From Chloroflexota bacterium (GTDB taxonomy: Bacteria > Chloroflexota > Anaerolineae > J036 > Brachytrichaceae): a stretch of 64,000 nt of DNA. The DNA lies in contig JAUQQA010000007.1 in the NCBI GenBank assembly GCA_030550095.1, forward strand, positions 1 to 64,000. Reading direction: 5' to 3'. The notes under the pieces were generated by a model that saw only the letters and a list, made by a program, of their open reading frames with translations, did no database searches and was not told where the DNA came from. Positions 1-64,000 of the stretch are shown one piece after another. Position numbers and translations under genes: made by a program. Position 1 is the first letter of the stretch; the number at the start of each line of letters is the position of its first letter.

Positions 1-1316
1 ACGGCAAGGAGATCGGGCGTGCGCAGTACGTCCAAGCGCTTGCTGCACGCGTGGTGCCACAGGCGCGAATGCAGCCTGTGCTGCTGAAGCCGCAAGCGGA
101 GACGCACTCGCAGGTCATCGTGCTTGGTGAATTTGACGCACAGCTCACGCAGACGCCTTGGCTCATGCGCAAGCCGCGACTGTGGGAGATCGTGCGAGAA
201 AGTTTGTACACCCTGTTGAGGGATTTTGAGCTTGTTGTGATCGAAGGCGCAGGCAGCCCCGCAGAGGTGAACTTGCGCGAGAGCGACATCGTGAACATGC
301 GCGTCGCGCTGGAGGCGGGCGCTGATGTGTACCTCGTTGCCGATATTGATCGCGGTGGCGCATTCGCGCATCTGCTGGGCACGTTCCTGTGCCTAGAGCC
401 GCCTGAGCGCGCGCTCGTCAAGGGGTTTATCCTCAACAAATTTCGCGGTGATCCGTCATTGCTTGCGCGTGGGATCGATTGGCTGCGCGAACGCACCGGC
501 GTCCCGACAGTTGCCGTGATCCCGATGATCGAACATCTGCTACCTGAGGAGGACGACATCGCGGTGTTGACAGCGCGGGCGCAGCAGCGGGCGCAGCATG
601 TGGAACGCAAAGTGCGCATTGCGTTGATTGCCTATCCTTACGCCAGCAACTTCGATGAATTTGACCCCCTGCTGATAGAGCCCGGCGTGCAGTTAGACGT
701 GGTGCGCGATCGAGCTTCGCTTGAAGCCGGTGATTACGATGCTGTTATTCTCCCAGGCAGCAAGAACACAGCGGCGAGTTTGCACTATCTGCGCCAATCA
801 GGATTAGCAGCGGCGATCACGCGCGCAGCGCGGCGCGGCACGATGATATATGGCATTTGCGGCGGAATGCAGATGCTGGGTCACTCCGTGCGTGATCCGT
901 TCCATCTCGAAGGAGGCGATGTGGATGGCTTGGGGTTGCTCGATGTGGAGACGGTGCTGACACCAAACAAGTCGGTACATCAGCGGTGTGTGCACTGGGT
1001 GGGTGGCGGCGTCGTGTGTGGCTACGAGATTCATCTCGGCGAAACACAGGCAGGAGCACAGGCCAAGCTCCTCTTAAGCGAGAATCTGGGCTGGCAGCAG
1101 GATAACGTGATCGGCGTGTATCTTCACGATCTCTTCAAGGACACCGCCTATCGCCAGTGGTGGCTTTCGATGCTGGGCTGGCGCGGCGAAGCGCAAGATT
1201 GGTCGGCGCGCATGGAGGCTGAGCTTGACCGCATCGCCCGTGTTGTCGCGCAGCATTGGGACTCGCTGAGGCACTTGCCGACGTTGAAGCACGCAGATGC
1301 ACCTGCCCCGTCGTGA
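1..1316 (+). CDS. cobQ: Cobyric acid synthase, 3' part (5' end outside window)
   Basis: Amidates adenosyl-cobyrinic a,c-diamide to cobyric acid using glutamine and ATP, in cytoplasmic cobalamin synthesis. The frame is open from the left edge; residues just before the first in-window start codon (GKEIGRAQYVQALAARV) already match the family, so the N-terminal P-loop part is missing and the gene is cut by the window. The C-terminal class I glutamine amidotransferase domain is visible: nucleophile cysteine in YGICGGMQMLG, and the catalytic His region in GVYLHDLF. It converges with the iron ABC operon with a 19-bp gap. A cobalamin adenosyltransferase lies about 15 kb away, consistent with a cobalamin-using organism. 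Confidence in the family is high. Confidence 0.95.
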   Translation, partial: GKEIGRAQYVQALAARVVPQARMQPVLLKPQAETHSQVIVLGEFDAQLTQTPWLMRKPRLWEIVRESLYTLLRDFELVVIEGAGSPAEVNLRESDIVNMRVALEAGADVYLVADIDRGGAFAHLLGTFLCLEPPERALVKGFILNKFRGDPSLLARGIDWLRERTGVPTVAVIPMIEHLLPEEDDIAVLTARAQQRAQHVERKVRIALIAYPYASNFDEFDPLLIEPGVQLDVVRDRASLEAGDYDAVILPGSKNTAASLHYLRQSGLAAAITRAARRGTMIYGICGGMQMLGHSVRDPFHLEGGDVDGLGLLDVETVLTPNKSVHQRCVHWVGGGVVCGYEIHLGETQAGAQAKLLLSENLGWQQDNVIGVYLHDLFKDTAYRQWWLSMLGWRGEAQDWSARMEAELDRIARVVAQHWDSLRHLPTLKHADAPAPS

Positions 1317-1335
1317 TGCAGGCGTGCTCCCGTCT

Positions 1336-2430
1336 TCAGCGCTTTGGGAGCACAAAAGCGCGTTCGGGGTCAAAGTACCACCGGACGCGCTCGCCTTGGC
1401 GAAAGAGCCTGCCAGGCAAGCTTTCATCTTCCACGCTGAGCACATGCTGGTCCCACGTCAACTCATACTCGACGTAGTGCCCTAAGAAAGCCACGTTGCG
1501 CACGACACCATCGAGAGCGTCGTTGCTCTCGAGCGCGTGTGATGTGAGGCGGATGGCTTCTGGGCGCACCATCAAGACGGCAGGCTTGTTCGGGCGCACG
1601 TCGGGGTGGGCTGGCGTGCACAGGCGCTTTCCCGCGAACTGCACGATGGCGTGCGTGTTTTCAAGCTGGAGCACTTCGACGGGTAGAAAGTTGGCGCGCC
1701 CCACAAAGTCGGCGACGAAGAGCGTCGCCGGGCGGTGATAGACTTCCTCTGGTGTCCCCACCTGTTCCACGCGTCCTTCGTTCATCACCACGATCCGATC
1801 CGACAGCGCCATCGCCTCCGACTGATCGTGAGTGACGTACACGCTCGTGATGCCCAAGCGCTGCTGAATTTGCCGAATTTCGGCGCGCAACGCGACGCGC
1901 AGCTTAGCGTCGAGATTGGAGAGGGGTTCATCGAAGAGCAGTACGCGCGGTCGGATCGCCATCGCGCGTGCGAGCGCAACGCGCTGCTGTTGCCCCCCTG
2001 AGAGCGCTGCTGGCTTGCGTTGCTCAAGCCCGGTCAAGTTGACCAACGCCATGAAGGTGCGCACGCGCTGCTCAATCTCCTCCTTGCTTAGCCGCCGCAA
2101 GCGCAGACCATAGGCGATGTTCTCGAACACAGAGAGATGAGGAAAGAGGGCGTAGGACTGAAACACCATGCCCATCTCGCGCTTATTAGGAGGCAAGTAG
2201 GCGATATCTTGCCCTTCGAGCAGGATGCGCCCGCGCGTTGGTAGCTCGAAGCCCGCGATCAAGCGCAGCGTGGTGGTTTTGCCACAGCCCGAAGGGCCGA
2301 GCAAGGTGATGAGTTCGCCTTTGCGGATGCTGAGCGAGACGTCGTTCACCGCGACGACGTTGCGCCCTTCGCGCGACTCGAACACTTTGGTCACATGCTC
2401 GAGGACGAGCAGGTCCTGAAGCTCACTCAT
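1336..2430 (-). CDS. ABC importer ATPase, ferric iron/polyamine type (FbpC/PotA-like)
   Basis: 364-residue ATPase that energises import through the adjacent permease at the inner face of the membrane. Walker A is GPSGCGKTT, the signature is [14 protein letters not shown], Walker B is VLLFDEPLSNLDA and the switch histidine is in VTHDQSEA; residues after about 240 form a TOBE-like C-terminal domain as in FbpC/PotA. The start codon overlaps the permease stop by 4 nt (ATGA), so translation is probably coupled. It is the last gene of an SBP-permease-ATPase unit read leftward. Substrate choice (ferric iron versus another small anion or polyamine) rests on the SBP and the fused permease type and is inferred. 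Confidence 0.9.
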   Translation of the reverse strand: MSELQDLLVLEHVTKVFESREGRNVVAVNDVSLSIRKGELITLLGPSGCGKTTTLRLIAGFELPTRGRILLEGQDIAYLPPNKREMGMVFQSYALFPHLSVFENIAYGLRLRRLSKEEIEQRVRTFMALVNLTGLEQRKPAALSGGQQQRVALARAMAIRPRVLLFDEPLSNLDAKLRVALRAEIRQIQQRLGITSVYVTHDQSEAMALSDRIVVMNEGRVEQVGTPEEVYHRPATLFVADFVGRANFLPVEVLQLENTHAIVQFAGKRLCTPAHPDVRPNKPAVLMVRPEAIRLTSHALESNDALDGVVRNVAFLGHYVEYELTWDQHVLSVEDESLPGRLFRQGERVRWYFDPERAFVLPKR

Positions 2431-4175
2431 GCTGCCTCCCGCTCTGCGCCAGTGCGTGTGCCGACAAAGATGCTGAGCAAACCGATCGCGACGAGCACAA
2501 TCGCGATCAAGATCACCACGTAGGCAAAAGCGTTGCCAAAGCGGCCAGCGTCTGTTTCGTTCAAGATTTGCTGCGTCATGATCCGCGTTTGGGGAGTGGT
2601 CAGGAAAAGGATCGCACTTACGGTGGTCATAGATCGGGCGAAGGCGTAGATCAAGCTGGAGAAGAACGCGGGGCGAATAAGCGGGAGCACAATGCGCCGA
2701 AAGGTGGTGGGGCGGCTTCCGCCTAGGGACACCGCTGCTTCCTCGATAGATGGATCGATCTGCTGAAGCGCAGCGACGCCTGAGCGCAAGCCAGCGGGTG
2801 TGGAGCGAATGATGTACACCATCACGATGGCAAGCGCGCCGCCAAACACAGCGGCGCCACCAGTCAGCTTGGGCAACACCGTGATCCCCAGGACCTCTGT
2901 GGGGGTGTTAAAGGCGAGTAGATAGCCAATGCCGAAGATGGTGCCTGGGACTGCGATGCCGAGCATGGTGCCGAAGTCCAAAGCATTTCGCGCGTGGAAC
3001 TTTCCGCGCACGACAAGAAAGGCGATCACCATGCCAAGCAGCGCGGCAACAGGCGTTGCAAGGAGGGAGAGCAAAGTGGTGTCTATTATGGCTTTTGCCC
3101 CGTATCCCACCAGCACAAACTCAAAGTTGCGTAGCGTGAGGGCGTTGTTCACCCCCAGCGAGACGACAAACGCCCCAACGAGGATGGTGCCGTAGATCAG
3201 AAAGACCAAAGCGGCGATCAGCAGCGCGCCGCCAACAAGTGGGATCGTGGCGCGTTTGTCTGTGATCAAGCGTCCTCGTCCAGAAGGTTTGCCCGTGATT
3301 GAGACAACAGAGGCAGATGTCGCTAAGCGCCACTGGAGCAAGTAAAGCGCAAGCGAGGGAACTAACAACAACACGGAGAGAACAGCGCCCGCTGTTAAGT
3401 CATACTCGCCGATGATGGCGAGGTAGAGGCGGGTGGCAAGCACTGTGTAGTTGCCGCCGAGCACAAGCGGATTGCCCAGATCGGCGATCGCTTCTACGAA
3501 GAGCAGCAGAAACGCGCTGGCGATCCCCGGCAGCAGCATGGGCAGCGTGACGGTGCGGAATTGATGCCAGCGCCCAGCGCCCAGGTTGGCTGCTGCTTCG
3601 TCGAGCGAGGGATCGAGACCGTAGAGCAGCCCCCTCAGCGTTAAGTATGCCACCGTGAAGAAAGAAAGCGTCATGACGAGCGTCAAGCCAGGCAAGCCGT
3701 AAATATCTGTGCGCAGCCCAAAAAGTTGATACGTGAGCAGACCGTTGCGGCCAAACAGCACGATCGCGGCAACTGCAACCGCGAAGGGCGGGCTGACCAC
3801 AGGCACAAGCGCCGCTGTGTGGATGAAGCGTTTGATCCACTGAGGCGCGGCAACGCGCACCTGCACCCACGCAAACAAAAAGCCCACAAGCGTTCCAGCA
3901 GTGGCAACGGTCAGCCCAAGCGCAAGAGTGTTCAGGATGATGCGATGAAAGACGGGTCGCGCAAGCACGTTGGCGAGCACCGCTGCGCCTTCGGCAGAGA
4001 AAGCGCGGCTCAGCGTGGCGACCAACGGGTAAAGCACGGCAATGCCGACGAAGGCAACAGCTACCCCAAACGCGATCAACAAACTGGAATCGCGCAGCAG
4101 AAGCCGCAGCGAGTGGGTGAAGCTTCTGAGAAAACGCGCACGCGAGAGCGGACTAGGTCCGAGGGACGCATCCAT
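2427..4175 (-). CDS. ABC importer permease, FbpB-like double-domain
   Basis: 582-residue integral membrane protein with two copies of the binding-protein-dependent transport domain, giving about 12 hydrophobic segments, as in FbpB-type ferric iron permeases. The EAA loops are recognisable in each half: around ASLDEAAANLGAGRWHQF in the first and SIEEAAVSLGGSRPTTF in the second. The start is the ATG at 4175; the C-terminal codons overlap the ATPase start. A strong terminator hairpin separates it from the upstream SBP gene, so it should be expressed by partial read-through and at a lower level than the SBP. The family call is firm, the substrate is inferred. Confidence 0.9.
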   Translation of the reverse strand: MDASLGPSPLSRARFLRSFTHSLRLLLRDSSLLIAFGVAVAFVGIAVLYPLVATLSRAFSAEGAAVLANVLARPVFHRIILNTLALGLTVATAGTLVGFLFAWVQVRVAAPQWIKRFIHTAALVPVVSPPFAVAVAAIVLFGRNGLLTYQLFGLRTDIYGLPGLTLVMTLSFFTVAYLTLRGLLYGLDPSLDEAAANLGAGRWHQFRTVTLPMLLPGIASAFLLLFVEAIADLGNPLVLGGNYTVLATRLYLAIIGEYDLTAGAVLSVLLLVPSLALYLLQWRLATSASVVSITGKPSGRGRLITDKRATIPLVGGALLIAALVFLIYGTILVGAFVVSLGVNNALTLRNFEFVLVGYGAKAIIDTTLLSLLATPVAALLGMVIAFLVVRGKFHARNALDFGTMLGIAVPGTIFGIGYLLAFNTPTEVLGITVLPKLTGGAAVFGGALAIVMVYIIRSTPAGLRSGVAALQQIDPSIEEAAVSLGGSRPTTFRRIVLPLIRPAFFSSLIYAFARSMTTVSAILFLTTPQTRIMTQQILNETDAGRFGNAFAYVVILIAIVLVAIGLLSIFVGTRTGAEREAA

Positions 4176-4193
4176 CGTTCAGGTAGCTTACTG

Positions 4194-4241
4194 TACACAA
4201 AAAGCGCATTGCAGCGCTGAGCGAGCAGTGCTGCAATGCGC
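4194..4241 (-). terminator. Rho-independent terminator between SBP and permease genes
   Basis: On the minus strand, a perfect 12-bp inverted repeat (arms 4230-4241 and 4204-4215, GCGCATTGCAGC and complement) with a 14-nt loop is followed by GCGCTTTTTGTG. It sits inside the SBP-permease-ATPase unit, a usual way to make the binding protein in excess over the membrane complex. Confidence 0.9.
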
Positions 4242-4273
4242 CTCGCAGACACTGAGCCGTGCGCGCTCAGGGA

Positions 4274-5410
4274 TCACTTTGGCGCTACAGTGATCTCGTC
4301 CTCGAAGCGCTGCGTGATCGCTTTGCGGCTCTTGCCTGCTTCGATGAAGTCGTAATCCACGAGCTTGACTTCAGAGAGCTTCACCGAGCGCTCAGAGACC
4401 TTAGCTTCGGGATTGGTGGGGAGCTGGTAAGACTTCACCGTCGCGCCGATCTCTTGTGCCTTCGCTGTGAGCACCCAATCAATCCACATCTTGGCAGCTT
4501 CTGGTTCGGGCGCGCCTTTGATCAAGGCGACACCGCCGATCTCATAGCCTGTGCCTTCCTTGGGGAAGGAGACCTCGAGCATGGGTGCCCCTTCGTCGGC
4601 GAACTTCACACAATCGTGAGAGAAGATAATCGCAACTGCGATCTCACCGCGAGCTGCCATTTGCCCAGGTGCAGCGCCGCTCTTGGTGTATTGCAAGATG
4701 TTGTTGTGCAGCTTCTTGAGGTAATCGAATGCAGCATCCACGCTGCCCAAGCGCACCACTTGAGTCCAGACGGCGGTATAAGCCGTGCCTGAGCTTGCAG
4801 GGTGCGCCATAGCCACTTGCCCCTTCAGACGCTCATCGAGCAAGTCGTCCCATGAATCGGGTTTCTCGACGCCCAACTTGGCAAGAACATCGCGGTTTGA
4901 GCAGAAGCCGAGCGCGCCAACATACACACCTGTCCAGTACCCTTCTGGATCCTTCTGAGAATCGGGGATCGCGGCTGCGTTTGGTGAGATGTAGGGCTCG
5001 AGCAAGCCTTCTGCTTTTGCAGCAACGTAGGTGTCTGCGGGGCCGCCCCACCAGACGCTGAACTCAGGGTTGTCTTTTCCTGCGCGTAGGCGCGCGAGTG
5101 CTTCGCCGCTGGAAAGGCGCACGTAGCTTGTCTTAATGCCTGTTTCCGCTTCAAAGGCGCGCGTCATAGCCTGGCACCAATCCTCCTGCGGCGTGCAGAG
5201 CACGGTGAGGGTGCTTGGCTTTTCTGGAGCTTGGGCGGGCGGAAGTTCTGCTTGTGGCGCTTGTGTCGGTGCCGCTTCCTGAGGCGGTGTGGTGGGTTGC
5301 TCGGCGGGCGGTTGCGCCGCAGGTGGTTGCGTTGCAGAGGGCACTGCGCAAGCGGCGAGCAGAATGACCAGGGTCACTGCTGAAAATAGGAACGGGGTTT
5401 TGCGGTACAT
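4274..5410 (-). CDS. ABC importer solute-binding lipoprotein, ferric iron type
   Basis: 378-residue extracytoplasmic binding protein of the family-1 solute-binding class (FbpA-like). The start is the ATG at 5410, giving a short signal peptide ending in a lipobox (LLAAC) and preceded by AAGGTGAT; an upstream extension of 42 codons in the same frame is non-homologous sequence. A Pro/Gln/Thr-rich linker (about residues 25-60) tethers the folded domain, which begins near LTVLCTPQEDW. Segments such as FSVWWGGPADTY and WTGVYVGALGF are typical of iron/phosphonate type binding proteins. It is first in the operon, has a consensus promoter upstream and a terminator downstream. The exact ligand is not shown by the sequence. 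Confidence 0.88.
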   Translation of the reverse strand: MYRKTPFLFSAVTLVILLAACAVPSATQPPAAQPPAEQPTTPPQEAAPTQAPQAELPPAQAPEKPSTLTVLCTPQEDWCQAMTRAFEAETGIKTSYVRLSSGEALARLRAGKDNPEFSVWWGGPADTYVAAKAEGLLEPYISPNAAAIPDSQKDPEGYWTGVYVGALGFCSNRDVLAKLGVEKPDSWDDLLDERLKGQVAMAHPASSGTAYTAVWTQVVRLGSVDAAFDYLKKLHNNILQYTKSGAAPGQMAARGEIAVAIIFSHDCVKFADEGAPMLEVSFPKEGTGYEIGGVALIKGAPEPEAAKMWIDWVLTAKAQEIGATVKSYQLPTNPEAKVSERSVKLSEVKLVDYDFIEAGKSRKAITQRFEDEITVAPK

Positions 5411-5456
5411 GGTTATCACCTTGCGACAGAGAAAGTAGCGATGCAGTGTTGCGGCA

Positions 5457-5485
5457 AGTTTAAGAGGGGTTAAAGCTTGTGTCAA
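5457..5485 (-). promoter_or_regulatory. Sigma-70 type promoter of the iron ABC operon
   Basis: On the minus strand TTGACA (5480-5485), a 17-bp spacer and TAAACT (5457-5462) lie about 47 nt upstream of the SBP start codon. This is a near-consensus vegetative promoter and gives a leader of about 40 nt with a Shine-Dalgarno site. Confidence 0.75.
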
Positions 5486-5492
5486 ACGGTCG

Positions 5493-6755
5493 TCAACGCT
5501 GTGGTGTGGGGTTACCTGAGCAAAGCCGCCACGCACTTAAGGCGCTGATTGCAAAGAGCGCAGCCGCAATTGCGTAGAGAAGCAAGTAGCCTGTTTCCCG
5601 GGTCTGCGTGAGCGCGTTGGTGAGGCTCGCCAGCGTGCCGCCACCAAGACGACCCATCGCGCTGCCGAGTGTGGTGGCAAGGTTCGCAAAGCCGAGGAAA
5701 GGAGCGGCATTCTGCTTTGGCGCGAGATCGCTTGCCAAAGCCAAGCTCGCGCTGAGAAAGAGGCTCGTCGCGGCAGCGATGCACAGCGTGGCGAGCACGA
5801 CGTTCGCGCGGTTGACCACAAGACTCATTGCGCCGAGTGCTGCGAGCACCCCAGCGATCACCAGTAAGGGCGGACGACCCACTCGGTCAGCAAGCCAGGC
5901 TGTAGGCAACAAGGTGAGCGCGGTGGAGCTGCCTGCGACGAGGATGAGCTGGGCGACGAAGCGCTGCGCATCCGCTTCTGAGAGGCGAAGCAGGTCGGTC
6001 GCAACGAGAAACAAGAAGGCACTGCTTGCGATTGCCCCGCACCAAAATGTTGTGCGGTTGATGAACCACCAGCGAAAGACCTTGTTGCGCATCAATGCGG
6101 AAAGAGGCTGCGGCTGAACGCGCGAGGAGGGCGCTTTGCCTTCAGCGAGCACAGGCGTTGTTTGGAACAAGCGCCTCGCGATGGGAAACGTCGTGGCGAA
6201 GCCCAACGCAGGCAAGAAGAGCAACAAGGTCAACATCACGTGATGCCCCATCGCAGCCTGTGCGGTGATCTCAGCGGCGATCAAGCGACCCGTCGCAGCG
6301 GCGAGCAATTCGACACCATTGCGCAACCCTGCCGCTAATCCGCGCTGCGCGTAGGCGATGCGCTCGCTGATCACAGGTTGCCATGCGGCAATGGCGGCAT
6401 TAGCGCCCACCTGCGTGAGCACAGCACCGCCAAACAATCCGGCGAGCGTTGAGGTCGAGAGGAGTGTGGCGATGCCGCCGATGGCGCTGACTGCGCCGAG
6501 CGCCATGAACGTGGCGCGGCGTTGCAAAGCATGGGCATTGCCGCACCATCGCCCAACGATGGGTTGTGTGATCGACGCAGCGACCAAACCCGCGAACGTG
6601 AGCGTGCCGTAAAGCGCCGGGCGTGCTTCGGCAGGTAAGCCGAGTCGAAGGAAGTGGTAGCTCAACAGCGCCGGCTCTAAAACGCTGAGCGTCAGCGCGG
6701 GACCAAGCGCAAAGACGACAAGCCCGAGCAAGCGAATGGTAGGCAAGCGATTCAC
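5493..6755 (-). CDS. MFS transporter
   Basis: Polytopic carrier of the major facilitator superfamily, about 420 residues and 12 hydrophobic segments; the loop WLADRVGRPPLLV in the second half is an MFS motif-A variant. I place the start at the GTG at 6755, whose GTGA overlaps the stop codon of the upstream glycosyltransferase, because residues before it (from 6845) are low-complexity and out of the hydrophobic core; a longer start is possible. It ends the PAP2-glycosyltransferase-MFS unit. The substrate is unknown; drug or sugar export would fit equally. Confidence 0.85.
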   Translation of the reverse strand: MNRLPTIRLLGLVVFALGPALTLSVLEPALLSYHFLRLGLPAEARPALYGTLTFAGLVAASITQPIVGRWCGNAHALQRRATFMALGAVSAIGGIATLLSTSTLAGLFGGAVLTQVGANAAIAAWQPVISERIAYAQRGLAAGLRNGVELLAAATGRLIAAEITAQAAMGHHVMLTLLLFLPALGFATTFPIARRLFQTTPVLAEGKAPSSRVQPQPLSALMRNKVFRWWFINRTTFWCGAIASSAFLFLVATDLLRLSEADAQRFVAQLILVAGSSTALTLLPTAWLADRVGRPPLLVIAGVLAALGAMSLVVNRANVVLATLCIAAATSLFLSASLALASDLAPKQNAAPFLGFANLATTLGSAMGRLGGGTLASLTNALTQTRETGYLLLYAIAAALFAISALSAWRLCSGNPTPQR

Positions 6756-7894
6756 TGCAACGCAAGGGGCGCAAATCGTGCCTGTGTGCGCAACACGCGC
6801 TCGTAAGCTTGGAGGAGCGCTTCCACGGAACGTTCCCAAGTGCACTGTTGCGCGTGCAACAGCGCTGCTCTGCTGAGCTGGGCGCGTAACCCAGAGTTCT
6901 TGACGATGCGCTGCACCTGCATCACGAACGCAGAACGGTCTTCGGGTGGGAAGAGCAGCGCGTTGACGCCCTCTTGCGCATGATCGAGCAACCCCCCTGA
7001 GTTGGGCGCGACAACCGGCAGCCCCGAGGCCATCGCCTCAAGCACGACGTTACCGAGCGTCTCGTTCGGCGAGGGGAAGACGAACACATCGGCGCTCGCG
7101 TAGGCAGCTGCAAGGTCGTCGCCGCGCAGCGCGCCCGTGAACACGGTGAGGGTGCCGGCGAAGACGCGCTCGAGATGTGGACGCGCAGGACCATCGCCCA
7201 CAACGGCAAATCGCACGTCGGGCAACGCCTCGAGCGCGCTGCGCACCCAATCCACGCGCTTCTCGTACGAGAGCCGACCGACGAACAGCAGCAGCGGCTT
7301 CTCGGGTTGATCGGCGCTCAGCCGGCGCCGCCAGTGTTCGGAGCGCTTTTGAGGGTTGAATCGCTGCACATCCACGCCGCGCCCCCATAACGCGAGGTTA
7401 CGGTAGCCCTCTTGTTGCAACGTGCGGAGCGTGAAGCGCGACGGTGCGAGGTTGAGATCGGCGTGGTTGTGTACCCATCGCATGTAGCGCCGCATCAGCT
7501 CAGCGGCTGTGCAGTAGCCCCAACGACGCATGAACCCCGGCACGTCGGTGTGATACGAGGCGACTACGGGTACGCTAGCGCGCTTTGCCCAAAAGATGGC
7601 GCCTGCGCCGAGCGTGACAGGGTTGAGCACGTGGATGAGATCGGGCTTGAACGTGCGCAGTGCTGCGCGGAAGCGCGCCCAGGGCGGGATGATCTTGAAC
7701 TCCGGGTATTGCGGTAGGGGGACGCCACGCAGCCCAACGATCGGCGTTTGTGCGAACGAGGCGGGCGCGCCTGCAGGAGCAAAGAGCAGCGTCTCGATTC
7801 GACGCTCAGCAAAGCGCGGCAACACGTGGCACAGGGTGTTGGTGATGCCGTCAACGCGCGGCAGGAAGGTCTCGGTGAACAGCGCGATGCGCAT
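6752..7894 (-). CDS. Glycosyltransferase family 4 (GT-B fold)
   Basis: 380-residue retaining glycosyltransferase. Start chosen at the ATG at 7894 (MRIALFTETFLPRVDG), which begins the first beta strand of the GT-B fold; the longer open frame upstream overlaps the PAP2 gene. The C-terminal nucleotide-sugar site is intact: FVGRLSYEKRVDW, VFVFPSPNETLGNVVLEAMASGLPVV with the E-x7-E motif, then the GGLLDH segment. It resembles PimB/MgtA-like mannosyl- or glucosyl-transferases that act on membrane lipids. The gene lies 8 nt after the PAP2-like gene and overlaps the MFS gene, suggesting a glycolipid or polyprenol-linked role for the trio; this role is inferred. Confidence 0.9.
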   Translation of the reverse strand: MRIALFTETFLPRVDGITNTLCHVLPRFAERRIETLLFAPAGAPASFAQTPIVGLRGVPLPQYPEFKIIPPWARFRAALRTFKPDLIHVLNPVTLGAGAIFWAKRASVPVVASYHTDVPGFMRRWGYCTAAELMRRYMRWVHNHADLNLAPSRFTLRTLQQEGYRNLALWGRGVDVQRFNPQKRSEHWRRRLSADQPEKPLLLFVGRLSYEKRVDWVRSALEALPDVRFAVVGDGPARPHLERVFAGTLTVFTGALRGDDLAAAYASADVFVFPSPNETLGNVVLEAMASGLPVVAPNSGGLLDHAQEGVNALLFPPEDRSAFVMQVQRIVKNSGLRAQLSRAALLHAQQCTWERSVEALLQAYERVLRTQARFAPLALQ

Positions 7895-7902
7895 GGCGTG
7901 GT

Positions 7903-8553
7903 TCAATGCAGCCAGGTGAGTGCTGCGAGCGTGACGGCGATCCCGAGCAAGCTGCCCGCGATCACCTGCATCACGTCGTGTCGGCGCAAATACACGCGCG
8001 ACCACCCTACCAATGGTAAAAGCAAACCCAGCGGCAACGCTGAGCTGCCGAGCAGCCCGTGGGCGATGGCGAACAAGCTGCCTGCAGATGCGGTGTGCGC
8101 GCTGATCTTCCAGCGCAGCGTGATTAGCCACATGAGCGCGAACTGTGCGCTCCCCGCGAGCGCTATGCTCTGGAGCACTCGTGGCGCGCGCCCGAGATGC
8201 ATCAGCGCCGCTGAGCACAGCATGCAGGCGATGGCGAAAAGGTACGGGCGCAGGCGCTGCCGCCGCTCAGGGAGCTGGATGTCTGCGATGTGTCCGCGCA
8301 GGCGCAGCGAGACGACGTAGGCGGTGGGCACGCCCACCGCAAGCAAAAGGTGACTCACCACCCATTGCCACGCGATGGCTTCTGCACCGTGCATGAGCAC
8401 GAGCAAGATCGCCGCCGTTGCAGTGAACGGCGGCTGGGTGATCGCTGAAGCCCAATAGGCCAATCGCCTGAGGACGAGCGTATGACGCGGCAGGAGGGGA
8501 GCATCGAGTTGGGCAGCCTCGCGCGCGAGCGTGGAAGCAGAGAAAGATACCAT
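7903..8553 (-). CDS. PAP2-superfamily-like membrane protein
   Basis: 216-residue protein with about five or six membrane segments. The PAP2 signature is present but altered: the first motif is weak (RRQRLRPY), the second reads KISAHTAS where PSGH is usual, and the third reads SRVYLRRHDVMQ, so the final catalytic Asp of SR-x5-H-x3-D is replaced by Gln. Known PAP2 enzymes remove phosphate from lipid phosphates or polyprenyl pyrophosphate; the altered third motif makes reduced or changed activity possible. The ATG at 8553 is used; a GTG two codons earlier is an alternative. First gene of a unit with a glycosyltransferase and an MFS carrier. Confidence 0.8.
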   Translation of the reverse strand: MVSFSASTLAREAAQLDAPLLPRHTLVLRRLAYWASAITQPPFTATAAILLVLMHGAEAIAWQWVVSHLLLAVGVPTAYVVSLRLRGHIADIQLPERRQRLRPYLFAIACMLCSAALMHLGRAPRVLQSIALAGSAQFALMWLITLRWKISAHTASAGSLFAIAHGLLGSSALPLGLLLPLVGWSRVYLRRHDVMQVIAGSLLGIAVTLAALTWLH

Positions 8554-8632
8554 GCACACCGCTTTAACGCCACGAAGGCTAGGCGCTGTGCGTTAAGCGC
8601 GACTTGCATGTGTGTTAAGCCTGCTTTAGGCG

Positions 8633-10273
8633 TTATGGCGTCCACTGCAAGCGCTCGGATTGCCAGGCGGGGAATTGCGCGCCGAGATCGATTAGCTTAA
8701 CCAAGCCGCTGCCGTCGCTGTTGATCACCCACACGCCCCATGCCCCGTCGCGGTTGGAGAGGAACGCGATGCGTGCGCCGTCAGGTGAAAAAGTAGGCGC
8801 AACGCTGGTCGCGCCGAAGCCGGTTAGCTGGCGGAACTCGCCGCCCAGGCTCACCGTGTAGATCTCCCACGAGCCATACACATTGGAGGTGTACACGAGC
8901 GTGCGCCCGTCGGGTGACCACTGCATGTTAATGTCGTTGGCGGAGTTCGTGAGGCGGCGCAGCTCCGTTGGGTTATCGGGGTTGATGATGTGGATGCCGC
9001 AGGCGTCGCTGCACCCTTGGAAGGCGATCAGGTTGCTGCTGCCCCAGCTCGGCATGTTGCCAGCGATTAGTGGCGTTGGCGTGCCGCCGCTTGCAGGCGC
9101 GATCACCACCGTCCACGCGCCGTTAAGCAGCAGCGCATAGGTGACGCGCTGGCGGTCAGGCGAAAGGCTTGGACGGCTCGCCGGTTGGTAGCCTGCGCCG
9201 ATCTCATAGGCGATGCCTTGCGCGCTCTCGTAGCGGAAGTATCGGTAGATGCCGCGCTCCGCGTCGAACCGGCTGAAGAACAGGCGTCCCTGAATGCCTG
9301 CGACGTTGGGGATCACGAGCGTGACGCCGTTGGTAGCGCTCAGCTCGACGCCTGCGGAGAGGCAACGCGCTTCGGCGTCCACGCGCTTTTGCTCGACGAG
9401 GGTATTTGCGGCGAGCGCGAGCGCGCCGTTGTATTTCTCCACCGCTTGGCACCAGGCGCCAGCAGCGCTGAGCGCATCCCCAGCGCGCACGTAAGCTTCA
9501 AGCAGCTTCGATCCAACGTCGCGGTAGCTTGGCGCAGCCCGGTAGAGCGCGCCGAGCTTCTCAATGGCGCGATCCCAATCGGCGCCGAAGTAGTACAAAG
9601 CGTCTTGATAAGCGGCTGCAAGGCGCTTCTCGCCGAGCACATTCTCGGGCAAAGGCTGGATGCGCGCAGCACGGTCGAGATCGAACAATCCTGCTTCGAT
9701 TTCAGTGCTGCGGATGCGCCGAAGCCCGCGCGTGAGGAGGGCGCGATAGAGCAGCGCTTCAACGTCGCTGCGCTGCCAGTTCGGGTCTATGCTTTGGAGC
9801 TGCTCGAGTTGGACAATTGCTGCGTCCCAATCCTGCGCTTCGATGGCTTGTTGAGCGGCGCGGAAGAGCGCTTCTTTGTCCACGAGGCGCTGTGGGGTAG
9901 GCGTTGGGGGTGGGGTAGGTGTGGGCGTTTGCGCGACGATCGCGGTGGCGAGCAAGCTGCGCGCACCGTAGTTGTCTGGCTGGTACTGCAACACGTACTC
10001 GAAATTCGCCTGCGCTAGTGCATACTGACCTTGTCGCAGCAGCACCACGCCCTTATCGAAGCGCTCGAAGATCGCGGCGGCGATGGTTGCGGTGTAGCGC
10101 ACCTGCGCCTCGTGTTGACCCGCGCGCGCGCCGAAGAAAGCAGCAATTCCTGCCGTGGCAAGGAGCAGACAAAGTGGCACCGCGATGAGCAGCGCTGCGA
10201 TGGGCGCACGTGGGCGGGCCGGGGCTGAAGGCGAAGCCGCTGCGTGTGCCGAAGAAGGTTGCTTGCGGATCAT
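8633..10273 (-). CDS. TPR and TolB-like beta-propeller membrane-anchored protein
   Basis: 546 residues from the ATG at 10273. A cytoplasmic Ala/Pro-rich N-terminus is followed by one transmembrane segment (about residues 24-44), TPR-like helices (about 50-250, with a TPTPTPPPTPTP linker near 110) and a C-terminal WD40-like/TolB propeller with repeats such as SPDGRTLVYTSN and SPDGARIAFLSN. The propeller and TPRs would lie outside the membrane and probably bind protein or peptidoglycan. No enzyme motif is visible. Such TPR-propeller architectures are common in Chloroflexota. It is monocistronic and diverges from the M24 peptidase. Function unknown. Confidence 0.8.
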   Translation of the reverse strand: MIRKQPSSAHAAASPSAPARPRAPIAALLIAVPLCLLLATAGIAAFFGARAGQHEAQVRYTATIAAAIFERFDKGVVLLRQGQYALAQANFEYVLQYQPDNYGARSLLATAIVAQTPTPTPPPTPTPQRLVDKEALFRAAQQAIEAQDWDAAIVQLEQLQSIDPNWQRSDVEALLYRALLTRGLRRIRSTEIEAGLFDLDRAARIQPLPENVLGEKRLAAAYQDALYYFGADWDRAIEKLGALYRAAPSYRDVGSKLLEAYVRAGDALSAAGAWCQAVEKYNGALALAANTLVEQKRVDAEARCLSAGVELSATNGVTLVIPNVAGIQGRLFFSRFDAERGIYRYFRYESAQGIAYEIGAGYQPASRPSLSPDRQRVTYALLLNGAWTVVIAPASGGTPTPLIAGNMPSWGSSNLIAFQGCSDACGIHIINPDNPTELRRLTNSANDINMQWSPDGRTLVYTSNVYGSWEIYTVSLGGEFRQLTGFGATSVAPTFSPDGARIAFLSNRDGAWGVWVINSDGSGLVKLIDLGAQFPAWQSERLQWTP

Positions 10274-10395
10274 TCGTTGAAACACGCCCCGCCGATTATC
10301 ACACCGTCCTGGGGAGAGCGCGAGACGGATGACAGGCGTGGAATGCTGATCCGGCAACCTCTTTCTGGGTGAGCTGCTGAGCGCGCAAGCTGCAC

Positions 10396-10401
10396 TAGAA
10401 T
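10396..10401 (+). promoter_or_regulatory. -10 box (TAGAAT) of M24 peptidase gene
   Basis: TAGAAT ends 8 nt before the ATG at 10410 and no Shine-Dalgarno sequence lies between, so the transcript should start at or next to the start codon (leaderless). Confidence 0.55.
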
Positions 10402-10409
10402 CGCGCTGC

Positions 10410-11651
10410 ATGAAGCAGGATTTGCCAGCGCTGATGCAAGCTCGCGGCATTGATGCGTTGGTGGTTTTTGGGAGCGATGGACTGGGGCGCGCGAATGCGC
10501 CTTTCACGTATTTCGTCGGTGGGGCACACGTAAGCAGCGGTCTTGTCGTGGTGACGGCTGCAGGGGAGCGTTACCTTGTGCACCATAGCATGGAGCGCGA
10601 CGAAGCAGCGAAGACGGGCCTGCGCCTCGTGGATCGCAGTGCCTACCGCTACGCTGAGCTGCTCCAGCAGCATGGTGGCGATCGCTTTGCGGCTGATGTT
10701 GCCCTGTTGCAGCGGCTGTTCACCGATCTTGGGGTGAAGGGGCGGGTGGCGTTCTATGGCTACGAGGCGATCAATCGCGTGGTGCCGCTGCTCCAGGCCT
10801 TGCAGCAGCGAGGTGTGTGCGAAGTTGTGACGGAGTACGAGCAGGACGTGCTGAGTGTGGCACGCATGACGAAGGACGAAGAGGAAGTCTCGGCAATCCG
10901 CGAGACATGCCGCCTCACAGAGCAGGTGATCGAGGCCACGCGCGCCTTCCTCCAATCACACCGCGTGGCAGATGCGCACCTCATCCGCGAGGATGGTCAG
11001 CGGCTCACCGTGGCGGATGTAAAGCGCTTTGTGCGCCGCGAGGCAGCTGCACTTGGGCTGGAGCTTGGGGACTTCATCTTTGCGATCGGACGTGACGCGG
11101 GTGTGCCTCACAGCGTAGGTGATCCTGCCATGCCCATCGCGTTGGGTTGCACCCTTGTTTTCGACATCTACCCGCGCGGGCCAAGCGGCTACTACGCCGA
11201 TATCACGCGCACGTGGTGTCTGGGATACGCACCGCCTCACGTGCAGGCTGCTCATGAGCTGGTGGTTCAAGCGCTCGCTTTGGCGGAGCAACGCTTCAAC
11301 ACGCGCGATTTCACCTATACCTACAACGAGGCTGTGTGCGAGCTCTTTGAGGCAAACGGTTTCCCCACCTTGCGCCAGGACCCGACGACGACGCGCGGTT
11401 ACGTGCACAGCTTAGGGCATGGGTTCGGCTTAGCGGTGCATGAAGCACCGAGCATGAGCCTGCGGGGCTGGCGTGCAGAAGAAGTGTTGCAACCTGGCAC
11501 GGTCTTTTGTGCAGAGCCAGGGCTATACGACCCTGACGATCCGCGCGGCGGGTGGGGTGTGCGCGTTGAAGACGATTACTGGTTCGATGCGCAAGGTCAA
11601 CTCCACCGGCTCACCACCCTCAGCCGTGAGCTAGTCGTGCCGCTCGGTTAA
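10410..11651 (+). CDS. M24 family aminopeptidase (Xaa-Pro type)
   Basis: 413-residue cytoplasmic metallopeptidase with an N-terminal creatinase-like domain (1-150) and a pita-bread catalytic domain. The dinuclear metal ligands are all visible: Asp in FDIYPRG, Asp in YYADITRTW, His in HSLGHGFGLAVHE, Glu in CAEPGLYDP and Glu in GVRVEDDY. Members release an N-terminal residue next to proline or act on related dipeptides; the exact specificity cannot be read here. The stop codon overlaps that of the convergent UspA gene (TTAA shared). Transcription is probably from the leaderless-type box at 10396. Confidence 0.88.
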   Translation: MKQDLPALMQARGIDALVVFGSDGLGRANAPFTYFVGGAHVSSGLVVVTAAGERYLVHHSMERDEAAKTGLRLVDRSAYRYAELLQQHGGDRFAADVALLQRLFTDLGVKGRVAFYGYEAINRVVPLLQALQQRGVCEVVTEYEQDVLSVARMTKDEEEVSAIRETCRLTEQVIEATRAFLQSHRVADAHLIREDGQRLTVADVKRFVRREAAALGLELGDFIFAIGRDAGVPHSVGDPAMPIALGCTLVFDIYPRGPSGYYADITRTWCLGYAPPHVQAAHELVVQALALAEQRFNTRDFTYTYNEAVCELFEANGFPTLRQDPTTTRGYVHSLGHGFGLAVHEAPSMSLRGWRAEEVLQPGTVFCAEPGLYDPDDPRGGWGVRVEDDYWFDAQGQLHRLTTLSRELVVPLG

Positions 11652-12094
11652 CTCCCATTCTGCCACTCCGCTGGTCTCACGAGCATCACGGGGCAAGGCG
11701 CATGCTTGGCGACGTATTCGGCTACGCTGCCGAGCAAAATGCGCTGCAACCCTGTGCGCCCATGGGTGCACATGACGATCACATCTGCGCCGACCTCGCG
11801 CGCGTGGCGCACGATCGCATCGGCGATCCGCCCCTCGAGCACGGCGCTGCTAGCGCGGATGCCCGCCTGCCGCAGGCGCATTTCGTGCTGCTGGAGATAC
11901 TCGCCGACGCCAAGGCTAAGCACTTCAGGCAGCACGGTGGCGGGCACGAAGACGCCTGGTGGTGGCTCGTAGGTTTCGTCCACGCGCACGAGCACGATCT
12001 CGCCATCGTTGCACAAAGCGAGCGCCCGCGCCCAAGGCAGCGCCAGCTCCGAAAACGTGGACCCGTCTAAGGGAACAAGGATGCGGCGAAACAT
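11648..12094 (-). CDS. Universal stress protein, UspA family
   Basis: 148-residue single-domain protein beginning MFRRILVPLDGS, the usual first beta strand of the family; the in-frame start five codons earlier is less likely. The ATP-binding C-terminal motif is present as HGRTGLQRILLGSVAEYV, matching the G-2x-G-9x-G(S/T) pattern, so this is an ATP-binding type. GGGGGA about 10 nt upstream serves as a ribosome site. It follows a CBS-domain gene by 18 nt, a common pairing of nucleotide-sensing proteins. The physiological role is unknown. Confidence 0.9.
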   Translation of the reverse strand: MFRRILVPLDGSTFSELALPWARALALCNDGEIVLVRVDETYEPPPGVFVPATVLPEVLSLGVGEYLQQHEMRLRQAGIRASSAVLEGRIADAIVRHAREVGADVIVMCTHGRTGLQRILLGSVAEYVAKHAPCPVMLVRPAEWQNGS

Positions 12095-12112
12095 GAGCGC
12101 GTCCCCCACGAA

Positions 12113-12562
12113 CTATGCAGGCGGCAACTCCTTCACGGCAGTTGCTTGAGGAACAGCAGGCGTCGGCTCTTCTTCTTCCAGCATCACCGCGCGGAAGATA
12201 TCCGACTCGGTGATGATGCCCACCAGTTGATCGCCGTCCATCACGGGCAGCCCGCTCACCTTGTGCTTGATCATCAGCTTCGCTGCCTCGCGCATCGTCG
12301 TCTCAGGGGAGACGGTGATCACGTTCTCGGTCATGACCAGCGCGACGCGCGTCTTTGCCGCTTCGGGGTTGCCAACGTTGATGTTGCTCTGCCGCAGGTC
12401 GCCGAGCGTCACGATCCCTACAAGCTTCCCGTTCTCCACTACTGGCAAACGCCGCACGCGGCGCTCACTCATCAGCGCGTATGCCTCTGCCAAGGGTGTG
12501 GTTGGCAGCACAACCACGGGGTTGCGCGTCATCCACTTGCTCACTGGGTCATGCTTGACCAT
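12113..12562 (-). CDS. Tandem CBS-domain protein
   Basis: 149 residues made of two CBS domains (about 10-65 and 80-135) and a short Pro/Glu tail, so it is a free-standing Bateman module that usually binds adenine nucleotides. The start is the ATG at 12562: AGGAGGTG lies 9 nt upstream, while the GTG four codons earlier is part of that Shine-Dalgarno sequence. DxxTP-like and GIVTLGDLR / GIITESDIF motifs define each domain. Upstream partner of the UspA gene in the same unit; a signalling or energy-sensing role is inferred. Confidence 0.9.
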   Translation of the reverse strand: MVKHDPVSKWMTRNPVVVLPTTPLAEAYALMSERRVRRLPVVENGKLVGIVTLGDLRQSNINVGNPEAAKTRVALVMTENVITVSPETTMREAAKLMIKHKVSGLPVMDGDQLVGIITESDIFRAVMLEEEEPTPAVPQATAVKELPPA

Positions 12563-12677
12563 GCGTTGCTGCACCTCCTGAGCACATGGTGTTGGTACAC
12601 AACAGGGTACGGCTAGCGCTGTGGCATGAAGCTAGAAGGACGGCGAGTTTTCGCCCTGACAGAGCGGCTAGTTGTGC

Positions 12678-13250
12678 CTAATCCTCAAGCACGATGTGCC
12701 CTTCGCTCATGTCTACGATGCGGGCGAGTGAGTAGATGGGCACACCCAAGCCGCTGAGCGCCTCGCGCCCGCCCTCGAACGTCTTCTCGATCAGCGCGCC
12801 GATGCCGACAATTTGCGCTCCAGCCGCCGTCGCAAGGCGCGCCAGCGCTAGGATGGTCTGACCAGTCGCCAAGAAGTCGTCAATGATCAGCACGCGCTCG
12901 CCAGCGCGCAGATACTCTGGCGAGACCATGATGCTCACCTCGCGTTGCTTGGTGTGTGAGGGGGCGGTGGTGAGGAACACGGTGTCGGGCATGGTGACGG
13001 GTTTGGTTTTACGCGCGTACACCACGGGCACGCCGAGCGCGTAGGCGGTCGCAAGCGCTGGGGCGATGCCGCTGATCTCGCACGTGAGCACGCGCGTGGG
13101 GTTGACGGGGCGAAACAAGCGGGCAAACTCTTGCCCACAAGCCATCATGAGCACTGGATCGACTTGGTGGTTGACGAACGAGTCCACCTTCAGAATGCCG
13201 CTGCCGAGGTTCACGCCTTCAGCGAGGATGCGTTGCTTGAGCGCTTCCAT
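12678..13250 (-). CDS. xpt: Xanthine phosphoribosyltransferase
   Basis: 190 residues aligned over the full length with Bacillus-type Xpt as remembered: it begins MEALKQRILAEGV and keeps KVDSFVNHQVDP, the PRPP-binding segment VLIIDDFLATGQT and the C-terminal SLARI. It converts xanthine and PRPP to XMP for purine salvage in the cytoplasm. The ATG is preceded by TACAAT only 6 nt away and no Shine-Dalgarno site, so the mRNA is probably leaderless. It diverges from queA with 47 bp between the start codons. This salvage gene fits the other nucleobase genes in the window. Confidence 0.95.
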   Translation of the reverse strand: MEALKQRILAEGVNLGSGILKVDSFVNHQVDPVLMMACGQEFARLFRPVNPTRVLTCEISGIAPALATAYALGVPVVYARKTKPVTMPDTVFLTTAPSHTKQREVSIMVSPEYLRAGERVLIIDDFLATGQTILALARLATAAGAQIVGIGALIEKTFEGGREALSGLGVPIYSLARIVDMSEGHIVLED

Positions 13251-13256
13251 GGGCGC

Positions 13257-13262
13257 ATTGTA
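13257..13262 (-). promoter_or_regulatory. -10 box (TACAAT) of xpt
   Basis: Minus-strand TACAAT ends 6 nt before the xpt ATG. Its plus-strand complement is part of TTGTAG (13258-13263), which is spaced 18 bp from the queA -10 box, so the two promoters interlock. Confidence 0.6.
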
Positions 13263-13281
13263 GTGCGCCGTCCCTCGGTGC

Positions 13282-13287
13282 TAACAT
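13282..13287 (+). promoter_or_regulatory. -10 box (TAACAT) of queA
   Basis: TAACAT ends 10 nt before the queA ATG with no Shine-Dalgarno site between. The candidate -35 TTGTAG (13258-13263) overlaps the opposing xpt -10 box. Confidence 0.5.
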
Positions 13288-13297
13288 CGCGATCGTC

Positions 13298-14314
13298 ATG
13301 CACATCCGCGAGCTGGAGTACGAGTTGCCCGAGGAGCTGATTGCGCAGCAGCCAATCGAGCCGCGCGATCACGCGCGCTTGTTGGTGTGCGACCGCGCTA
13401 CGCGCACGCATCAGCACCGGCGCTTCTATGAGCTGCCAGAGCTGCTCGCGCCCGGCGATTTGCTCGTCGCAAACGACACCCGCGTGATCAACGCGCGGCT
13501 GCGCGGGCGTAAGCCAACGGGCGGCAAAGTGGAAGTCTTGCTGGTGCGCCAGCTCGATGCGCTCACGTGGCAGGCGCTTGTCGGCGGGCGCAATGTGCAG
13601 GAAGTGATTTTCGATGAGGAAATGGACTTGCGCGCCTCGGTGATCGCGCGTGAGGAAGGACCGTTGATGACGTTGCGCTTCAGCGCGCCCATTGAGCTGT
13701 ATCTCGAGCGAGTAGGCGAGGTGCCCTTGCCCCCCTACATCCACGAGCGCTTGCACAACCCCGAGCGTTACCAGACGGTGTACGCGCGCGTGGCGGGGAG
13801 CGCTGCAGCGCCAACAGCCGGCTTGCACTTCACTGAGTCGCTGATCGAACGGCTGCGTGCCAAAGGGATCGGCTTCGCGTTTGTCACGTTGCATGTCGGC
13901 TTAGACACGTTCAAGCCCATCGAGGCGGAGGTCGTCGAACAGCACGTGATCCACCAAGAGTGGTGTGAACTCAGTGAGGAAACCGCAGCGCTGATCGAGG
14001 CAACACGGCGCGCGGGGAAGCGCGTGGTTGCGGTGGGCACGACCAGCGCGCGCGTGTTGGAGACGTGGGGCACGGCGCGCGAGGCAGACCCGAGCCTACG
14101 CACTTTCCGCGGCTACACTGGGCTTTACATCACGCCTGGCTACCGCTGGAAAGTGGTCAACGCGATGATCACAAACTTCCACCTGCCGCGCAGCACGCTG
14201 CTGGCGATGATCGGCGCTTTTATGGGCATGGACTTCATGCGGGAGAGCTACGCGCTGGCGATCCGCGAACGATATCGCTTCTACTCGTTCGGCGATGCGA
14301 TGCTGATCCTCTAA
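13298..14314 (+). CDS. queA: S-adenosylmethionine:tRNA ribosyltransferase-isomerase
   Basis: 338-residue QueA, full length. It transfers and isomerises the ribosyl part of S-adenosylmethionine onto preQ1 at position 34 of tRNAs, making epoxyqueuosine. Conserved blocks include the N-terminal YELPEELIAQQP, RDHARLLV, VANDTRVINARLRG, AGLHFTESL and the C-terminal TNFHLPRSTLLAMIGAFMG. Start at ATG 13298, probably on a leaderless transcript. It heads a rightward series queA-prfB-phosphoesterase-pduO, though prfB and pduO have their own -10 boxes. No other queuosine gene is in the window. Confidence 0.96.
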   Translation: MHIRELEYELPEELIAQQPIEPRDHARLLVCDRATRTHQHRRFYELPELLAPGDLLVANDTRVINARLRGRKPTGGKVEVLLVRQLDALTWQALVGGRNVQEVIFDEEMDLRASVIAREEGPLMTLRFSAPIELYLERVGEVPLPPYIHERLHNPERYQTVYARVAGSAAAPTAGLHFTESLIERLRAKGIGFAFVTLHVGLDTFKPIEAEVVEQHVIHQEWCELSEETAALIEATRRAGKRVVAVGTTSARVLETWGTAREADPSLRTFRGYTGLYITPGYRWKVVNAMITNFHLPRSTLLAMIGAFMGMDFMRESYALAIRERYRFYSFGDAMLIL

Positions 14315-14325
14315 GTGGCACGTGC

Positions 14326-14331
14326 TATGAT
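14326..14331 (+). promoter_or_regulatory. -10 box (TATGAT) of prfB
   Basis: TATGAT ends 9 nt before the prfB ATG at 14341 without a Shine-Dalgarno site between, in the 26-bp queA-prfB gap. Confidence 0.5.
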
Positions 14332-14340
14332 CTGAAGCCC

Positions 14341-15463
14341 ATGTACGAGCGCTTATCCTCGCTGAGAGACAAGTTGGCGGATGCCGCGATGCGCATCGCC
14401 AACTTGCGGGAGCGCCTTTGAGATCGGCGCCAAGGAAGCCCGCATCGCGGAGATCGAGCGTCAGATTGAATCACCCGACTTCTGGAACAACCCTCAGCAA
14501 GCGCAGGCTATCTCGCGGGAGTTGGCGCGGCTGAAGGCGCGCGTGGAAGAGCATCACGCGCTCGAGCGCCGGCTCTCCGATGCGCAGGTGTTGTTCGAGC
14601 TGGCGCAGGAAACCGAGGACGAAAGCGCCCTGCGCGAGGCGGAGAGCGAGACTGAGGCGCTCATGTCGGCGCTGCAAAAAGCGGAGTTCGCGCTGATGTT
14701 CAGCGGCAAGTACGACTACGCCGACGCGATCCTCTCGATTCAGCCTGGCGCAGGCGGCTTGGACGCTCAAGACTGGGCGGAGATGCTGTATCGCATGTAT
14801 CTCCGCTGGGCGGAGCGGCACGGCTTCGAGGTGAGTGAGATTGATTACACCCCTGCTGAGGGCGCTGGCATCAAGAACGTCACGCTGCAGATCAGCGGCG
14901 AGCGCGCCTATGGCTACCTGCGCGGCGAGCGCGGGGTGCATCGCTTGGTGCGCCTTTCGCCGTTCAACGCAGGCAACACGCGCGAGACTTCGTTCGCGCG
15001 CGTTGAGGTGTATCCCGATATTCAAGACGACGAAATCAAAATCGAGATCAACCCGAAGGACATCGAGGTGGAGACCTTCCGCGCGCAAGGCGCTGGCGGA
15101 CAAAACGTGCAGAAGAACGAAACCGCGGTGCGCATCCGCCACTTGCCGACGGGCATCGTGGTGACCTGCCAAGACCAACGCAGCCAGCTACAAAACCGCG
15201 AGCGCGCGCTGCACATTCTGAAGGTGCGCCTGCAAGAGCTCGAAGAGCGACGGCGCCAGGCTGAGCTACGTCAACTGCGCGGCGAACATGTCGAGGCGGA
15301 ATTCGGCAACCAAATCCGCAACTACGTGTTGCACCCTTATCAACTCGTCAAGGACACGCGCACCGGTTACGAGACCAGCCAGGTGTACGACGTGCTTGAT
15401 GGCGACCTCGACGCCTTCATGGAGGCTTACTTGCGCATGTTCCCTGCGGGTGAGCCAGCGTGA
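14341..15463 (+). CDS. prfB: Peptide chain release factor 2, with +1 programmed frameshift
   Basis: RF2 releases peptides at UGA and UAA. The gene is split: codons 14341-14418 (26 residues, ending RERL) then an in-frame TGA at 14419-14421; skipping one T joins to the frame starting GAG at 14420 and running to 15463, giving 373 residues. The joined product has the RF2 tripeptide SPF (VRLSPFNAG), the catalytic GGQ ([15 protein letters not shown]) and normal length. The first 26 residues alone match RF2 N-termini, and the second frame has no good start, so a frameshift is required. The stop overlaps the next gene by GTGA. Confidence 0.95.
14407..14422 (+). promoter_or_regulatory. RF2 autoregulatory +1 frameshift site
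   Basis: The slip site is CTT TGA G (14416-14422). A Shine-Dalgarno-like GGGAG lies 3 nt before CTT, the same geometry as the known prfB signal. When RF2 is scarce the ribosome pauses at UGA and slips to UUU. The base after the stop is G rather than the more usual C. Confidence 0.9.
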
Positions 15464-16083
15464 TCACAATCCTCGCTGTCAGCGATGAGGTGGTGCCTTG
15501 GCTGCACAGCCCACAACTGTCGGAGCGTTGCGCCGAGGTGGACCTGATCGTGAGCTGTGGCGATCTGCCGCCGGATTATCTCGAATATCTCGTCTCGACG
15601 CTGAACAAGCCTGCGTTCTACGTGCACGGAAACCACGATGCGCAATGGGGACGCCGCGCTGCGGCGTTGCCGGGCTGGGTGAACGTGGATTTGCAGCGTG
15701 TGCGCGCTGGGCGCGTGCACATCGCAGGGCTGGAGGGTTGTTTGCGCTACAAGCCACACGCGCCCTATCAGTACACCCAAAGCGAGCAGTGGCTGCGCGC
15801 GCTGTGGTTGGCGCGCGCGTTGTTGCCTGGCTTTGTGCGATGTGGGCGCGGCGCGGACATCATGCTCTCGCACGCGCCGATGCGTGGTGTGCACGAGGGC
15901 GCTGACCATGCACATCGGGGGTTTGATGCGTTCCTGTGGTTGGCGCGCGCGTTTAAGCCACGGCTTTGGCTCCATGGTCATCAGCATCGCGCCTACAACC
16001 CGCGCCAACCTGCAGAGACGATCGTGGGCGCGACGCGCGTCGTCAACGTGCACCCCTATCGCATTCTCACCTTGGAGGATTAA
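15460..16083 (+). CDS. Calcineurin-like metallophosphoesterase
   Basis: 207 residues. Metal-binding motifs of the superfamily are present: VSDEV (first motif with unusual Glu where the usual DxH His stands), [17 protein letters not shown], and HGHQHR near the C-terminus with an additional LSHAP. The GTG start overlaps the prfB stop (GTGA), so it is translationally coupled. Substrate is unknown; family members cleave phosphodiesters or nucleotides. It is followed 24 nt later by pduO. Confidence 0.85.
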
Positions 16084-16091
16084 GGCGCGCC

Positions 16092-16097
16092 TACAAT
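16092..16097 (+). promoter_or_regulatory. -10 box (TACAAT) of pduO-type gene
   Basis: TACAAT ends 10 nt before the ATG at 16108 with no Shine-Dalgarno site between; leaderless-type promoter inside the phosphoesterase-pduO gap. Confidence 0.55.
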
Positions 16098-16107
16098 TCC
16101 CGCCGCT

Positions 16108-16656
16108 ATGACGACGTTTTACACGCGCACTGGTGACGATGGCTACACAGGCTTGCTCGGCGAAGGGCGCGTTGCCAAGTACATGCCGCAGCCTGAGGCC
16201 TACGGCACAGTGGACGAGGCGAGCGCAGCGATGGGCGTGGCGCGCGCTGCTGCGCAAAGCCCGCGCACGCGCGAGCTGTTGCTCACGGCACAGCGCGACC
16301 TTTACCACATGATGGCGGAGCTAGCAGCAGCGCAACATGTCGCGGCGCGCTTCCGCAAGATTGACGCTGCGCGCGTTGAATGGTTGGAGCAGGCGACCGA
16401 CGAGATCGCTGCGCGCATCGAGCTGCCGCGCGAGTTCGTCGTGCCCGGCGATTCTCTGCCCGGCGCGTATCTCGACCTCGCGCGCACGGTGGTGCGCCGC
16501 GCGGAGCGCTTGGTGGTCAAGCTCCTGCACGATGGGATTATCGAGAACGCGGAGCTGCCGCGCTATCTCAATCGGCTTTCGTCGCTGCTTTTCGTGCTTG
16601 CGCTTTACGAAAACGCGCTGGCGGGCGTCAGCCGCGTGACGTTGGCAAAAGGCTAG
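16108..16656 (+). CDS. ATP:cob(I)alamin adenosyltransferase, PduO type
   Basis: 182 residues. It adenosylates cob(I)alamin to coenzyme B12 in the cytoplasm. The N-terminal ATP-binding motif FYTRTGDDGYTGLLG, the VDEASAAMGVARA segment and the C-terminal YLDLARTVVRRAERLVVKL with LNRLSSLLFVLA are diagnostic of the PduO/MMAB trimeric family. Usual length. It agrees with the cobQ fragment at the left edge: the organism makes or salvages adenosylcobalamin. No B12-dependent enzyme is visible in the window; kamA uses SAM and PLP instead. Confidence 0.95.
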   Translation: MTTFYTRTGDDGYTGLLGEGRVAKYMPQPEAYGTVDEASAAMGVARAAAQSPRTRELLLTAQRDLYHMMAELAAAQHVAARFRKIDAARVEWLEQATDEIAARIELPREFVVPGDSLPGAYLDLARTVVRRAERLVVKLLHDGIIENAELPRYLNRLSSLLFVLALYENALAGVSRVTLAKG

Positions 16657-16667
16657 GGCTTTGTGCC

Positions 16668-17549
16668 TCAGGCGTGGAGCGGGGTGCGGTGCAGCCAAGC
16701 TTGGCGGTAAGTGTTCTGCATCAGCACAGCGTCTTCCTCAAGGTTGGGTGTTTCGCACAGCACGCGCCCCTCAACGCCCCAATCAGCAAGCGCCTTGAAG
16801 AAAGCCTTGTAGTTGATGTCTGCCTCGGCGAGATTGAGATGATGTTTCTCGCCCTTGCGGGTGTACGCAATGCCGCTGAAGTGAAAATGCGCGCGCTTCA
16901 AGCCGCGCTCGCCAAGCCCCTCTGCGAGCTTGCGCAGCGCGGCTGAAAATTCCTCGTAGCTGTTAAACGAGCCATCGCCAGCGCGCGCGTGGAGGTGCGC
17001 GAAGTCCACGCATGGCAACACGTTCTCGATCTCTTGGCTCCACGCGATCACTTCTTCGAGGGTGCCGAGCATGGCGCTTTTGCCCATCGTCTCTGGGCGC
17101 AGCGTGACGTGCACGCCTTCTTTGCGCAAGGTATCCACCACTTCCGCGAGGCGGTCCCGGCTGACGCGATAGGCGACTTGTGGCGTGGCTTTCATGTAGG
17201 AGCCGGGGTGAAACACGATGTCGGTAGCGCCGGCTTTGTAGCCCGCGCGCGCAGCAGCGAGCAGGCGCTCGCGCCCCGCAGCCCACAGCGCTGGCTCGGC
17301 ATTGAGGTTGATGTAGTATGGCGCATGCACGCTCAGCGCGACGTCATTTATCTCGGCAGCAGCGCGGATGCGCGCACACATCTCGTCGCTCACGCGCACG
17401 CTTTGCACCCACGCCAGCTCCAACGCCGAAAGCCCTAACTCGCGGATGCGTTGCACGCCGCCGACGCTGCCGCTGTTCTTCGGCGTGCTGATCGGGTTGC
17501 CCACTGTGCCGAACCGCAGTGGGAGCGATTGGTGCGCAGCCTTGCTCAT
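16668..17549 (-). CDS. Endonuclease IV-type AP endonuclease (TIM barrel)
   Basis: 293 residues of the xylose-isomerase-like barrel fold with the zinc ligands of endonuclease IV: His in SVHAPYYIN, His in FHPGSYM, Glu in RPETMGK, Asp and His in CVDFAHLHA, His in AHFHFSG and Glu in CETPNLEED. It would cut DNA 5' of abasic sites in base excision repair. The ATG overlaps the stop of the upstream glycosyltransferase (ATGA), yet TACAAT lies 7 nt before it inside that gene, so it may also have its own leaderless transcript. It resembles the shorter archaeal/Chloroflexota type rather than E. coli Nfo. Confidence 0.88.
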   Translation of the reverse strand: MSKAAHQSLPLRFGTVGNPISTPKNSGSVGGVQRIRELGLSALELAWVQSVRVSDEMCARIRAAAEINDVALSVHAPYYINLNAEPALWAAGRERLLAAARAGYKAGATDIVFHPGSYMKATPQVAYRVSRDRLAEVVDTLRKEGVHVTLRPETMGKSAMLGTLEEVIAWSQEIENVLPCVDFAHLHARAGDGSFNSYEEFSAALRKLAEGLGERGLKRAHFHFSGIAYTRKGEKHHLNLAEADINYKAFFKALADWGVEGRVLCETPNLEEDAVLMQNTYRQAWLHRTPLHA

Positions 17550-18742
17550 GAGGGCGATTGTATGGCGCTAGCGAGCACGCCTTCGTACACGCGCAGCGTC
17601 GCTTCGGCGGTGCGCTGCCACGTGAAGTGCGCGGCGCGCTCCAAGCCGCGCTGACTGAGCGTTCGTCGCAGCGCTGCATCGGTGAGCGCGCGCCGCAGCG
17701 CCTGCACCCAAGCGCCGACGTCCAACGGCGGCACGAGCAGCGCAGCATCGCCCAACACCTCAGGCAGCGAGCTGGTGTTGGAGGCGACGACGGGCGTGCC
17801 GCAGGCAAGCGCCTCGAGCGGCGGCAAGCCGAACCCTTCGTAGAGCGAGGGGAAGACAAACACGCGCGCGAGGCGATACAACGCGGGCAAGTCGTTGTCG
17901 TCCACGCGCCCGACGAACCGCACGAGCCCTGTGAGGTTGTTCACGTGCACCGCGCGATAGGTCGCATCGGCAAGCCAGCCGTGTTTGCCGGCGATGATCA
18001 GCTCCTCAGCGAGATCAGGCGCTTGCTCGCGCAGCGCCTTGAATGCTTGAAAGAGCGTCACGAGGTTCTTGCGCGGCTCGATGGTGCCGACGAAGAGCAG
18101 AAAATTTTCGGGCAGGTGGTAACGCTCGCGCACGCGCTGCAAGTCTCTGCTCGGCACATCAGCGCGGAAGCGCGCGCTGACGCCTTCGTGGATGACGTGC
18201 AACTTAGCCTCGGGCACGTGGTAGATCCGAATCGCGTCTTGGCGCGTGTGCTCGCTCACGCAGATCACCGCATCGGCGCGGCGCAAGAACAGAGGCATTG
18301 CGAGTTGTAGGAAGAGGCGATTGCGAGGCAGGTGATGCTCAGGGTAAAGCTTGAAGATCAGGTCGTGCAGCGTGAATACAGTGCGCACGCGCTTGAAGTG
18401 CGGCAGCAGGTGCTCCGTTGCGTGGAACAGGCGCGGCGCTGAGGGATGTTCTGTGCCTGTGTTGGCAATGCCGAGCACATCGTCTTGGCTGCGGTTGAGC
18501 CAATGCGCGACTAGCGCGCGCAACCGCCAGGCGAAGTGATCTTGCTCGGTGGTAAGCTGAGGGATAGACGCGGGGAGCACATCCGTGTACGCTTGTTCGG
18601 CGGCATGGTAGAACGCCCCGAAGATGAAAGGCGAGTCAGCTTGTCCTTCTTGAAGCGCGACGAGAGCGCGGATGAGTTCTTCAGCGTAGCGTCCTAGCCC
18701 TGCTTTGCGGTGCACGGCTGGAGAGGCATCTATCACGATCAT
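17546..18742 (-). CDS. Glycosyltransferase family 4
   Basis: About 398 residues from the ATG at 18742 ([23 protein letters not shown]); a TTG ten codons earlier lies in the inverted repeat and is less likely. GT-B fold with the nucleotide-sugar motif [52 protein letters not shown] (E-x7-E) intact. The family transfers sugars from activated donors in polysaccharide or glycolipid synthesis; acceptor unknown. It is paired only with an AP endonuclease and is isolated from other cell-envelope genes. Confidence 0.88.
17557..17562 (-). promoter_or_regulatory. -10 box (TACAAT) of the AP endonuclease gene, inside the GT gene
   Basis: Minus-strand TACAAT ends 7 nt before the ATG at 17549 and lies within the last codons of the glycosyltransferase gene. 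Confidence 0.5.
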
Positions 18743-18769
18743 CGTGAAGCCCAAGGCACGGTAGTCTAT

Positions 18770-18803
18770 CAAGGTTTAGCCTGCACGCGCAAGCTAAACC
18801 TTG
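18770..18803. repeat. 11-bp perfect inverted repeat between divergent genes (candidate operator)
   Basis: CAAGGTTTAGC (18770-18780) is repeated inverted as GCTAAACCTTG (18793-18803) with a 12-bp spacer. It lies upstream of a glycosyltransferase (minus) and galM (plus), just before a possible galM -10 TAGTAT (18809-18814). No T-run follows on either strand, so an operator is more likely than a terminator. Confidence 0.6.
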
Positions 18804-18855
18804 AGCCGTAGTATCCTTGCGGCAAGATCGCAACGGCCTAGGTTGAAGCAAGAAC

Positions 18856-19911
18856 ATGATCACGCACACGCTCTTCGGATCGCTCCCTGATGGGCGCCCC
18901 GCCACGCTGTTTACGTTGACCAATGAGGCGGGCGCCACCGTCAAGATCACCAACTACGGTGGCATCATCACGTCAATCGTCGTCCCCGATCGCAACGGCA
19001 CGCCGGGCGAGGTCACGCTTGGGTTCGATACGCTCAGCGAATACCTCAAGCCGCATCCTTACTTTGGTTGCATCACCGGGCGATTCGCCAATCGCATCGC
19101 GCGCGGGCGCTTTACCCTCGACGGCAAGCCCTATCAGCTCGCCACCAACCACGGCGCGCATCACCTGCACGGCGGCTACGTTGGGTTCGACAAGCGCTTG
19201 TGGCGTCCTTGCGTCTTCTCCGATGCTGAAGGCGATCATCTCTCGCTCTCTTACTTCAGCCCTGATGGCGAGGAGAACTATCCTGGTGATTTGTTCGTCA
19301 CGGTTACCTACTCGTTGATGCGCAGCGAGAACACCTTGCGCATCCGCTATGCGGCGCAAGCTGGCGGCACCACCATCCTCAACCTCACCAATCACGCCTA
19401 CTTCAACTTGGCGGGAGGGGGCACGGTGCTCGATCACGAACTGACCATCAACGCGGAGACCTTTTTGGTTGTGGATAGCGACCTCATCCCCACAGGGGAG
19501 ATTCGCTCGGTGGCAGGCACGCCGCTGGACTTTCGCCAGCCGCAGCGCATTGGCGCGCGCATCCAAGCGGACTTCGACCAGTTGCGCTACGGCAAGGGCT
19601 ACGACCAAAGCTACGTCGTCGCCGGCGAGATGGGCGTGCTGCGGTTTGCAGCGCGCGTGTACGAGCCGCGCACAGGGCGCACGCTGGAAGTATTCACCAC
19701 CGAGCCAGATTTGCACCTCTACACGGGCAACAACCTCGACGGTTCGATCGTGGGGCGCGGCGGAATGTGCTACGTGCAATACGCTGGGCTTTGCCTGGAG
19801 ACGCAGCACTTCCCCGATGCACCCAACCACCCACACTTCCCCAGCACGGTGTTGCGTGCAGGTGAGCAATACGTCAGCCAGACGTGGTTCAAGTTCGGCG
19901 TTGCGTCCTAA
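18856..19911 (+). CDS. galM: Aldose 1-epimerase
   Basis: 351 residues, full length. Interconverts alpha and beta anomers of aldoses such as galactose or glucose. The catalytic His is in [12 protein letters not shown] and the catalytic base Glu in [32 protein letters not shown] and [10 protein letters not shown]-like segments (here [11 protein letters not shown]) are typical. It is probably cytoplasmic since no signal peptide is seen. It precedes an orphan amino-acid type ABC ATPase by 11 nt. Confidence 0.93.
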
Positions 19912-19922
19912 GCGAGGGTGCC

Positions 19923-20669
19923 ATGAGTGAAGCGCCAGAGCCGATGATCATCATCCGCAACTTGGTCAAGCAGTTCGGTAAGTTGCGCGCGGTGGATAAC
20001 GTTAGCCTCACCGTTCCGCGTGGCAAGGTGGTGGTCATCATCGGACCGAGCGGCTCAGGGAAGTCCACAGTGCTGCGCTGCATCAATCACCTCGAGACGC
20101 CCACCAGCGGCGAGATTTGGGTGGATGGTATTCGGCTCACCGACGACATCAAAGACATCAACGCGGTGCGCGCTGAGGTGGGGATGGTGTTTCAACAGTT
20201 CAACCTCTTCCCACATCTCACGGCGCTGCAAAACGTGATGCTCGCGCAGCGCGTGGTGCGCAAGCGCAGCGAAGCGGAGGCGCGCGAGATCGCAATGGAG
20301 CAACTTCGGCGCGTGGGCATCCCTGAGAAGGCGAACGCGTATCCCTCGCAGCTCAGCGGCGGTCAGCAACAGCGCGTCGCCATTGCGCGCGCGCTCGCCA
20401 TGAACCCCAAGATCATGCTCTTCGACGAGCCAACTAGCGCGCTCGACCCCGAGATGATCAAAGAAGTGCTCGACGTGATGTTGGAGCTTGCCGCCGAGGG
20501 CATGACAATGGTGGTGGTGACGCACGAGATGGGGTTTGCGCGGCAGGCTGCGGATGAGATCGTGTTCATGGATCACGGGCGCATCATCGAGCAAGGCCCG
20601 CCCGAGGAGTTTTTCACCAACCCGCGCGAGCCGCGCGTGCGCGCCTTCCTCAGCCAGATTTTGCGCTGA
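19923..20669 (+). CDS. Polar amino acid ABC transporter ATPase (GlnQ-like), orphan
   Basis: 248 residues from ATG 19923, with GAGGG just upstream. Walker [10 protein letters not shown], the Q-loop [12 protein letters not shown], signature [14 protein letters not shown], Walker [14 protein letters not shown] and VTHEMGFA match the polar amino acid subfamily closely. No permease or solute-binding gene for amino acids is in the surrounding 20 kb, so it must work with a complex encoded elsewhere or be a remnant of a split operon. A weak 8-bp hairpin (20677-20701) follows the stop. Confidence 0.9.
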
Positions 20670-20731
20670 AACGATTCAGGCGCAGGGCATTGATGCGCCT
20701 GCACCTGAAAGCTCAAGAGCGCGTGCCGCGC

Positions 20732-21826
20732 TCACGCGCCCGACCAATCTTCAGGTAGTGGCTCGGGGCGTGCGCATGTGCTCGCAAGCGTGAGATGCCG
20801 CGTTTGCTCGGCGCTTTCGTGGAAAGCGTGCATGAGGTCGAGCACGTGATAGGCAAGCTCGGCGCTAGCGCGGTGTGGGCGTTGCGAGCGAATCGCGGCT
20901 GCCATTTCAGCGACGCCTAGCCCGCGGTCGTTCTCTACCCATCGCCCGCGCAGCGGCATCTCTCGCCAATGCTCATCACCCTTGCGCTTGAGGCGCACAG
21001 GACCGCCAAAGGTGTTGGGGTCTGGGCATTGCAGTGCGCCTTCCGTGCCGTAGATCGTGAGCTGCGGCGTGTACTTCTCGCTCGTGTCGAAGGTGGTGGT
21101 GATGTGCGCGAGCGCGCCTTCAGCAAATGCGATCAAGCCAATCACGAGCGTCGGCACCTCAACTTGGATGCGTTGACCGCGCAGCGGTTCGCTGGTGATC
21201 ACGCGCTCAGGATACGTGATGCGCGCCATGCCGCTCACCTGTTGCGCAGGACCCAGCAGGGTGATCAGTGCGGTGAGGTAGTACGGTCCCATGTCGAACA
21301 TAGGTCCGGCGCCAGGCTTGTAGAAGAACGCTGGGTTCGGGTGCCACCACTCCATCCCCGCCGAGAGGAAATGGGCGAGGGCGAGCACGGGCTTGCCAAT
21401 GGCGCCTTCGTCAATGAGGCGGCGGCATGTTTGCAGCCCTGCGCCGAGGAACGTGTCGGGCGCGCAGCCGATGCGCAAGCCTTTTTGCTGCGCCAAGGCG
21501 ATCATCTGCTGCGCATCTTGGCGCGTGGTGGCGAGCGGTTTCTCGTTGTACACGTGCTTGCCCGCCTCAAGCGCCTTGAGTGCAACCTCGGCGTGCGCCT
21601 GGGGCACAGTCAAATTCACCACGACTTCGATCTCGGGATCGGCAAGCAGGTCTTCGACGGTCACCGCTTGCTTGCCGAATTTTTCGGCTTGCGCGCGGGC
21701 GCGCGCCATGTCGATGTCCGCGACTTTGGTGATGCGGATGTTGGCGAATTTGCGGTCAGCTTGGAGATAGACCGAGCTGATGTTGCCGGCGCCGATGATG
21801 CCGACGGTGACGGGCGGCGTTGTCAT
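20732..21826 (-). CDS. Gfo/Idh/MocA family NAD(P)-dependent oxidoreductase
   Basis: 364 residues. N-terminal Rossmann domain with GIIGAGNISSVYLQ and the EKPLATT motif, then the alpha/beta catalytic domain. Members oxidise or reduce sugars, inositols or similar alcohols; substrate not identifiable here. The frame ends inside a short G+C hairpin (20717-20733) shared with the convergent ATPase gene. A TACACT box 7 nt before the ATG suggests a leaderless transcript. Soluble, no signal peptide. Confidence 0.88.
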   Translation of the reverse strand: MTTPPVTVGIIGAGNISSVYLQADRKFANIRITKVADIDMARARAQAEKFGKQAVTVEDLLADPEIEVVVNLTVPQAHAEVALKALEAGKHVYNEKPLATTRQDAQQMIALAQQKGLRIGCAPDTFLGAGLQTCRRLIDEGAIGKPVLALAHFLSAGMEWWHPNPAFFYKPGAGPMFDMGPYYLTALITLLGPAQQVSGMARITYPERVITSEPLRGQRIQVEVPTLVIGLIAFAEGALAHITTTFDTSEKYTPQLTIYGTEGALQCPDPNTFGGPVRLKRKGDEHWREMPLRGRWVENDRGLGVAEMAAAIRSQRPHRASAELAYHVLDLMHAFHESAEQTRHLTLASTCARPEPLPEDWSGA

Positions 21827-21833
21827 GTGCTGG

Positions 21834-21839
21834 AGTGTA
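21834..21839 (-). promoter_or_regulatory. -10 box (TACACT) of the Gfo/Idh gene
   Basis: Minus-strand TACACT ends 7 nt before the ATG at 21826; no Shine-Dalgarno site between. Confidence 0.45.
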
Positions 21840-21854
21840 ACGTTGCGCGCACGA

Positions 21855-22589
21855 CTAGGAGGCGGGGTTCGCCGTGAAGGTGAGCGTGAGCGTTACAGCT
21901 TCGGTCACGTTGGCGACGAAGGGGACTGACGGAATGGTGAGGTTGAAATCGGGATAACGCACGACCGCCGTCGCCTCGCCACGGAGCGGGGTGTTGGTGT
22001 CAGGCGGCAGCGTCACCGTCGCGTCGAAGGTGACCTCGCGCGTCACGTCGCGGATGGTGAGGTTGCCGACGATCTTGAAGCGGATCTGTTCGCCAGGCTT
22101 GACCTGCGCTGGCAATCCCTCCAATCGCGTGGGCGAAAAGACGATCTTCGGGTACTGGTCGGTCTGCAAGATGAAACGCCGAATGGCGTTGTTGCGACGG
22201 CTCTCGTCGGTGACGAAATCGGCTTCGATCTCGATGGAGCTGATGCTGGAGTTGGCGGGGTTGGCGTAGTCCGCGGTGAACGAGCCGCTCACCTTGTTGG
22301 TCACACCCTTAACCGTCACGGGTTGACCGAACAGCTCCTCGCCAATCTGGAAGCTTGCTTCGGATTGCGTCGAGTCGATCACGTACATCACGACGCTCTC
22401 CGAAGAAGAAGGCGACGCTGCGGCGCTCTCAGTGGGCATAGGTGTTGCGCTCTCGGCAGGTGCTGTGGGCATCGGCGCTTCGGTAGGCGGCGTAACAGGG
22501 GTTGCCGTGGGCGCAGCCGGCGCCGAAGGCGCACACGCTGTGAGGAGCAGCAATGACGCGAAGGGCGCAACGAGAAGAGCACGTTTCAT
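21855..22589 (-). CDS. YceI-like lipid-binding lipoprotein
   Basis: 244 residues. The signal peptide ends in a lipobox (LLTAC), then a Pro/Thr/Ala/Ser-rich linker (about 20-65) leads to a YceI domain: YVIDSTQSEASFQIGEEL at its start, then VKGVTNKVSGSFT, DFVTDESRRNNAIRRFIL, YPKIVFSPTRLEGLP and GNLTIRDVTREVTFDATV. YceI proteins are lipocalin-like barrels that bind isoprenoid chains. AAGGAGG lies 11 nt before the ATG, in contrast to the leaderless neighbours. It diverges from phoU. The ligand is inferred to be a polyprenoid, for example a quinone. Confidence 0.92.
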   Translation of the reverse strand: MKRALLVAPFASLLLLTACAPSAPAAPTATPVTPPTEAPMPTAPAESATPMPTESAAASPSSSESVVMYVIDSTQSEASFQIGEELFGQPVTVKGVTNKVSGSFTADYANPANSSISSIEIEADFVTDESRRNNAIRRFILQTDQYPKIVFSPTRLEGLPAQVKPGEQIRFKIVGNLTIRDVTREVTFDATVTLPPDTNTPLRGEATAVVRYPDFNLTIPSVPFVANVTEAVTLTLTFTANPAS

Positions 22590-22681
22590 CGTTCTCTACC
22601 TCCTTTCGAGGGCGGCAATCTATCACGCGGGCGCGATGCACGCGTGTGGCGTTTGAGATGATTCTCAGCTTAGCGCTGAGC

Positions 22682-22687
22682 GATAAT
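22682..22687 (+). promoter_or_regulatory. -10 box (GATAAT) of phoU with adjacent inverted repeat
   Basis: GATAAT ends 7 nt before the phoU ATG. A 6-bp inverted repeat CTCAGC/GCTGAG (22664-22669 and 22675-22680) occupies the spacer/-35 region and could be an operator. Confidence 0.45.
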
Positions 22688-22694
22688 CGTAGCC

Positions 22695-23348
22695 ATGCGG
22701 CTCGAATTAGAAAGGGAGCGCGCCCGCATCCACGAGGCGCTAAAGACGTTAAGCGACCAGGTCGTTGCCGAGTCACAACGCGCTGTGCGCGCCTTGCTCA
22801 GCAGCAACGTTGAGGAAGCGCTGCTTGTGCGCGAGGAAGACAAAGAGGCAGACGTGCTGCGCTACCAGGTGGAGAACGACTGCGTGGTCACCATCGCGCG
22901 GCAGCAGCCCGTGGGACAAGATGCGCGCGAGCTGCTCGCTGCCTCCATCGTCGCGGTCGAGCTAGAGCGTTGTGGCGACTATGCCAAAGGCGTTGCGCGC
23001 GCAGCCCGGCGCATCGTGAAAGCGGGCGGAGGCGTGGATGCTGCTGATCTCGCCAAGATGGACGCGTTGGTGCGCAGCATGTTGGAGCGCAGCATGCAAG
23101 CCTTCCTCAAGCAAGATGCTGAAGCTGCAACTCAAGTCTTGCGCGATGACGACGTGGTTGACCAAATCTACGACGAACTCGTGCAGCGCACGCTGAACCG
23201 CATGATTGACGCACCAAACACGATCGAGAGCAACCTTTGGCTGCTCCACGCTGCGCATTGCCTCGAACGCATCGGCGACCGCGCCACTAACATCGCCGAG
23301 CAGGCGCTGTTCGTGGTCAGCGGCGAGACGCCCGTTGATCAAAACTGA
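22695..23348 (+). CDS. phoU: PhoU-like phosphate transport regulator
   Basis: 217 residues forming two three-helix bundles. Each contains the metal-binding E/DxxxD pattern: AVELERCGDYAKGVARA in the first and HCLERIGDRATNIAEQ in the second. PhoU restrains phosphate import and signals phosphate sufficiency to the PhoR kinase. No pst transporter or phoBR genes are nearby, so the partner is elsewhere. A GHMP kinase gene follows after 19 nt. Confidence 0.93.
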   Translation: MRLELERERARIHEALKTLSDQVVAESQRAVRALLSSNVEEALLVREEDKEADVLRYQVENDCVVTIARQQPVGQDARELLAASIVAVELERCGDYAKGVARAARRIVKAGGGVDAADLAKMDALVRSMLERSMQAFLKQDAEAATQVLRDDDVVDQIYDELVQRTLNRMIDAPNTIESNLWLLHAAHCLERIGDRATNIAEQALFVVSGETPVDQN

Positions 23349-23367
23349 ATCCACTGGCGACGTTGCA

Positions 23368-24417
23368 ATGCGACCGCTGCGCGTGATCAACGCCGTCGCC
23401 CCTGTGCGCATCTGCGACAACGGCGGCTGGACGGACACCTGGTTTGCCGAGCACGGCAAGGTGTTCAACATCGGCGTTTACCCCTATGTTGAGGTGCAGA
23501 TCGAGGTCTTTCCACGCGACACCTTGGAAGCGCGCGTTGAAGTGTATGCCGAGAACTATGGCGAGCGCTTCGTGGTCACGCCAGGCGGGCGCTGGCACAC
23601 GCATCCGCTGCTCTCGGCGGCGATCGAACGTATGGGTGTGCCCGACTCGGTTGCCGTGCGCGTCAGCGTGTTCAGCGAGATGCCTGCGGGTGCGAGCACA
23701 GGCACTTCGGCAGCGGTCGCAGTTGCGCTCATCGGCGCGCTCGACAGGCTCACGCCAGGGCGGCTCACGCCGCACCAAGTGGCCTACACCGCGCACGCGG
23801 TCGAGACGGAGATGCTCGGGCGACAGAGCGGCATTCAAGATCAACTCTGCGCAGCCTATGGCGGGATTAACTTCATCGAAATGCACCGCTATCCCTTCGC
23901 GAGCGTCTCGCAGATTTTCGTGCCGAACGCGGTGTGGTGGGAGCTGGAACGGCGCTTGGTGCTGATCTTCCTTGGGCGTACACATGACTCCTCAGAAGTG
24001 CACCTACGCGTGATCCGCGAGTTAGAGGGTGCAGGTCCTGGCGACGCGCGTCTCGAAGCGCTGCGGCGCGCCGCTGAGCGAGCGCGCGACGCTGTGTATG
24101 CAGGCGATTTCGCTGCGCTTGGGCGCGCCATGATCGAGAACACCGAAGCACAAGCCACTCTGCATCCCGCGCTGGTCAGCGCGGACGCTTGGCGCGTGAT
24201 CGAGATCGCGCGTGCTCATGGCGCGCTTGGCTGGAAGGTGAACGGCGCTGGTGGTGAGGGCGGCTCGGTGACGTTGCTGTGCGGCGATCTTTCTCACGTG
24301 AAGCGCGCGATGATTCGCGCGATCGAAACCGAATTACCCCATTGTCGAGCGATCCCCATTCATCTGAGCCGCTTCGGTTTGCGCGTGTGGGAGTCGGTGG
24401 ACGGGCGCGCGCTGTGA
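23368..24417 (+). CDS. GHMP-family sugar kinase
   Basis: 349 residues from ATG 23368; an earlier in-frame start lies inside phoU. The N-terminal motif APVRICDNGGWTDTW, the ATP-binding motif MPAGASTGTSAAVAVAL and the C-terminal KVNGAGGEGGSVTLL identify a GHMP kinase closest to the heptose-7-phosphate kinase/fucokinase branch. It would phosphorylate a sugar at the anomeric carbon; the precise sugar is not determined. It follows phoU and shares its strand; a nucleotidyltransferase partner is not adjacent. Confidence 0.85.
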   Translation: MRPLRVINAVAPVRICDNGGWTDTWFAEHGKVFNIGVYPYVEVQIEVFPRDTLEARVEVYAENYGERFVVTPGGRWHTHPLLSAAIERMGVPDSVAVRVSVFSEMPAGASTGTSAAVAVALIGALDRLTPGRLTPHQVAYTAHAVETEMLGRQSGIQDQLCAAYGGINFIEMHRYPFASVSQIFVPNAVWWELERRLVLIFLGRTHDSSEVHLRVIRELEGAGPGDARLEALRRAAERARDAVYAGDFAALGRAMIENTEAQATLHPALVSADAWRVIEIARAHGALGWKVNGAGGEGGSVTLLCGDLSHVKRAMIRAIETELPHCRAIPIHLSRFGLRVWESVDGRAL

Positions 24418-24426
24418 GGCGAGGCG

Positions 24427-24432
24427 TAGAAT
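24427..24432 (+). promoter_or_regulatory. -10 box (TAGAAT) of the unknown membrane-anchored protein
   Basis: TAGAAT ends 9 nt before the ATG at 24442 with no Shine-Dalgarno site between. Confidence 0.5.
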
Positions 24433-24441
24433 TGCCCTGCG

Positions 24442-25923
24442 ATGACACCAACGCCCGATCCGCGCTACTCCGATGACGACGAGTGGCGCCCATCGCGCAC
24501 CTTGCCGGGGCAGTGGGAGGAAGAAGCTGAAGAGCCAAAGCGCGCGCTCAATCCGCTCCTGGTCGCGTGGAACGATCCGCGCACGCGCCCGTTGCTCTTG
24601 GTGAGTGGACTTGCGCTGCTGGGCATTGTGGCGCTGGCGTGCTTCATCCTCGCGCTGATCGTGCTGAGTGGGCGTTCCCTGGTGGTGGATCGCGAACCGC
24701 TGCCCGACGTTCGCGCGACGCCGACGCCAGTTGGGACGCCTGCAGTGCCCCCCGACGTCGTTGTGGTGCAAGCAAACGATACTCCCCTGCCGCCCGCGAT
24801 CCCCGTGCGGCTCACCGTCGCTCAGCGTTTGCTTGAAGTGCGAGCGGTGGGCTTCGAGGGCGAGCGCTGGCAATACGATCGCACCGCCGAGGGCGTGGCG
24901 TATTGGCTGCCTGGCACGGTGGTCAACTTTGTGTTTGGACTCGCGCCAGTCGAGGCAAATCGTCGGATGCTCGCAACGCTGCGCCCAGAAGACCTGCTCG
25001 CATTGGAGACGATGAACGGAGTGCAGCGCTATCGCGTGGTGCGCGTCGAGCAGCTAGGCGAGGCAGAATTGCTGACGCGCTTTGCGCAGCAATCGCCAGG
25101 GTTGACCTTGTTCTTGCTCGAGGAAGGCGCAGCCCAGCGAACCGTTGTGACTGCGCGCTACGCGGATGAATCCACGCCCAACCAGCTCACCAGCGTCGGG
25201 GTGCCGATCAACCTTGGTGAGCTGCGCGTGCTCGTCACCGCGCATCGCCTGGTGCGTGGTTCGGACGTTGGCTTGCCGCCGGGGCGCAACTACTACCAGG
25301 TGGATTTCGAGATCGTCTCGCTGCTCACCGAGACGCAAATCTTGGATGCAGCGCAGTTTTTCTCCGAGTTGCGTGATGCCAGCGGCGCGGTGTATCCGCT
25401 CTCGCGCGCTGCCTCGTCGGCGGCAGGTGGGCGCGGCTTTACACAAGGCGCTCTGCAAGCAGGACAAACGCTCAACGCCACTGCCGGCTTCGAGGTGCCA
25501 GACACTTTGGTTGGGCCGGTGTTGGAGTGGCGCTTTGCGATCAACAAAGATACACCCTACGTGGCGCGCGTTGCGCTGCCTTACCGCGCGCTGGTGGTGA
25601 CGCCCACACCTGCGCCAACGCCTGTGCCCGTCGCGGATGTCACGTTGCTCAACGCGAACATCTCGCCCGATGGCACCGAGCTGCGCGTGGTGGGTTTGGT
25701 GCGCAACCTGACGAACGCCCCGCTCAGCGGCTCGCTGCGCGATGTCGCGCTCCGCATGCCAGATGGGCAGTTCGTGCCGATCAACAGCACCTTGCCCGCC
25801 TTCCCGTGGGAGATCGCGCCGGGCGAGACGCTTGCGTTTCAGATCAACTTTGTGCGCCCGCCTGGCAGTGGGCCTGCTGTGTTCACGCTGTACGGTCAAA
25901 GTTTTGAGATCGGCGGGTTCTAG
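24442..25923 (+). CDS. Single-TM protein of unknown function with Pro/Thr linkers
   Basis: 493 residues, not recognised. An acidic N-terminus (about 1-45) precedes one transmembrane helix (about 52-75: LLLVSGLALLGIVALACFI), a linker rich in Pro and Thr, and two predicted extracytoplasmic beta-rich regions (about 110-370 and 395-493) separated by a second linker TPTPAPTPVP. The second region (ADVTLLNANISPDGTELRVVGLVRNLTNAPL) looks like a CARDB/FxLYD-type immunoglobulin-like domain. No catalytic motif or cysteine pair is seen. It converges with threonine aldolase with 5 bp between stop codons. It may be a surface or envelope scaffold. Confidence 0.7.
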   Translation: MTPTPDPRYSDDDEWRPSRTLPGQWEEEAEEPKRALNPLLVAWNDPRTRPLLLVSGLALLGIVALACFILALIVLSGRSLVVDREPLPDVRATPTPVGTPAVPPDVVVVQANDTPLPPAIPVRLTVAQRLLEVRAVGFEGERWQYDRTAEGVAYWLPGTVVNFVFGLAPVEANRRMLATLRPEDLLALETMNGVQRYRVVRVEQLGEAELLTRFAQQSPGLTLFLLEEGAAQRTVVTARYADESTPNQLTSVGVPINLGELRVLVTAHRLVRGSDVGLPPGRNYYQVDFEIVSLLTETQILDAAQFFSELRDASGAVYPLSRAASSAAGGRGFTQGALQAGQTLNATAGFEVPDTLVGPVLEWRFAINKDTPYVARVALPYRALVVTPTPAPTPVPVADVTLLNANISPDGTELRVVGLVRNLTNAPLSGSLRDVALRMPDGQFVPINSTLPAFPWEIAPGETLAFQINFVRPPGSGPAVFTLYGQSFEIGGF

Positions 25924-25938
25924 CGCGCTTAAGCGCGC
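25923..25938. repeat. 16-bp perfect palindrome across two convergent stop codons
   Basis: GCGCGCTTAAGCGCGC is fully self-complementary with no spacer. It begins at the last base of one stop codon and contains the other (TTA at 25929-25931). It may act as a compact bidirectional termination or cruciform element. Confidence 0.6.
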
Positions 25939-26978
25939 ATTGCGTGCGCGATCACTTGGGCGGCTGTGAGCACATCATCGCGCGTGACCCACACATGCGT
26001 CACGGCGCGCACGCGGCGCGGACCCAGCGGCAACATGCGCACGCGCTCCTGCGCGGCGCGTCGGCAGAGTTCGGCAGCATCGAACGGCACCTCGGGCGCA
26101 AGGTCGAAATACACCATGTTGGTCTGCACGCGCGCGACCTCGACGCGCAGCCCAGGAACGTGTGCAATGTGCTCCGCGAGCAGCCGCGCGTTTGCGTGAT
26201 CCTCGCGCAGTCGGTCAACCATCTGCTCAAGCGCGACAATGCCAGCGGCTGCGATCACGCCTGCTTGCCGCATGCCGCCGCCCAACACCTTGCGCCGCCG
26301 ATGCGCGCGCTGGATGAAGGCGCGCGATCCGCACAGCAAGCTGCCCACCGGCGCGCCAAGCCCCTTGCTGAGGCAAAAGGTCACGCTATCGGCGCCAGCC
26401 ACAAGCGCCTTCACGTCCACGCCGAGCGCAACGGCAGCGTTGAAGAGGCGCGCGCCGTCAATGTGCACGCGCAAGCCACGCCTGTGCGCTAGGTCCACCA
26501 CTGCCTGCGTGTACTCGGGCGTGAGCGCTGCTCCCACCATGCGGTTGTGGGTGTTCTCCAGGCAGACAAGGCGCGTCTCGGGGTAGTGTGCATCGTGAGG
26601 GCGAATTGCTTGCTCGATGTCCTCGAGGCGCAACGTGCCGTCGGGTTGGTTGGGGATCGCGCGCGGGTGAATGCCGCCGATCACAGCGCTGCCGCCGCCT
26701 TCGTAGAGGTAGATGTGCGCCTGATCACCCACAATGATTTCATCGCCGCGCTCGCAATGGGCGAGCAACGCGACCAAGTTGCCCATCGTCCCGCTAGGCA
26801 CAAGCAGCGCTGCTTCAAACCCAAGCCGCGCTGCCGCCATCTCCTGAAGGCGATTAACAGTTGGATCCTCGCCGAACACGTCGTCGCCCACTTCTGCCGC
26901 GGCCATCGCCTCGCGCATTGCGGGGGTGGGGTGGGTGACGGTGTCGGAGCGCAGGTCAATCACGCCATTCAGTGCCAT
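25929..26978 (-). CDS. ltaE: Low-specificity L-threonine aldolase
   Basis: 349 residues from ATG 26978; earlier starts in frame overlap the PfkB gene. PLP-dependent fold type I enzyme cleaving L-threonine or allo-threonine to glycine and acetaldehyde. The start [33 protein letters not shown] and the PLP lysine in [19 protein letters not shown] are diagnostic. It is last in the ruvA-pfkB-ltaE run, but TACAAT 7 nt before the ATG suggests its own leaderless transcript. Confidence 0.93.
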
Positions 26979-26985
26979 GGGCTGG

Positions 26986-26991
26986 ATTGTA
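26986..26991 (-). promoter_or_regulatory. -10 box (TACAAT) of ltaE
   Basis: Minus-strand TACAAT ends 7 nt before the ATG at 26978, in the 23-bp gap after the PfkB gene; no Shine-Dalgarno site. Confidence 0.55.
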
Positions 26992-27001
26992 GGGCGGCTG
27001 G

Positions 27002-27913
27002 CTACGCTGCGGCGAGCAGCGCTTGCACTTGTTGGCGTGTTGGCGCGCCGGCTTGTGCGCCGCGTTGGGTTGCCTTGAGCGCAGCCGCCGCTGCCGCAAG
27101 GCGGATACGTTGATGAGCAGGCAAGCCCCAAGCAAGCGCCGCGCAGTAGGCGCCATGAAACACATCACCACATCCCGTGGTGTCCACCACCTCAACGCGA
27201 AACGCGGGTTGGTGATGGACGTCGTGGCCGTTGGTGGTGAAAAACGCGCCGTTCTCGCCATCTGTCACGGCGACCAGGGCGCGGTGTGGCGACCACAGCG
27301 CGCGCACAGCCTCAGCGGGAGTCTCCGCCTGCGTGAGCGTGGCTGCGAACTCCCAGCTCATCACCACGTGATCCACCAGCCTCAAAAGCACGCGCGCGCC
27401 AGGCAAGGCGCGTTCCACGTCTGCGACGATGGGCACACGACTTGCGCGCGCGATGAGGGCAGCGCGCAGCATCCCCGCCAAGCCGACGTGGTCCACATGC
27501 AGCACGCGCGCCGCTTGGATCAGCGCGGCAGGGGGCCAATGGGCAGCAGCGCCACATCGCGCTGGGTGCTCGGTGAAGATGTTGCGCGTAGGCGGCGCGT
27601 TGCCGATGATGATCGTGGAGCGAATGGGACCCGCGTCGGCGCGCACCAGACAGTGCGTGAGATCAACGCCCTCGCGCGAAAGCGTTGCGCGCACAAACTG
27701 CGAGGCTTCGTCTGTGCCGAGCATGCCAGCATAAGCGCAGCGCGCGCCGAGCCGCGCCGCTGCGATCAAGGCAGTGGCGGAGAGGCCGCCGCCCTGTCGC
27801 AGGCTTTGCCACACGCTCACCTTCACGTTGGGCGGCGGGTAGCGCTCGACGTAGAGCAAATGATCAACAGCGACGGCGCCGAGCGCCAATACGTCGAAAT
27901 GCGGCGTGGTCAT
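27002..27913 (-). CDS. PfkB-family carbohydrate/nucleoside kinase
   Basis: 303 residues of the ribokinase fold. The first signature is the GG-containing segment near [19 protein letters not shown]; the second is [15 protein letters not shown], with the catalytic Asp and anion hole intact. It phosphorylates a sugar or nucleoside hydroxyl with ATP. The ATG overlaps the ruvA stop (ATGA). The substrate is open: fructose, ribose, a nucleoside, or pseudouridine, since psuG lies 12 kb away without an adjacent psuK. Confidence 0.88.
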
Positions 27914-28485
27914 GCGAAGTAAGCCAACGCGCGCCGCAACTTCTCCTCAAAGTCCATCGCAGGATCGCGCGGCACTGAGGCGAGCGCGCGCTGGGCTTCG
28001 GCGAGGCTGTATCCGAGCGCTGTCAGCGCCGCGATCACCTCCGCGTCCACGCTGCTTGAGGGCGCAGCCTCTGGTGCTGCCTCCCAGCCTCCGAGCTTGT
28101 CCTTCAGCGCGAAAGCAATTTTCTCGGCGGTTTTCTTGCCAATGCCGGGCACGCGCGCGAGCGTCTCGATTTGTCGGTGCACGATCGCAGCGCGTAGGTC
28201 AGCAGGCGAGAGCGTCGAGAGCAACGCGAGCGCAGTGCGCGCGCCAACACCCGGCACACCGAGCAGCGTCACGAACATGCTGAGTTCCTCTTCGGTGCCG
28301 AACCCGTAGAGGGTCAACTCGTCTTCGCGCACGATGAGATGTGTGTGCAGCGTGCAGGGTTTGCCCTGCGCGAGTTGGCTGATTGTGCGCTGGGGGCACA
28401 GAACGCGAAACCCCACACCGCTCACATCAACGATGACAGCGGGCGGCTTTACGTCGAGGACGACGCCGTTTAGACGAGCGATCAT
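27910..28485 (-). CDS. ruvA: Holliday junction DNA helicase subunit RuvA
   Basis: 191 residues with the three RuvA domains: OB-fold (1-65), tandem helix-hairpin-helix (GVPGVGARTALALL and RVPGIGKKTAEKIAF) and a flexible linker to domain III (about 145-191) that binds RuvB. It recognises four-way junctions and loads RuvB for branch migration. No ruvB or ruvC is adjacent, as in many Chloroflexota-type genomes. The start codon lies only 12 nt beyond the T-run of the fmdB terminator, an unusual placement. Confidence 0.95.
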   Translation of the reverse strand: MIARLNGVVLDVKPPAVIVDVSGVGFRVLCPQRTISQLAQGKPCTLHTHLIVREDELTLYGFGTEEELSMFVTLLGVPGVGARTALALLSTLSPADLRAAIVHRQIETLARVPGIGKKTAEKIAFALKDKLGGWEAAPEAAPSSSVDAEVIAALTALGYSLAEAQRALASVPRDPAMDFEEKLRRALAYFA

Positions 28486-28496
28486 CGGCTTTTGGG

Positions 28497-28525
28497 AAAG
28501 AAAAAACGCCCGTGTGGAGCGGGCG
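28497..28525 (-). terminator. Rho-independent terminator after the first fmdB gene
   Basis: On the minus strand CGCCCG (28520-28525), a 7-nt loop and CGGGCG (28507-28512) are followed by TTTTTTCTTT. It is immediately upstream of the ruvA start codon. Confidence 0.9.
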
Positions 28526-28551
28526 CTGTTGCAGGAGCCGACCCCGAAAGC

Positions 28552-28806
28552 TCACTCGCTCTCCGAGGAGACCGTGCTCTTCTCCGTGCTCTTCTCGCCC
28601 TCGCTCTTGCTGCTGCCGTTGGTGCTCTTGCGGCTGTCGGTGATGTACCAACCGCTGCCCTTGAAGGTCACCGCCACGGGTGTGACGACACGATGCACGC
28701 GCCGCTTGCCGCACTTGGGGCAGCGCTTCACGGGCGGATCGGAGAACTTCTGGACGCGCTCGAAGGTGTGACCACAATCGGGACAAGCGTACTGATACGT
28801 GGGCAT
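28552..28806 (-). CDS. FmdB-family zinc-ribbon protein
   Basis: 84 residues from ATG 28806. The start MPTYQYACPDCGHTFE and the second pair CPKCG form the four-cysteine zinc ribbon, followed by the family's GSGWYITD motif and a Ser/Glu/Lys-rich tail. FmdB proteins are small regulators or metal-binding factors of uncertain role. TATAAT lies 10 nt before the ATG, so the mRNA is likely leaderless. A terminator follows. A second FmdB protein is at 47745. Confidence 0.88.
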   Translation of the reverse strand: MPTYQYACPDCGHTFERVQKFSDPPVKRCPKCGKRRVHRVVTPVAVTFKGSGWYITDSRKSTNGSSKSEGEKSTEKSTVSSESE

Positions 28807-28816
28807 GGCGTGCGCG

Positions 28817-28822
28817 ATTATA
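28817..28822 (-). promoter_or_regulatory. -10 box (TATAAT) of the fmdB gene
   Basis: Minus-strand consensus TATAAT ends 10 nt before the ATG at 28806, giving a transcript start within a few nt of the codon. Confidence 0.6.
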
Positions 28823-28919
28823 CGAAGGGGAAGATTAGCGATGCGTTGGAGCAACACGCGCTGACGCCCAGCCCAATCGTGCCCTTGCAACTTGGCGGCG
28901 CAAGGAACAACAAGGCGGC

Positions 28920-29034
28920 TAAAATAAGCACAACCTACCGCGCCGTAGGCACAACGCAGCTCGCGGTTTGTGTTTCCCACACCCTGGCATGACCCAGGAG
29001 GACAGACGCACATCATGATGGAGGTGATCACCCA
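28920..29034 (+). promoter_or_regulatory. Leader of the NMT1-type ABC operon with two small hairpins
   Basis: A possible -10 box TAAAAT (28920-28925) is followed by about 100 nt of leader. Two short stems occur: CCTAC/GTAGG (28934-28938, 28945-28949) and CCTGG/CCAGG (28983-28987, 28994-28998). GGAGGTGATC just before the ATG is a strong ribosome site and contains the palindrome GGTGATCACC. A regulatory RNA is possible but no known riboswitch consensus was recognised. Confidence 0.35.
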
Positions 29035-30132
29035 ATGAGTCGTCCATTTTTCACTCGTCAGCGGATTGCCGCTTTGCTTACAGTGAGCGCGCTTGGGCTT
29101 TCGGCGTGTGTGATGCAGGCGCCGCCCCCTGCTGGTCAGCAAGCGCCTGCACAGGCGCCCATGCAAGGGCCGCCAAAGGTGACGCACATCCGTTTTGCAC
29201 TGGATTGGGCCATTGAAGGTCCCTCAGCACCATTCCTCATCGCGCTCGATAAGGGCTACTTCGCCGAAGAGGGGCTTTCGGTTGTGATCGATCGCGGCAC
29301 GGGTTCTGCAGGCACAGTGACCAAGGTCGCCAGCGGCGCCTACGAGATGGGCTACGCCGACATCAACTCGATGATCGAGTTCAACGTGAAGAACCCTGAC
29401 AAGGCGCTGCAAGCCATCGCCATGGTGTACAACACCGCGCCCATGACGGTCTTCACGTTGAAGCGCAACAACATTAACACACCGAAAGACCTAGAAGGCA
29501 AGAAGATCGGCGCGCCCGCAGGCGACGCAGGGCGCCGGCTGTTCCCGCTCTTTGCGAAGGCAGCAGGCATTGACCCAGACAAAGTGGAATGGGTGACGAT
29601 GGAGCCAGCGCTCCGCGAGCCGACGCTCGCCAAAGGCGACGTGGATGCAATCACTGCTTTCTACGCAAGCGGTTGGTTCGGCTTACTGCGTAACAACGTT
29701 CCTCCCGAGGAGATCGTCGCCTTCATGTACAAGGACTACGGTTTGCCGCTTTACGGCAACGCTGTGATGGCTTCGCCGAAGTTCCTAGCGGAGAACGAAG
29801 CCGCGGTGAAGGGCTTTCTGCGCGCCCTCGCGCGTGGATGGCAAGAAGCGATCTCCAACCCAGAAGCGGCTATCGAGATCCTCAAGCGGCGCGAGCCGCT
29901 GATTGATGGCGAGATCGAGCTGCAGCGCCTCAAGATGGTGATCGCCAATCACTTCGTCACAGACGAAGTTCGCCGCAACGGCTTTGGCGCAGTGGACAAA
30001 GAGCGTTTGCAGCGCGCCATTGATCTAGTGGCAGAAGGGTTCGCGCTGCCTTCCAAGCCAGACGTTGATGCCGTGTTCACGGATCGTTTCTTGCCACCGA
30101 AGGATCAGCGCCTTGTGCCAGAGGGTGTGTAA
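29035..30132 (+). CDS. ABC importer solute-binding lipoprotein, NMT1/THI5 type
   Basis: 365 residues. Signal peptide with lipobox (LSAC) and a short Pro/Gln/Ala linker, then an NMT1/THI5-like two-lobed domain beginning THIRFALDWAIEGPSAPFLIALDKGYF and containing RGTGSAGTVTKVASGAYEMGYADINS. This class binds pyrimidine precursors, nitrate/taurine/sulfonates, riboflavin or nucleobases. It starts a four-to-five gene unit with ATPase, permease and molybdenum hydroxylase genes, so an N-heterocycle such as a purine is the most likely ligand; that is inferred from context. Confidence 0.88.
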   Translation: MSRPFFTRQRIAALLTVSALGLSACVMQAPPPAGQQAPAQAPMQGPPKVTHIRFALDWAIEGPSAPFLIALDKGYFAEEGLSVVIDRGTGSAGTVTKVASGAYEMGYADINSMIEFNVKNPDKALQAIAMVYNTAPMTVFTLKRNNINTPKDLEGKKIGAPAGDAGRRLFPLFAKAAGIDPDKVEWVTMEPALREPTLAKGDVDAITAFYASGWFGLLRNNVPPEEIVAFMYKDYGLPLYGNAVMASPKFLAENEAAVKGFLRALARGWQEAISNPEAAIEILKRREPLIDGEIELQRLKMVIANHFVTDEVRRNGFGAVDKERLQRAIDLVAEGFALPSKPDVDAVFTDRFLPPKDQRLVPEGV

Positions 30133-30170
30133 GCTGCTCTGACTCGGACGGCCAACGTCATCCGCTGCCC

Positions 30171-30974
30171 ATGACCGAAAGCCCGCCTTGTGTCGAGCTG
30201 CGCGAGGTCTCGCTGATCTACGCGAGCGATGGCAAAACCGTTCACGCTTTGGAGAACGTCTCGTTCAGCGTGCCCCAGGGCGCTTTTGTCGCCATCGCAG
30301 GTCCAAGCGGCTGCGGCAAGACCACCATCTTGCGCTTGGTCTCTGGGCTGATGCCCGCCACGCGCGGACAAGTGCTGATTGATGGGCAAGTGGTGCGCGG
30401 TCCTCAGAAGAAAGTGGGCATGGCGTTTCAAAACGCTTCATTGCTGCCCTGGCGCACGGCGCTGCAAAATGTGCTGTTGCCGCTTGAGGTGGTTCAACCC
30501 CATCGCGCCCAGTTCCGTACCCGGCGCAAAGAATACGAGGAAGAGGCGCACCGCTTGCTCCGCATTGTCGGGTTGGATGGCTTCGCGGACAAGCCGCCAT
30601 ATCAACTCTCTGGCGGGATGCAGCAGCGCGTCGCGCTCTGCCGAGCGCTGGTGCATCAGCCAGAGATCTTGCTGCTCGACGAGCCGTTTGCTGCATTAGA
30701 TGCCTTCACCCGTGAGGAGCTGTGGGGTGTGTTGCAGGACCTTTGGACCGCGCGCCGCTGCACGGTGATCATGGTGACCCATGATCTGCGCGAGGCGGTC
30801 TTCCTCGCCGATCGCGTGATCGTCATGAGCAAACGACCGGGCACAGTGGTGAGCGACGTGACGATCGACCTGCCGCGCCCACGCGCGCTTGCAGATACGT
30901 TCTCGCCGCAGTTCGTCGAATACGTGCACCTGCTTTACGACCGCATCGGTGCCGCGCGCAACGGAGGGACATGA
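30171..30974 (+). CDS. ABC importer ATPase, SsuB/TauB type
   Basis: 267 residues. Walker A GPSGCGKTT, signature LSGGMQQRVALCRAL, Walker B ILLLDEPFAALDA and VTHDLREAVFLADRV with the SKRPGTVVSDVTIDLPRPR tail typical of the nitrate/sulfonate/taurine-type subfamily. It energises the permease next to it; its stop overlaps the permease ATG (ATGA). Start at ATG 30171, 38 nt after the SBP gene. No clear Shine-Dalgarno site is seen. Confidence 0.92.
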   Translation: MTESPPCVELREVSLIYASDGKTVHALENVSFSVPQGAFVAIAGPSGCGKTTILRLVSGLMPATRGQVLIDGQVVRGPQKKVGMAFQNASLLPWRTALQNVLLPLEVVQPHRAQFRTRRKEYEEEAHRLLRIVGLDGFADKPPYQLSGGMQQRVALCRALVHQPEILLLDEPFAALDAFTREELWGVLQDLWTARRCTVIMVTHDLREAVFLADRVIVMSKRPGTVVSDVTIDLPRPRALADTFSPQFVEYVHLLYDRIGAARNGGT

Positions 30975-31744
30975 TGAGCCAGGTGTGGCGACATCGCCTC
31001 AGCACCATCGCGCCGCCCGCGGTGGCGATCGCGTTGTTCTTCCTCGTGTGGGAATTGGGCTGCTGGCTGCTGCGGGTGGATGAGTTCGTGCTGCCGCGCC
31101 CAAGCGTCGCTTTTGCTGCGTACCTCAAGTGGCAACATGCGATCTGGCCAAACGCGCTGCAAACGCTGATGACTACCTTGGTAGGGCTAGCGCTGGCGAT
31201 TGTGCTGGGCGTGGCGCTCGGCGCGATCATCGGCTACTCCGCCCTGATGTACCGCGCGCTTTACCCCGTGCTGATCGCGTTTAACTCGATCCCGAAGGCG
31301 GCGCTGGTGCCCGTGTTCGTGATCTGGTTCGGCATCGGCACGCTGCCTGCGATCCTCATCGCCTTCCTCATCTCATTCTTCCCGATCGCCGTCAACGTCG
31401 CGACGGGAATTGCAACGGTGGAGCCAGAGCTGCGCGATGTTTTGCGCTCGCTGGGCGCAAGCCAGTTCGATATCTTCCGCAAGGTGGGGTTTCCGCGCGC
31501 CGCGCCCTACTTCTTTGCCTCGCTCAAAGTGGCGGTGACCCTCGCGTTTGTTGGATCGGTGATCGCGGAGCTGGGGGCTGCCAACAGCGGCATCGGCAAC
31601 CTCATGGTGATTGCAAGCTCTCGCTTTGAGGTTTCGCTCGTGTTCGCTGGTTTGATGGTGGTGGCGGCGATGGGGATCGCGCTTTACGCAGTGTTCGCGG
31701 CGCTGGAGCGGCGGATGGTGGCGTGGGCATATCGCAGTCGCTGA
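30971..31744 (+). CDS. ABC importer permease, SsuC/TauC type
   Basis: 257 residues with about six membrane helices and the EAA-like loop VEPELRDVLRSLGASQFDIFRKV that contacts the ATPase. GGAGGGAC precedes tandem ATG codons at 30971 and 30974; the first overlaps the ATPase stop. Together with the NMT1-type lipoprotein and ATPase it forms a complete importer. The FAD subunit of the molybdenum hydroxylase starts 19 nt downstream, which links uptake and oxidation of the substrate. Confidence 0.92.
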   Translation: MMSQVWRHRLSTIAPPAVAIALFFLVWELGCWLLRVDEFVLPRPSVAFAAYLKWQHAIWPNALQTLMTTLVGLALAIVLGVALGAIIGYSALMYRALYPVLIAFNSIPKAALVPVFVIWFGIGTLPAILIAFLISFFPIAVNVATGIATVEPELRDVLRSLGASQFDIFRKVGFPRAAPYFFASLKVAVTLAFVGSVIAELGAANSGIGNLMVIASSRFEVSLVFAGLMVVAAMGIALYAVFAALERRMVAWAYRSR

Positions 31745-31763
31745 GGTACAACACAAACAACCC

Positions 31764-32660
31764 ATGCGCGAGGCTTACCTGATCCCAGAGACGTTGGAAG
31801 AAGCCACGGCGCTGCTCGCGCGCTATCAAGGGCGCGCTCGCGTGGTCGGCGGCGGCACGGATTACTTCGTGGACGAAGCGCACAACGGCGCGCCTGTGCT
31901 GATTGACGTGACGCGCCTGCGCGGCTTGCGCGAGATCCGCGAAGAGCATGGCTACGTGTTCATCGGCTGCGGTGTGACGCACGCCCAGATCGCCGCTTCG
32001 GCGCTGTTGCAGCAGAGTGGCACAGCGCTGGTTGAGGCGTGTGGGCAAATCGGCGGACCGCAGGTGCGCAATGTGGCGACGCTCGCGGGCAACATCGCCC
32101 ACGCGTTGCCCGCTGCTGATGGCACGCTTGCGCTGCTGGCATTGGGCGGCGAGATCCAAGTGGCGTGGCACGCCGAAGGCGAACTCCGCGCAGAATGGTG
32201 GCCGCTCGCCCGCGCATTCAAAGGCCCCGGGCAATCGGCAGTGGACAGCACCCGTCAGATCATCGCCGCGATGCGTTTCAAGCCTACGGGCGCAGGCGAG
32301 GCTTCGGCGTTTGCGCGCGTGATGCGCCCGCAGGGGGTTGCGCTGCCGATCATGGGGGTAGCGGCGCGGCTCAAGTTTGACGCCGAAGGGCGCATCGAAG
32401 CCGCCGCGATCGCCACTGGGCCGGCAGGACCTGTGCCGTTTCGCGCCGTGCAGACCGAGGCATTCCTCATCGGGCGGATGCTAGACGAGGCCACGCTCGA
32501 CGAAGCTGCGCAGGTGCTGCTCGGCGAAGTGCACGTGCGCACCAGCCCGCACCGCGCCACAGCGGCGTATCGGCGCGCAGTGCTCCCCGTGTTGCTGCGC
32601 CGCGCGCTCACACAATGCGCCACGCGTGCCCAACGCACGTTGGCGATCCACGAGCGTTAA
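31764..32660 (+). CDS. Molybdenum hydroxylase FAD subunit (xanthine dehydrogenase type)
   Basis: 298 residues. FAD-binding domain of the molybdopterin dehydrogenase family: the pyrophosphate loop VVGGGTDYF, IGCGVTHAQIAAS, and GNIAHALPAADG contacting the flavin, then the C-terminal CO-dehydrogenase flavoprotein domain (about 180-290). It passes electrons from the 2Fe-2S clusters to NAD or another acceptor. It lies between the importer genes and the fused iron-sulfur/molybdenum subunit, 25 nt ahead of the latter. Substrate class is inferred to be a purine or related heterocycle. Confidence 0.9.
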   Translation: MREAYLIPETLEEATALLARYQGRARVVGGGTDYFVDEAHNGAPVLIDVTRLRGLREIREEHGYVFIGCGVTHAQIAASALLQQSGTALVEACGQIGGPQVRNVATLAGNIAHALPAADGTLALLALGGEIQVAWHAEGELRAEWWPLARAFKGPGQSAVDSTRQIIAAMRFKPTGAGEASAFARVMRPQGVALPIMGVAARLKFDAEGRIEAAAIATGPAGPVPFRAVQTEAFLIGRMLDEATLDEAAQVLLGEVHVRTSPHRATAAYRRAVLPVLLRRALTQCATRAQRTLAIHER

Positions 32661-32685
32661 TTCGGCAGAGGAGGAGAGAGGTGTG

Positions 32686-35439
32686 ATGGCAAGGCTGACC
32701 TTGACGATCAACGGTGAAGTGCGCAGCGCCGAAGTTGCCCCAGGCGCGTTTCTCGCCGAGGTGCTGCGCGAGACGTTCGGGTTGACAGGCACCAAGATCG
32801 GCTGCAACGAAGCAGAGTGCGGCATCTGCACCGTGTTGGTGGATGGCGTGCCGGTGAATTCCTGCATCTATCCCGCGCTGAAGGCAAATGGCGCGCACGT
32901 GCAGACAGTGGAAGGATTGGCACAGAACGGGCAATTGCACCCGCTGCAACAGGCGTTCATCGAACACGGCGCGGTGCAGTGCGGCTTTTGCACGCCCGGC
33001 TTGCTCATGACGGCAAAGGCGCTGCTCGATCAGAACCCGAACCCGAGCGAAGACGACATCAAGCACGCGCTGAAGGACACCTACTGCCGCTGCACGGGCT
33101 ACGTCTCGGTGATCAGCGCCATTCGTGATGCCGCAGCGCGCCTGCGCGGCGAACCGCCGATCCCGCCTGCCTTGCCGCACACGCGCGAACCGCTGCGCTT
33201 TGTCGGTCGCCCGCTGCCGCGCCCCGACGCGGTCGCCAAGGTGACCGGCGCAGCGAAGTACACCGACGACTACGTCTTCCCCAACATGCTCCACGGCGCG
33301 ACGCTGCGCGCTGGCATTCCTCACGCCCGCATCAAACGCATTGACACAAGCAAAGCGAAAGCACTGCCTGGCGTGGTGGCTGTGCTCACGCACGAGGACG
33401 TGCCCGGCAGCAAGAACCACGGCTTGGTGTACGAGGATTGGCCCGTGCTGTGCTACGACAAGGTGCGCTACGTCGGCGATGCGGTCGCCATTGTCGCTGC
33501 GGAGACGCGTGAGATTGCTGAGCAAGCCATCAAGCTCATCGAGGTTGAGTACGAGCCGCTGCCAGTGGTGGACGATCCCGTCGCGGCATTGGCGCCCGAT
33601 GCGCCTAAGGTGCACGAGCAGGGCAACTTGCTTAAGCATATTCACGTCGAGAAAGGCGACATTGAACAAGGCTTCGCTGAGGCGGACGTCATCGTCGAAG
33701 GCGAGTATCAAACAGCGACCACGGAACACGCCTTCCTCGAGCCGGAATGTTCGATCGGGCGCGTCACCGAAGACGGGCGCATCGAGGTGTACGTCGGTTC
33801 GCAGATTCCATACGCCGACCGCCGACAGGTGGCGAAGTCGTTGGGCGTGCCCGAGGAGCAGGTGCGCATCGTGGGCACGCTGATCGGCGGCGGCTTTGGC
33901 GGTAAAGAGGACATCGCGGGGCAAATTCACGCCGCGCTGCTGGCGAAGGTAACTGGGCGACCGGTCAAGATGCTCTATCGCCGCAGCGAATCGCTCATCT
34001 TCCACCCCAAGCGCCACGCGGTGAAGTTCAAGGTGAAGGTTGGCGCCAAGCGCGACGGCACGTTGACCGCGATGCGCATCGAGTTGTGGGGCGATACAGG
34101 CGCCTACGCAAGCTTGGGCGACAAGGTGATGACGCGCGCGGCAACGCACGCCTCGGGTCCCTACGAGGTCCCGCACGTGAAGATCGACTGCTACGCGGTG
34201 TACACCAACAACGTGCCCGCAGGCGCGTTCCGCGGCTTCGGTGTGACGCAGTCCGCGTTTGCCATCGAATCTGCGATTGACGAGCTGGCGCATCGGCTCG
34301 GCATCAGCCCGATCGAGATCCGGCGCAAAAACGCGCTGCGCATCGGATCGGTCACCAACACCGGCGCGGTGATCCGCGAGAGCGTAGGCTTGCTGGAGTG
34401 CATCGAGCGCGTGGAGCAAGCGCTGAAAGCCGAAGGCACGCCGTGGGTCTTCCGCAAGCCCGAGCAGCCCAACAAAGTGTATGCGTGGGGATTCGCTGCG
34501 GCGTACAAGAACACAGGCCTTGGCGGCGGCGCGCCCGACCGATCTGAGGTTGAAGTCGAAGCATTTGAGGACGGCACCGCGGAAGTGCGCACAAGCGCGG
34601 CGGAGATCGGGCAGGGGCTGGTTGGCGTGTTGGCGAGCATTGCTGCTGAGGAGCTGGGCGTGCCCTACGAGAACGTGCGCGTGTTGCTCTCTGACACCGA
34701 CCGCACGCCAGACGGCGGTCCCACAACTGCCTCGCGCCAAACCTTCGTGACAGGCAATGCGGCGCGCCTGGCGAGCGTCAAGCTGCGCGAGCGCCTCGCA
34801 GCAGTCGCAGCGGAGATGCTCGATGTGCCCGTGGAAGCGCTGCGCTTTGAGGACGGCTATGTTCGCTACAACGGCAAGGCGGTGCGCCTCGCTGAAGTGG
34901 TGCGCCAAGCTCATGCTGAGGGCATCAGCACACGCCTGAGTCATCTCTACGAAGCGCCCAAGACGCAGCCGCTCGGCACCGGTGGCGATATGCACTTTGC
35001 CTTCAGCTATGCTGCGCAAGCTGCACTGGTGGAGGTGGACCTGGAGACTGGCGAGGTCAACTGCCTCAAAGTGATCAGCGCGACGGACGTCGGGCGCGCG
35101 ATCAACCCGCTCGCCTTGCAAGGGCAAATCGAAGGCGGCATTGTGATGTGCCTGGGCAACGCACTCACCGAGGAGTTCATCCAAGAGAAAGGCGTGCCCT
35201 ACACCAATCGCTTCGCTCGCTACAAGATGCCGAGCATCCGGCACACGCCACAGATCACCTCCTTCATCGTGGAAGACCCCACCGCCGAGGGGCCATACGG
35301 CGCGAAGGGCGTGGGCGAGATCTCCAGCATCCCCACCACGCCAGCGATCACCAATGCGATCTTCGCGGCGACAGGCGTGCGCGTGCGTAAGCTGCCCGTA
35401 GATCAAGACGCGCTTTTGCGCGCAATGCGTGTGCCATGA
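32686..35439 (+). CDS. Fused 2Fe-2S and molybdopterin subunit of a xanthine-dehydrogenase-like enzyme
   Basis: 917 residues from ATG 32686 after GAGGAGGAGAG. Residues 1-155 are the small subunit with a plant-type 2Fe-2S site (GCNEAECGICTVLVDG) and the helical cluster (QCGFC, YCRCTG). After a short Pro/Arg linker, residues from about 175 are the molybdenum-binding subunit: GGGFGGKEDI, the substrate-pocket segment PAGAFRGFGVTQ typical of xanthine-dehydrogenase-like members, and the active-site Glu in GAKGVGEISS. In most bacteria with separate FAD subunits the 2Fe-2S part is its own gene; here it is fused to the large subunit. Compare the split version at 50453-53256. Confidence 0.92.
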   Translation: MARLTLTINGEVRSAEVAPGAFLAEVLRETFGLTGTKIGCNEAECGICTVLVDGVPVNSCIYPALKANGAHVQTVEGLAQNGQLHPLQQAFIEHGAVQCGFCTPGLLMTAKALLDQNPNPSEDDIKHALKDTYCRCTGYVSVISAIRDAAARLRGEPPIPPALPHTREPLRFVGRPLPRPDAVAKVTGAAKYTDDYVFPNMLHGATLRAGIPHARIKRIDTSKAKALPGVVAVLTHEDVPGSKNHGLVYEDWPVLCYDKVRYVGDAVAIVAAETREIAEQAIKLIEVEYEPLPVVDDPVAALAPDAPKVHEQGNLLKHIHVEKGDIEQGFAEADVIVEGEYQTATTEHAFLEPECSIGRVTEDGRIEVYVGSQIPYADRRQVAKSLGVPEEQVRIVGTLIGGGFGGKEDIAGQIHAALLAKVTGRPVKMLYRRSESLIFHPKRHAVKFKVKVGAKRDGTLTAMRIELWGDTGAYASLGDKVMTRAATHASGPYEVPHVKIDCYAVYTNNVPAGAFRGFGVTQSAFAIESAIDELAHRLGISPIEIRRKNALRIGSVTNTGAVIRESVGLLECIERVEQALKAEGTPWVFRKPEQPNKVYAWGFAAAYKNTGLGGGAPDRSEVEVEAFEDGTAEVRTSAAEIGQGLVGVLASIAAEELGVPYENVRVLLSDTDRTPDGGPTTASRQTFVTGNAARLASVKLRERLAAVAAEMLDVPVEALRFEDGYVRYNGKAVRLAEVVRQAHAEGISTRLSHLYEAPKTQPLGTGGDMHFAFSYAAQAALVEVDLETGEVNCLKVISATDVGRAINPLALQGQIEGGIVMCLGNALTEEFIQEKGVPYTNRFARYKMPSIRHTPQITSFIVEDPTAEGPYGAKGVGEISSIPTTPAITNAIFAATGVRVRKLPVDQDALLRAMRVP

Positions 35440-35515
35440 CATGCCGCTTTTGAGCAAGCGAACGCGCTAGTCTTGATTACAATCCGCCACATCACGTTGC
35501 CCACTGCGAACGAAT

Positions 35516-36274
35516 ATGTCCAAGCGCAAAGAGTTGGAAGCGCGCCGTCGCGCCGAAGAGCGCAGGCGTGCGGTTCAGATCGGGGTCACGATAGTCGTCA
35601 TCGTGCTTGTGGTTGTCGGTGGTGCTATTGTGCTGAGCACTGTGAGCGGTGGACAGCAGCCCGGCTTGCCACCCGTGCGCGCCGCGAGCTATGCTGAAAC
35701 GCCGCCCAACGCAGAACCGCGCGCGCTCGCGTGGGGACCGGCTGATGCGCCGATCCGCGTCGAAGAGTACATTGACTATCAGTGCCCCGCGTGTGGTCTT
35801 CAGGCGCGCAACTTCGAGCCGGGCGTTGTGTCGGCGTTTGCCGCGAGCGGCAAGGTGCGCTATGAGGTGAAGTTCTTGGCGTTTCTCGAGGATCGCGTCG
35901 GTGGGCGTGAGTCGCGTGATGCTGCTCAAGCGGCGCTCTGCGCAGCAGAGCAAGACCGTGGCTGGCAAATGCACTACACCCTCTTCGCCAACCAACCGCC
36001 TGGCGGCGCCGAGAACGTCGGCAACTACAGCAAAGCGCGCCTGAAGGAGATGGCGGCGACCATCGCTGGGTTGGACACCGCTGCGTTTGCGGCATGCTTG
36101 GACAGCAACCGCTACGAGCAACAGGTGTTGCAGCAGCGCCGCGAAGCCGAACAACGCGGCGTGGATTCCACACCTACGTTCATCGTCAACGGGCAGCGTT
36201 TCCCTGGCGCGCGCTCTGCCGAGGACTTAAGGCAGATCTTCGCGCAGGTGGCGCCACAGGTCACGTTCCCATGA
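35516..36274 (+). CDS. Membrane-anchored DsbA-like thioredoxin-fold protein
   Basis: 252 residues. A basic coiled-coil-like N-terminus (SKRKELEARRRAEERRRAV) precedes one transmembrane helix (about 22-42), and the outward thioredoxin-fold domain carries a CPAC active site in YIDYQCPACGLQ and the cis-Pro segment DSTPTFIVNGQ. It probably forms or isomerises disulfides in secreted proteins (thioredoxin_4/DsbA family). A TACAAT box lies at 35478-35483. Start at ATG 35516. kamA follows after 7 nt. Confidence 0.9.
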   Translation: MSKRKELEARRRAEERRRAVQIGVTIVVIVLVVVGGAIVLSTVSGGQQPGLPPVRAASYAETPPNAEPRALAWGPADAPIRVEEYIDYQCPACGLQARNFEPGVVSAFAASGKVRYEVKFLAFLEDRVGGRESRDAAQAALCAAEQDRGWQMHYTLFANQPPGGAENVGNYSKARLKEMAATIAGLDTAAFAACLDSNRYEQQVLQQRREAEQRGVDSTPTFIVNGQRFPGARSAEDLRQIFAQVAPQVTFP

Positions 36275-36281
36275 GCGCACG

Positions 36282-37640
36282 ATGAGCGACTTGCCCGCTT
36301 ACCCGCCGCAAGGGCGCACGCCACGACCTGCGATCTGGGCTGATGTGCCTGATGCACTTTGGGACGATTGGCGATGGCAGCTCAGCCACCGCTTGAACAC
36401 GGTTGAGGACTTCGCGCGCCTCATCAACCTCACGCCTGAAGAGATCGCCGGGCTGAGCGCGCCCAACAAGTTCCGCGTGGACGTAACGCCCTACTTTGCC
36501 TCGCTCATTGACCCCGATGATCCCGACTGCCCTGTGCGCCTGCAAGTGATCCCTCGCGCGCGTGAGCTGGAGGCATTCGAGGGCATGATGACGGACGCGC
36601 TCGCTGAGGACGCGCACTCGCCCGTGCCGGGCCTGGTGCACCGCTACCCTGACCGCGTGCTCATGCTCGTCACCACGCAATGCGCGTCATACTGCCGCTA
36701 CTGCACGCGCAGCCGCATCGTTGGCGATTACCACGCCAACTTCAGCCGCCACGATCACGACCAGCAGATCGAGTACATCCGCCGCACGCCCCAGGTGCGC
36801 GATGTGTTGCTAAGCGGTGGCGACCCGCTCACGCTGCCGCAGGCGGTGCTCGAAGATCTGCTCCGCCGCTTGCGCGCTATCCCACACGTCGAGATCATCC
36901 GCATCGGCACGCGTGTGCCGGTGTTCTTGCCGCAGCGCATTACGGATGATCTCGTGGAGATGCTGCGCAAATATCACCCGCTGTGGATGAACATCCACGT
37001 GAACCACCCCAAAGAGATCACGCCTGAGTTGGCGCGCGCCTGCGCCAAGCTCGCTGATGCTGGCATCCCGCTCGGCAACCAAAGCGTGCTGCTTGCGGGC
37101 GTCAACGATCACCCGAACACCATCCTCAAGCTGGTGCACGAGCTGGTCAAAATGCGCGTGCGCCCCTATTACCTCTACCAGTGCGATCTCGTGCGCGGTT
37201 CGGGTCACTTCCGCACCACGATCGCCGCAGGGTTGGAGATCATGGAGGCGCTGCGCGGGCATACCAGCGGCTACGCCATCCCCACCTACGCGGTTGACCT
37301 GCCCGGCGGTGGTGGCAAAGTGCCGGTCATGCCGAATTACCTCATCGCGCAATCGCACGACCGCCTGGTCTTCCGCAACTTCGAGGGTTACATCAGCACC
37401 TACATCGAGCCCACTGACTACCAGCGCCCGAAGAAGACCAAGTGGGTTCCCGATCTTCCGCTTGCGCAGCATCAGCAGCGCGGCGTCGCTAGCTTGCTGG
37501 CCGGCGAGGCAAACACGATCCAGCCCGAGGGCTGGCAGGCGCTGCACACGCAGCGCGCAGAGACGGAGACGCCTTCGGCTGCGCCCCCGTCCAACGAAGA
37601 GCAAAAAACGGAAATGCCGATCTGGATGCGGGTGCATTGA
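36282..37640 (+). CDS. kamA: Lysine 2,3-aminomutase family radical SAM enzyme
   Basis: 452 residues. The radical SAM cluster motif is CASYCRYC, the PLP lysine lies in PGGGGKVPVMPNYL, and LSGGDPLTLP plus LVRGSGHFRT are hallmark segments. It interconverts L-alpha-lysine and L-beta-lysine using SAM and PLP. The C-terminal 40 residues are a low-complexity tail. No lysine fermentation genes (kamDE, kdd, kce) or beta-lysine acetyltransferase are next to it, so a role in osmolyte or antibiotic-type beta-lysine, or in EF-P modification, is undetermined; glutamate 2,3-aminomutase is a related alternative. Confidence 0.88.
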   Translation: MSDLPAYPPQGRTPRPAIWADVPDALWDDWRWQLSHRLNTVEDFARLINLTPEEIAGLSAPNKFRVDVTPYFASLIDPDDPDCPVRLQVIPRARELEAFEGMMTDALAEDAHSPVPGLVHRYPDRVLMLVTTQCASYCRYCTRSRIVGDYHANFSRHDHDQQIEYIRRTPQVRDVLLSGGDPLTLPQAVLEDLLRRLRAIPHVEIIRIGTRVPVFLPQRITDDLVEMLRKYHPLWMNIHVNHPKEITPELARACAKLADAGIPLGNQSVLLAGVNDHPNTILKLVHELVKMRVRPYYLYQCDLVRGSGHFRTTIAAGLEIMEALRGHTSGYAIPTYAVDLPGGGGKVPVMPNYLIAQSHDRLVFRNFEGYISTYIEPTDYQRPKKTKWVPDLPLAQHQQRGVASLLAGEANTIQPEGWQALHTQRAETETPSAAPPSNEEQKTEMPIWMRVH

Positions 37641-37658
37641 CCAGAAAGAGGATTCACC

Positions 37659-38351
37659 ATGAAGCGATCCGAGATCAACACCATCATGCGCGAGGCAGAC
37701 GCCTTCTTGCGCACCATGCGCTTTCACCTGCCACCGTGGGCGTACTGGTCGCTCGACGACTGGCGCGCCCATCGCGCCGAGGCGCAAGAGGTGATGCGCC
37801 GACGGCTCGGCTGGGACATCACCGACTTCGGGCAGGGGCGATTCGAGTCGCTTGGGCTGTTTCTCTTCACCTTGCGCAACGGCACGCTTGAGGCGCTGCG
37901 CGCTGGGCGCGGCATGTGCTACTGCGAAAAGGTGCTGATTTGCGAGCCGGGGCAAATGATTCCGCTCCACTACCACTGGACCAAAACCGAGGACATCATC
38001 AACCGCGGTGGCGCTGACCTCATGGTCCAGGTGTACAACGCAACACCAGACAACCAACTCGCGGAAAGCGAGGTGCGCTTGCTCTCCGATGGCATCTGGC
38101 GCACCGTGCCTGCGGGTAGCATCCTGCGTCTGCGTCCTGGTGAGAGCGTGACGCTCGAGCCGTATTGCTGGCATCGCTTTTGGGCGGAGGGCGGACGCAC
38201 ACTCGTCGGTGAGGTCTCGCTGGTGAACGACGACCAAAACGACAACTGTTTCTACGAGCCTGTGGGGCGCTTCCCGACGATTGAAGAGGATCAGCCGCCG
38301 CTGTATTTACTCGTGAACGATTACGAGCTCTTCGGGCTGGTCGAGCGTTGA
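37659..38351 (+). CDS. D-lyxose isomerase-type cupin
   Basis: 230 residues. Full-length match in architecture to the D-lyxose ketol-isomerase cupin family: MKRSEINTIMREADAFL at the N-terminus, WDITDFGQGRFESLGLFLFTLRNG, the metal site HYHWTKTEDIINRGG and the later CWHRFWAE. It interconverts D-lyxose and D-xylulose (or D-mannose and D-fructose) with a divalent metal. It follows kamA by 18 nt and precedes a DUF1330 gene by 15 nt, so all three may be co-transcribed although no shared pathway is obvious. Confidence 0.88.
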   Translation: MKRSEINTIMREADAFLRTMRFHLPPWAYWSLDDWRAHRAEAQEVMRRRLGWDITDFGQGRFESLGLFLFTLRNGTLEALRAGRGMCYCEKVLICEPGQMIPLHYHWTKTEDIINRGGADLMVQVYNATPDNQLAESEVRLLSDGIWRTVPAGSILRLRPGESVTLEPYCWHRFWAEGGRTLVGEVSLVNDDQNDNCFYEPVGRFPTIEEDQPPLYLLVNDYELFGLVER

Positions 38352-38366
38352 GCTGAGGAGGGGGTC

Positions 38367-38666
38367 ATGCCTGCTTACGTGATCGCCGATATCGAGGTGC
38401 TGGACCCGGTCGAGTACGAGGACTACAAGCGGCTTGCGGCGCCGACCGTTGCTCAGTTCGGTGGGCGGTATCTCGTGCGAGGAGGGGCTGTAGAGACGAT
38501 CGAAGGCGAGTGGCAGCCGCAGCGCATCGTCGTGATCGAGTTCCCGAGCATGGAGCAGGCGCGCGCTTGGTATTACTCCGAAGCATACACGCACGCGCGC
38601 GCCATCCGACACCGCACCGCGCGCTCGCGTTTGATCTTCGTGGAAGGACTGCCGCCCACGCCGTAA
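38367..38666 (+). CDS. DUF1330 family protein
   Basis: 99 residues of a ferredoxin-like alpha+beta dimeric fold. MPAYVIADIEVLDPVEYEDYK, GGRYLVRGG, RIVVIEFPSMEQARAWYYS and RSRLIFVEG are the typical family blocks. Function of the family is unknown. GAGGAGGG precedes the ATG by about 7 nt. It converges with the nucleoside hydrolase gene with 8 bp between them. Confidence 0.88.
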   Translation: MPAYVIADIEVLDPVEYEDYKRLAAPTVAQFGGRYLVRGGAVETIEGEWQPQRIVVIEFPSMEQARAWYYSEAYTHARAIRHRTARSRLIFVEGLPPTP

Positions 38667-38674
38667 AACAGCGT

Positions 38675-39622
38675 TCAAACGCTGGCGAGCCGCTCGACGA
38701 TCAGTTGTGCCACGCGCGGCGCGTCCACGCGCATCAGGCAATTCACCGGTGGCGTGTCGAGGAATCGTCGCCGCCGATCGGCAATCGTCATCCCTTGCGC
38801 AGGGCCCTCAGTTGCTACCACCACGCTCCAGTGCTCGCCCTCAAACAGCGTCGGGTCAATCACGTATGCCATTGCTGAGGGGTCGTGTGTGTCAATTTGA
38901 CCGTTGGGGTAGCCGTAACGGCGGCGATGGGCTTCTTGGTAAAACGGCGCGATCTGCGCGACGAACTTGCCGAACCGCCCCGCGGCGCGCAGGCGGGCAA
39001 AGTCGTTGTCGTCCATCTTGACTTGCATGGTCACGTCCAAGCCGACCATCGTGAGTGGGAAGCCAGCGTTGAAGACCATCGCGGCGGCGTGCGGATCGGC
39101 GTGAATGTTCGCTTCTGCGACGGGTGAGACGTTGCCAGGCATGCTCACGCTGCCGCCCATGATCACCACCTCGCGCACCGCCTGCACGATGCGCGGCTCA
39201 AGCTGAAGCGCGAGCGCGAGGTTCGTGAGCGGACCGACGGCGAGCAACGTGATCGCGCCGGGATGCGCCATGATGGTCTCAGCGATGAACTGCGCGGCGG
39301 GCACTTCGATGGGCTTTAGGTTGGGGTCAAGCACGTCATGCCAGCCGATGTTGCCCATGGCGTCGTCGCCGTGCACGTGTTCGGCGGTGCGTTGGAGCGG
39401 CAACACCATCGGGCGCGCTGCGCCGCGCGCGACGGGAATGTCGGCGCGTTCGGCGAAATGCAACAAGTTGAGCGCGTTGCGCGTGGTCGCCGCGATGGTG
39501 CTGTTGCCGAAGACAGTGGTCACGCCGATCACCTCGATCTCAGGTGAGGCGAGCGCGAGCAACAGCGCCATGGCGTCATCCACACCAGGGTCTGTGTCGA
39601 AGAGAATGCGCTTGCGGCTCAT
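38675..39622 (-). CDS. Inosine/uridine-preferring nucleoside hydrolase
   Basis: 315 residues from ATG 39622. The N-terminal calcium site FDTDPGVDDAMALLLAL (DTDPGxDD) is complete, and VVIMGGSVSMPGNVSPVAEANIHADPHAA matches the active-site region. It cleaves ribonucleosides to base and ribose. It follows psuG by 16 nt and is probably in the same transcript starting at the tRNA-Met promoter. Substrate preference cannot be fixed from sequence. Confidence 0.92.
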   Translation of the reverse strand: MSRKRILFDTDPGVDDAMALLLALASPEIEVIGVTTVFGNSTIAATTRNALNLLHFAERADIPVARGAARPMVLPLQRTAEHVHGDDAMGNIGWHDVLDPNLKPIEVPAAQFIAETIMAHPGAITLLAVGPLTNLALALQLEPRIVQAVREVVIMGGSVSMPGNVSPVAEANIHADPHAAAMVFNAGFPLTMVGLDVTMQVKMDDNDFARLRAAGRFGKFVAQIAPFYQEAHRRRYGYPNGQIDTHDPSAMAYVIDPTLFEGEHWSVVVATEGPAQGMTIADRRRRFLDTPPVNCLMRVDAPRVAQLIVERLASV

Positions 39623-39638
39623 GGTTTGGTCGCTATGC

Positions 39639-40505
39639 TCAAATGGTGGGGAGCGTGTGGAGCGCGCGCGCGATCGCGGCGGCGACGCGCGCGTTGTTGC
39701 GCAGCAGCGCCATGTTGGCGCGCACGCTGGCGCCTTCCGTGAGGCGCGCGATCTCTGCGAGCATGAACGGCGTTGCGGCTGCGCCGCGTATCCCAGCGGC
39801 GTCCGCGCGTCGTTGCGCCTCTGCAATGGCGGCTTCAGCGACTTCAGCAGGGAGCGCAGCTTCTTCAGGCACGGGCACACACACCAACTCGCCACCAGGC
39901 GCGCCCAACGCGCGGCGCGCACGCACAATGCGCGCCACATCCTCGGGTGTGTCCACGCGCGCGTCCACGGGCAAGCCGCTGCTGCGCGCGAAGAACGCCG
40001 GCAGCGTGTCGGTCTGGTAGCCGATCACGGGCACGCCAAGCGTCTCGAGGTGTTCGAGCGTAAGCGCAAGGTCGAGCAGCGCTTTAGGCCCCGCGCATAC
40101 CACCGTGACGGGCGTGCGCGCTAGCTCGGTGAGGTCGGCGCTCACGTCGAACGGATGTCCGCGATGCACACCGCCGATGCCGCCGGTTGCCATGACGTGA
40201 ATGCCGTGCTTTGCTGCGAGGAAGATCGTTGCTGCGACGGTGGTGGAGCCAGTCTCGCCGCGCCCGAGGACGATGCCGAGGTCGCGCGTGCTGCACTTGC
40301 GCACGTTTGGCGCTTGCGCAAGGGCGCGAATTTCGTCCTCGCTCAAGCCTACGCGCACCTGTCCGTTGAGGATGGCGATCGTGGCAGGTTGGGCGCCATG
40401 CGCGCGCACGATGCGCTCCATCTCCAGCGCGATGTGCACGTTGTCGGGGTAGGCGAAGCCGTGAGTGATGAGGGTAGATTCGAGGGCAACGACGGGCTGC
40501 TGCAC
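39639..40505 (-). CDS. psuG: Pseudouridine-5'-phosphate glycosidase
   Basis: 288 residues. It splits pseudouridine 5'-phosphate to uracil and ribose 5-phosphate. Diagnostic blocks: PVVALESTLITHG at the very N-terminus, RDLGIVLGRGETGSTTVAATI, ATGGIGGVHRG, PVTVVCAGPKALLDL and VIGYQTDTLPAFF. The GTG at 40505 is the only possible start: an in-frame TAA lies inside the upstream tRNA and later starts would delete conserved residues. That GTG is 4 nt after the tRNA-Met 3' end and there is no separate Shine-Dalgarno site. A PfkB kinase that could be PsuK is not adjacent. Confidence 0.93.
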   Translation of the reverse strand: MQQPVVALESTLITHGFAYPDNVHIALEMERIVRAHGAQPATIAILNGQVRVGLSEDEIRALAQAPNVRKCSTRDLGIVLGRGETGSTTVAATIFLAAKHGIHVMATGGIGGVHRGHPFDVSADLTELARTPVTVVCAGPKALLDLALTLEHLETLGVPVIGYQTDTLPAFFARSSGLPVDARVDTPEDVARIVRARRALGAPGGELVCVPVPEEAALPAEVAEAAIAEAQRRADAAGIRGAAATPFMLAEIARLTEGASVRANMALLRNNARVAAAIARALHTLPTI

Positions 40506-40509
40506 GCAG

Positions 40510-40582
40510 TGGTGACGGCAGGATTCGAACCTGCGACACGAGGCTTATGAGTCCCCTGCTCTACCAGCTGAGCTACGTCACC
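40510..40582 (-). tRNA. tRNA with CAT anticodon (elongator Met, or Ile2)
   Basis: Cloverleaf folds from 40582 to 40510: acceptor GGTGACG/CGTCACC, D-arm GCTC...GAGC, anticodon loop CTCATAA, T-arm GCAGG-TTCGAAT-CCTGC, discriminator A, no encoded CCA. The anticodon stem has an A31-G39 mismatch and one G-T pair. Not an initiator, as the acceptor starts with a full G-C pair. A lysidine-modified Ile tRNA cannot be excluded. Its own promoter lies upstream and psuG begins 4 nt downstream. Confidence 0.93.
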
Positions 40583-40596
40583 AAATAAGCGCCGTC

Positions 40597-40624
40597 ATTA
40601 TAACACGCGCGTGAACAAGCTCAA
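40597..40624 (-). promoter_or_regulatory. Promoter of tRNA-Met and psuG
   Basis: Minus-strand TTGAGC (40619-40624), 16-bp spacer, consensus TATAAT (40597-40602), 14 nt before the tRNA 5' end. It starts 7 nt after the rsmI stop codon. Confidence 0.75.
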
Positions 40625-40631
40625 GTGCGCC

Positions 40632-41321
40632 TCATGCCGACGAGCCTTCGCTCGCGCTTGGTGCCCCCTCGATCACGATCACCGCTTCGCCTTTCGGCGG
40701 GCGCGTTTCGACCTGCGCGCGCAGTGTGCTGAGCGTGCCGCGCTCGATGCGCTCGAACATCTTGGTCAGCTCAAACGCCAACGCCGCGCGCCGATCGCCG
40801 AAAACGGCAAGCGCGTCCTCCAGCGATTCTGCCAATCGGAACGGGCTTTCGTAGAAGATCAACGTGTGCGGCGAGGCGCGGTCTATGGCGAAGAAGCGAC
40901 GCCGAGCGCCAGATCGGCGCGGTGGGAAGCCGCGAAAGGTGAAGCTATGGGTCGGCAAGCCGCTCAGCACCAGCGCCATGACAAACGCCGTCGGTCCGGG
41001 GATCATCGTGAACGGCAGCCCCTCTTCGATGCACCGCCGCACCAGCACGAAGCCGGGGTCGCTGATGCCGGGTGTGCCGGCGTCGCTCACGAGTGCGACG
41101 GTGCGCCCCTCGCGCAACAGCGCAAGGATGCGCTCTGCTGCACGGCGTTCGTTGTGCTCGTGGAACGAAAGTTGTGGGCGTTCGATGCCTAACCGTTTCA
41201 AGAGAACGCCGGTGTGTCGTGTGTCCTCGCTGGCGATCACGTCGGCGTTGCGCAGCGTCTCAATGGCGCGCTGGCTAATATCGCCGAGGTTGCCGATGGG
41301 CGTTGCGACGAGGTAGAGCAC
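40632..41321 (-). CDS. rsmI: 16S rRNA (cytidine-1402-2'-O)-methyltransferase
   Basis: 229 residues from GTG 41321 (reads [15 protein letters not shown] after the start), with AAAGGAG 9 nt upstream inside hisB. Tetrapyrrole-methylase fold: [30 protein letters not shown] and [15 protein letters not shown] are characteristic. It methylates the ribose of C1402 in 16S rRNA using SAM. It is shorter than E. coli RsmI (about 286) and lacks most of the C-terminal domain. Last gene of a PIG-L/HAD/hisC/hisB/rsmI run; 1 bp separates it from hisB. Confidence 0.93.
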
Positions 41322-41322
41322 G

Positions 41323-41916
41323 CTACAGCACTCCTTTGGTTGAGGGGATAGCGTCTGCGCGGCGCGGGTCAATGCGTGTGGCGGCGTCGAGCGCGCGCCC
41401 AAGTGCTTTGAACAGCGCCTCAGCTTTGTGATGATCGTCGCGTCCGTAAGCGATGCGCGCGTGTAAGTTCATGCGCGCGTGCACGGCGAGCGTCTCGAAG
41501 ATGTGCGGGATGAGCGTGGTCTCGAGCGCGCCGACGCGGTCGTTGCGGAAGCGTCCGCGGAAGACGCTGTATGGTCGCCCGCTCAGGTCCACGATCACGT
41601 GCGCCAGTGCCTCGTCCATGGTGACCCAAGCATCCGCCATGCGCACAATCCCCTTGCGCTCGCCGAGCGCGCGGTCGAGCGCTTGCCCCAACGCGATCGC
41701 GACATCCTCGGCGGTGTGGTGTGCGTCAATGTGCAGGTCACCTTCGGCGTGCACGCTGAGGTCGAACAGCCCGTGATGCGCAACGTGATGCAGCATGTGG
41801 TCGTAGAAGCCGATGCCGGTGTGAATGTCTGCGCGTCCGCTGCCGTCGAGGTTCAGCGACACGCGCACGCGCGTCTCGTGGGTGACGCGCTCAACGGTGG
41901 CGATGCGCGCGCTCAT
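41323..41916 (-). CDS. hisB: Imidazoleglycerol-phosphate dehydratase
   Basis: 197 residues from ATG 41916. Manganese-dependent enzyme of histidine synthesis that dehydrates IGP to imidazole-acetol phosphate. The duplicated metal motifs are present: [14 protein letters not shown] and [14 protein letters not shown], plus [14 protein letters not shown]. It is the monofunctional form without a histidinol-phosphatase domain. Its start overlaps the hisC stop (ATGA). The neighbouring HAD protein could supply phosphatase activity but its family fits SerB better. Confidence 0.95.
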
Positions 41917-43055
41917 TGCAGGATCGCCTCCAGCGCTTGCATCAGCGCGTCGGTGTGCTCGGGCAACCCAATGCTGATGCGGATGCAATCGCGCAGACCC
42001 TCTTTGTCGAAGTAGCGCACCAGCACGCCGTGCTGCTCAAGCGCAACCTTCAAGCGGCGCGCTGCGCTCCAACTTGGGTCGCCAGCGTCCACGTGCACCG
42101 ACTCCGCGATGCGGCACAACACGAAGTTGGCTTGGCTCGGGAAGATGTGAAAGCCGGGGAGCTGCGCGAGCAGCGCGCGCAGGCGCTCGCGCTCGGCGAC
42201 GATGCGCGCGACGATCTCGCGCAAGTAGGCGGGGTCGCTCAGCGCGGCGATGGCAGCGGCTTCGCCAGCGACGTTGGGCGTGTAGGGCTGCTTGATCTTC
42301 CAAAGGTGCGGCGCGAGTTTTTCTGGAAACACGCCATACCCAACGCGCAACCCAGCAAGCCCTGCCAACTTGCTGAATGTGCGCAGCACGATGAGGTTGT
42401 CGTGATGCCTGACCCAATGCGCGTGCCCAGGATGATCGCTGAAGTCAATGTAGGCTTCGTCGAGCACCACCATGAGCGGCAGCGCAAGCAGGCGCTCGAG
42501 GTCGGCGTCGGCGATGAGGGAGCCGTCGGGATTGTTCGGGTTGGCGATGAAGAGCAGCTTGGCGTTTGGCGTGCTCCGCGCGACGTGCTCCACAGCGTCC
42601 ACATTGATCGAGAAGTCGGCGCGGCGCGGCACAGGCACGTAGCGCGCTCCAGCGACGTCTGCCTGCCAGCGATACATGCCGAACGTCGGCGGCAAATCAA
42701 GCACGGCATCGCCAGGCGCGACAAACGCGCGCACAACGAGATCGATCAGTTCGTCTGCGCCGGCGCCGCCGATGATGTGCACAGGCGGTAAACCAAGATA
42801 GCGCCCGACTGCCGTGCGGAACGCGGTTTGGTCTGGGTCGGGGTAGATGTTGATCGGCAGCGCACCAGCAAGCGCCGCGCGCGCGGCAGGTGGGGGACCA
42901 TATAGGTTTTCGTTGGCGTCGAGCTTCACGATTCGCTCCTCGGGGCGTCCGAGGCGTTGCGCCAGCACCGAGAACGGCACGATGGGCGTGTAGCCCTGCA
43001 TGGCGCGCAGGTGTGGGCTGAGCAAGGTTTCGGGATCAAACTTCACGGGGCGCAT
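41913..43055 (-). CDS. hisC: Histidinol-phosphate aminotransferase
   Basis: 380 residues from ATG 43055. PLP-dependent fold type I enzyme converting imidazole-acetol phosphate to histidinol phosphate. [13 protein letters not shown] at the N-terminus, [20 protein letters not shown], the Schiff-base Lys in [17 protein letters not shown] and the C-terminal [14 protein letters not shown] are diagnostic. It overlaps hisB by 4 nt and begins 8 nt after the HAD gene. Only these two his genes are here; the rest of the pathway is elsewhere. Confidence 0.95.
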
Positions 43056-43063
43056 TATCCCGC

Positions 43064-43711
43064 TTAGTAGAAGTATTCGATGCGCCAGCCGCGTTGCGCG
43101 GCGTAACGTGCTAGCTTCCAATCGGGGTTCACGGCGACAGGATGACCGACCACTTCCAGCAGCGGAAGGTCTGTGTACGAGTCGGTGTAAAACGTGCACT
43201 CGCGCAGCGGAACGCCATGCTCGGCGGCGACCCGTTCGCCCCAGTAACGTTTGCCAGACCCAAAACACGCTTCGCCAACAATCGCACCCGTGAAACGCCC
43301 ATCAACAACTTCAAGCTCAGTGCAGCGGTAGGGGATGCCGAGATGCGCAGCAAGCGGTGCGACGACGAATTGCGTCGAAGCCGAAAGCACCATCACAAGG
43401 TCGCCGCGAGCTTGATGTTCGCGCAACTGAGTTAACGCCTTTGGCGCGATGTAGTGCACCAGTTCCGCTTGCACCCAAGCCTCGCAGAGTTGTTGCGTGA
43501 AGTGCGCATCGCCGCCCTTGATGCGCTGGCTGAGCCGCGCCATCGCGCGCGGGAAGTCCATGCGGTTGAGCGTGTATTGCGCGCTCACCCACGCGACCCA
43601 CAGCACTTCACGCAGCGAGATCAAGCGCTTGCGCCACAAATGCTTGACGTAGAGGCTGCTGCTGCTGGCGCGCAGCAGCGTCTTATCAAGGTCGAAGAAA
43701 GCGATGCCCAT
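43064..43711 (-). CDS. HAD-superfamily phosphatase, SerB-like (IB subfamily)
   Basis: 215 residues from ATG 43711. The nucleophile motif is DLDKTLLRASSS (DxDxT), motif II is LSAST, and motif III/IV Lys and Asp pair are in GSGKRYW and YTDSYTDLPLLE. Family IB members are phosphoserine phosphatases and relatives that act on small phosphomonoesters. Its place next to hisC/hisB raises the possibility of histidinol-phosphate phosphatase activity, which would complete the HisB-HisC-phosphatase sequence; this is only contextual inference. Confidence 0.85.
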   Translation of the reverse strand: MGIAFFDLDKTLLRASSSSLYVKHLWRKRLISLREVLWVAWVSAQYTLNRMDFPRAMARLSQRIKGGDAHFTQQLCEAWVQAELVHYIAPKALTQLREHQARGDLVMVLSASTQFVVAPLAAHLGIPYRCTELEVVDGRFTGAIVGEACFGSGKRYWGERVAAEHGVPLRECTFYTDSYTDLPLLEVVGHPVAVNPDWKLARYAAQRGWRIEYFY

Positions 43712-43719
43712 GGCTATCC

Positions 43720-44568
43720 TCAGGCGTGGAGCAACGTCGTCGCCAGGCGCTCGTTGGGGTGTGGGGCAGGGTGCGCGCGGCTGAAGTGCTCCGCGCCGTT
43801 CCCACGGCGGAACAGCAACTGCGACACCCAACTTTGCCGACCCAGCGGGAGTTGGCTTGCGTGGCACGCTGAAGCGCGCTGCTTCACGGACAGGTAACGC
43901 CGCACATCCACGCGCGCATTTACGGGCACTTCCCAACTTGCGATTTGCACCAAGTCAATGTCCCGGTTGCGACCAAATCGGCGCGGGTCTTGCCCCGTGA
44001 GCCGCAGCAGCCAAATGCCCAGCTTCATCCACTGCTTCGGGATCACGAAGAAGAACAGGGTGGGCGCGTGTGATACGGTCTCCTGTGCGACGACATGACC
44101 GCCTGGCAATGGGCGCCAGCGCACGCCGTAGATCTGCGTAAAGGCATGGAGCACTGCCTTGTGCACGGCGATGTGATCGGGGTGTCCGTATCCGCCGAAG
44201 GGATCGTGCGTGATCACGACATCGGGGCGCACATGCTCAAGGTGCGCCGCGATGCGCGCAGCGACGACCTCGACCGGCGTTCGAGCGAGGCAATCCGGCG
44301 CGTCGCCGCGAATGCCCGAATCGCGGAAACCGAGGAACTGCACATCGGCTAAGCCAAGCACCTGCGCCGCGCACATCAGCTCTGCGGTGCGCAGCTCGCC
44401 AACGTCGCGGTAGCCGTTGAGGTGCAATGTGTCCACCGTGCCTGCTTCACCGCGCGTTGCGCAAAGGTAGTGCACGCGCGCGCCCTCAGCGGCATATCGC
44501 GCGAGCGTGCCGCCTGGTCCGAACGATTCATCGTCGGGGTGCGCAAAAATCGCAAGCAGTGTCGGCAT
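43720..44568 (-). CDS. PIG-L/LmbE-family deacetylase
   Basis: 282 residues from ATG 44568. The zinc site is AHPDDE near the N-terminus and GHPDHIAVHKAVL (HPDH) in the middle, as in MshB/GlcNAc-PI deacetylases. It would remove an acetyl group from an N-acetylglucosaminyl substrate or a mycothiol/bacillithiol-like thiol conjugate; the substrate is not determined. First gene of the minus-strand unit with HAD, hisC, hisB, rsmI. The open frame continues 400 codons upstream as an antisense shadow of the M20 gene and is not part of this protein. Confidence 0.9.
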   Translation of the reverse strand: MPTLLAIFAHPDDESFGPGGTLARYAAEGARVHYLCATRGEAGTVDTLHLNGYRDVGELRTAELMCAAQVLGLADVQFLGFRDSGIRGDAPDCLARTPVEVVAARIAAHLEHVRPDVVITHDPFGGYGHPDHIAVHKAVLHAFTQIYGVRWRPLPGGHVVAQETVSHAPTLFFFVIPKQWMKLGIWLLRLTGQDPRRFGRNRDIDLVQIASWEVPVNARVDVRRYLSVKQRASACHASQLPLGRQSWVSQLLFRRGNGAEHFSRAHPAPHPNERLATTLLHA

Positions 44569-44580
44569 GGTCGCAGCAGA

Positions 44581-44586
44581 AGTATA
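44581..44586 (-). promoter_or_regulatory. -10 box (TATACT) of the PIG-L gene
   Basis: Minus-strand TATACT ends 12 nt before the ATG at 44568; no Shine-Dalgarno site, near-leaderless. Confidence 0.5.
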
Positions 44587-44636
44587 GGCGCGCTGAGGGC
44601 TCGGCTGTGGGCGGTCTTGGAAAAGTGCAGCACCAC

Positions 44637-44642
44637 TACAAT
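44637..44642 (+). promoter_or_regulatory. -10 box (TACAAT) of the M20 hydrolase gene
   Basis: TACAAT ends 7 nt before the ATG at 44650; no Shine-Dalgarno site between. Confidence 0.55.
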
Positions 44643-44649
44643 CGTGCCC

Positions 44650-45873
44650 ATGAGCATCACGCCCGATCAACGCAAAGCCTTGCAACACGACGTTGAGGCG
44701 AACCGCAACGCCATCATCCGCTTCCTGCGCGAGATCTGCGCCATCCCCAGCATGGATTCCCAAATCCGCGCCGTTGGCGAACGCGTTGCAGAAGAGATGC
44801 AGCGCCTTGGGTTCGACGAGGTGCGGTGGGACGTGCAAGGGAACATCCTCGGGCGCATTGGCAATGGCGCGCGCGTCATTGTTTTCGACTCGCACCTCGA
44901 CACGGTTGGCATCGGCGACCGCAGTCAGTGGGCATGGGATCCGTTTGAAGGCAAGGTCGAAAACGGCGTGCTCTTCGCGCGCGGCGCGTGCGATGAGAAG
45001 AACAGCACGCCGGGCATGGTGTATGGGCTTGCGCTCGCGCGCGATCACGGCTTGCTCGAGGGTTGGACGGCGTACTACTTCGGCAACATCGAAGAGTGGT
45101 GCGACGGCATCGCGCCGCGCGTGTTCGTGGAGCACGACCCCAAAGTGCGCCCCGATTTTGTGGTGATCGGCGAGCCGACACGCATGCAGGTGTATCGCGG
45201 GCATAAAGGGCGAGTGGAGCTGCAAGTTACCGTGAAAGGGCGCAGCGCACACGCAGCCAGCAATTGGCTCGGTGATAACGCCATCTACAAAGCGCTGCCG
45301 ATCATCGCAGGCTTGCGCGACCTCGACGCGACGCTGCGCGTAGATCCCTTCCTCGGCAAGGGCACGCTCACCGTGAGCGACATGAAGGTGAGCACGGCAA
45401 GCATCAACGCCGTTCCCGATCAGGTCACGCTGTTCATTGACCGCCGGCTGATCCCTGCGGATTCGATTGCTAGCGCGATGGCTGAGGTGCAAAGCGTGAT
45501 CGAGCGCAGCGGCGTGAACATAGCCGACGTTTCGCTGAGTGTGCTGAAGTACGCCGAGCCGAGCTGGAACGGCTTCGTGCTCGAGGTGGACAAGTATTAC
45601 CCAGCTTGGGTCTTGGAGGAGTCGCATCCGCTGGTGCAGGCTGCGCTTGACACCACCGAGCTCGTGTTCGGGCGGCGCGCCACGACGGGCAAGTGGGACT
45701 TCTCCACCAACGGCACGTACTGGGCGGGCATTGCCGGCGTTCCGAGCATTGGCTTTGGTCCAGGCGATGAGCGCTACGCGCACAGCGTGCTCGACCAGGT
45801 GCCGCTGGAGGACGTGGTGCAATCCACGCTGTTCTATGCTGCGCTGCCGGCAGTGCTGCGCGCGCGCCTATGA
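44650..45873 (+). CDS. M20-family amidohydrolase, YgeY-like
   Basis: 407 residues from ATG 44650. Two-domain M20 fold: metal ligands in DSHLDTVGIGDRSQW, CDEKNS, the Glu pair region IEEWCDG and His in RYAHSVLDQ, with the dimerisation lid (about 190-300). Segments MQVYRGHKGRVEL, GDNAIYK, FLGKGTLTVSD and TGKWDFSTNGTYW, as far as I recall, parallel E. coli YgeY, a hydrolase linked to selenium-dependent molybdenum hydroxylase and purine/allantoin-related loci. Here two molybdenum hydroxylases are in the same window, so a role in nitrogen-compound breakdown is plausible. The substrate is unproven. Confidence 0.85.
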   Translation: MSITPDQRKALQHDVEANRNAIIRFLREICAIPSMDSQIRAVGERVAEEMQRLGFDEVRWDVQGNILGRIGNGARVIVFDSHLDTVGIGDRSQWAWDPFEGKVENGVLFARGACDEKNSTPGMVYGLALARDHGLLEGWTAYYFGNIEEWCDGIAPRVFVEHDPKVRPDFVVIGEPTRMQVYRGHKGRVELQVTVKGRSAHAASNWLGDNAIYKALPIIAGLRDLDATLRVDPFLGKGTLTVSDMKVSTASINAVPDQVTLFIDRRLIPADSIASAMAEVQSVIERSGVNIADVSLSVLKYAEPSWNGFVLEVDKYYPAWVLEESHPLVQAALDTTELVFGRRATTGKWDFSTNGTYWAGIAGVPSIGFGPGDERYAHSVLDQVPLEDVVQSTLFYAALPAVLRARL

Positions 45874-45909
45874 GGCAAAACAAAAGCGCCGCACAGCGCG
45901 GCGCAGAGA

Positions 45910-45983
45910 TGGGAGCGACAGGACTCGAACCTGTGACCTTTGCGATGTCAACGCAACGCTCTGACCAACTGAGCTACGCCCCC
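45910..45983 (-). tRNA. tRNA-Val (GAC anticodon)
   Basis: Cloverleaf from 45983 to 45910: acceptor GGGGGCG/CGCTCCC with one G-T pair, D-arm GCTC...GAGC, anticodon stem TTGCG/CGCAA with loop TTGACAT, T-arm ACAGG-TTCGAGT-CCTGT, discriminator A; CCA not encoded. Reads GTC and GTT valine codons. Confidence 0.95.
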
Positions 45984-45996
45984 AGAGCGATGCTGA

Positions 45997-46002
45997 ATTA
46001 TA
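45997..46002 (-). promoter_or_regulatory. -10 box (TATAAT) of tRNA-Val
   Basis: Minus-strand consensus TATAAT ends 13 nt before the tRNA 5' end; no strong -35 seen. Confidence 0.65.
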
Positions 46003-46217
46003 GCAGAGGAGCAAATCACAGCGAGCGGCGAGAGCGGCTAACGAGTTCCATGGCCTGCTCGAAATCCTGCGCACGCAGCCCGAGTAGAGGGAGGCGCTGC
46101 GACACGCGCTGCCCAGGGAGACGAGCAACTACGTTAGATCGAGGCAGACCTCGAGCAAGCGCGTGCTCTTCAGGCGGCAGCGTTCGAGCGCAATCGAAGT
46201 TTGTAGCGGGCTTGCGC
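46003..46217. other. Non-coding gap between tRNA-Val and nuoN
   Basis: No gene with a start codon is supported. A 67-codon open frame on the minus strand (46016-46216) lacks an initiation codon apart from one near its end and resembles nothing recognised; it could be a gene remnant. Confidence 0.5.
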
Positions 46218-46223
46218 TACAAT
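46218..46223 (+). promoter_or_regulatory. -10 box (TACAAT) of nuoN
   Basis: TACAAT ends 11 nt before the ATG at 46235 with no Shine-Dalgarno site between. Confidence 0.5.
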
Positions 46224-46234
46224 CCCTCGCAGCA

Positions 46235-47722
46235 ATGAACGTCGCCGACCTCGAGACTGTTCTTCCTTTTCTCTTGCTTGCAACGGGTGGTGTCGCACTG
46301 CTGCTGGTGGATTTGGCGGTTCCCCAAGCGCGAAAGTCGCTCACAGGTTGGCTCGCGTTTGTCGTTGCCCTAGCTGCCGGCGTCTCTGCGCTGGCGCTGG
46401 TGAGCGGGAAGACCATGAAGGGGTTTGCTGGCATGGTCCAAGCAGACGCCTTCGCTTACTTTGCCGATGTGCTGCTATGCGTAGTGGCAGCGTTGGTGAT
46501 CCTGCTCTCGCTGCGCTACCACACAGCGCGCGGCTTGATGCGCGGCGAGTTCTATCCGCTGCTGCTGCTTTCGCTCAGCGGGATGTCGCTCGCGGTGCAC
46601 GCGGCTGATTTGCTGGTGGTGTTTCTCGCCATCGAGCTGCTCTCCATCCCGCTCTACGTGCTGAGCGGTTTTGCGCGCCCACGCCTCGAGAGTGAGGAAG
46701 CAGCGCTCAAGTACTTCCTCACAGGTGCGTTTGCGTCTGGGTTTTTGGTGTATGGCGTTGCGCTCATCTACGGCGCGAGCGGCACAACCGCGCTGGGTGA
46801 CCTGCGCGCTGCGCTCCTCGACAACCCAGCACTGACCAGCGATGCGTTGCTCATGGCTGGGCTTGCGTTGGTGATGGTGGGGCTGTTGTTCAAGATCGCG
46901 GCTGTGCCCTTCCACTTCTGGGCGCCCGATGTGTACGAAGGCGCGCCCACCACGGTGACGGCATTCATGGCGACGGCGACTAAAGCTGCGGCTTTCCTCG
47001 CGCTGATGCGCGTCGTCGCGGGGTTTGCTGCGTTATCGCCCTCCCTCGCGCAGCCCTTCGAAGTTGCTGACGCCCTGCGCCCCATGCTTGCGTTGATCGC
47101 TGCGATCACCATGATCGTGGGCAACGTCACCGCGCTGGCGCAGCAAAACGTTAAACGCATGTTGGCCTATTCCAGCATCGCGCATGCCGGCTATGCCCTT
47201 GCAGGCGTAGCCTCAGGCGATGCGACGGCGGTGCTTTTTTACCTCGCAGCATACGCTTTTGCCACGCTCGCAGCGTTTGTGGTGTTGATTGCTGTGGGGA
47301 GCACGGAGGGCAACGAAGATCATCGCTACGAGGCTTATGCTGGGCTTGGGCGCCGCGCGCCGTTGCTCGGCGTGATCATGGCGCTGGCGATGTTCTCGCT
47401 CATCGGCATCCCGCCGACGGCTGGATTTGTCGGTAAGTACTTCCTCTTCCGTGCAGTGGTGGCATCCGACCTGACGTGGTTGGCCGTGATCGGCGTGTTA
47501 ACCAGCGCCCTTTCGGCGGCGTTTTACCTGCGCGTGCTGATGGTGCTCTTCATGCGCGAGCCAGAGACGGCGCCAGAGGCAGAACCGGCTGCGCTCGCCG
47601 CTGACGCACCGCGCATGGTCGCGGCTTACGTGAGCGCAGCAGCAGTGTTGCTGATCGGTGTCTTCCCTTCGGCTGTGCTCGCACTGCTGACTGGTGGCGA
47701 GCTGGTCGCGCTCGTGCGATAA
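46235..47722 (+). CDS. nuoN: NADH-quinone oxidoreductase subunit N, stand-alone
   Basis: 495 residues from ATG 46235, with about 14 membrane helices. An antiporter-like proton-pumping subunit of complex I. Charged residues of the pump are seen: Glu in AIELLSIPLYVLSGF, Lys in SEEAALKYFLTGAF and FKIAAVPFHFWAPDVYEGAPT, and the KRMLAYSSIAHAGYAL helix. The order of hydrophobic segments and length match NuoN rather than NuoM/L. No other nuo gene is within the window, so it is separated from the main cluster or is an extra copy. Confidence 0.92.
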   Translation: MNVADLETVLPFLLLATGGVALLLVDLAVPQARKSLTGWLAFVVALAAGVSALALVSGKTMKGFAGMVQADAFAYFADVLLCVVAALVILLSLRYHTARGLMRGEFYPLLLLSLSGMSLAVHAADLLVVFLAIELLSIPLYVLSGFARPRLESEEAALKYFLTGAFASGFLVYGVALIYGASGTTALGDLRAALLDNPALTSDALLMAGLALVMVGLLFKIAAVPFHFWAPDVYEGAPTTVTAFMATATKAAAFLALMRVVAGFAALSPSLAQPFEVADALRPMLALIAAITMIVGNVTALAQQNVKRMLAYSSIAHAGYALAGVASGDATAVLFYLAAYAFATLAAFVVLIAVGSTEGNEDHRYEAYAGLGRRAPLLGVIMALAMFSLIGIPPTAGFVGKYFLFRAVVASDLTWLAVIGVLTSALSAAFYLRVLMVLFMREPETAPEAEPAALAADAPRMVAAYVSAAAVLLIGVFPSAVLALLTGGELVALVR

Positions 47723-47744
47723 CTTCCCCGCGAGGTGATGTGCG

Positions 47745-48017
47745 ATGCCCGTGTACGAGTATCGCTGTTCAGCATGTGGGCAAGTCTTCGAGCAGTGGTT
47801 TGTCTCCATGGCGCGCGCACAACAGGCGCGCCCGCAATGCCCAGCCTGCGGCAGCCGACGCGTGCGCCGCAAGATCGCCGCGCCGCAACGCGCGCGCGTG
47901 GGTGAAGGTGCCGGAGCCGTAGCCGAAGAAGAAACACCCGTCAGTGAACCACGCCTGTTCGGTCGCAAGGAACTCAACGAGGTCATTCAGCAGAAAAAGA
48001 AACAAGGATTGCTCTGA
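47745..48017 (+). CDS. FmdB-family zinc-ribbon protein (second copy)
   Basis: 90 residues. MPVYEYRCSACGQVFE and CPACG give the four-cysteine ribbon; the C-terminus (LFGRKELNEVIQQKKKQGLL) differs from the first FmdB protein at 28552, so they are paralogues and not a recent duplication. GAGGTGATG lies just upstream of the ATG. The stop overlaps the next gene's start by one base (TGATG), indicating coupling with the methyltransferase. Confidence 0.85.
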   Translation: MPVYEYRCSACGQVFEQWFVSMARAQQARPQCPACGSRRVRRKIAAPQRARVGEGAGAVAEEETPVSEPRLFGRKELNEVIQQKKKQGLL

Positions 48018-48916
48018 TGGAGCGCGCCGCTGTCTGCGATTACGAAGGGTACGACTACCGCGCGCGTTTTTGGCGTGCTGCAAACCGCGCCTACGAAGAC
48101 GCAGCCGAACGGCTCGCGCTTACGCGATTGTTGCCGCCGCGCGGTCGGCGCCTGATCGAGCTCGGCGCGAGCTTTGGTCGCCTTGCCGAATGCTACGCAG
48201 GGTATGACGAGGTGATCCTGCTCGACTACGCGCGCACCGGCTTGGAGCAAGCCATGCAGCGCTGGGGGAGTGACCCGCGCTTCCACTTCGTGCTCGCAGA
48301 CATTTACCATCTTCCTTTCGTCGCAGGCGCGTTCGATGCGGCGGTGATGGTCCGCGTGATGCACCACATCGCAAACGTGCCCGCAGCATTACGCCAAATC
48401 CGGCGCGTGCTAGCGGAAGGCGGCGTGTTTGTGCTTGAGTTCGCCAATAAGCGGCACCTAAAGGCCATGCTGCGCTATGCCCTGCACCGGCAAGCATGGT
48501 CGCCCTACGACCTCGAGCCTTATGAGTTTGAGACGCTGCACTTCGACTTTCACCCACGCTGGATGGCAGCGCAACTGCGCGCGCAAGACCTCCACATCGA
48601 ATCTGCGCGCGCGGTGTCTTATCTCCGTCTAGGCGTGCTCAAGCAGCGTATGCCGCTGCGCTGGTTGATGATGCTGGAGCGCGTGCTTCAGCGCACCGCT
48701 GCGCTTGGCGTGTACTCGCCGAGCGTGTTTTGGCGGCTGCGCGCCGGCCGGACAAACGATCTGGCAACCTTGCCGCCGCTGGAGGCGATTTTTTGCAGTC
48801 CCCGCTCTGGGCATCCGCTGCGCCGCGAGGGAGAGAGCTGGGTGTGTGATGCCGACGGCACACGTTGGCGCATTGAGGGACGCTTGCACGACTTCAGAGC
48901 GCCGCTCCCTGCGTAG
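48017..48916 (+). CDS. Class I SAM-dependent methyltransferase with C-terminal Trm112-like tail
   Basis: 299 residues. The SAM-binding motif is LIELGASFGRLAE, followed by LLDYARTGLEQA and a VLADIYHLPFVAGAFDAAVMVRVMHHI motif, typical of methyltransferase_11. The last 50 residues (IFCSPRSGHPLRREGESWVCDADGTRW) resemble a degenerate Trm112p/UPF0434 zinc-ribbon with two cysteines left. The substrate is unknown. The 3' end overlaps the convergent CrtI-like gene by 23 bp. Confidence 0.82.
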   Translation: MERAAVCDYEGYDYRARFWRAANRAYEDAAERLALTRLLPPRGRRLIELGASFGRLAECYAGYDEVILLDYARTGLEQAMQRWGSDPRFHFVLADIYHLPFVAGAFDAAVMVRVMHHIANVPAALRQIRRVLAEGGVFVLEFANKRHLKAMLRYALHRQAWSPYDLEPYEFETLHFDFHPRWMAAQLRAQDLHIESARAVSYLRLGVLKQRMPLRWLMMLERVLQRTAALGVYSPSVFWRLRAGRTNDLATLPPLEAIFCSPRSGHPLRREGESWVCDADGTRWRIEGRLHDFRAPLPA

Positions 48917-50393
48917 TGCTTCCGAGGTCCTCAAGCACACAACGCGCAGCCGCCATGCCAGAGAGCGTGACCAGCGGCACGCCGCCGCCAGGGTGCACGC
49001 TGCCACCGGCGAAATACAGCTTGCGAATGCGTGGGTCGCGGTTGTTAGGTCGTGCAAATGCGGCGAAGCGCGTATTCGACGAAAAGCCATAGATCGCGCC
49101 GCGGTATCCGCCGAACGTGCGCTGCAAGTCTAGCGGTGTCCAGTGTCGCTCGACGACGATCTCTGGTGCTGGTTCACCGATGCGCGCCATCCATTCGCGT
49201 AGGGCGTCCTTAACGCGATTCGCATAGGCATCAATGTTAGCTTGCCAATCGAAGCCGCCTGAGAGCGCAGGAGCATTCACGAGCACGAACCAGTTCTCAT
49301 GACCCGCGGGCGCATGCTCGGGATCGGTCTTGCTGGTGATGCAGAGGTAGAGCGTTGGGTTTTCAGGCGGCACGCCGCGCGTGAAAATGTCTGCAAACTC
49401 GCGTGGGTAGTCTTGGCTGAAGAAGATGTTGTGGTGCGCGAGCTGCTGAAAGTGCCCACGCACGCCGAGCAGCAGCACAAAGCCGCTGCATGAAGGCTCG
49501 GGGAAGCGCCGCTGAGCCACTGAGGCAGGTAACAACGTTTGTTGGGCAAAAGCGTAGTCGGCGTTGCAGACGACAGCATCAGCGCGCACAAAACGCTCCT
49601 CCGCCAAGATCACGCCTTCCGCGCGCTGGTTGTGCACCACAATCTGTTTCACTGGCGTCTCATAGTGGACCTCGACGCCCAGCTCGGTGGCCAGATGCTC
49701 AAACGCGCGCGCCAACTGGAACACGCCGCCGCGTGGATACCATGCACCCTGTGCCATCTCCACAAAGGCGATCACGTTGAGCGTCGCGGGCACGCGATAG
49801 GGCGAGGAGCCGTTGTAAGTGGCAAAGCGGTCGAAGAGCTGGATCAGGTGAGGTGATTTGAAGTGCGCGCGCACGGCTTGGTGCATTGTGCGCAGCGCGT
49901 CGATCTTGAGCACATCGGCGATGGGCAAGCGGAACAGATCGCGCAGGGTGGGTTTGTGCCTGAACAGAAACGGCTCGCGCACGATCTCGTACAGCCGTTG
50001 CGCATAGGCAATGAATGTGCGGTAACGCTGCGCCTCGTCTGTGCCGAATCGTTCGGCGATGCGCTGCTGCATGGCTACAAGATCGGCTGTCGCGTCGAGC
50101 ACTGTGCCATCGTGCCAGAAGTAGCGCGTGAGCGGCTCGATGGGCATAAGCTCTAGGTAGTCTTCAAGGCGGCGGTTGGCGAGAGCGAAGAGCTGGTCGT
50201 ACACAAAGCGCATGGTGATCACCGAAGGCCCTGTGTCCCAGCGGAAGCCGCCTGCGCGCACCTCACCCATCTTGCCACCAGGGCGGTCGAGTTGTTCGTA
50301 TAGCGTGACGCGCAGACCACGCGCAGCAAGCGCGATGGCAGCGCTTAGTCCGCCAATGCCTGCGCCGATGACGACAACGTGTGGCACGCCCAT
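48894..50393 (-). CDS. CrtI-type FAD-dependent carotenoid desaturase/isomerase
   Basis: 499 residues. The N-terminal FAD motif VVIGAGIGGLSAAIALAARG, LYEQLDRPGGKMGEVRAGGFRWDTGPSVIT and the C-terminal KLYFAGGSVHPGGGVPLVTLSGMAAA are hallmark segments of the phytoene desaturase family. It acts on membrane-embedded carotenoid precursors. Which desaturation or oxidation it performs (CrtI, CrtN, CrtO-like) is not decided by sequence; no other carotenoid gene is nearby. It lies 59 bp downstream of the second molybdenum hydroxylase genes on the same strand. Confidence 0.9.
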   Translation of the reverse strand: MGVPHVVVIGAGIGGLSAAIALAARGLRVTLYEQLDRPGGKMGEVRAGGFRWDTGPSVITMRFVYDQLFALANRRLEDYLELMPIEPLTRYFWHDGTVLDATADLVAMQQRIAERFGTDEAQRYRTFIAYAQRLYEIVREPFLFRHKPTLRDLFRLPIADVLKIDALRTMHQAVRAHFKSPHLIQLFDRFATYNGSSPYRVPATLNVIAFVEMAQGAWYPRGGVFQLARAFEHLATELGVEVHYETPVKQIVVHNQRAEGVILAEERFVRADAVVCNADYAFAQQTLLPASVAQRRFPEPSCSGFVLLLGVRGHFQQLAHHNIFFSQDYPREFADIFTRGVPPENPTLYLCITSKTDPEHAPAGHENWFVLVNAPALSGGFDWQANIDAYANRVKDALREWMARIGEPAPEIVVERHWTPLDLQRTFGGYRGAIYGFSSNTRFAAFARPNNRDPRIRKLYFAGGSVHPGGGVPLVTLSGMAAARCVLEDLGSTTQGAAL

Positions 50394-50452
50394 ATAACAA
50401 GGGCTGATGGTAGGCTAGGCTGAAGTCGGACGAGCGCGCGCGGCTGGAAAAC

Positions 50453-52753
50453 TCAGATTTTCCCCAACGCTTTGAGCACAGCGCTCGGCTTCATCGGCAA
50501 CACGTTCATACGCACGCCCACCGCGTGATAGATCGCGTTGGCGATCGCAGCCGCTGGCGGCACAATCGGCACCTCGCCGACACCCTTCACGCCGAAGGGA
50601 TGGTTGGGGTTGGGCACTTCGATCAACACGGTCTCGATCAGGGGCAAATCGAGCGCGGTGGGGATGCGGTAGTCAAGCAAGCTTGCGTTGAGCAAATGCC
50701 CTTGCTCGTCGTATACGTATTCTTCGCTCAACGCCCAGCCAATGCCTTGTGCCACGCCACCGTGAATCTGACCTTCGACGTAGTCGGGGTGGATGGCGCG
50801 CCCCACGTCTTGGGCTGCGGTGTAACGCAGGATTTGCACTTTGCCCGTCTCAGTGTCCACTTCTACATCCACGACATGCGTCGCCAAGCCAGGCACAGCG
50901 CCGTGCGTGTTGACCGACACGCTCACGCTGATCGGTCCGCCGGTCTCCTCCAGCTTTGCGCATAGTTCCTTGAATGTGATCGAGTGCCCAGCGTAGCGGT
51001 AAACGTTGCCCTCCACCTCGATGTCGTCCTCAGGCACGTCCCACAATTGCGCGGCGCGGCGCTTCATCTCCCTGATGATCTCCTTGCCGAGGTGGTATGC
51101 GGCGATGCCCGAGCCGTAAGTAGTGCGGCTGCCGCCGGTGGCGTCGTTGTAGCCCACTGTTTGCGTATCGCCCACCATAGGTCGCACGTCTTCGTAGTCA
51201 ATGCCGAGCGTCTCGGCAAGCTGCATGGCGAGCGAGGCGCGTGTGCCGCCGATGTCGGTGCTGCCCTCAAGGTACGCCACTGTGCCGTCGGGGTTCACCA
51301 CTGCCGAGGCGGACGACTTGCCGTCCCAGTTGAACCAGAAGCCGCTTGCCACCCCGCGTCCCACCTTGCACCACGGCGCGCTTGGCTTGGGCAGTGGCGA
51401 GCGGTAGTGGGGATGATTGGCGATGGCGTCGAGCGTCTCGATGTAGCCGATGCGCCCATACACGGGACCATCGGCGCGGCGGTCGCCTTCCTTCGCGGCG
51501 TTGATGCGGCGAAATTCAATGGGGTCCATGCCGAGCTTCTCCGCCAGCTCGTCCATTACGCTCTCGCCCGCGAAGGCGGCGTTGGTGCCGCCGGGTGCGC
51601 GGTATGCCTTGGTCGCCGGCTTGTTCACCACCACGTCGTAGCCGTCAATCAGCACGTTCTCCAGGCGATAAGGCGCGAAGATCACGCCCATGCCCGCAGT
51701 GACTGGCGAGCCGGGGAACGCGCCAGCTTCGTAGGCAAGCCACGCCTGCGCTGCGGTGATCTTGCCGTCTTTGCGTGCGCCGACCTTGACGCGGATCACA
51801 GAAGCGCTCGTCGGTCCCGTCGCCTTGAGCACCTCGTCGCGCTGCATCCACATTTTGACCGGGCGATGTCCTGCCTTCAGCGAGAGCATCGCTGCGAGCG
51901 GCTCGAGGTACACGTTGAGCTTGCCGCCGAAGCCGCCGCCGATCTCCATCGGGATCACGCGGATTTGCGAGATCGGCACATGCAGGATCTCGCTCAGCTC
52001 GCGCTGCTCGTCCCACGCGGCTTGGGTGCTGGTCCAGACGGTGATGAAGCCGTCGGCGTTCCACAGCGCAGTGGCGTTCTGCGGCTCGATGTAGCCTTGG
52101 TGCACGGTGCTGGTGTGGAACTCGCGCTCGACGATCACGTCAGCTTCGGCGAAGCCGCGCTCCACATCGCCGAACGCGAATTGCTCGTGGCTGGCGATGT
52201 TGGTGGGCTTGTCGCCGACGACGGCGCCAGCTTCGCGCGTGCGCAGCTCTGGGTGCAAGATCGGCGCGTCGTCGCGCATGGCGTCTAGCACGTTGAGCAC
52301 GGGCGGCAGCACCTCGTACTCCACCTTGATCAGCGCAAGCGCTTCCTCAGCGATGTGAATGTCGGTCGCTGCAACAGCGGCAACAGCATGACCGTGATAC
52401 AGCACCTTGTCTTGCGCCATGATGTTCTTGCTCAGGTAGCTGTAGTTCACCATTCCCTCGCCGCTGCGCTCAACGCGATCGGCGACGGGCTTGAAGTCTT
52501 TTCCCGTGATCACGGCTTTGACGCCGGGCAACTTCTCCGCTTCACTGGTGTCAATGGAGAGAATGCGCGCGTGGGCGTGAGGGCTGCGCAAGACTTTTCC
52601 GTAGAGCAAGCCGGGCAGTTTCACGTCGGCGCCATATTGCGCGCGCCCTGTCACTTTGTCCACGCCATCAGGGCGCACCACGCGCTTGCCGATCACGCGG
52701 AACGCGGTGCCGTTGGTTTTCACCGTCGGCGTTTCACGGACTTGCTCGGTCAT
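50453..52753 (-). CDS. Molybdenum hydroxylase large subunit (split type)
   Basis: 766 residues. Molybdopterin-binding subunit of the xanthine dehydrogenase/aldehyde oxidase family: VVRPDGVDKVTGRAQYGADV at the start, GGGFGGKLNVY, the active-site loop KPATKAYRAPGGTNAAF, and the catalytic Glu in GVKGVGEVPIVPP. The AYRAPGG loop differs from the AFRGFG loop of the first enzyme, so substrates probably differ; it is not the AYRCSFR loop of true CO dehydrogenase. The ATG overlaps the 2Fe-2S gene stop. No FAD-subunit gene accompanies it. Confidence 0.9.
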   Translation of the reverse strand: MTEQVRETPTVKTNGTAFRVIGKRVVRPDGVDKVTGRAQYGADVKLPGLLYGKVLRSPHAHARILSIDTSEAEKLPGVKAVITGKDFKPVADRVERSGEGMVNYSYLSKNIMAQDKVLYHGHAVAAVAATDIHIAEEALALIKVEYEVLPPVLNVLDAMRDDAPILHPELRTREAGAVVGDKPTNIASHEQFAFGDVERGFAEADVIVEREFHTSTVHQGYIEPQNATALWNADGFITVWTSTQAAWDEQRELSEILHVPISQIRVIPMEIGGGFGGKLNVYLEPLAAMLSLKAGHRPVKMWMQRDEVLKATGPTSASVIRVKVGARKDGKITAAQAWLAYEAGAFPGSPVTAGMGVIFAPYRLENVLIDGYDVVVNKPATKAYRAPGGTNAAFAGESVMDELAEKLGMDPIEFRRINAAKEGDRRADGPVYGRIGYIETLDAIANHPHYRSPLPKPSAPWCKVGRGVASGFWFNWDGKSSASAVVNPDGTVAYLEGSTDIGGTRASLAMQLAETLGIDYEDVRPMVGDTQTVGYNDATGGSRTTYGSGIAAYHLGKEIIREMKRRAAQLWDVPEDDIEVEGNVYRYAGHSITFKELCAKLEETGGPISVSVSVNTHGAVPGLATHVVDVEVDTETGKVQILRYTAAQDVGRAIHPDYVEGQIHGGVAQGIGWALSEEYVYDEQGHLLNASLLDYRIPTALDLPLIETVLIEVPNPNHPFGVKGVGEVPIVPPAAAIANAIYHAVGVRMNVLPMKPSAVLKALGKI

Positions 52754-53256
52754 CGTGCTTCCTCCGCTGTTGGTGTCAGTTGTTCACGCAAGCGCTCGGC
52801 GGCGTCGAGCACGGCGCGCACGATTTTGTCGTAGCCCGTGCAGCGGCACAGGTTGCCCGCTAGCCAGGCGCGCACTTCGTGCTCGGTAGGGTTCGGGTTG
52901 CGGTCGAGCAGCGCTTTCGTGGCGACGATGAACCCTGGTGTGCACACGCCGCATTGCAGCGCTGCGTTCTCGAGAAAGGCTTGCTGGATCGGGTGCAGCC
53001 CCTCTTTCGGGGCAATGCCTTCGATGGTGGTGATCGTCGCGCCTTCGACCTCGACAGCGAGCACCAGACATGAGTTGACAAGCACGCCGTCGAGCAGCAC
53101 GGCGCACGCACCGCAGTTGCCGTTGTTGCAACCTTCCTTCGTGCCCGTGAGGTTGAGCGTCTCCCGAAGGACTTCGAGCAGGCTTTGCCGTGGCTCACAG
53201 GCAAACGTGACCACGTCGCCGTTGATCGTCGCGGTGACGAGCGTTTTTTGCGTCAT
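52750..53256 (-). CDS. Molybdenum hydroxylase 2Fe-2S small subunit
   Basis: 168 residues from ATG 53256 (MTQKTLVTATING). Cluster ligands: GCNNGNCGACAVLLDG with a later Cys (NSCLVL) for the plant-type site, and QCGVCTPG with LCRCTG for the second cluster. It carries electrons from the molybdenum subunit. First of a two-gene unit with the large subunit; transcription probably from the TATACT box 10 nt upstream of the ATG, leaderless. Confidence 0.93.
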   Translation of the reverse strand: MTQKTLVTATINGDVVTFACEPRQSLLEVLRETLNLTGTKEGCNNGNCGACAVLLDGVLVNSCLVLAVEVEGATITTIEGIAPKEGLHPIQQAFLENAALQCGVCTPGFIVATKALLDRNPNPTEHEVRAWLAGNLCRCTGYDKIVRAVLDAAERLREQLTPTAEEAR

Positions 53257-53266
53257 GGGCAGCCTG

Positions 53267-53272
53267 AGTATA
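53267..53272 (-). promoter_or_regulatory. -10 box (TATACT) of the second molybdenum hydroxylase operon
   Basis: Minus-strand TATACT ends 10 nt before the ATG at 53256, in the 31-bp gap after the glycosyltransferase gene; no Shine-Dalgarno site. Confidence 0.5.
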
Positions 53273-53287
53273 ACCACCAAAAGTGCG

Positions 53288-54976
53288 CTAGGGCTGCGCG
53301 TCTGTGAAGTCGTAATAGCCGATCCAAAGCCCGCTTTTTGGGAAAGCTACCTGTGCGGTGAGATGTGGCTCAAACGCTGCGATGAACGCGCGCGCGAGGG
53401 CTTGACGCCAGGCGTTCTTAGTTTGCATGTCGTGCGTTTGGTACAGCGGCGATCCTTCGTCCACGCGGATCACGGTCACCTGCGCGTTGGGGTACTCCGC
53501 AAGCCAGCGTCGCACGCGCGCAAGATCGTCCTCGCCCTCCACGGGGGGCGCGTCGTACTGGATGGGGTGGGGCGAGTTGCCGAAACCCGGCAGCGGGCGC
53601 AGCCGCCACTCGAAGAGCGGCGGGCTGAGTTCGCCGAAGGTGCCGATGATGAGCAGCGGTCGGTTGGGTTGCTGCCAGCGCACGATCTGGTCAGCGGCAG
53701 CGCGCAGATCATGCGCGGCGTTGCCTGCCCAGACAGGTTCTAATCGCGGTAGCCATGTTGCCCAGCTCCACACAGCAGCGAGCACCACGCTTGCGCTGAG
53801 CAGCACGAGGATCGCGCGGCGAGCATTCGCGCGCGCCGCGTGTTGCAAAAGCCAACGCGCAAAATCGGCGCCGCCAATGCCAGCAAGCACCCATAGCGGT
53901 GGGAAGATCGGCGTGATGTAGCGCGGCGCCTTGAGCGGGTGCAACGTGGTGAGCACGAAACCCAGCGCGAAGTAGCTTGCGAGCAACCACACGCCCGGTG
54001 TGCGCATGCGCACAAGCGCCCACACCGCACTGAGCAGCGCAAGTGCAGCAAGCCATGGCGAGGGCATGAGCCAGTCGAGCGTTGCGCGCACGTAGAACAA
54101 CAAGTTCTCCGCGCTCCAAAACGCGAAGCCGCTGCTCTCGTTGGTGACGAAGAAACGGAAATCGCGCCACTTCACCTCTGTGGGCACGATGTCAGTGCCG
54201 CCGAGAAACCAAAAGAGCACGCCGCCGATGAAGGGCGCGTAGAGCGCCAAGCTTTCTTGCATCACCGTTGCGAGCGCAGAAGCGCCGCGCGCGCGTAGCG
54301 CGCCGAGGCTGCGCAGCACGTGCAGCAGTCCTGAGGCGGCGAGGGCAAAGGCGGCGTAGTTGAACTTGGTGAGAAAGAGGAAGTAGAGCGCCACGCTGCT
54401 CAGCGCAAACCAGCGCAAACGCCCTGTGTGTTGCGCGCGCAAAAAGAGCCAAAAGAACACGAGGCTGACGAACGCCACCGGCGTCTCTTGCATTGCCCAG
54501 CTGGCGACGAATAACCATCCCGGCGCGGTCAGCGTGATCAAGCCGGTCAGAAGCGTCGCTGGCGCGGCGAGGTTTGGCGCGATGAGCCGCGCGATTGGAA
54601 AGCCCATGAGCATCGTCGCGACCAGCATGAGGTAAGCGAACAAACGCGCGCTCTCATCGCTGCGGCCGAGCACGCCAAGGAAGGGAGCTTGCAACAGCGA
54701 GAATCCCGGAGGCCACAGCGTTTGAATGTGGAAGTCGCCCCACAGCGCACGAAGATCGAGCGCCAAAATGTCGCGCAGGACGTAGTAGCCCGGCAGGCTA
54801 TGCGCGGCTTCGTCGAAGTTCAGTGGCGGCGCGGGCACGATCAAGCGCCCGTATACCTCTTGACCAATCCAGGCGCTGAGTGCAGTGAGCACGAGCAGCG
54901 CCCATCCTGTGCTGCGCACCCAACGCGCAAACGACGCAGCAAGGGAACGAGGGGGAGATGCAGCGTTGCGGCGCAT
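53288..54976 (-). CDS. PMT/ArnT-like membrane glycosyltransferase
   Basis: 562 residues with about 10-12 membrane helices and a C-terminal extracytoplasmic domain (about 430-562). Start at ATG 54976, which overlaps the lipoprotein stop by one base; an earlier start 34 codons up is in the lipoprotein gene. The first outer loop carries the acidic motif LNFDEAAHSLPGYYVL, the catalytic position of GT39/GT83-like enzymes that use polyprenyl-phosphate sugars. Acceptor (protein or lipid) unknown. Coupled to the SH3b lipoprotein gene. Confidence 0.85.
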   Translation of the reverse strand: MRRNAASPPRSLAASFARWVRSTGWALLVLTALSAWIGQEVYGRLIVPAPPLNFDEAAHSLPGYYVLRDILALDLRALWGDFHIQTLWPPGFSLLQAPFLGVLGRSDESARLFAYLMLVATMLMGFPIARLIAPNLAAPATLLTGLITLTAPGWLFVASWAMQETPVAFVSLVFFWLFLRAQHTGRLRWFALSSVALYFLFLTKFNYAAFALAASGLLHVLRSLGALRARGASALATVMQESLALYAPFIGGVLFWFLGGTDIVPTEVKWRDFRFFVTNESSGFAFWSAENLLFYVRATLDWLMPSPWLAALALLSAVWALVRMRTPGVWLLASYFALGFVLTTLHPLKAPRYITPIFPPLWVLAGIGGADFARWLLQHAARANARRAILVLLSASVVLAAVWSWATWLPRLEPVWAGNAAHDLRAAADQIVRWQQPNRPLLIIGTFGELSPPLFEWRLRPLPGFGNSPHPIQYDAPPVEGEDDLARVRRWLAEYPNAQVTVIRVDEGSPLYQTHDMQTKNAWRQALARAFIAAFEPHLTAQVAFPKSGLWIGYYDFTDAQP

Positions 54977-56364
54977 CAGGGAGTGAAGATAGGCAAAGTG
55001 CTCAGCGCAGCGCGTGGGGTGAGGTATTGTGCGCTCACCCAGCCTTCGCGCCCATTCGCAAGACGCACGCGCGCCCACTCGCCATCCTCGGAGAGCGCAA
55101 GCACTTCAACAGCTTGGTTCGGCGCCAGTCGCTCAAAGATGCGCGCCGCGAGGCTAGGACCCACACGCACGTTGAGCCAATCGGTGGTGCGCACGGTGGC
55201 GCTGTGAGCCTGCTCAAGGCTGAAGTCTGCCTCGAGGCGCAGTGAGGAAAACATGCCATCCAGCACCGCCAACGAAGGCACAAACTGCTCTGCGTTGATC
55301 TGAAGCGTGCTCTCCACTTGCCGCAAGTAGGCTGCGTAATCCATGCGAATCGCATCGCGCGTGAGCGGGGTTGGTGTGGTGGGGAGTGCGGTGTTTGTGA
55401 GCGGCACGAAGCCAGCGATGAAGTAGCGCCCATCGCGCGACAAACCCTGATACACGTAGGTGAGCGCGTTAGCAGTCACTGGCTGAATCTCTTGTGTGAA
55501 CATCGTGATCCAGCGCACGCCCTCAGCATCAGGTGTAGCGAGGTAGCTGACGTTGGCGCGCAGCACTTCTGTGAAATCAGAGATCGGCAGCGCTGTGATG
55601 GTAGCGCTGAGGGTGTGCGGCTTTTGCTGAAGAGCAATGCGCAACGCTTGAAGGGAGGCGTCGAAGGCAGCAGCGTCCTCGCCACGAAACAGGGCACGAT
55701 AGGCCTCTACAGGAGCGATGATGATCTGGCGCTGGTGCGGGGTGAATGTGGGCGCAGGACGCGCCTCGTCAAGGCCGATCCACAGGTGGCGCGGCAGGCC
55801 GTAAAGCGGTAGCCAGGATCGTGAAGGCGATATCGGTAGGCGCACCTGTGCCCTCGCGGTGCGTGCAATGCCGTTGAGCTGCACTTGCACGCCTGGGAAA
55901 GGCGTGAGCAAGCGCGGCTGGCGGAAGATCGGCACGCTCGCTTGAGCAAGCGTGGCGTCGAGCTCAAGCTGCATTGCGCCCACCAGCGCATCAGGGATGC
56001 TGAGTGTTAGCGTAAAGGTGCTTGGATCCCCATCCACTCCAGCGAGCGCTTGAGCGCCTTCGAGCCATACTTCCTGCCGAGCATCGCGGAGGCGGTAACG
56101 CAGGCGACGATCGGGAGGGGTAACGCTCACCTCACCAATGACGGTGAGGGTGTCTGTGATCATTTGTCCGGGCAAGGGGGATTGCAACCGCAAGAAGGGT
56201 GTGGGAAAATCAGGCGTTGGAGAGGGTGTGGGCAAACTGGGTGCGCGCCATTCGCGCGCTGGGGGGGTCACTGACAAAGCAGAAGGGGATGATGCGCTAC
56301 AAGCCGCAAGCGCAAAGCTAAGCGCCCCTGCAACGCAGAGACATCCCCTTCCACTTTGCTGCAC
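54976..56364 (-). CDS. SH3b-domain lipoprotein
   Basis: 462 residues from GTG 56364. Signal peptide with lipobox (LAAC), a Pro/Thr/Ser-rich linker, immunoglobulin-like beta regions (about 60-200), an uncharacterised central part (about 205-395) and a C-terminal bacterial SH3 domain (LNVRVGPSLAARIFERLAP to GREGWVSAQYLT) that usually binds peptidoglycan. It starts 11 nt after rpmG, and its stop overlaps the glycosyltransferase start. No catalytic motif was recognised. Confidence 0.75.
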   Translation of the reverse strand: MQQSGRGCLCVAGALSFALAACSASSPSALSVTPPAREWRAPSLPTPSPTPDFPTPFLRLQSPLPGQMITDTLTVIGEVSVTPPDRRLRYRLRDARQEVWLEGAQALAGVDGDPSTFTLTLSIPDALVGAMQLELDATLAQASVPIFRQPRLLTPFPGVQVQLNGIARTARAQVRLPISPSRSWLPLYGLPRHLWIGLDEARPAPTFTPHQRQIIIAPVEAYRALFRGEDAAAFDASLQALRIALQQKPHTLSATITALPISDFTEVLRANVSYLATPDAEGVRWITMFTQEIQPVTANALTYVYQGLSRDGRYFIAGFVPLTNTALPTTPTPLTRDAIRMDYAAYLRQVESTLQINAEQFVPSLAVLDGMFSSLRLEADFSLEQAHSATVRTTDWLNVRVGPSLAARIFERLAPNQAVEVLALSEDGEWARVRLANGREGWVSAQYLTPRAALSTLPIFTP

Positions 56365-56375
56365 AGGTTACATCG

Positions 56376-56543
56376 TTACTTTTCCTCGCGGTAGAGCACG
56401 TGTCGGCGCACGAAGGGATCGTACTTGCGCAACTCTAGCCGCGCAGGATCATTCTTGCGGTTCTTCTCCGTGAGGTAGAAGTGACCGCTCTCCGTGCTCT
56501 TCAGGCGAATCAGCACGCGATTGCCCTTTTTCTTCTTCGCCAT
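56376..56543 (-). CDS. rpmG: Ribosomal protein L33, cysteine-free type
   Basis: 55 residues reading [18 protein letters not shown] onward and ending [10 protein letters not shown]; too short for many gene finders. It has the length and [21 protein letters not shown] core of L33. The four zinc-binding cysteines of the C+ form are absent, so this is the C- (zinc-independent) type. GGGAGGTGAG precedes the ATG by about 5 nt. One base separates it from the rpsR stop upstream. Confidence 0.95.
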
Positions 56544-56544
56544 G

Positions 56545-56889
56545 CTATCTCACCTCCCAAGGCTTGGTGGCGCCGGGCATCGGCAGCAAAGCGAGGAAGC
56601 GCGCGCGCTTCACTGCGCGTGCCAGCAAGCGCTGGTTGTGTGCGCTTAAGCCGGTGCGGCGACGCGGCAAAATCTTGCCTTGCGCGTTGATGTAACGCCG
56701 CAGGCGCTCGAAGTCCTTGTAGTCCGGCTTGGTGCCGGTCGCCGCGAACTCATCGGTGCGCTTCAGGCGCACTTCGCCAGCGGGTCGAGCTTCGGCTTGA
56801 CGCTCCGCGAGCGTCGCCGAGGTTTCTTCGACCGTCGGCTGCGAATCGGACGGAGTGAGTTCTTCGGTCATCGGCTCGTTTGTTTCCAC
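56545..56889 (-). CDS. rpsR: Ribosomal protein S18 with long acidic N-terminal extension
   Basis: 114 residues from GTG 56889 (AAAGGAG 6 nt upstream); the S18 core is [50 protein letters not shown]18 is a 30S platform protein next to S6. The extension (first 55 residues or so) is rich in Glu, Thr, Ser, Pro and replaces the usual RxxRKxC segment; no cysteine is present. Normal S18 is about 75-80 residues. It is not beside rpsF, ssb or rplI as in most bacteria but pairs with rpmG. Confidence 0.93.
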
Positions 56890-56951
56890 GGTTTACTCCT
56901 TTGCAGCGAGCATGAAATCCCACCGCTGCCCTCTTGGGGCAACGTGCCGCA

Positions 56952-56957
56952 ATTGTA
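56952..56957 (-). promoter_or_regulatory. -10 box (TACAAT) of rpsR-rpmG
   Basis: Minus-strand TACAAT, about 60 nt upstream of the rpsR start. The leader contains a short hairpin TGCCC-TCTT-GGGGCA near 56925-56945 that could be a regulatory site for a ribosomal protein; this is not established. Confidence 0.4.
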
Positions 56958-57213
56958 ACAAAGCTGCGAATGTGGGCGTCTGCCGTACAATGCTCAGCAT
57001 TGCGAACGCTAAGATCACAGTAGCGCACTTATAAAGTTTGCATGTGTGCCTTGGCGTGTCGCCTGGGCGCGTGATGTGTTTTAACGCAGGGATAGCGTTG
57101 TGTGTGTTTCAAACATGTGCTGCACAGTGGACGTGAGATTAGGATGTTGAGCTGGAGCACCGCTGCTTGAGCATGAGACAAGCATTTAAGGACCTGCACT
57201 CTAAACACGACCC
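56958..57213. other. Divergent intergenic region before pdhA
   Basis: 256 bp without a supported gene. A plus-strand TACAAT (56985-56990) and TAGGAT near 57139 are possible -10 boxes, but no convincing -35 or terminator. There is no clear Shine-Dalgarno site before pdhA. I see no RNA gene. Confidence 0.4.
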
Positions 57214-58251
57214 ATGGACCGAGAAAGCCTCATCTCCCTTTACCGGCAGATGCTCCTCATCCGCGTCTTTGAGGATCGCGCTGCCGAGATGTACGCCAAG
57301 GCGAAGATCGCCGGCTTCTTGCACCTCTACAACGGCCAGGAGGCGATCGCCGTCGGCGCGGTCTCTGCCTTGAACCCAGATGACGAGATCGTTGTGAACT
57401 ACCGCGATCACGGTTGGGCGCTAGCGCGCGGGTGTTCAGCGCGCGCCGTGATGGCAGAGCTGTTCGGGCGTGCCACTGGCACGACGGGCGGGCGTGGCGG
57501 CTCGATGCACTTGGTGGATGTGTCGCGCCACTTCTGGGGCGGCTACGCGATCGTCGGGGGACATTTGCCGCTCGCTGTTGGGCTTGGCGTTGCTGCGCAG
57601 TACCTGGGCACGGGGCGCGTCACGCTCTGCTCGATGGGCGACGGCTCCACGAACATCGGCACCTTCCACGCGGCAATGAACTGGGCAAAGCTGTGGAATG
57701 TGCCCGTGATCTTCGTCGTGGAGAACAACCAGTACGCCATGGGCACTGCCTACGAGGTCCACAGCGCCGTGCCGATGCTCACCAAAGCGGCAGGATATGA
57801 CATGTACGCTGAAGAGGTGGACGGCATGGATGTGATGGCGGTGCGTGAGGCGGTGTGCCGCGCTGCCGAGCGCGCGCGCAACGGCTTGGGGCCTTCGTTC
57901 CTCAACATGGTGACCTACCGCTTCCGTGGGCACTCAATGGCGGACCCAGACGTGCAACGCAGCAAGGAGGAGATCGCCGAATGGCGCAAACGCGATCCCA
58001 TCACGCGCTTTGCGGACGAGGTGCTGCTTAAGCGCGGGCTGGTCACCCAAGCCGACCTCGATGCGATCCGCAAGTCCGTTGAGGAGGAAGTCGAGGACGC
58101 GATCCAGTTCGCGGACCAAAGCCCAGAGCCGCCATTGGAGAGCCTTTACGATTACATCTACATGCAGCCGGTCAGCAACATGCAGATCGGTGGCTCGTTG
58201 ATCCGCCCGCCGAAGCTCGGCGGTCGTGTTGCGCCAAACGGCAAGCGTTGA
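57214..58251 (+). CDS. pdhA: Pyruvate dehydrogenase E1 component, alpha subunit
   Basis: 345 residues. Thiamine-diphosphate enzyme part that, with the beta subunit, decarboxylates pyruvate and acylates lipoyl-E2. The ThDP/Mg motif is GDGSTNIGTFHAAMNWAKLWNVPVIFVVENN (GDGS...NN), and the alpha-subunit phosphorylation-loop region YRFRGHSMADPD is conserved. Closest to PdhA/AcoA; without biochemistry acetoin or branched-chain dehydrogenase E1 cannot be excluded. pdhB follows with a 20-bp gap; an alternative TTG start of pdhB would overlap its stop. Confidence 0.92.
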   Translation: MDRESLISLYRQMLLIRVFEDRAAEMYAKAKIAGFLHLYNGQEAIAVGAVSALNPDDEIVVNYRDHGWALARGCSARAVMAELFGRATGTTGGRGGSMHLVDVSRHFWGGYAIVGGHLPLAVGLGVAAQYLGTGRVTLCSMGDGSTNIGTFHAAMNWAKLWNVPVIFVVENNQYAMGTAYEVHSAVPMLTKAAGYDMYAEEVDGMDVMAVREAVCRAAERARNGLGPSFLNMVTYRFRGHSMADPDVQRSKEEIAEWRKRDPITRFADEVLLKRGLVTQADLDAIRKSVEEEVEDAIQFADQSPEPPLESLYDYIYMQPVSNMQIGGSLIRPPKLGGRVAPNGKR

Positions 58252-58271
58252 ACACTGCGTCAAGACAAACC

Positions 58272-59255
58272 ATGCCAGAAATAACCTACCGCGAAGCTTT
58301 GAAACGCGCGCTGCGCGAGGAGATGCAGCGCGACCCCACCGTCGTCATTTGGGGTGAAGACGTTGTGGCGTACGCTGGCGGCGGCGCCTACGGCGTGACC
58401 GCCGGCTTGGCGAAGGAGTTCCCAGGGCGCGTGCGCGATACGCCCATCGCTGAAGAGGCGATCGTCGGCGTTGGCTTAGGTGCAGCAATGGGCGGTTTGC
58501 GCCCCGTGTGCGAGATCATGACCGTGAACTTCACGTTGGTCGCGTGGGACCAAATCGTCAACCACGTCGCCAAGCAGAGCCACATGTTCAACGGGCAGAT
58601 CAAGGTGCCGATGGTGATCCGCACGCCCAACGGTCATGGGCGCACGGCAGCAACCCACTCGCAGAACTTCGATGCGTGGTTTGCTTCGATCCCGAGCCTG
58701 AAAGTGGTAGCGCCCGCAACGCCCTACGACGCCAAAGGGTTGCTCAAGACCGCCATCCGCGATGATGATCCTGTGATCTTCCTTGAGCACTTGCAGCTCT
58801 ACAGCACCCGCGGCGAAGTGCCCGATGAAGAATACTTGATCCCCATCGGTGAGGCAGACTACAAACGCCGCGGCAAAGATCTCAGCATCATCACCTGGGG
58901 ACGCATGACCATCGAGTCGCTTAAGGCGGCCAGGATCCTCGCTGAGGAGGGCATTGATGTGGAGATTGTGGACCTGCGCACCCTGCGCCCGCTGGACGTG
59001 CCGACGATCCTCGAGTCGGTGCGCAAGACCAACCGCGCCATCGTGGTCGAGGAAGGCTGGCGCACGGGCGGGTTGGGCGCGGAGATTGCCGCAACGATCC
59101 AAGAGCAAGCCTTCAACTACCTCGATGCACCTGTGGCGCGTGTTGCTGGGCTAGAAGTGCCCATGCCCTACGCGCGCAACCTCGAACGCGCCACCATCCC
59201 CTTTGCCGAGGACGTGGTGGAAGCCGCGCGCGCCATGATGCGGAACGAATACTGA
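58272..59255 (+). CDS. pdhB: Pyruvate dehydrogenase E1 component, beta subunit
   Basis: 327 residues from ATG 58272 (MPEITYREALKRALREEMQ). Transketolase-like beta subunit: IWGEDVVAYAGGGAYGVTAGL, the core VPMVIRTPNGHGRTAATHSQN, and the C-terminal LRTLRPLDVPTILESVRKTNR with VEEGWRTGGLGAEI. It completes the E1 heterotetramer and presents the E2-binding face. Spaced 24 nt from the E2 gene. Confidence 0.93.
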   Translation: MPEITYREALKRALREEMQRDPTVVIWGEDVVAYAGGGAYGVTAGLAKEFPGRVRDTPIAEEAIVGVGLGAAMGGLRPVCEIMTVNFTLVAWDQIVNHVAKQSHMFNGQIKVPMVIRTPNGHGRTAATHSQNFDAWFASIPSLKVVAPATPYDAKGLLKTAIRDDDPVIFLEHLQLYSTRGEVPDEEYLIPIGEADYKRRGKDLSIITWGRMTIESLKAARILAEEGIDVEIVDLRTLRPLDVPTILESVRKTNRAIVVEEGWRTGGLGAEIAATIQEQAFNYLDAPVARVAGLEVPMPYARNLERATIPFAEDVVEAARAMMRNEY

Positions 59256-59279
59256 TTTCGTCACGAGAGATAACGCGCT

Positions 59280-60587
59280 ATGCCGACGAACATCACCATG
59301 CCCCAAATGGGCTTTGACATGACCGAGGGCACTATCGCCGCCTGGCTGAAGAAGGAAGGCGATATGGTGACCCGCGGCGAGCCGATCGCTGAGATCGAGA
59401 CGGACAAGACCACGATCCAAATCGAGGCGTTTGCCAGTGGTGTGTTGCGCAAGATCATCGCGCAACCTGGGCAGCGCGTGCCCGTGGGCGAGGTGATCGC
59501 CATCATCGCCGAGCCAGGCGAGAACCTCGAAGAGAGCACGCCCGCGCCACCAGCGCAAGCTCAAGGGACGAGCGCACCTGCGTCTCAGCCGCCCACTGCC
59601 GCGCTGAACGCACCAGTAATTGCCAGCGGAACAGTGGTTGAGGGCGCGGACCGCATCATCGCCACGCCTGTCGCCAGGCGCATCGCCCAAGAGCATGGGA
59701 TCGATCTGCGCCTGGTGAAGGGTAGCGGACCCGAAGGGCGCATCACCAAGGCGGACGTGGAAGCCTTTTTGGCGACGATGCAGAAGCCCACACTGGCGGT
59801 GTCAGCCCCTGCGCCAGAACCCGCGCCGGCGCCTGCCTCTGTTGCACCAACGCCCATCGTGCCGCCCCAGCCCGTGCCTGCGCCGGCACCGAGCGGAGTG
59901 CCAGGCGCGAAGCAGCCGCTCACGCGCATGCGCCAAACCATCGCGGCGCGCATGGTGGCGAGCAAACAGCAGGTGCCACACTTCTACATCACCGTCTCTG
60001 TGGAGATGGACGCCGCGCTCGCGCTGCGCGAGCAGATCAACGCAGCGCTGAAGAGCGAAGGCGTGAAGGTCTCGATCAACGATATGGTGATCCGCGCTGC
60101 TGCGTTGGCGCTGCGCCGCTTCCCCAATTTAAACGCCTCGTTTGCGGGAGACGGCATCCAGCAACACAGCAGTGTGAACATCGGCGTGGCGGTGTCTGTG
60201 CCCGATGGGCTGGTGACGGTCACCGTGCGCGACGCAGACACAAAGTCGCTCAAGCAGATCAGCCAAGAGATGGTAGCGCTTGCGGCGCGCGCGCGCGAGG
60301 GAAAGATGCTCCCGAGCGACTATGGCGGGCAGACGTTCACCATCAGCAACCTCGGCATGTACGGCGTGGATAACTTCCTCGCCATTGTGAACCAGCCTGA
60401 CGCAGCGATCCTCGCCGTAGCAACCGCGCAGCCGATGCCGGTGGTGCGCGAGGGGCAGATCGTCATCCGCACCATGATGAACATGACGCTCTCGGGCGAC
60501 CATCGCGTCACCGACGGCGCAGAGGCGGCGCAATTCCTAAACGAGGTCAAGCGACTGCTTGAGAACCCTTGGGGGTTGGTGCTGTGA
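59280..60587 (+). CDS. pdhC: Dihydrolipoamide acetyltransferase (E2)
   Basis: 435 residues: one lipoyl domain (1-80, lipoyl Lys in EIETDKTTIQIEA), an Ala/Pro-rich linker, the E3-binding peripheral domain (about 125-160: ATPVARRIAQEHGIDL), a second linker and the catalytic domain (about 210-435) ending in SGDHRVTDGAEAA with the HxxxDG active site. It transfers the acetyl group to CoA and forms the complex core. No dihydrolipoamide dehydrogenase gene follows; E3 must be encoded elsewhere. Confidence 0.94.
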   Translation: MPTNITMPQMGFDMTEGTIAAWLKKEGDMVTRGEPIAEIETDKTTIQIEAFASGVLRKIIAQPGQRVPVGEVIAIIAEPGENLEESTPAPPAQAQGTSAPASQPPTAALNAPVIASGTVVEGADRIIATPVARRIAQEHGIDLRLVKGSGPEGRITKADVEAFLATMQKPTLAVSAPAPEPAPAPASVAPTPIVPPQPVPAPAPSGVPGAKQPLTRMRQTIAARMVASKQQVPHFYITVSVEMDAALALREQINAALKSEGVKVSINDMVIRAAALALRRFPNLNASFAGDGIQQHSSVNIGVAVSVPDGLVTVTVRDADTKSLKQISQEMVALAARAREGKMLPSDYGGQTFTISNLGMYGVDNFLAIVNQPDAAILAVATAQPMPVVREGQIVIRTMMNMTLSGDHRVTDGAEAAQFLNEVKRLLENPWGLVL

Positions 60588-60695
60588 GCTTCTAGTACGA
60601 GCTTGGCACTTCATGAGAGAACGTCTTTGTGCTTGACAAAAACCCTGTGCCTGAATCACCCCCGAGGAGGGTATAGCAGTAGGAGGAAAGAGCCA

Positions 60696-60836
60696 ATGAA
60701 GCGACGAGCTTTTTTTGGCAAGGATGCCGACTTCAAGCGCATCTTCGCGGAGTGGAAGAAGTTCAAAGAAGAGACTGACCGCTGGTTTGGCTTGAACGAG
60801 TACACGATGGAAAGCTATCTGTTTGGAAAGCTCTGA
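60696..60836 (+). CDS. 46-residue mini-gene: internally deleted copy of the TRAP binding protein
   Basis: Reading frame of 46 codons after AGGAGGAAAGAG. The first 6-8 residues (MKRRAFFG) equal the start of the TRAP binding protein encoded 179 bp downstream; the next 38 residues equal that protein's extreme C-terminus (30 of 38 identical). The middle of about 310 residues is missing, with the join at a T-rich tract. The flanks are parallel too: TTGACA (60633-60638), a similar ribosome site, and its own terminator. The -10 position looks degraded (TCACCC at 17-bp spacing). It is either a decaying remnant or an expressed micropeptide; it lacks the hydrophobic part of a signal and would stay in the cytoplasm. 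Confidence 0.7.
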   Translation: MKRRAFFGKDADFKRIFAEWKKFKEETDRWFGLNEYTMESYLFGKL

Positions 60837-60862
60837 GTGAGTTCATCGTTTCCAATTGGCAA

Positions 60863-60908
60863 AAGGCGAGCAAGTGCTGCACCACTTAGCGGCTCGCCTT
60901 CTTTTATT
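60863..60908 (+). terminator. Rho-independent terminator after the mini-gene
   Basis: AAGGCGAGC (60863-60871) pairs with GCTCGCCTT (60892-60900) across a 20-nt loop, followed by CTTTTATT. Confidence 0.85.
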
Positions 60909-60939
60909 GTGCCTGTCGTATAGCCCATCTCTTTCTCGC

Positions 60940-60968
60940 TTGACAGAGTGGGCATTCTGCGATACAAA
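60940..60968 (+). promoter_or_regulatory. Sigma-70 type promoter of the TRAP binding-protein gene
   Basis: TTGACA (60940-60945), 17-bp spacer, TACAAA (60963-60968); leader about 40 nt with AAGGAGGAAG before the ATG at 61015. Confidence 0.75.
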
Positions 60969-61014
60969 AGCAGCCTACCTGAGCACAACCCCTACGGTAA
61001 GGAGGAAGTAGCCA

Positions 61015-62109
61015 ATGAAGCGACGAGCATTTTTGGGTTTGGCTGCGAAGGCGGCAGCTGCCGGCGCAGCCTCGACGGTGTTTGCGGCGCCGAACATCAT
61101 CATTGCGCAGCGGAACATTCGCTGGCAGATGGCGACGAGCTGGCCAACATCGCTGGACACCATCTACGGTGGTGCTCAGATTTTTGCTGAGCGCGTGGCT
61201 GCGCTGACAGGTGGGCGGTTTCAGATCACACCTGAGCCTGCGGGCAAGCTCTCCAAGGGCACAGATATTCTCGACGTGGTGCAGCAAGGCGCTGTGCCCA
61301 TTGGTCACACAGCCTCGTATTACTACGTCGGCAAAAGCCCAATCACAGCATTTGGAACAGCTCTTCCCTTTGGGATGACGCTTCGCCAGCAGAACGCCTG
61401 GCTGTATGAGGGGGGTGGTTTGCAGTTGTTGCAAGAGGTGTATCGGAAGAAGTTTGGGGTGATTCAGTTTCCTGCTGGGAACACGGGTGCGCAGATGGGG
61501 GGTTGGTTTAGGAAGGAGATCAAAAGCGTGGATGACTTGAAGGGGCTGAAGATGCGAATTCCTGGGCTGGGTGGTGAGGTGATGACGCGGCTTGGGGTGA
61601 CAGCGCAGAATCTGCCTCGGGGCGAGATTTTCCAAGCGTTGCAGACGGGCACGGTGGATGCGGCGGAGTGGGTAGGTCCCTATGATGATGAGAAGCTCGG
61701 CTTCTTCAAAGTTGCTAAGTTTTACTACTACCCAGGCTGGTGGGAGCCTGCGCCGACGCTCGAGGTCGAGGTCAACATTCGCGAGTGGGAGCGACTGCCG
61801 AAGGAGTATCAAGAGGCGATCAAGTCGGCGGCGGTTGAGGCGAACATGGGGATGATGGCGCGATATGATGCGCGCAACGCTGCGGCGCTGAAGAAGCTGC
61901 TTGATGCAGGTGTGCAGCTGCGCCAATACCCGAAGTCGGTGATTGACGCTGCGAAGAAGGTTGCTGATGAGATTTACGCCGAATTTTCAAGCAAGGACGC
62001 CGACTTCAAGCGCATCTTCACGGAGTGGAAGAAGTTCAGGGATGAGACGGGTCGCTGGTTTGGCTTGAACGAATATGCGATGGAGGGCTACTTGTTCGGC
62101 AACATGTGA
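61015..62109 (+). CDS. TRAP transporter solute-binding protein, DctP/TakP type
   Basis: 364 residues. The start [20 protein letters not shown] with twin arginines and a cleavage near VFAAPN indicates Tat export. The DctP fold follows: [65 protein letters not shown] and [17 protein letters not shown], characteristic of the TakP-like branch that binds keto- or other organic acids. The C-terminal helical tail is the part duplicated in the mini-gene. Codon choice in the middle (about 61380-61680; many GGG, TTT, TTG) is less GC3-biased than neighbours. The membrane subunits face it from the opposite strand. Confidence 0.93.
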
Positions 62110-62130
62110 GTACACAAAAGCTGGCGCTGC

Positions 62131-62169
62131 AACAGAAACGACCTCCCAAGCTGGGAGGTCGTTTCTGTT
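62131..62169. terminator. Bidirectional terminator hairpin
   Basis: A perfect 18-bp inverted repeat (62131-62148 and 62152-62169) with a 3-nt loop AGC lies between convergent genes. The arms start AACAGAAACG and end CGTTTCTGTT, so each strand ends in a U-rich segment. Confidence 0.9.
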
Positions 62170-62199
62170 TGGGGTGAGGTCGCTTTTCCTGCTCGGTTC

Positions 62200-63594
62200 T
62201 CACGAAGTGCTGCCAAAAGCGACGCGCACAAGCCAATTCACCGTCTCGGGGAAGGCGATCACCAGCGCCAGCACGATGAGCTGAATGATCATGAAAGGAA
62301 TGGCGCTGCGGTGGATGTCCAGTGTGCTGATCTCCTTCGGCGCCACGCTTTGCAGGTAGAACAGCGAGAAGCCCACTGGCGGCGAGATGAACGCCGTTTG
62401 CAGGTTGACCGCGAGCACGATTGCGAGCCATGTCATGGTGTAGCCTTCTGTAGCGAACGCGCCAGCGGGGTTGAATTCGTTGAGCACGCGCTCCGCCGCG
62501 GGCACGATGAGCGGCATCGCAATGTAAGTAATCTCGGGAAACTCCAGGAAGATGCCCAACAAGAAGATCACAATGTTCACCACAATGACGAACGTCCAAA
62601 ATCCACCTGGAAGGCTCGCTAGCCACTCTTCGATCAGGTAGTCGGTGCCTAAGCCATAGAGCACCTTGGTGAAGAGCGTCGAGGCGAAGAGGATCATCAG
62701 CACCAGCCCGGTGGTCTTCGCGGTGGAGAGCGCTGCTTCGGCGATCACGCGGCGGTTGAGGCGCCGGTTCGCAAGGGCAAGCAACGCTGCACCGATGGCG
62801 CCGAAAGAACCCGCCTCGCTGGGCGTCGCCAAGCCAGCGAAGATCGTGCCGAGCACGGCGACGATCAAACCAACAGGCGGGACGAAGGCACGGATGGTGC
62901 GCAGCAACAGCCGCTTGCCGCGCACGCGCGCCTCAGGTGGCAATGCAGGTGCAAAGCCCGGGCGCAGATATGCCATGATCAGCGCGTATGCGGCGTAGCC
63001 GCCCGCGAGCATAAGCCCTGGGATGATCGCGCCGGCGAATAGGTCCCCAATCGAGACGCCGAACTGGTCGCTGAGCAGGATCAGCACGATGCTCGGCGGG
63101 ATCATTTGCGCCAATGTGCCCGAGGAAATGATCACACCTGTTGCCAAGCCCTTGTTGTAGCCATACTTGAGCATCGAGGGCAGCGAGATCAAGCCCATGG
63201 CGATGATCGTCGCGGCAACGACGCCTGTGGTGGCTGCGAGCAAGGTGCCAACGATGATCACGCCTAGCGCAATGCCCCCCTTCAGCGGGCCCATCAATTG
63301 CCCCATCGTCTCCAGCAGCTCCTCGGCAAGCCCAGAGCGCTCCAGCAGCGAGCCCATGAAGATGAAGAACGGGATCGCCAGCAGCGTGCTGTCGCTCATA
63401 ATGCCGAACCAACTGTTCGGCAAGCTGAGCAACAGGTTGAAGTTAAACGCATCCATCGCCAAGCCAATTAAGCCGAAGACGATGGCAGTGCCTGCGAACG
63501 AGAACGCCACAGGGTAGCCGCTGAGCAGCATGAAGAAGAAGCCTGCAAACATGATGATGCCCAGCAGCTGCGGGTTGAAGAACGATTCCTCCAT
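62200..63594 (-). CDS. TRAP transporter large permease (DctM)
   Basis: 464 residues with about 12 hydrophobic segments, full DctM length. Conserved segments include [98 protein letters not shown] and the C-terminal [20 protein letters not shown]. It carries the sodium-coupled transport step with the small permease. AGGAGGAG precedes the ATG. The binding-protein gene is downstream on the other strand. Confidence 0.95.
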
Positions 63595-63644
63595 GGGGGA
63601 CTCCTCCTAAACAGCAGCGTGCAGTGATCGAGAGTGCGCTTGCG

Positions 63645-64000
63645 CTAGACGCGCTCGCGCTGGGCGGCTTGTGCTTCTTCGGTGTGATGGTGCTCGAGTT
63701 CCTCGCGCAGCTCGCGCGCCAACTCCTCGGCAGCAGCTTGCTCACCCTCGGAGACCATCACAGCGCTTTCCATCTCGTGGTGCCCAGTCAAGATCGCGGC
63801 GTACTTAATCGCCTGGGCGATGGCTTGCATCAGCAATCCAAAGAAACCGACGATGATGAGCGACTTCAGCGGCGCAAGCGGCAATCCGCCCGCATCGCCG
63901 GAGACCTCCCATGGTCCCCATGTGCCATCGGGCAGGCGTCCCCAAGAGATGAGCACAGGCTCAATGCTCACGTAGATCGCAAGGATGGAGAAAGGGATCA
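63645..64000 (-). CDS. TRAP transporter small permease (DctQ), C-terminal part
   Basis: At least 118 residues continue open to the right edge of the window; the GTG at 63971 is internal because residues before it (PFSILAIYV) continue the membrane protein. The visible portion contains the last membrane helix ([27 protein letters not shown]) and a long charged C-terminal tail rich in Glu and His ([18 protein letters not shown]). The His/Glu tail could bind metal but no role is known. Gene order DctQ-DctM is standard. Confidence 0.82.

What the first reader, a model, noticed from the sequence alone, without database searches (positions are those of the whole stretch)
60696..60836. TRAP mini-gene made of the first 7 and last 38 codons of the neighbouring binding protein
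Seen: an intact 46-codon frame with a good ribosome site and terminator, 30/38 identical to the C-terminus of the adjacent TRAP binding protein, and the same N-terminal MKRRAF start. It needs a tandem duplication followed by an in-frame deletion of roughly 310 codons. Known: TakP-family binding proteins form dimers by swapping a C-terminal helix. Inference: a peptide of just this tail could compete in that dimerisation or in folding, or it is a remnant kept open by chance. The divergence from the parent and the weakened -10 box show the event is not recent.
Basis: partly seen in the sequence, partly recalled or inferred. Interest (0 to 1): 0.75.

Follow-up and report, generated by a model that had tools for sequence, protein, structure and literature searches.

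The report
Internally deleted TakP gene copy
A 46-codon open frame is what remains of a second copy of a transporter binding-protein gene after its middle was lost; it encodes just the parent's pairing helix, but nothing found here shows that the cell uses it, so it is most likely a fairly fresh relic.

Summary
Window 60696-60836 is an open 46-codon frame: MKRRAFFG plus a 38-residue tail, 30/38 identical to the C-terminus of the adjacent TakP-type TRAP binding protein (61015-62109). It has a strong ribosome site and a 3' hairpin. The tail is almost exactly the C-terminal helix that TakP dimers swap: residues 326-365 in R. sphaeroides TakP, about 330-364 here. The modelled helix break is at 328 and the junction at 326/327. 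No equivalent mini-gene was found: not in sister species G002, which has the same takP-dctMQ locus, nor in 28 family, 396 class and 400 phylum genomes, nor in 80 named TakP loci. Tandem takP pairs are common, and a takP paralogue in G002 is already a pseudogene. Low pairwise dN/dS does not prove function, because most divergence can predate the deletion. A two-phase codon model allows about 0.13 neutral substitutions per codon after it, so the loss is either late or followed by constraint. The ancestral -10 box is missing, not weakened. The frame sits behind pdhC, whose own terminator is gone, so expression would come from pdh read-through. Best reading: a relatively recent in-frame deletion relic.

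The parts
60633..60638 (+). TTGACA, the -35 element inherited from the takP promoter; the matching -10 (TACAAA) is missing, and slot 60656-60661 reads TCACCC
   Evidence: alignment with takP and G002 upstream regions
60681..60687 (+). Shine-Dalgarno AGGAGGA of the mini frame
   Evidence: sequence; shared with takP (repeat D2)
60696..60836 (+). 46-codon mini frame: 8 codons of the takP start plus 38 codons of its C-terminal (swapped) helix
60863..60906 (+). hairpin AAGGCGAGC...GCTCGCCTT with U-rich tail; first terminator-like structure after pdhC
   Evidence: sequence and fold; not found by the scanner because of its long loop; fold energy not better than shuffles
60940..60968 (+). intact takP promoter-like site TTGACA-17-TACAAA, same layout in G002 and a related layout in family relatives
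61015..62109 (+). takP, full-length TakP-type TRAP solute-binding protein, 364 aa
   Evidence: Pfam DctP 41-326, E 3e-65; PDB 2HZK, E 9e-103
61993..62106 (+). C-terminal helix region of takP (residues 327-364), source-type sequence of the mini tail
62131..62169 (+). 18-bp perfect inverted repeat behind takP
59280..60587 (+). pdhC (dihydrolipoamide acyltransferase, E2), upstream neighbour; its own terminator, present in relatives, is absent here
62200..63594 (-). TRAP large membrane subunit (DctM type), convergent with takP as in G002
   Evidence: ORFs and DNA match

Best explanation
The frame is the remnant of a second takP copy that once stood in tandem with the present takP. One in-frame internal deletion of about 318 codons joined the start (codons 1-8) to the C-terminal helix (codons 327-364). 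The reading frame is still open mainly because the deletion is fairly late relative to the duplication and the frame is short. It may be translated from read-through of the upstream pdh operon, because the SD site is intact, but the product probably has no selected function. Shown: anatomy, homology, absence in the sister species and elsewhere, loss of the -10. Inferred: tandem origin, single deletion, lateness, lack of function.
For: Homology at both ends. The duplication is roughly as old as the genus divergence: mini tail dS about 0.7-1.0 to G002 and to takP, with takP-G002 body dS 1.2. Neutral time after the deletion is capped near 0.13 substitutions/codon (fall of about 2 lnL units), against a terminal branch of 0.6-0.9; within that cap a 46-codon frame stays open with probability roughly 0.4-0.7. 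No equivalent in G002, family, class or phylum, or 80 named loci. Tandem takP pairs are common substrates and a takP paralogue in G002 is a pseudogene. The promoter -10 is gone.
Against: All residues invariant among the compared tails are kept. Ribosome site, frame and hairpin are all intact. The 3' join falls almost exactly at the start of the swapped helix. No remnant of the deleted body and no second species carrying the intermediate was found, so the tandem full-length stage is inferred.
Confidence: 0.7

Rival explanations
1. The frame is a functional micro-peptide. The free C-terminal helix docks on the back of TakP in place of the partner's swapped helix, in the cytoplasm before Tat export because it lacks the hydrophobic part of the signal, and so tunes TakP dimerisation or folding; pdh-operon expression would couple ketoacid oxidation to ketoacid uptake.
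For: The tail equals the swapped helix; the peptide alone is predicted helical at residues 9-34 with block pLDDT about 90; all invariant helix residues are kept; mini-branch omega estimate 0.03-0.04. TakP's signal looks twin-arginine (KRRAFL), so it could fold in the cytoplasm (inference).
Against: No ortholog found; own promoter lost; omega = 1 on the mini branch is rejected at best marginally (2dlnL 1.8-4.5); no expression data.
Confidence: 0.12
2. What is kept is not the peptide but its 3' hairpin: after the TRAP locus came to lie behind pdhC, the relic's terminator replaced the lost pdhC terminator and shields takP from pdh read-through; the frame is a passenger.
For: pdhC has a strong terminator of its own in G002 (z -3.2), and hairpins follow it in several family members; none lies in the 109 nt behind pdhC here (z +0.6), and the mini hairpin is the first one.
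Against: Hairpin energy is not better than shuffles (z -0.5); no transcript data; compatible with the relic reading rather than exclusive.
Confidence: 0.13
3. Assembly error: the join of start and tail is an artefact of collapsing two takP copies in a metagenome-assembled genome.
For: The genome is in 67 contigs and looks like a MAG; tandem repeats are hard to assemble, and an artefactual tail duplication was seen in another record (L098).
Against: The mini tail is only about 83% identical to the neighbour and has unique flanks on both sides, so it is not a collapsed copy of the same sequence.
Confidence: 0.05

Closest known systems
TakP (PDB 2HZK/2HZL, Rhodobacter sphaeroides; PMC1839085), helix-swapped dimeric TRAP binding protein
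   Same: takP is a clear homologue over its full length; the mini tail is its swapped C-terminal helix
   Different: the mini frame lacks the whole binding fold and the export signal; only the helix is left
Rpn proteins with intragenic RpnS (PMC10327210): a separately made C-terminal oligomerisation piece that blocks the full-length protein
   Same: would work alike if functional: a free C-terminal dimerisation helix of about 45 residues made beside its parent
   Different: RpnS comes from an internal start inside the gene, is widespread and experimentally shown; here it is a separate truncated paralogue in one genome without any test
Truncated gene relics from tandem duplication (general knowledge)
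   Same: partial paralogue beside its parent, internal deletion, damaged promoter, absent in sister species
   Different: this one still has an open frame, ribosome site and hairpin

Membership tests
TakP-type TRAP binding protein (DctP, PF03480) | DctP solute-binding fold | tested here: not met
   mini peptide: no Pfam hit; neighbouring takP: PF03480 at residues 41-326
TakP-type TRAP binding protein (DctP, PF03480) | long C-terminal swapped helix | tested here: met
   sequence match to 4YZZ 324-359; TakP 326-365 corresponds to takP about 330-364; AF2 helix 329-361 in takP (low confidence at the end) and 9-34 in the peptide
TakP-type TRAP binding protein (DctP, PF03480) | export signal | tested here: not met
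   only MKRRAFFG remains; the hydrophobic stretch of the parent (codons 9-31) is deleted
Conserved functional small protein | orthologs kept across related species | tested here: not met
   none in G002 nor in other genomes searched; G001 locus cut by contig end
Conserved functional small protein | purifying selection on the mini frame itself | tested here: inconclusive
   mini-branch omega 0.03-0.04, but 2dlnL against 1 is only 1.8-4.5 and the branch includes full-length time
Conserved functional small protein | transcribed and translated | not testable with these tools
   no RNA or ribosome data; SD present, promoter -10 absent
Dominant-negative dimerisation peptide (RpnS-like mode of action) | binds and blocks the full-length parent | not testable with these tools
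   needs an experiment

The most novel reading that the evidence does not exclude
A free-standing swapped-helix peptide, born from a duplicated TakP gene and read from the pyruvate dehydrogenase operon, modulates dimerisation of its parent ketoacid binding protein.
Probability: 0.08. Interest if true: 0.75.

Novelty: new member of a known kind. Interest (0 to 1): 0.3.

Why it matters
As a relic it is an ordinary trace of duplicate-gene loss, though unusually clean: the surviving codons are almost exactly one structural module. If the peptide were made and bound TakP, it would be a simple route from duplicate gene to dominant-negative micro-protein in bacteria, and would bear on why TakP dimerises at all, which the structure paper leaves open.

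Tried and rejected
Pairwise dN/dS (0.05-0.08) as proof of function: rejected, because divergence includes time as a full-length gene. Conserved mini-gene in relatives: none found. An apparent orphan tail in Hydrocoleum (L098, 6084-6188) turned out to be a scaffold joint with an N that repeats the gene end. The orphan-looking tail G001:C43:3-143 starts at the contig edge and continues upstream as takP (DELYAEFSDKDADF), so it is probably a cut full-length gene. The short-frame tail G002:C13 belongs to a takP pseudogene. No Rfam element in the region. Tree order of mini, takP and G002 tails: mini+takP is favoured by 2.6 lnL but not firmly resolved. Paper search for bacterial truncated-paralogue microproteins gave nothing useful.

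Full report
What is there. The frame at 60696-60836 reads [46 protein letters not shown] and stops at TGA. Searching the genome with the neighbouring 364-aa takP (61015-62109) returns three places: takP itself, a 69% paralogue on another contig (G000:C20), and this frame, E = 7e-17. DNA repeats show 128 nt at 82% (3' end) and 47 nt at 83% (ribosome site and start) shared with takP. The tail is 30/38 identical to takP 327-364. The most economical join is codons 1-8 to codons 327-364, so 318 codons are gone in frame.

What the parent is. takP is a TakP-type TRAP binding protein: PF03480 at residues 41-326, and R. sphaeroides TakP 2HZK matches at E = 9e-103. In TakP, residues 326-365 form a long kinked helix swapped between the monomers of the dimer, and all homologues in that study had it (PMC1839085). 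By alignment TakP 326 is takP 330. AlphaFold2 on takP, only moderately confident (mean pLDDT 66), puts a helix break at 328 and the last helix at 329-361. So the mini frame contains the whole swapped helix and almost nothing else. That a join falls within a few residues of a structural boundary is suggestive, but it was noticed afterwards and several boundaries would have counted, so I give it little weight. Alone, the peptide is predicted helical at 9-34.

Relatives. The genus has three held species. G002 has takP (87% identical) convergent with the dctMQ genes exactly as here, but an ilvD-like dehydratase gene, not pdhC, lies upstream, and there is no mini frame. G001's nearest homologue is cut by a contig end. 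A profile of the tail (A1) found no other free-standing tail in 28 genomes of the family, 396 of the class and 400 of the phylum, apart from the cut G001 tail and a G002 pseudogene, nor in 80 named TakP loci. Tandem full-length takP copies are common: pairs about 1.28 kb apart in many class members and three copies in G006.

Regulatory context. takP and G002 share TTGACA-17-TACAAA, and family members have TTGACA followed by CTAAAA. The mini frame keeps TTGACA but has TCACCC in the -10 slot, and the alignment suggests a short deletion there. In G002 a strong hairpin follows pdhC (z -3.2), and other family members have hairpins there too; in the window the 109 nt between pdhC and the mini frame hold no significant structure (z +0.6), and the first hairpin is that behind the mini frame. 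Any expression would then come from pdh read-through, and the relic's hairpin may now end the pdh transcript. This is inference.

Selection and age. Pairwise, mini against takP has dS about 1.0 and dN 0.08; mini against G002 takP has dS 0.7 and dN 0.03. These low ratios date mostly from before the deletion if the copy was full-length. A codon model with a constrained phase followed by a neutral phase on the mini branch loses about 2 lnL units at roughly 0.13 neutral substitutions per codon (about 0.045 per site). So either the deletion is late on a branch of 0.6-0.9, or the mini frame stayed constrained. Thirty-seven codons cannot decide: omega on the mini branch is estimated at 0.03-0.04, but omega = 1 is rejected only at 2dlnL 1.8-4.5 depending on the tree. 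A 46-codon frame survives 0.03-0.05 neutral substitutions per site with probability about 0.4-0.8, with assumed indel rates. Nothing about its being open therefore demands function.

Verdict. A real, clean, singular internal-deletion product of a duplicated takP gene, most likely a relic that is still open because the loss is late. The dimerisation-competitor idea is structurally sensible, with RpnS (PMC10327210) as a bacterial precedent for the mode of action, but it lacks orthologs, a promoter of its own and any expression evidence.

Noticed in passing
window 60588-60695: The terminator that follows pdhC in G002 and several family members is missing; the TRAP locus now adjoins the pdh operon directly.
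   Followed up: partly
L025 9989-11050 (G002:C13): A second takP paralogue in sister species G002 is a pseudogene, with a stop at the tryptophan of the TSWP motif, further stops and a scrambled middle; its counterpart in the window genome (G000:C20) is intact.
   Followed up: partly
L022 4115-7661 (G006:C6): Three full-length takP genes in tandem in a family member; tandem pairs at about 1.28 kb also in many class members.
   Followed up: no
window 60940-60968: A TTGACA-17-TACAAA promoter-like site before takP is shared with G002, and TTGACA-CTAAAA before takP in genus g6, an unusually well kept promoter across a family.
   Followed up: partly
L098 5950-6200: Hydrocoleum record repeats the end of a takP gene across an N: a scaffolding duplication, not biology.
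   Followed up: yes
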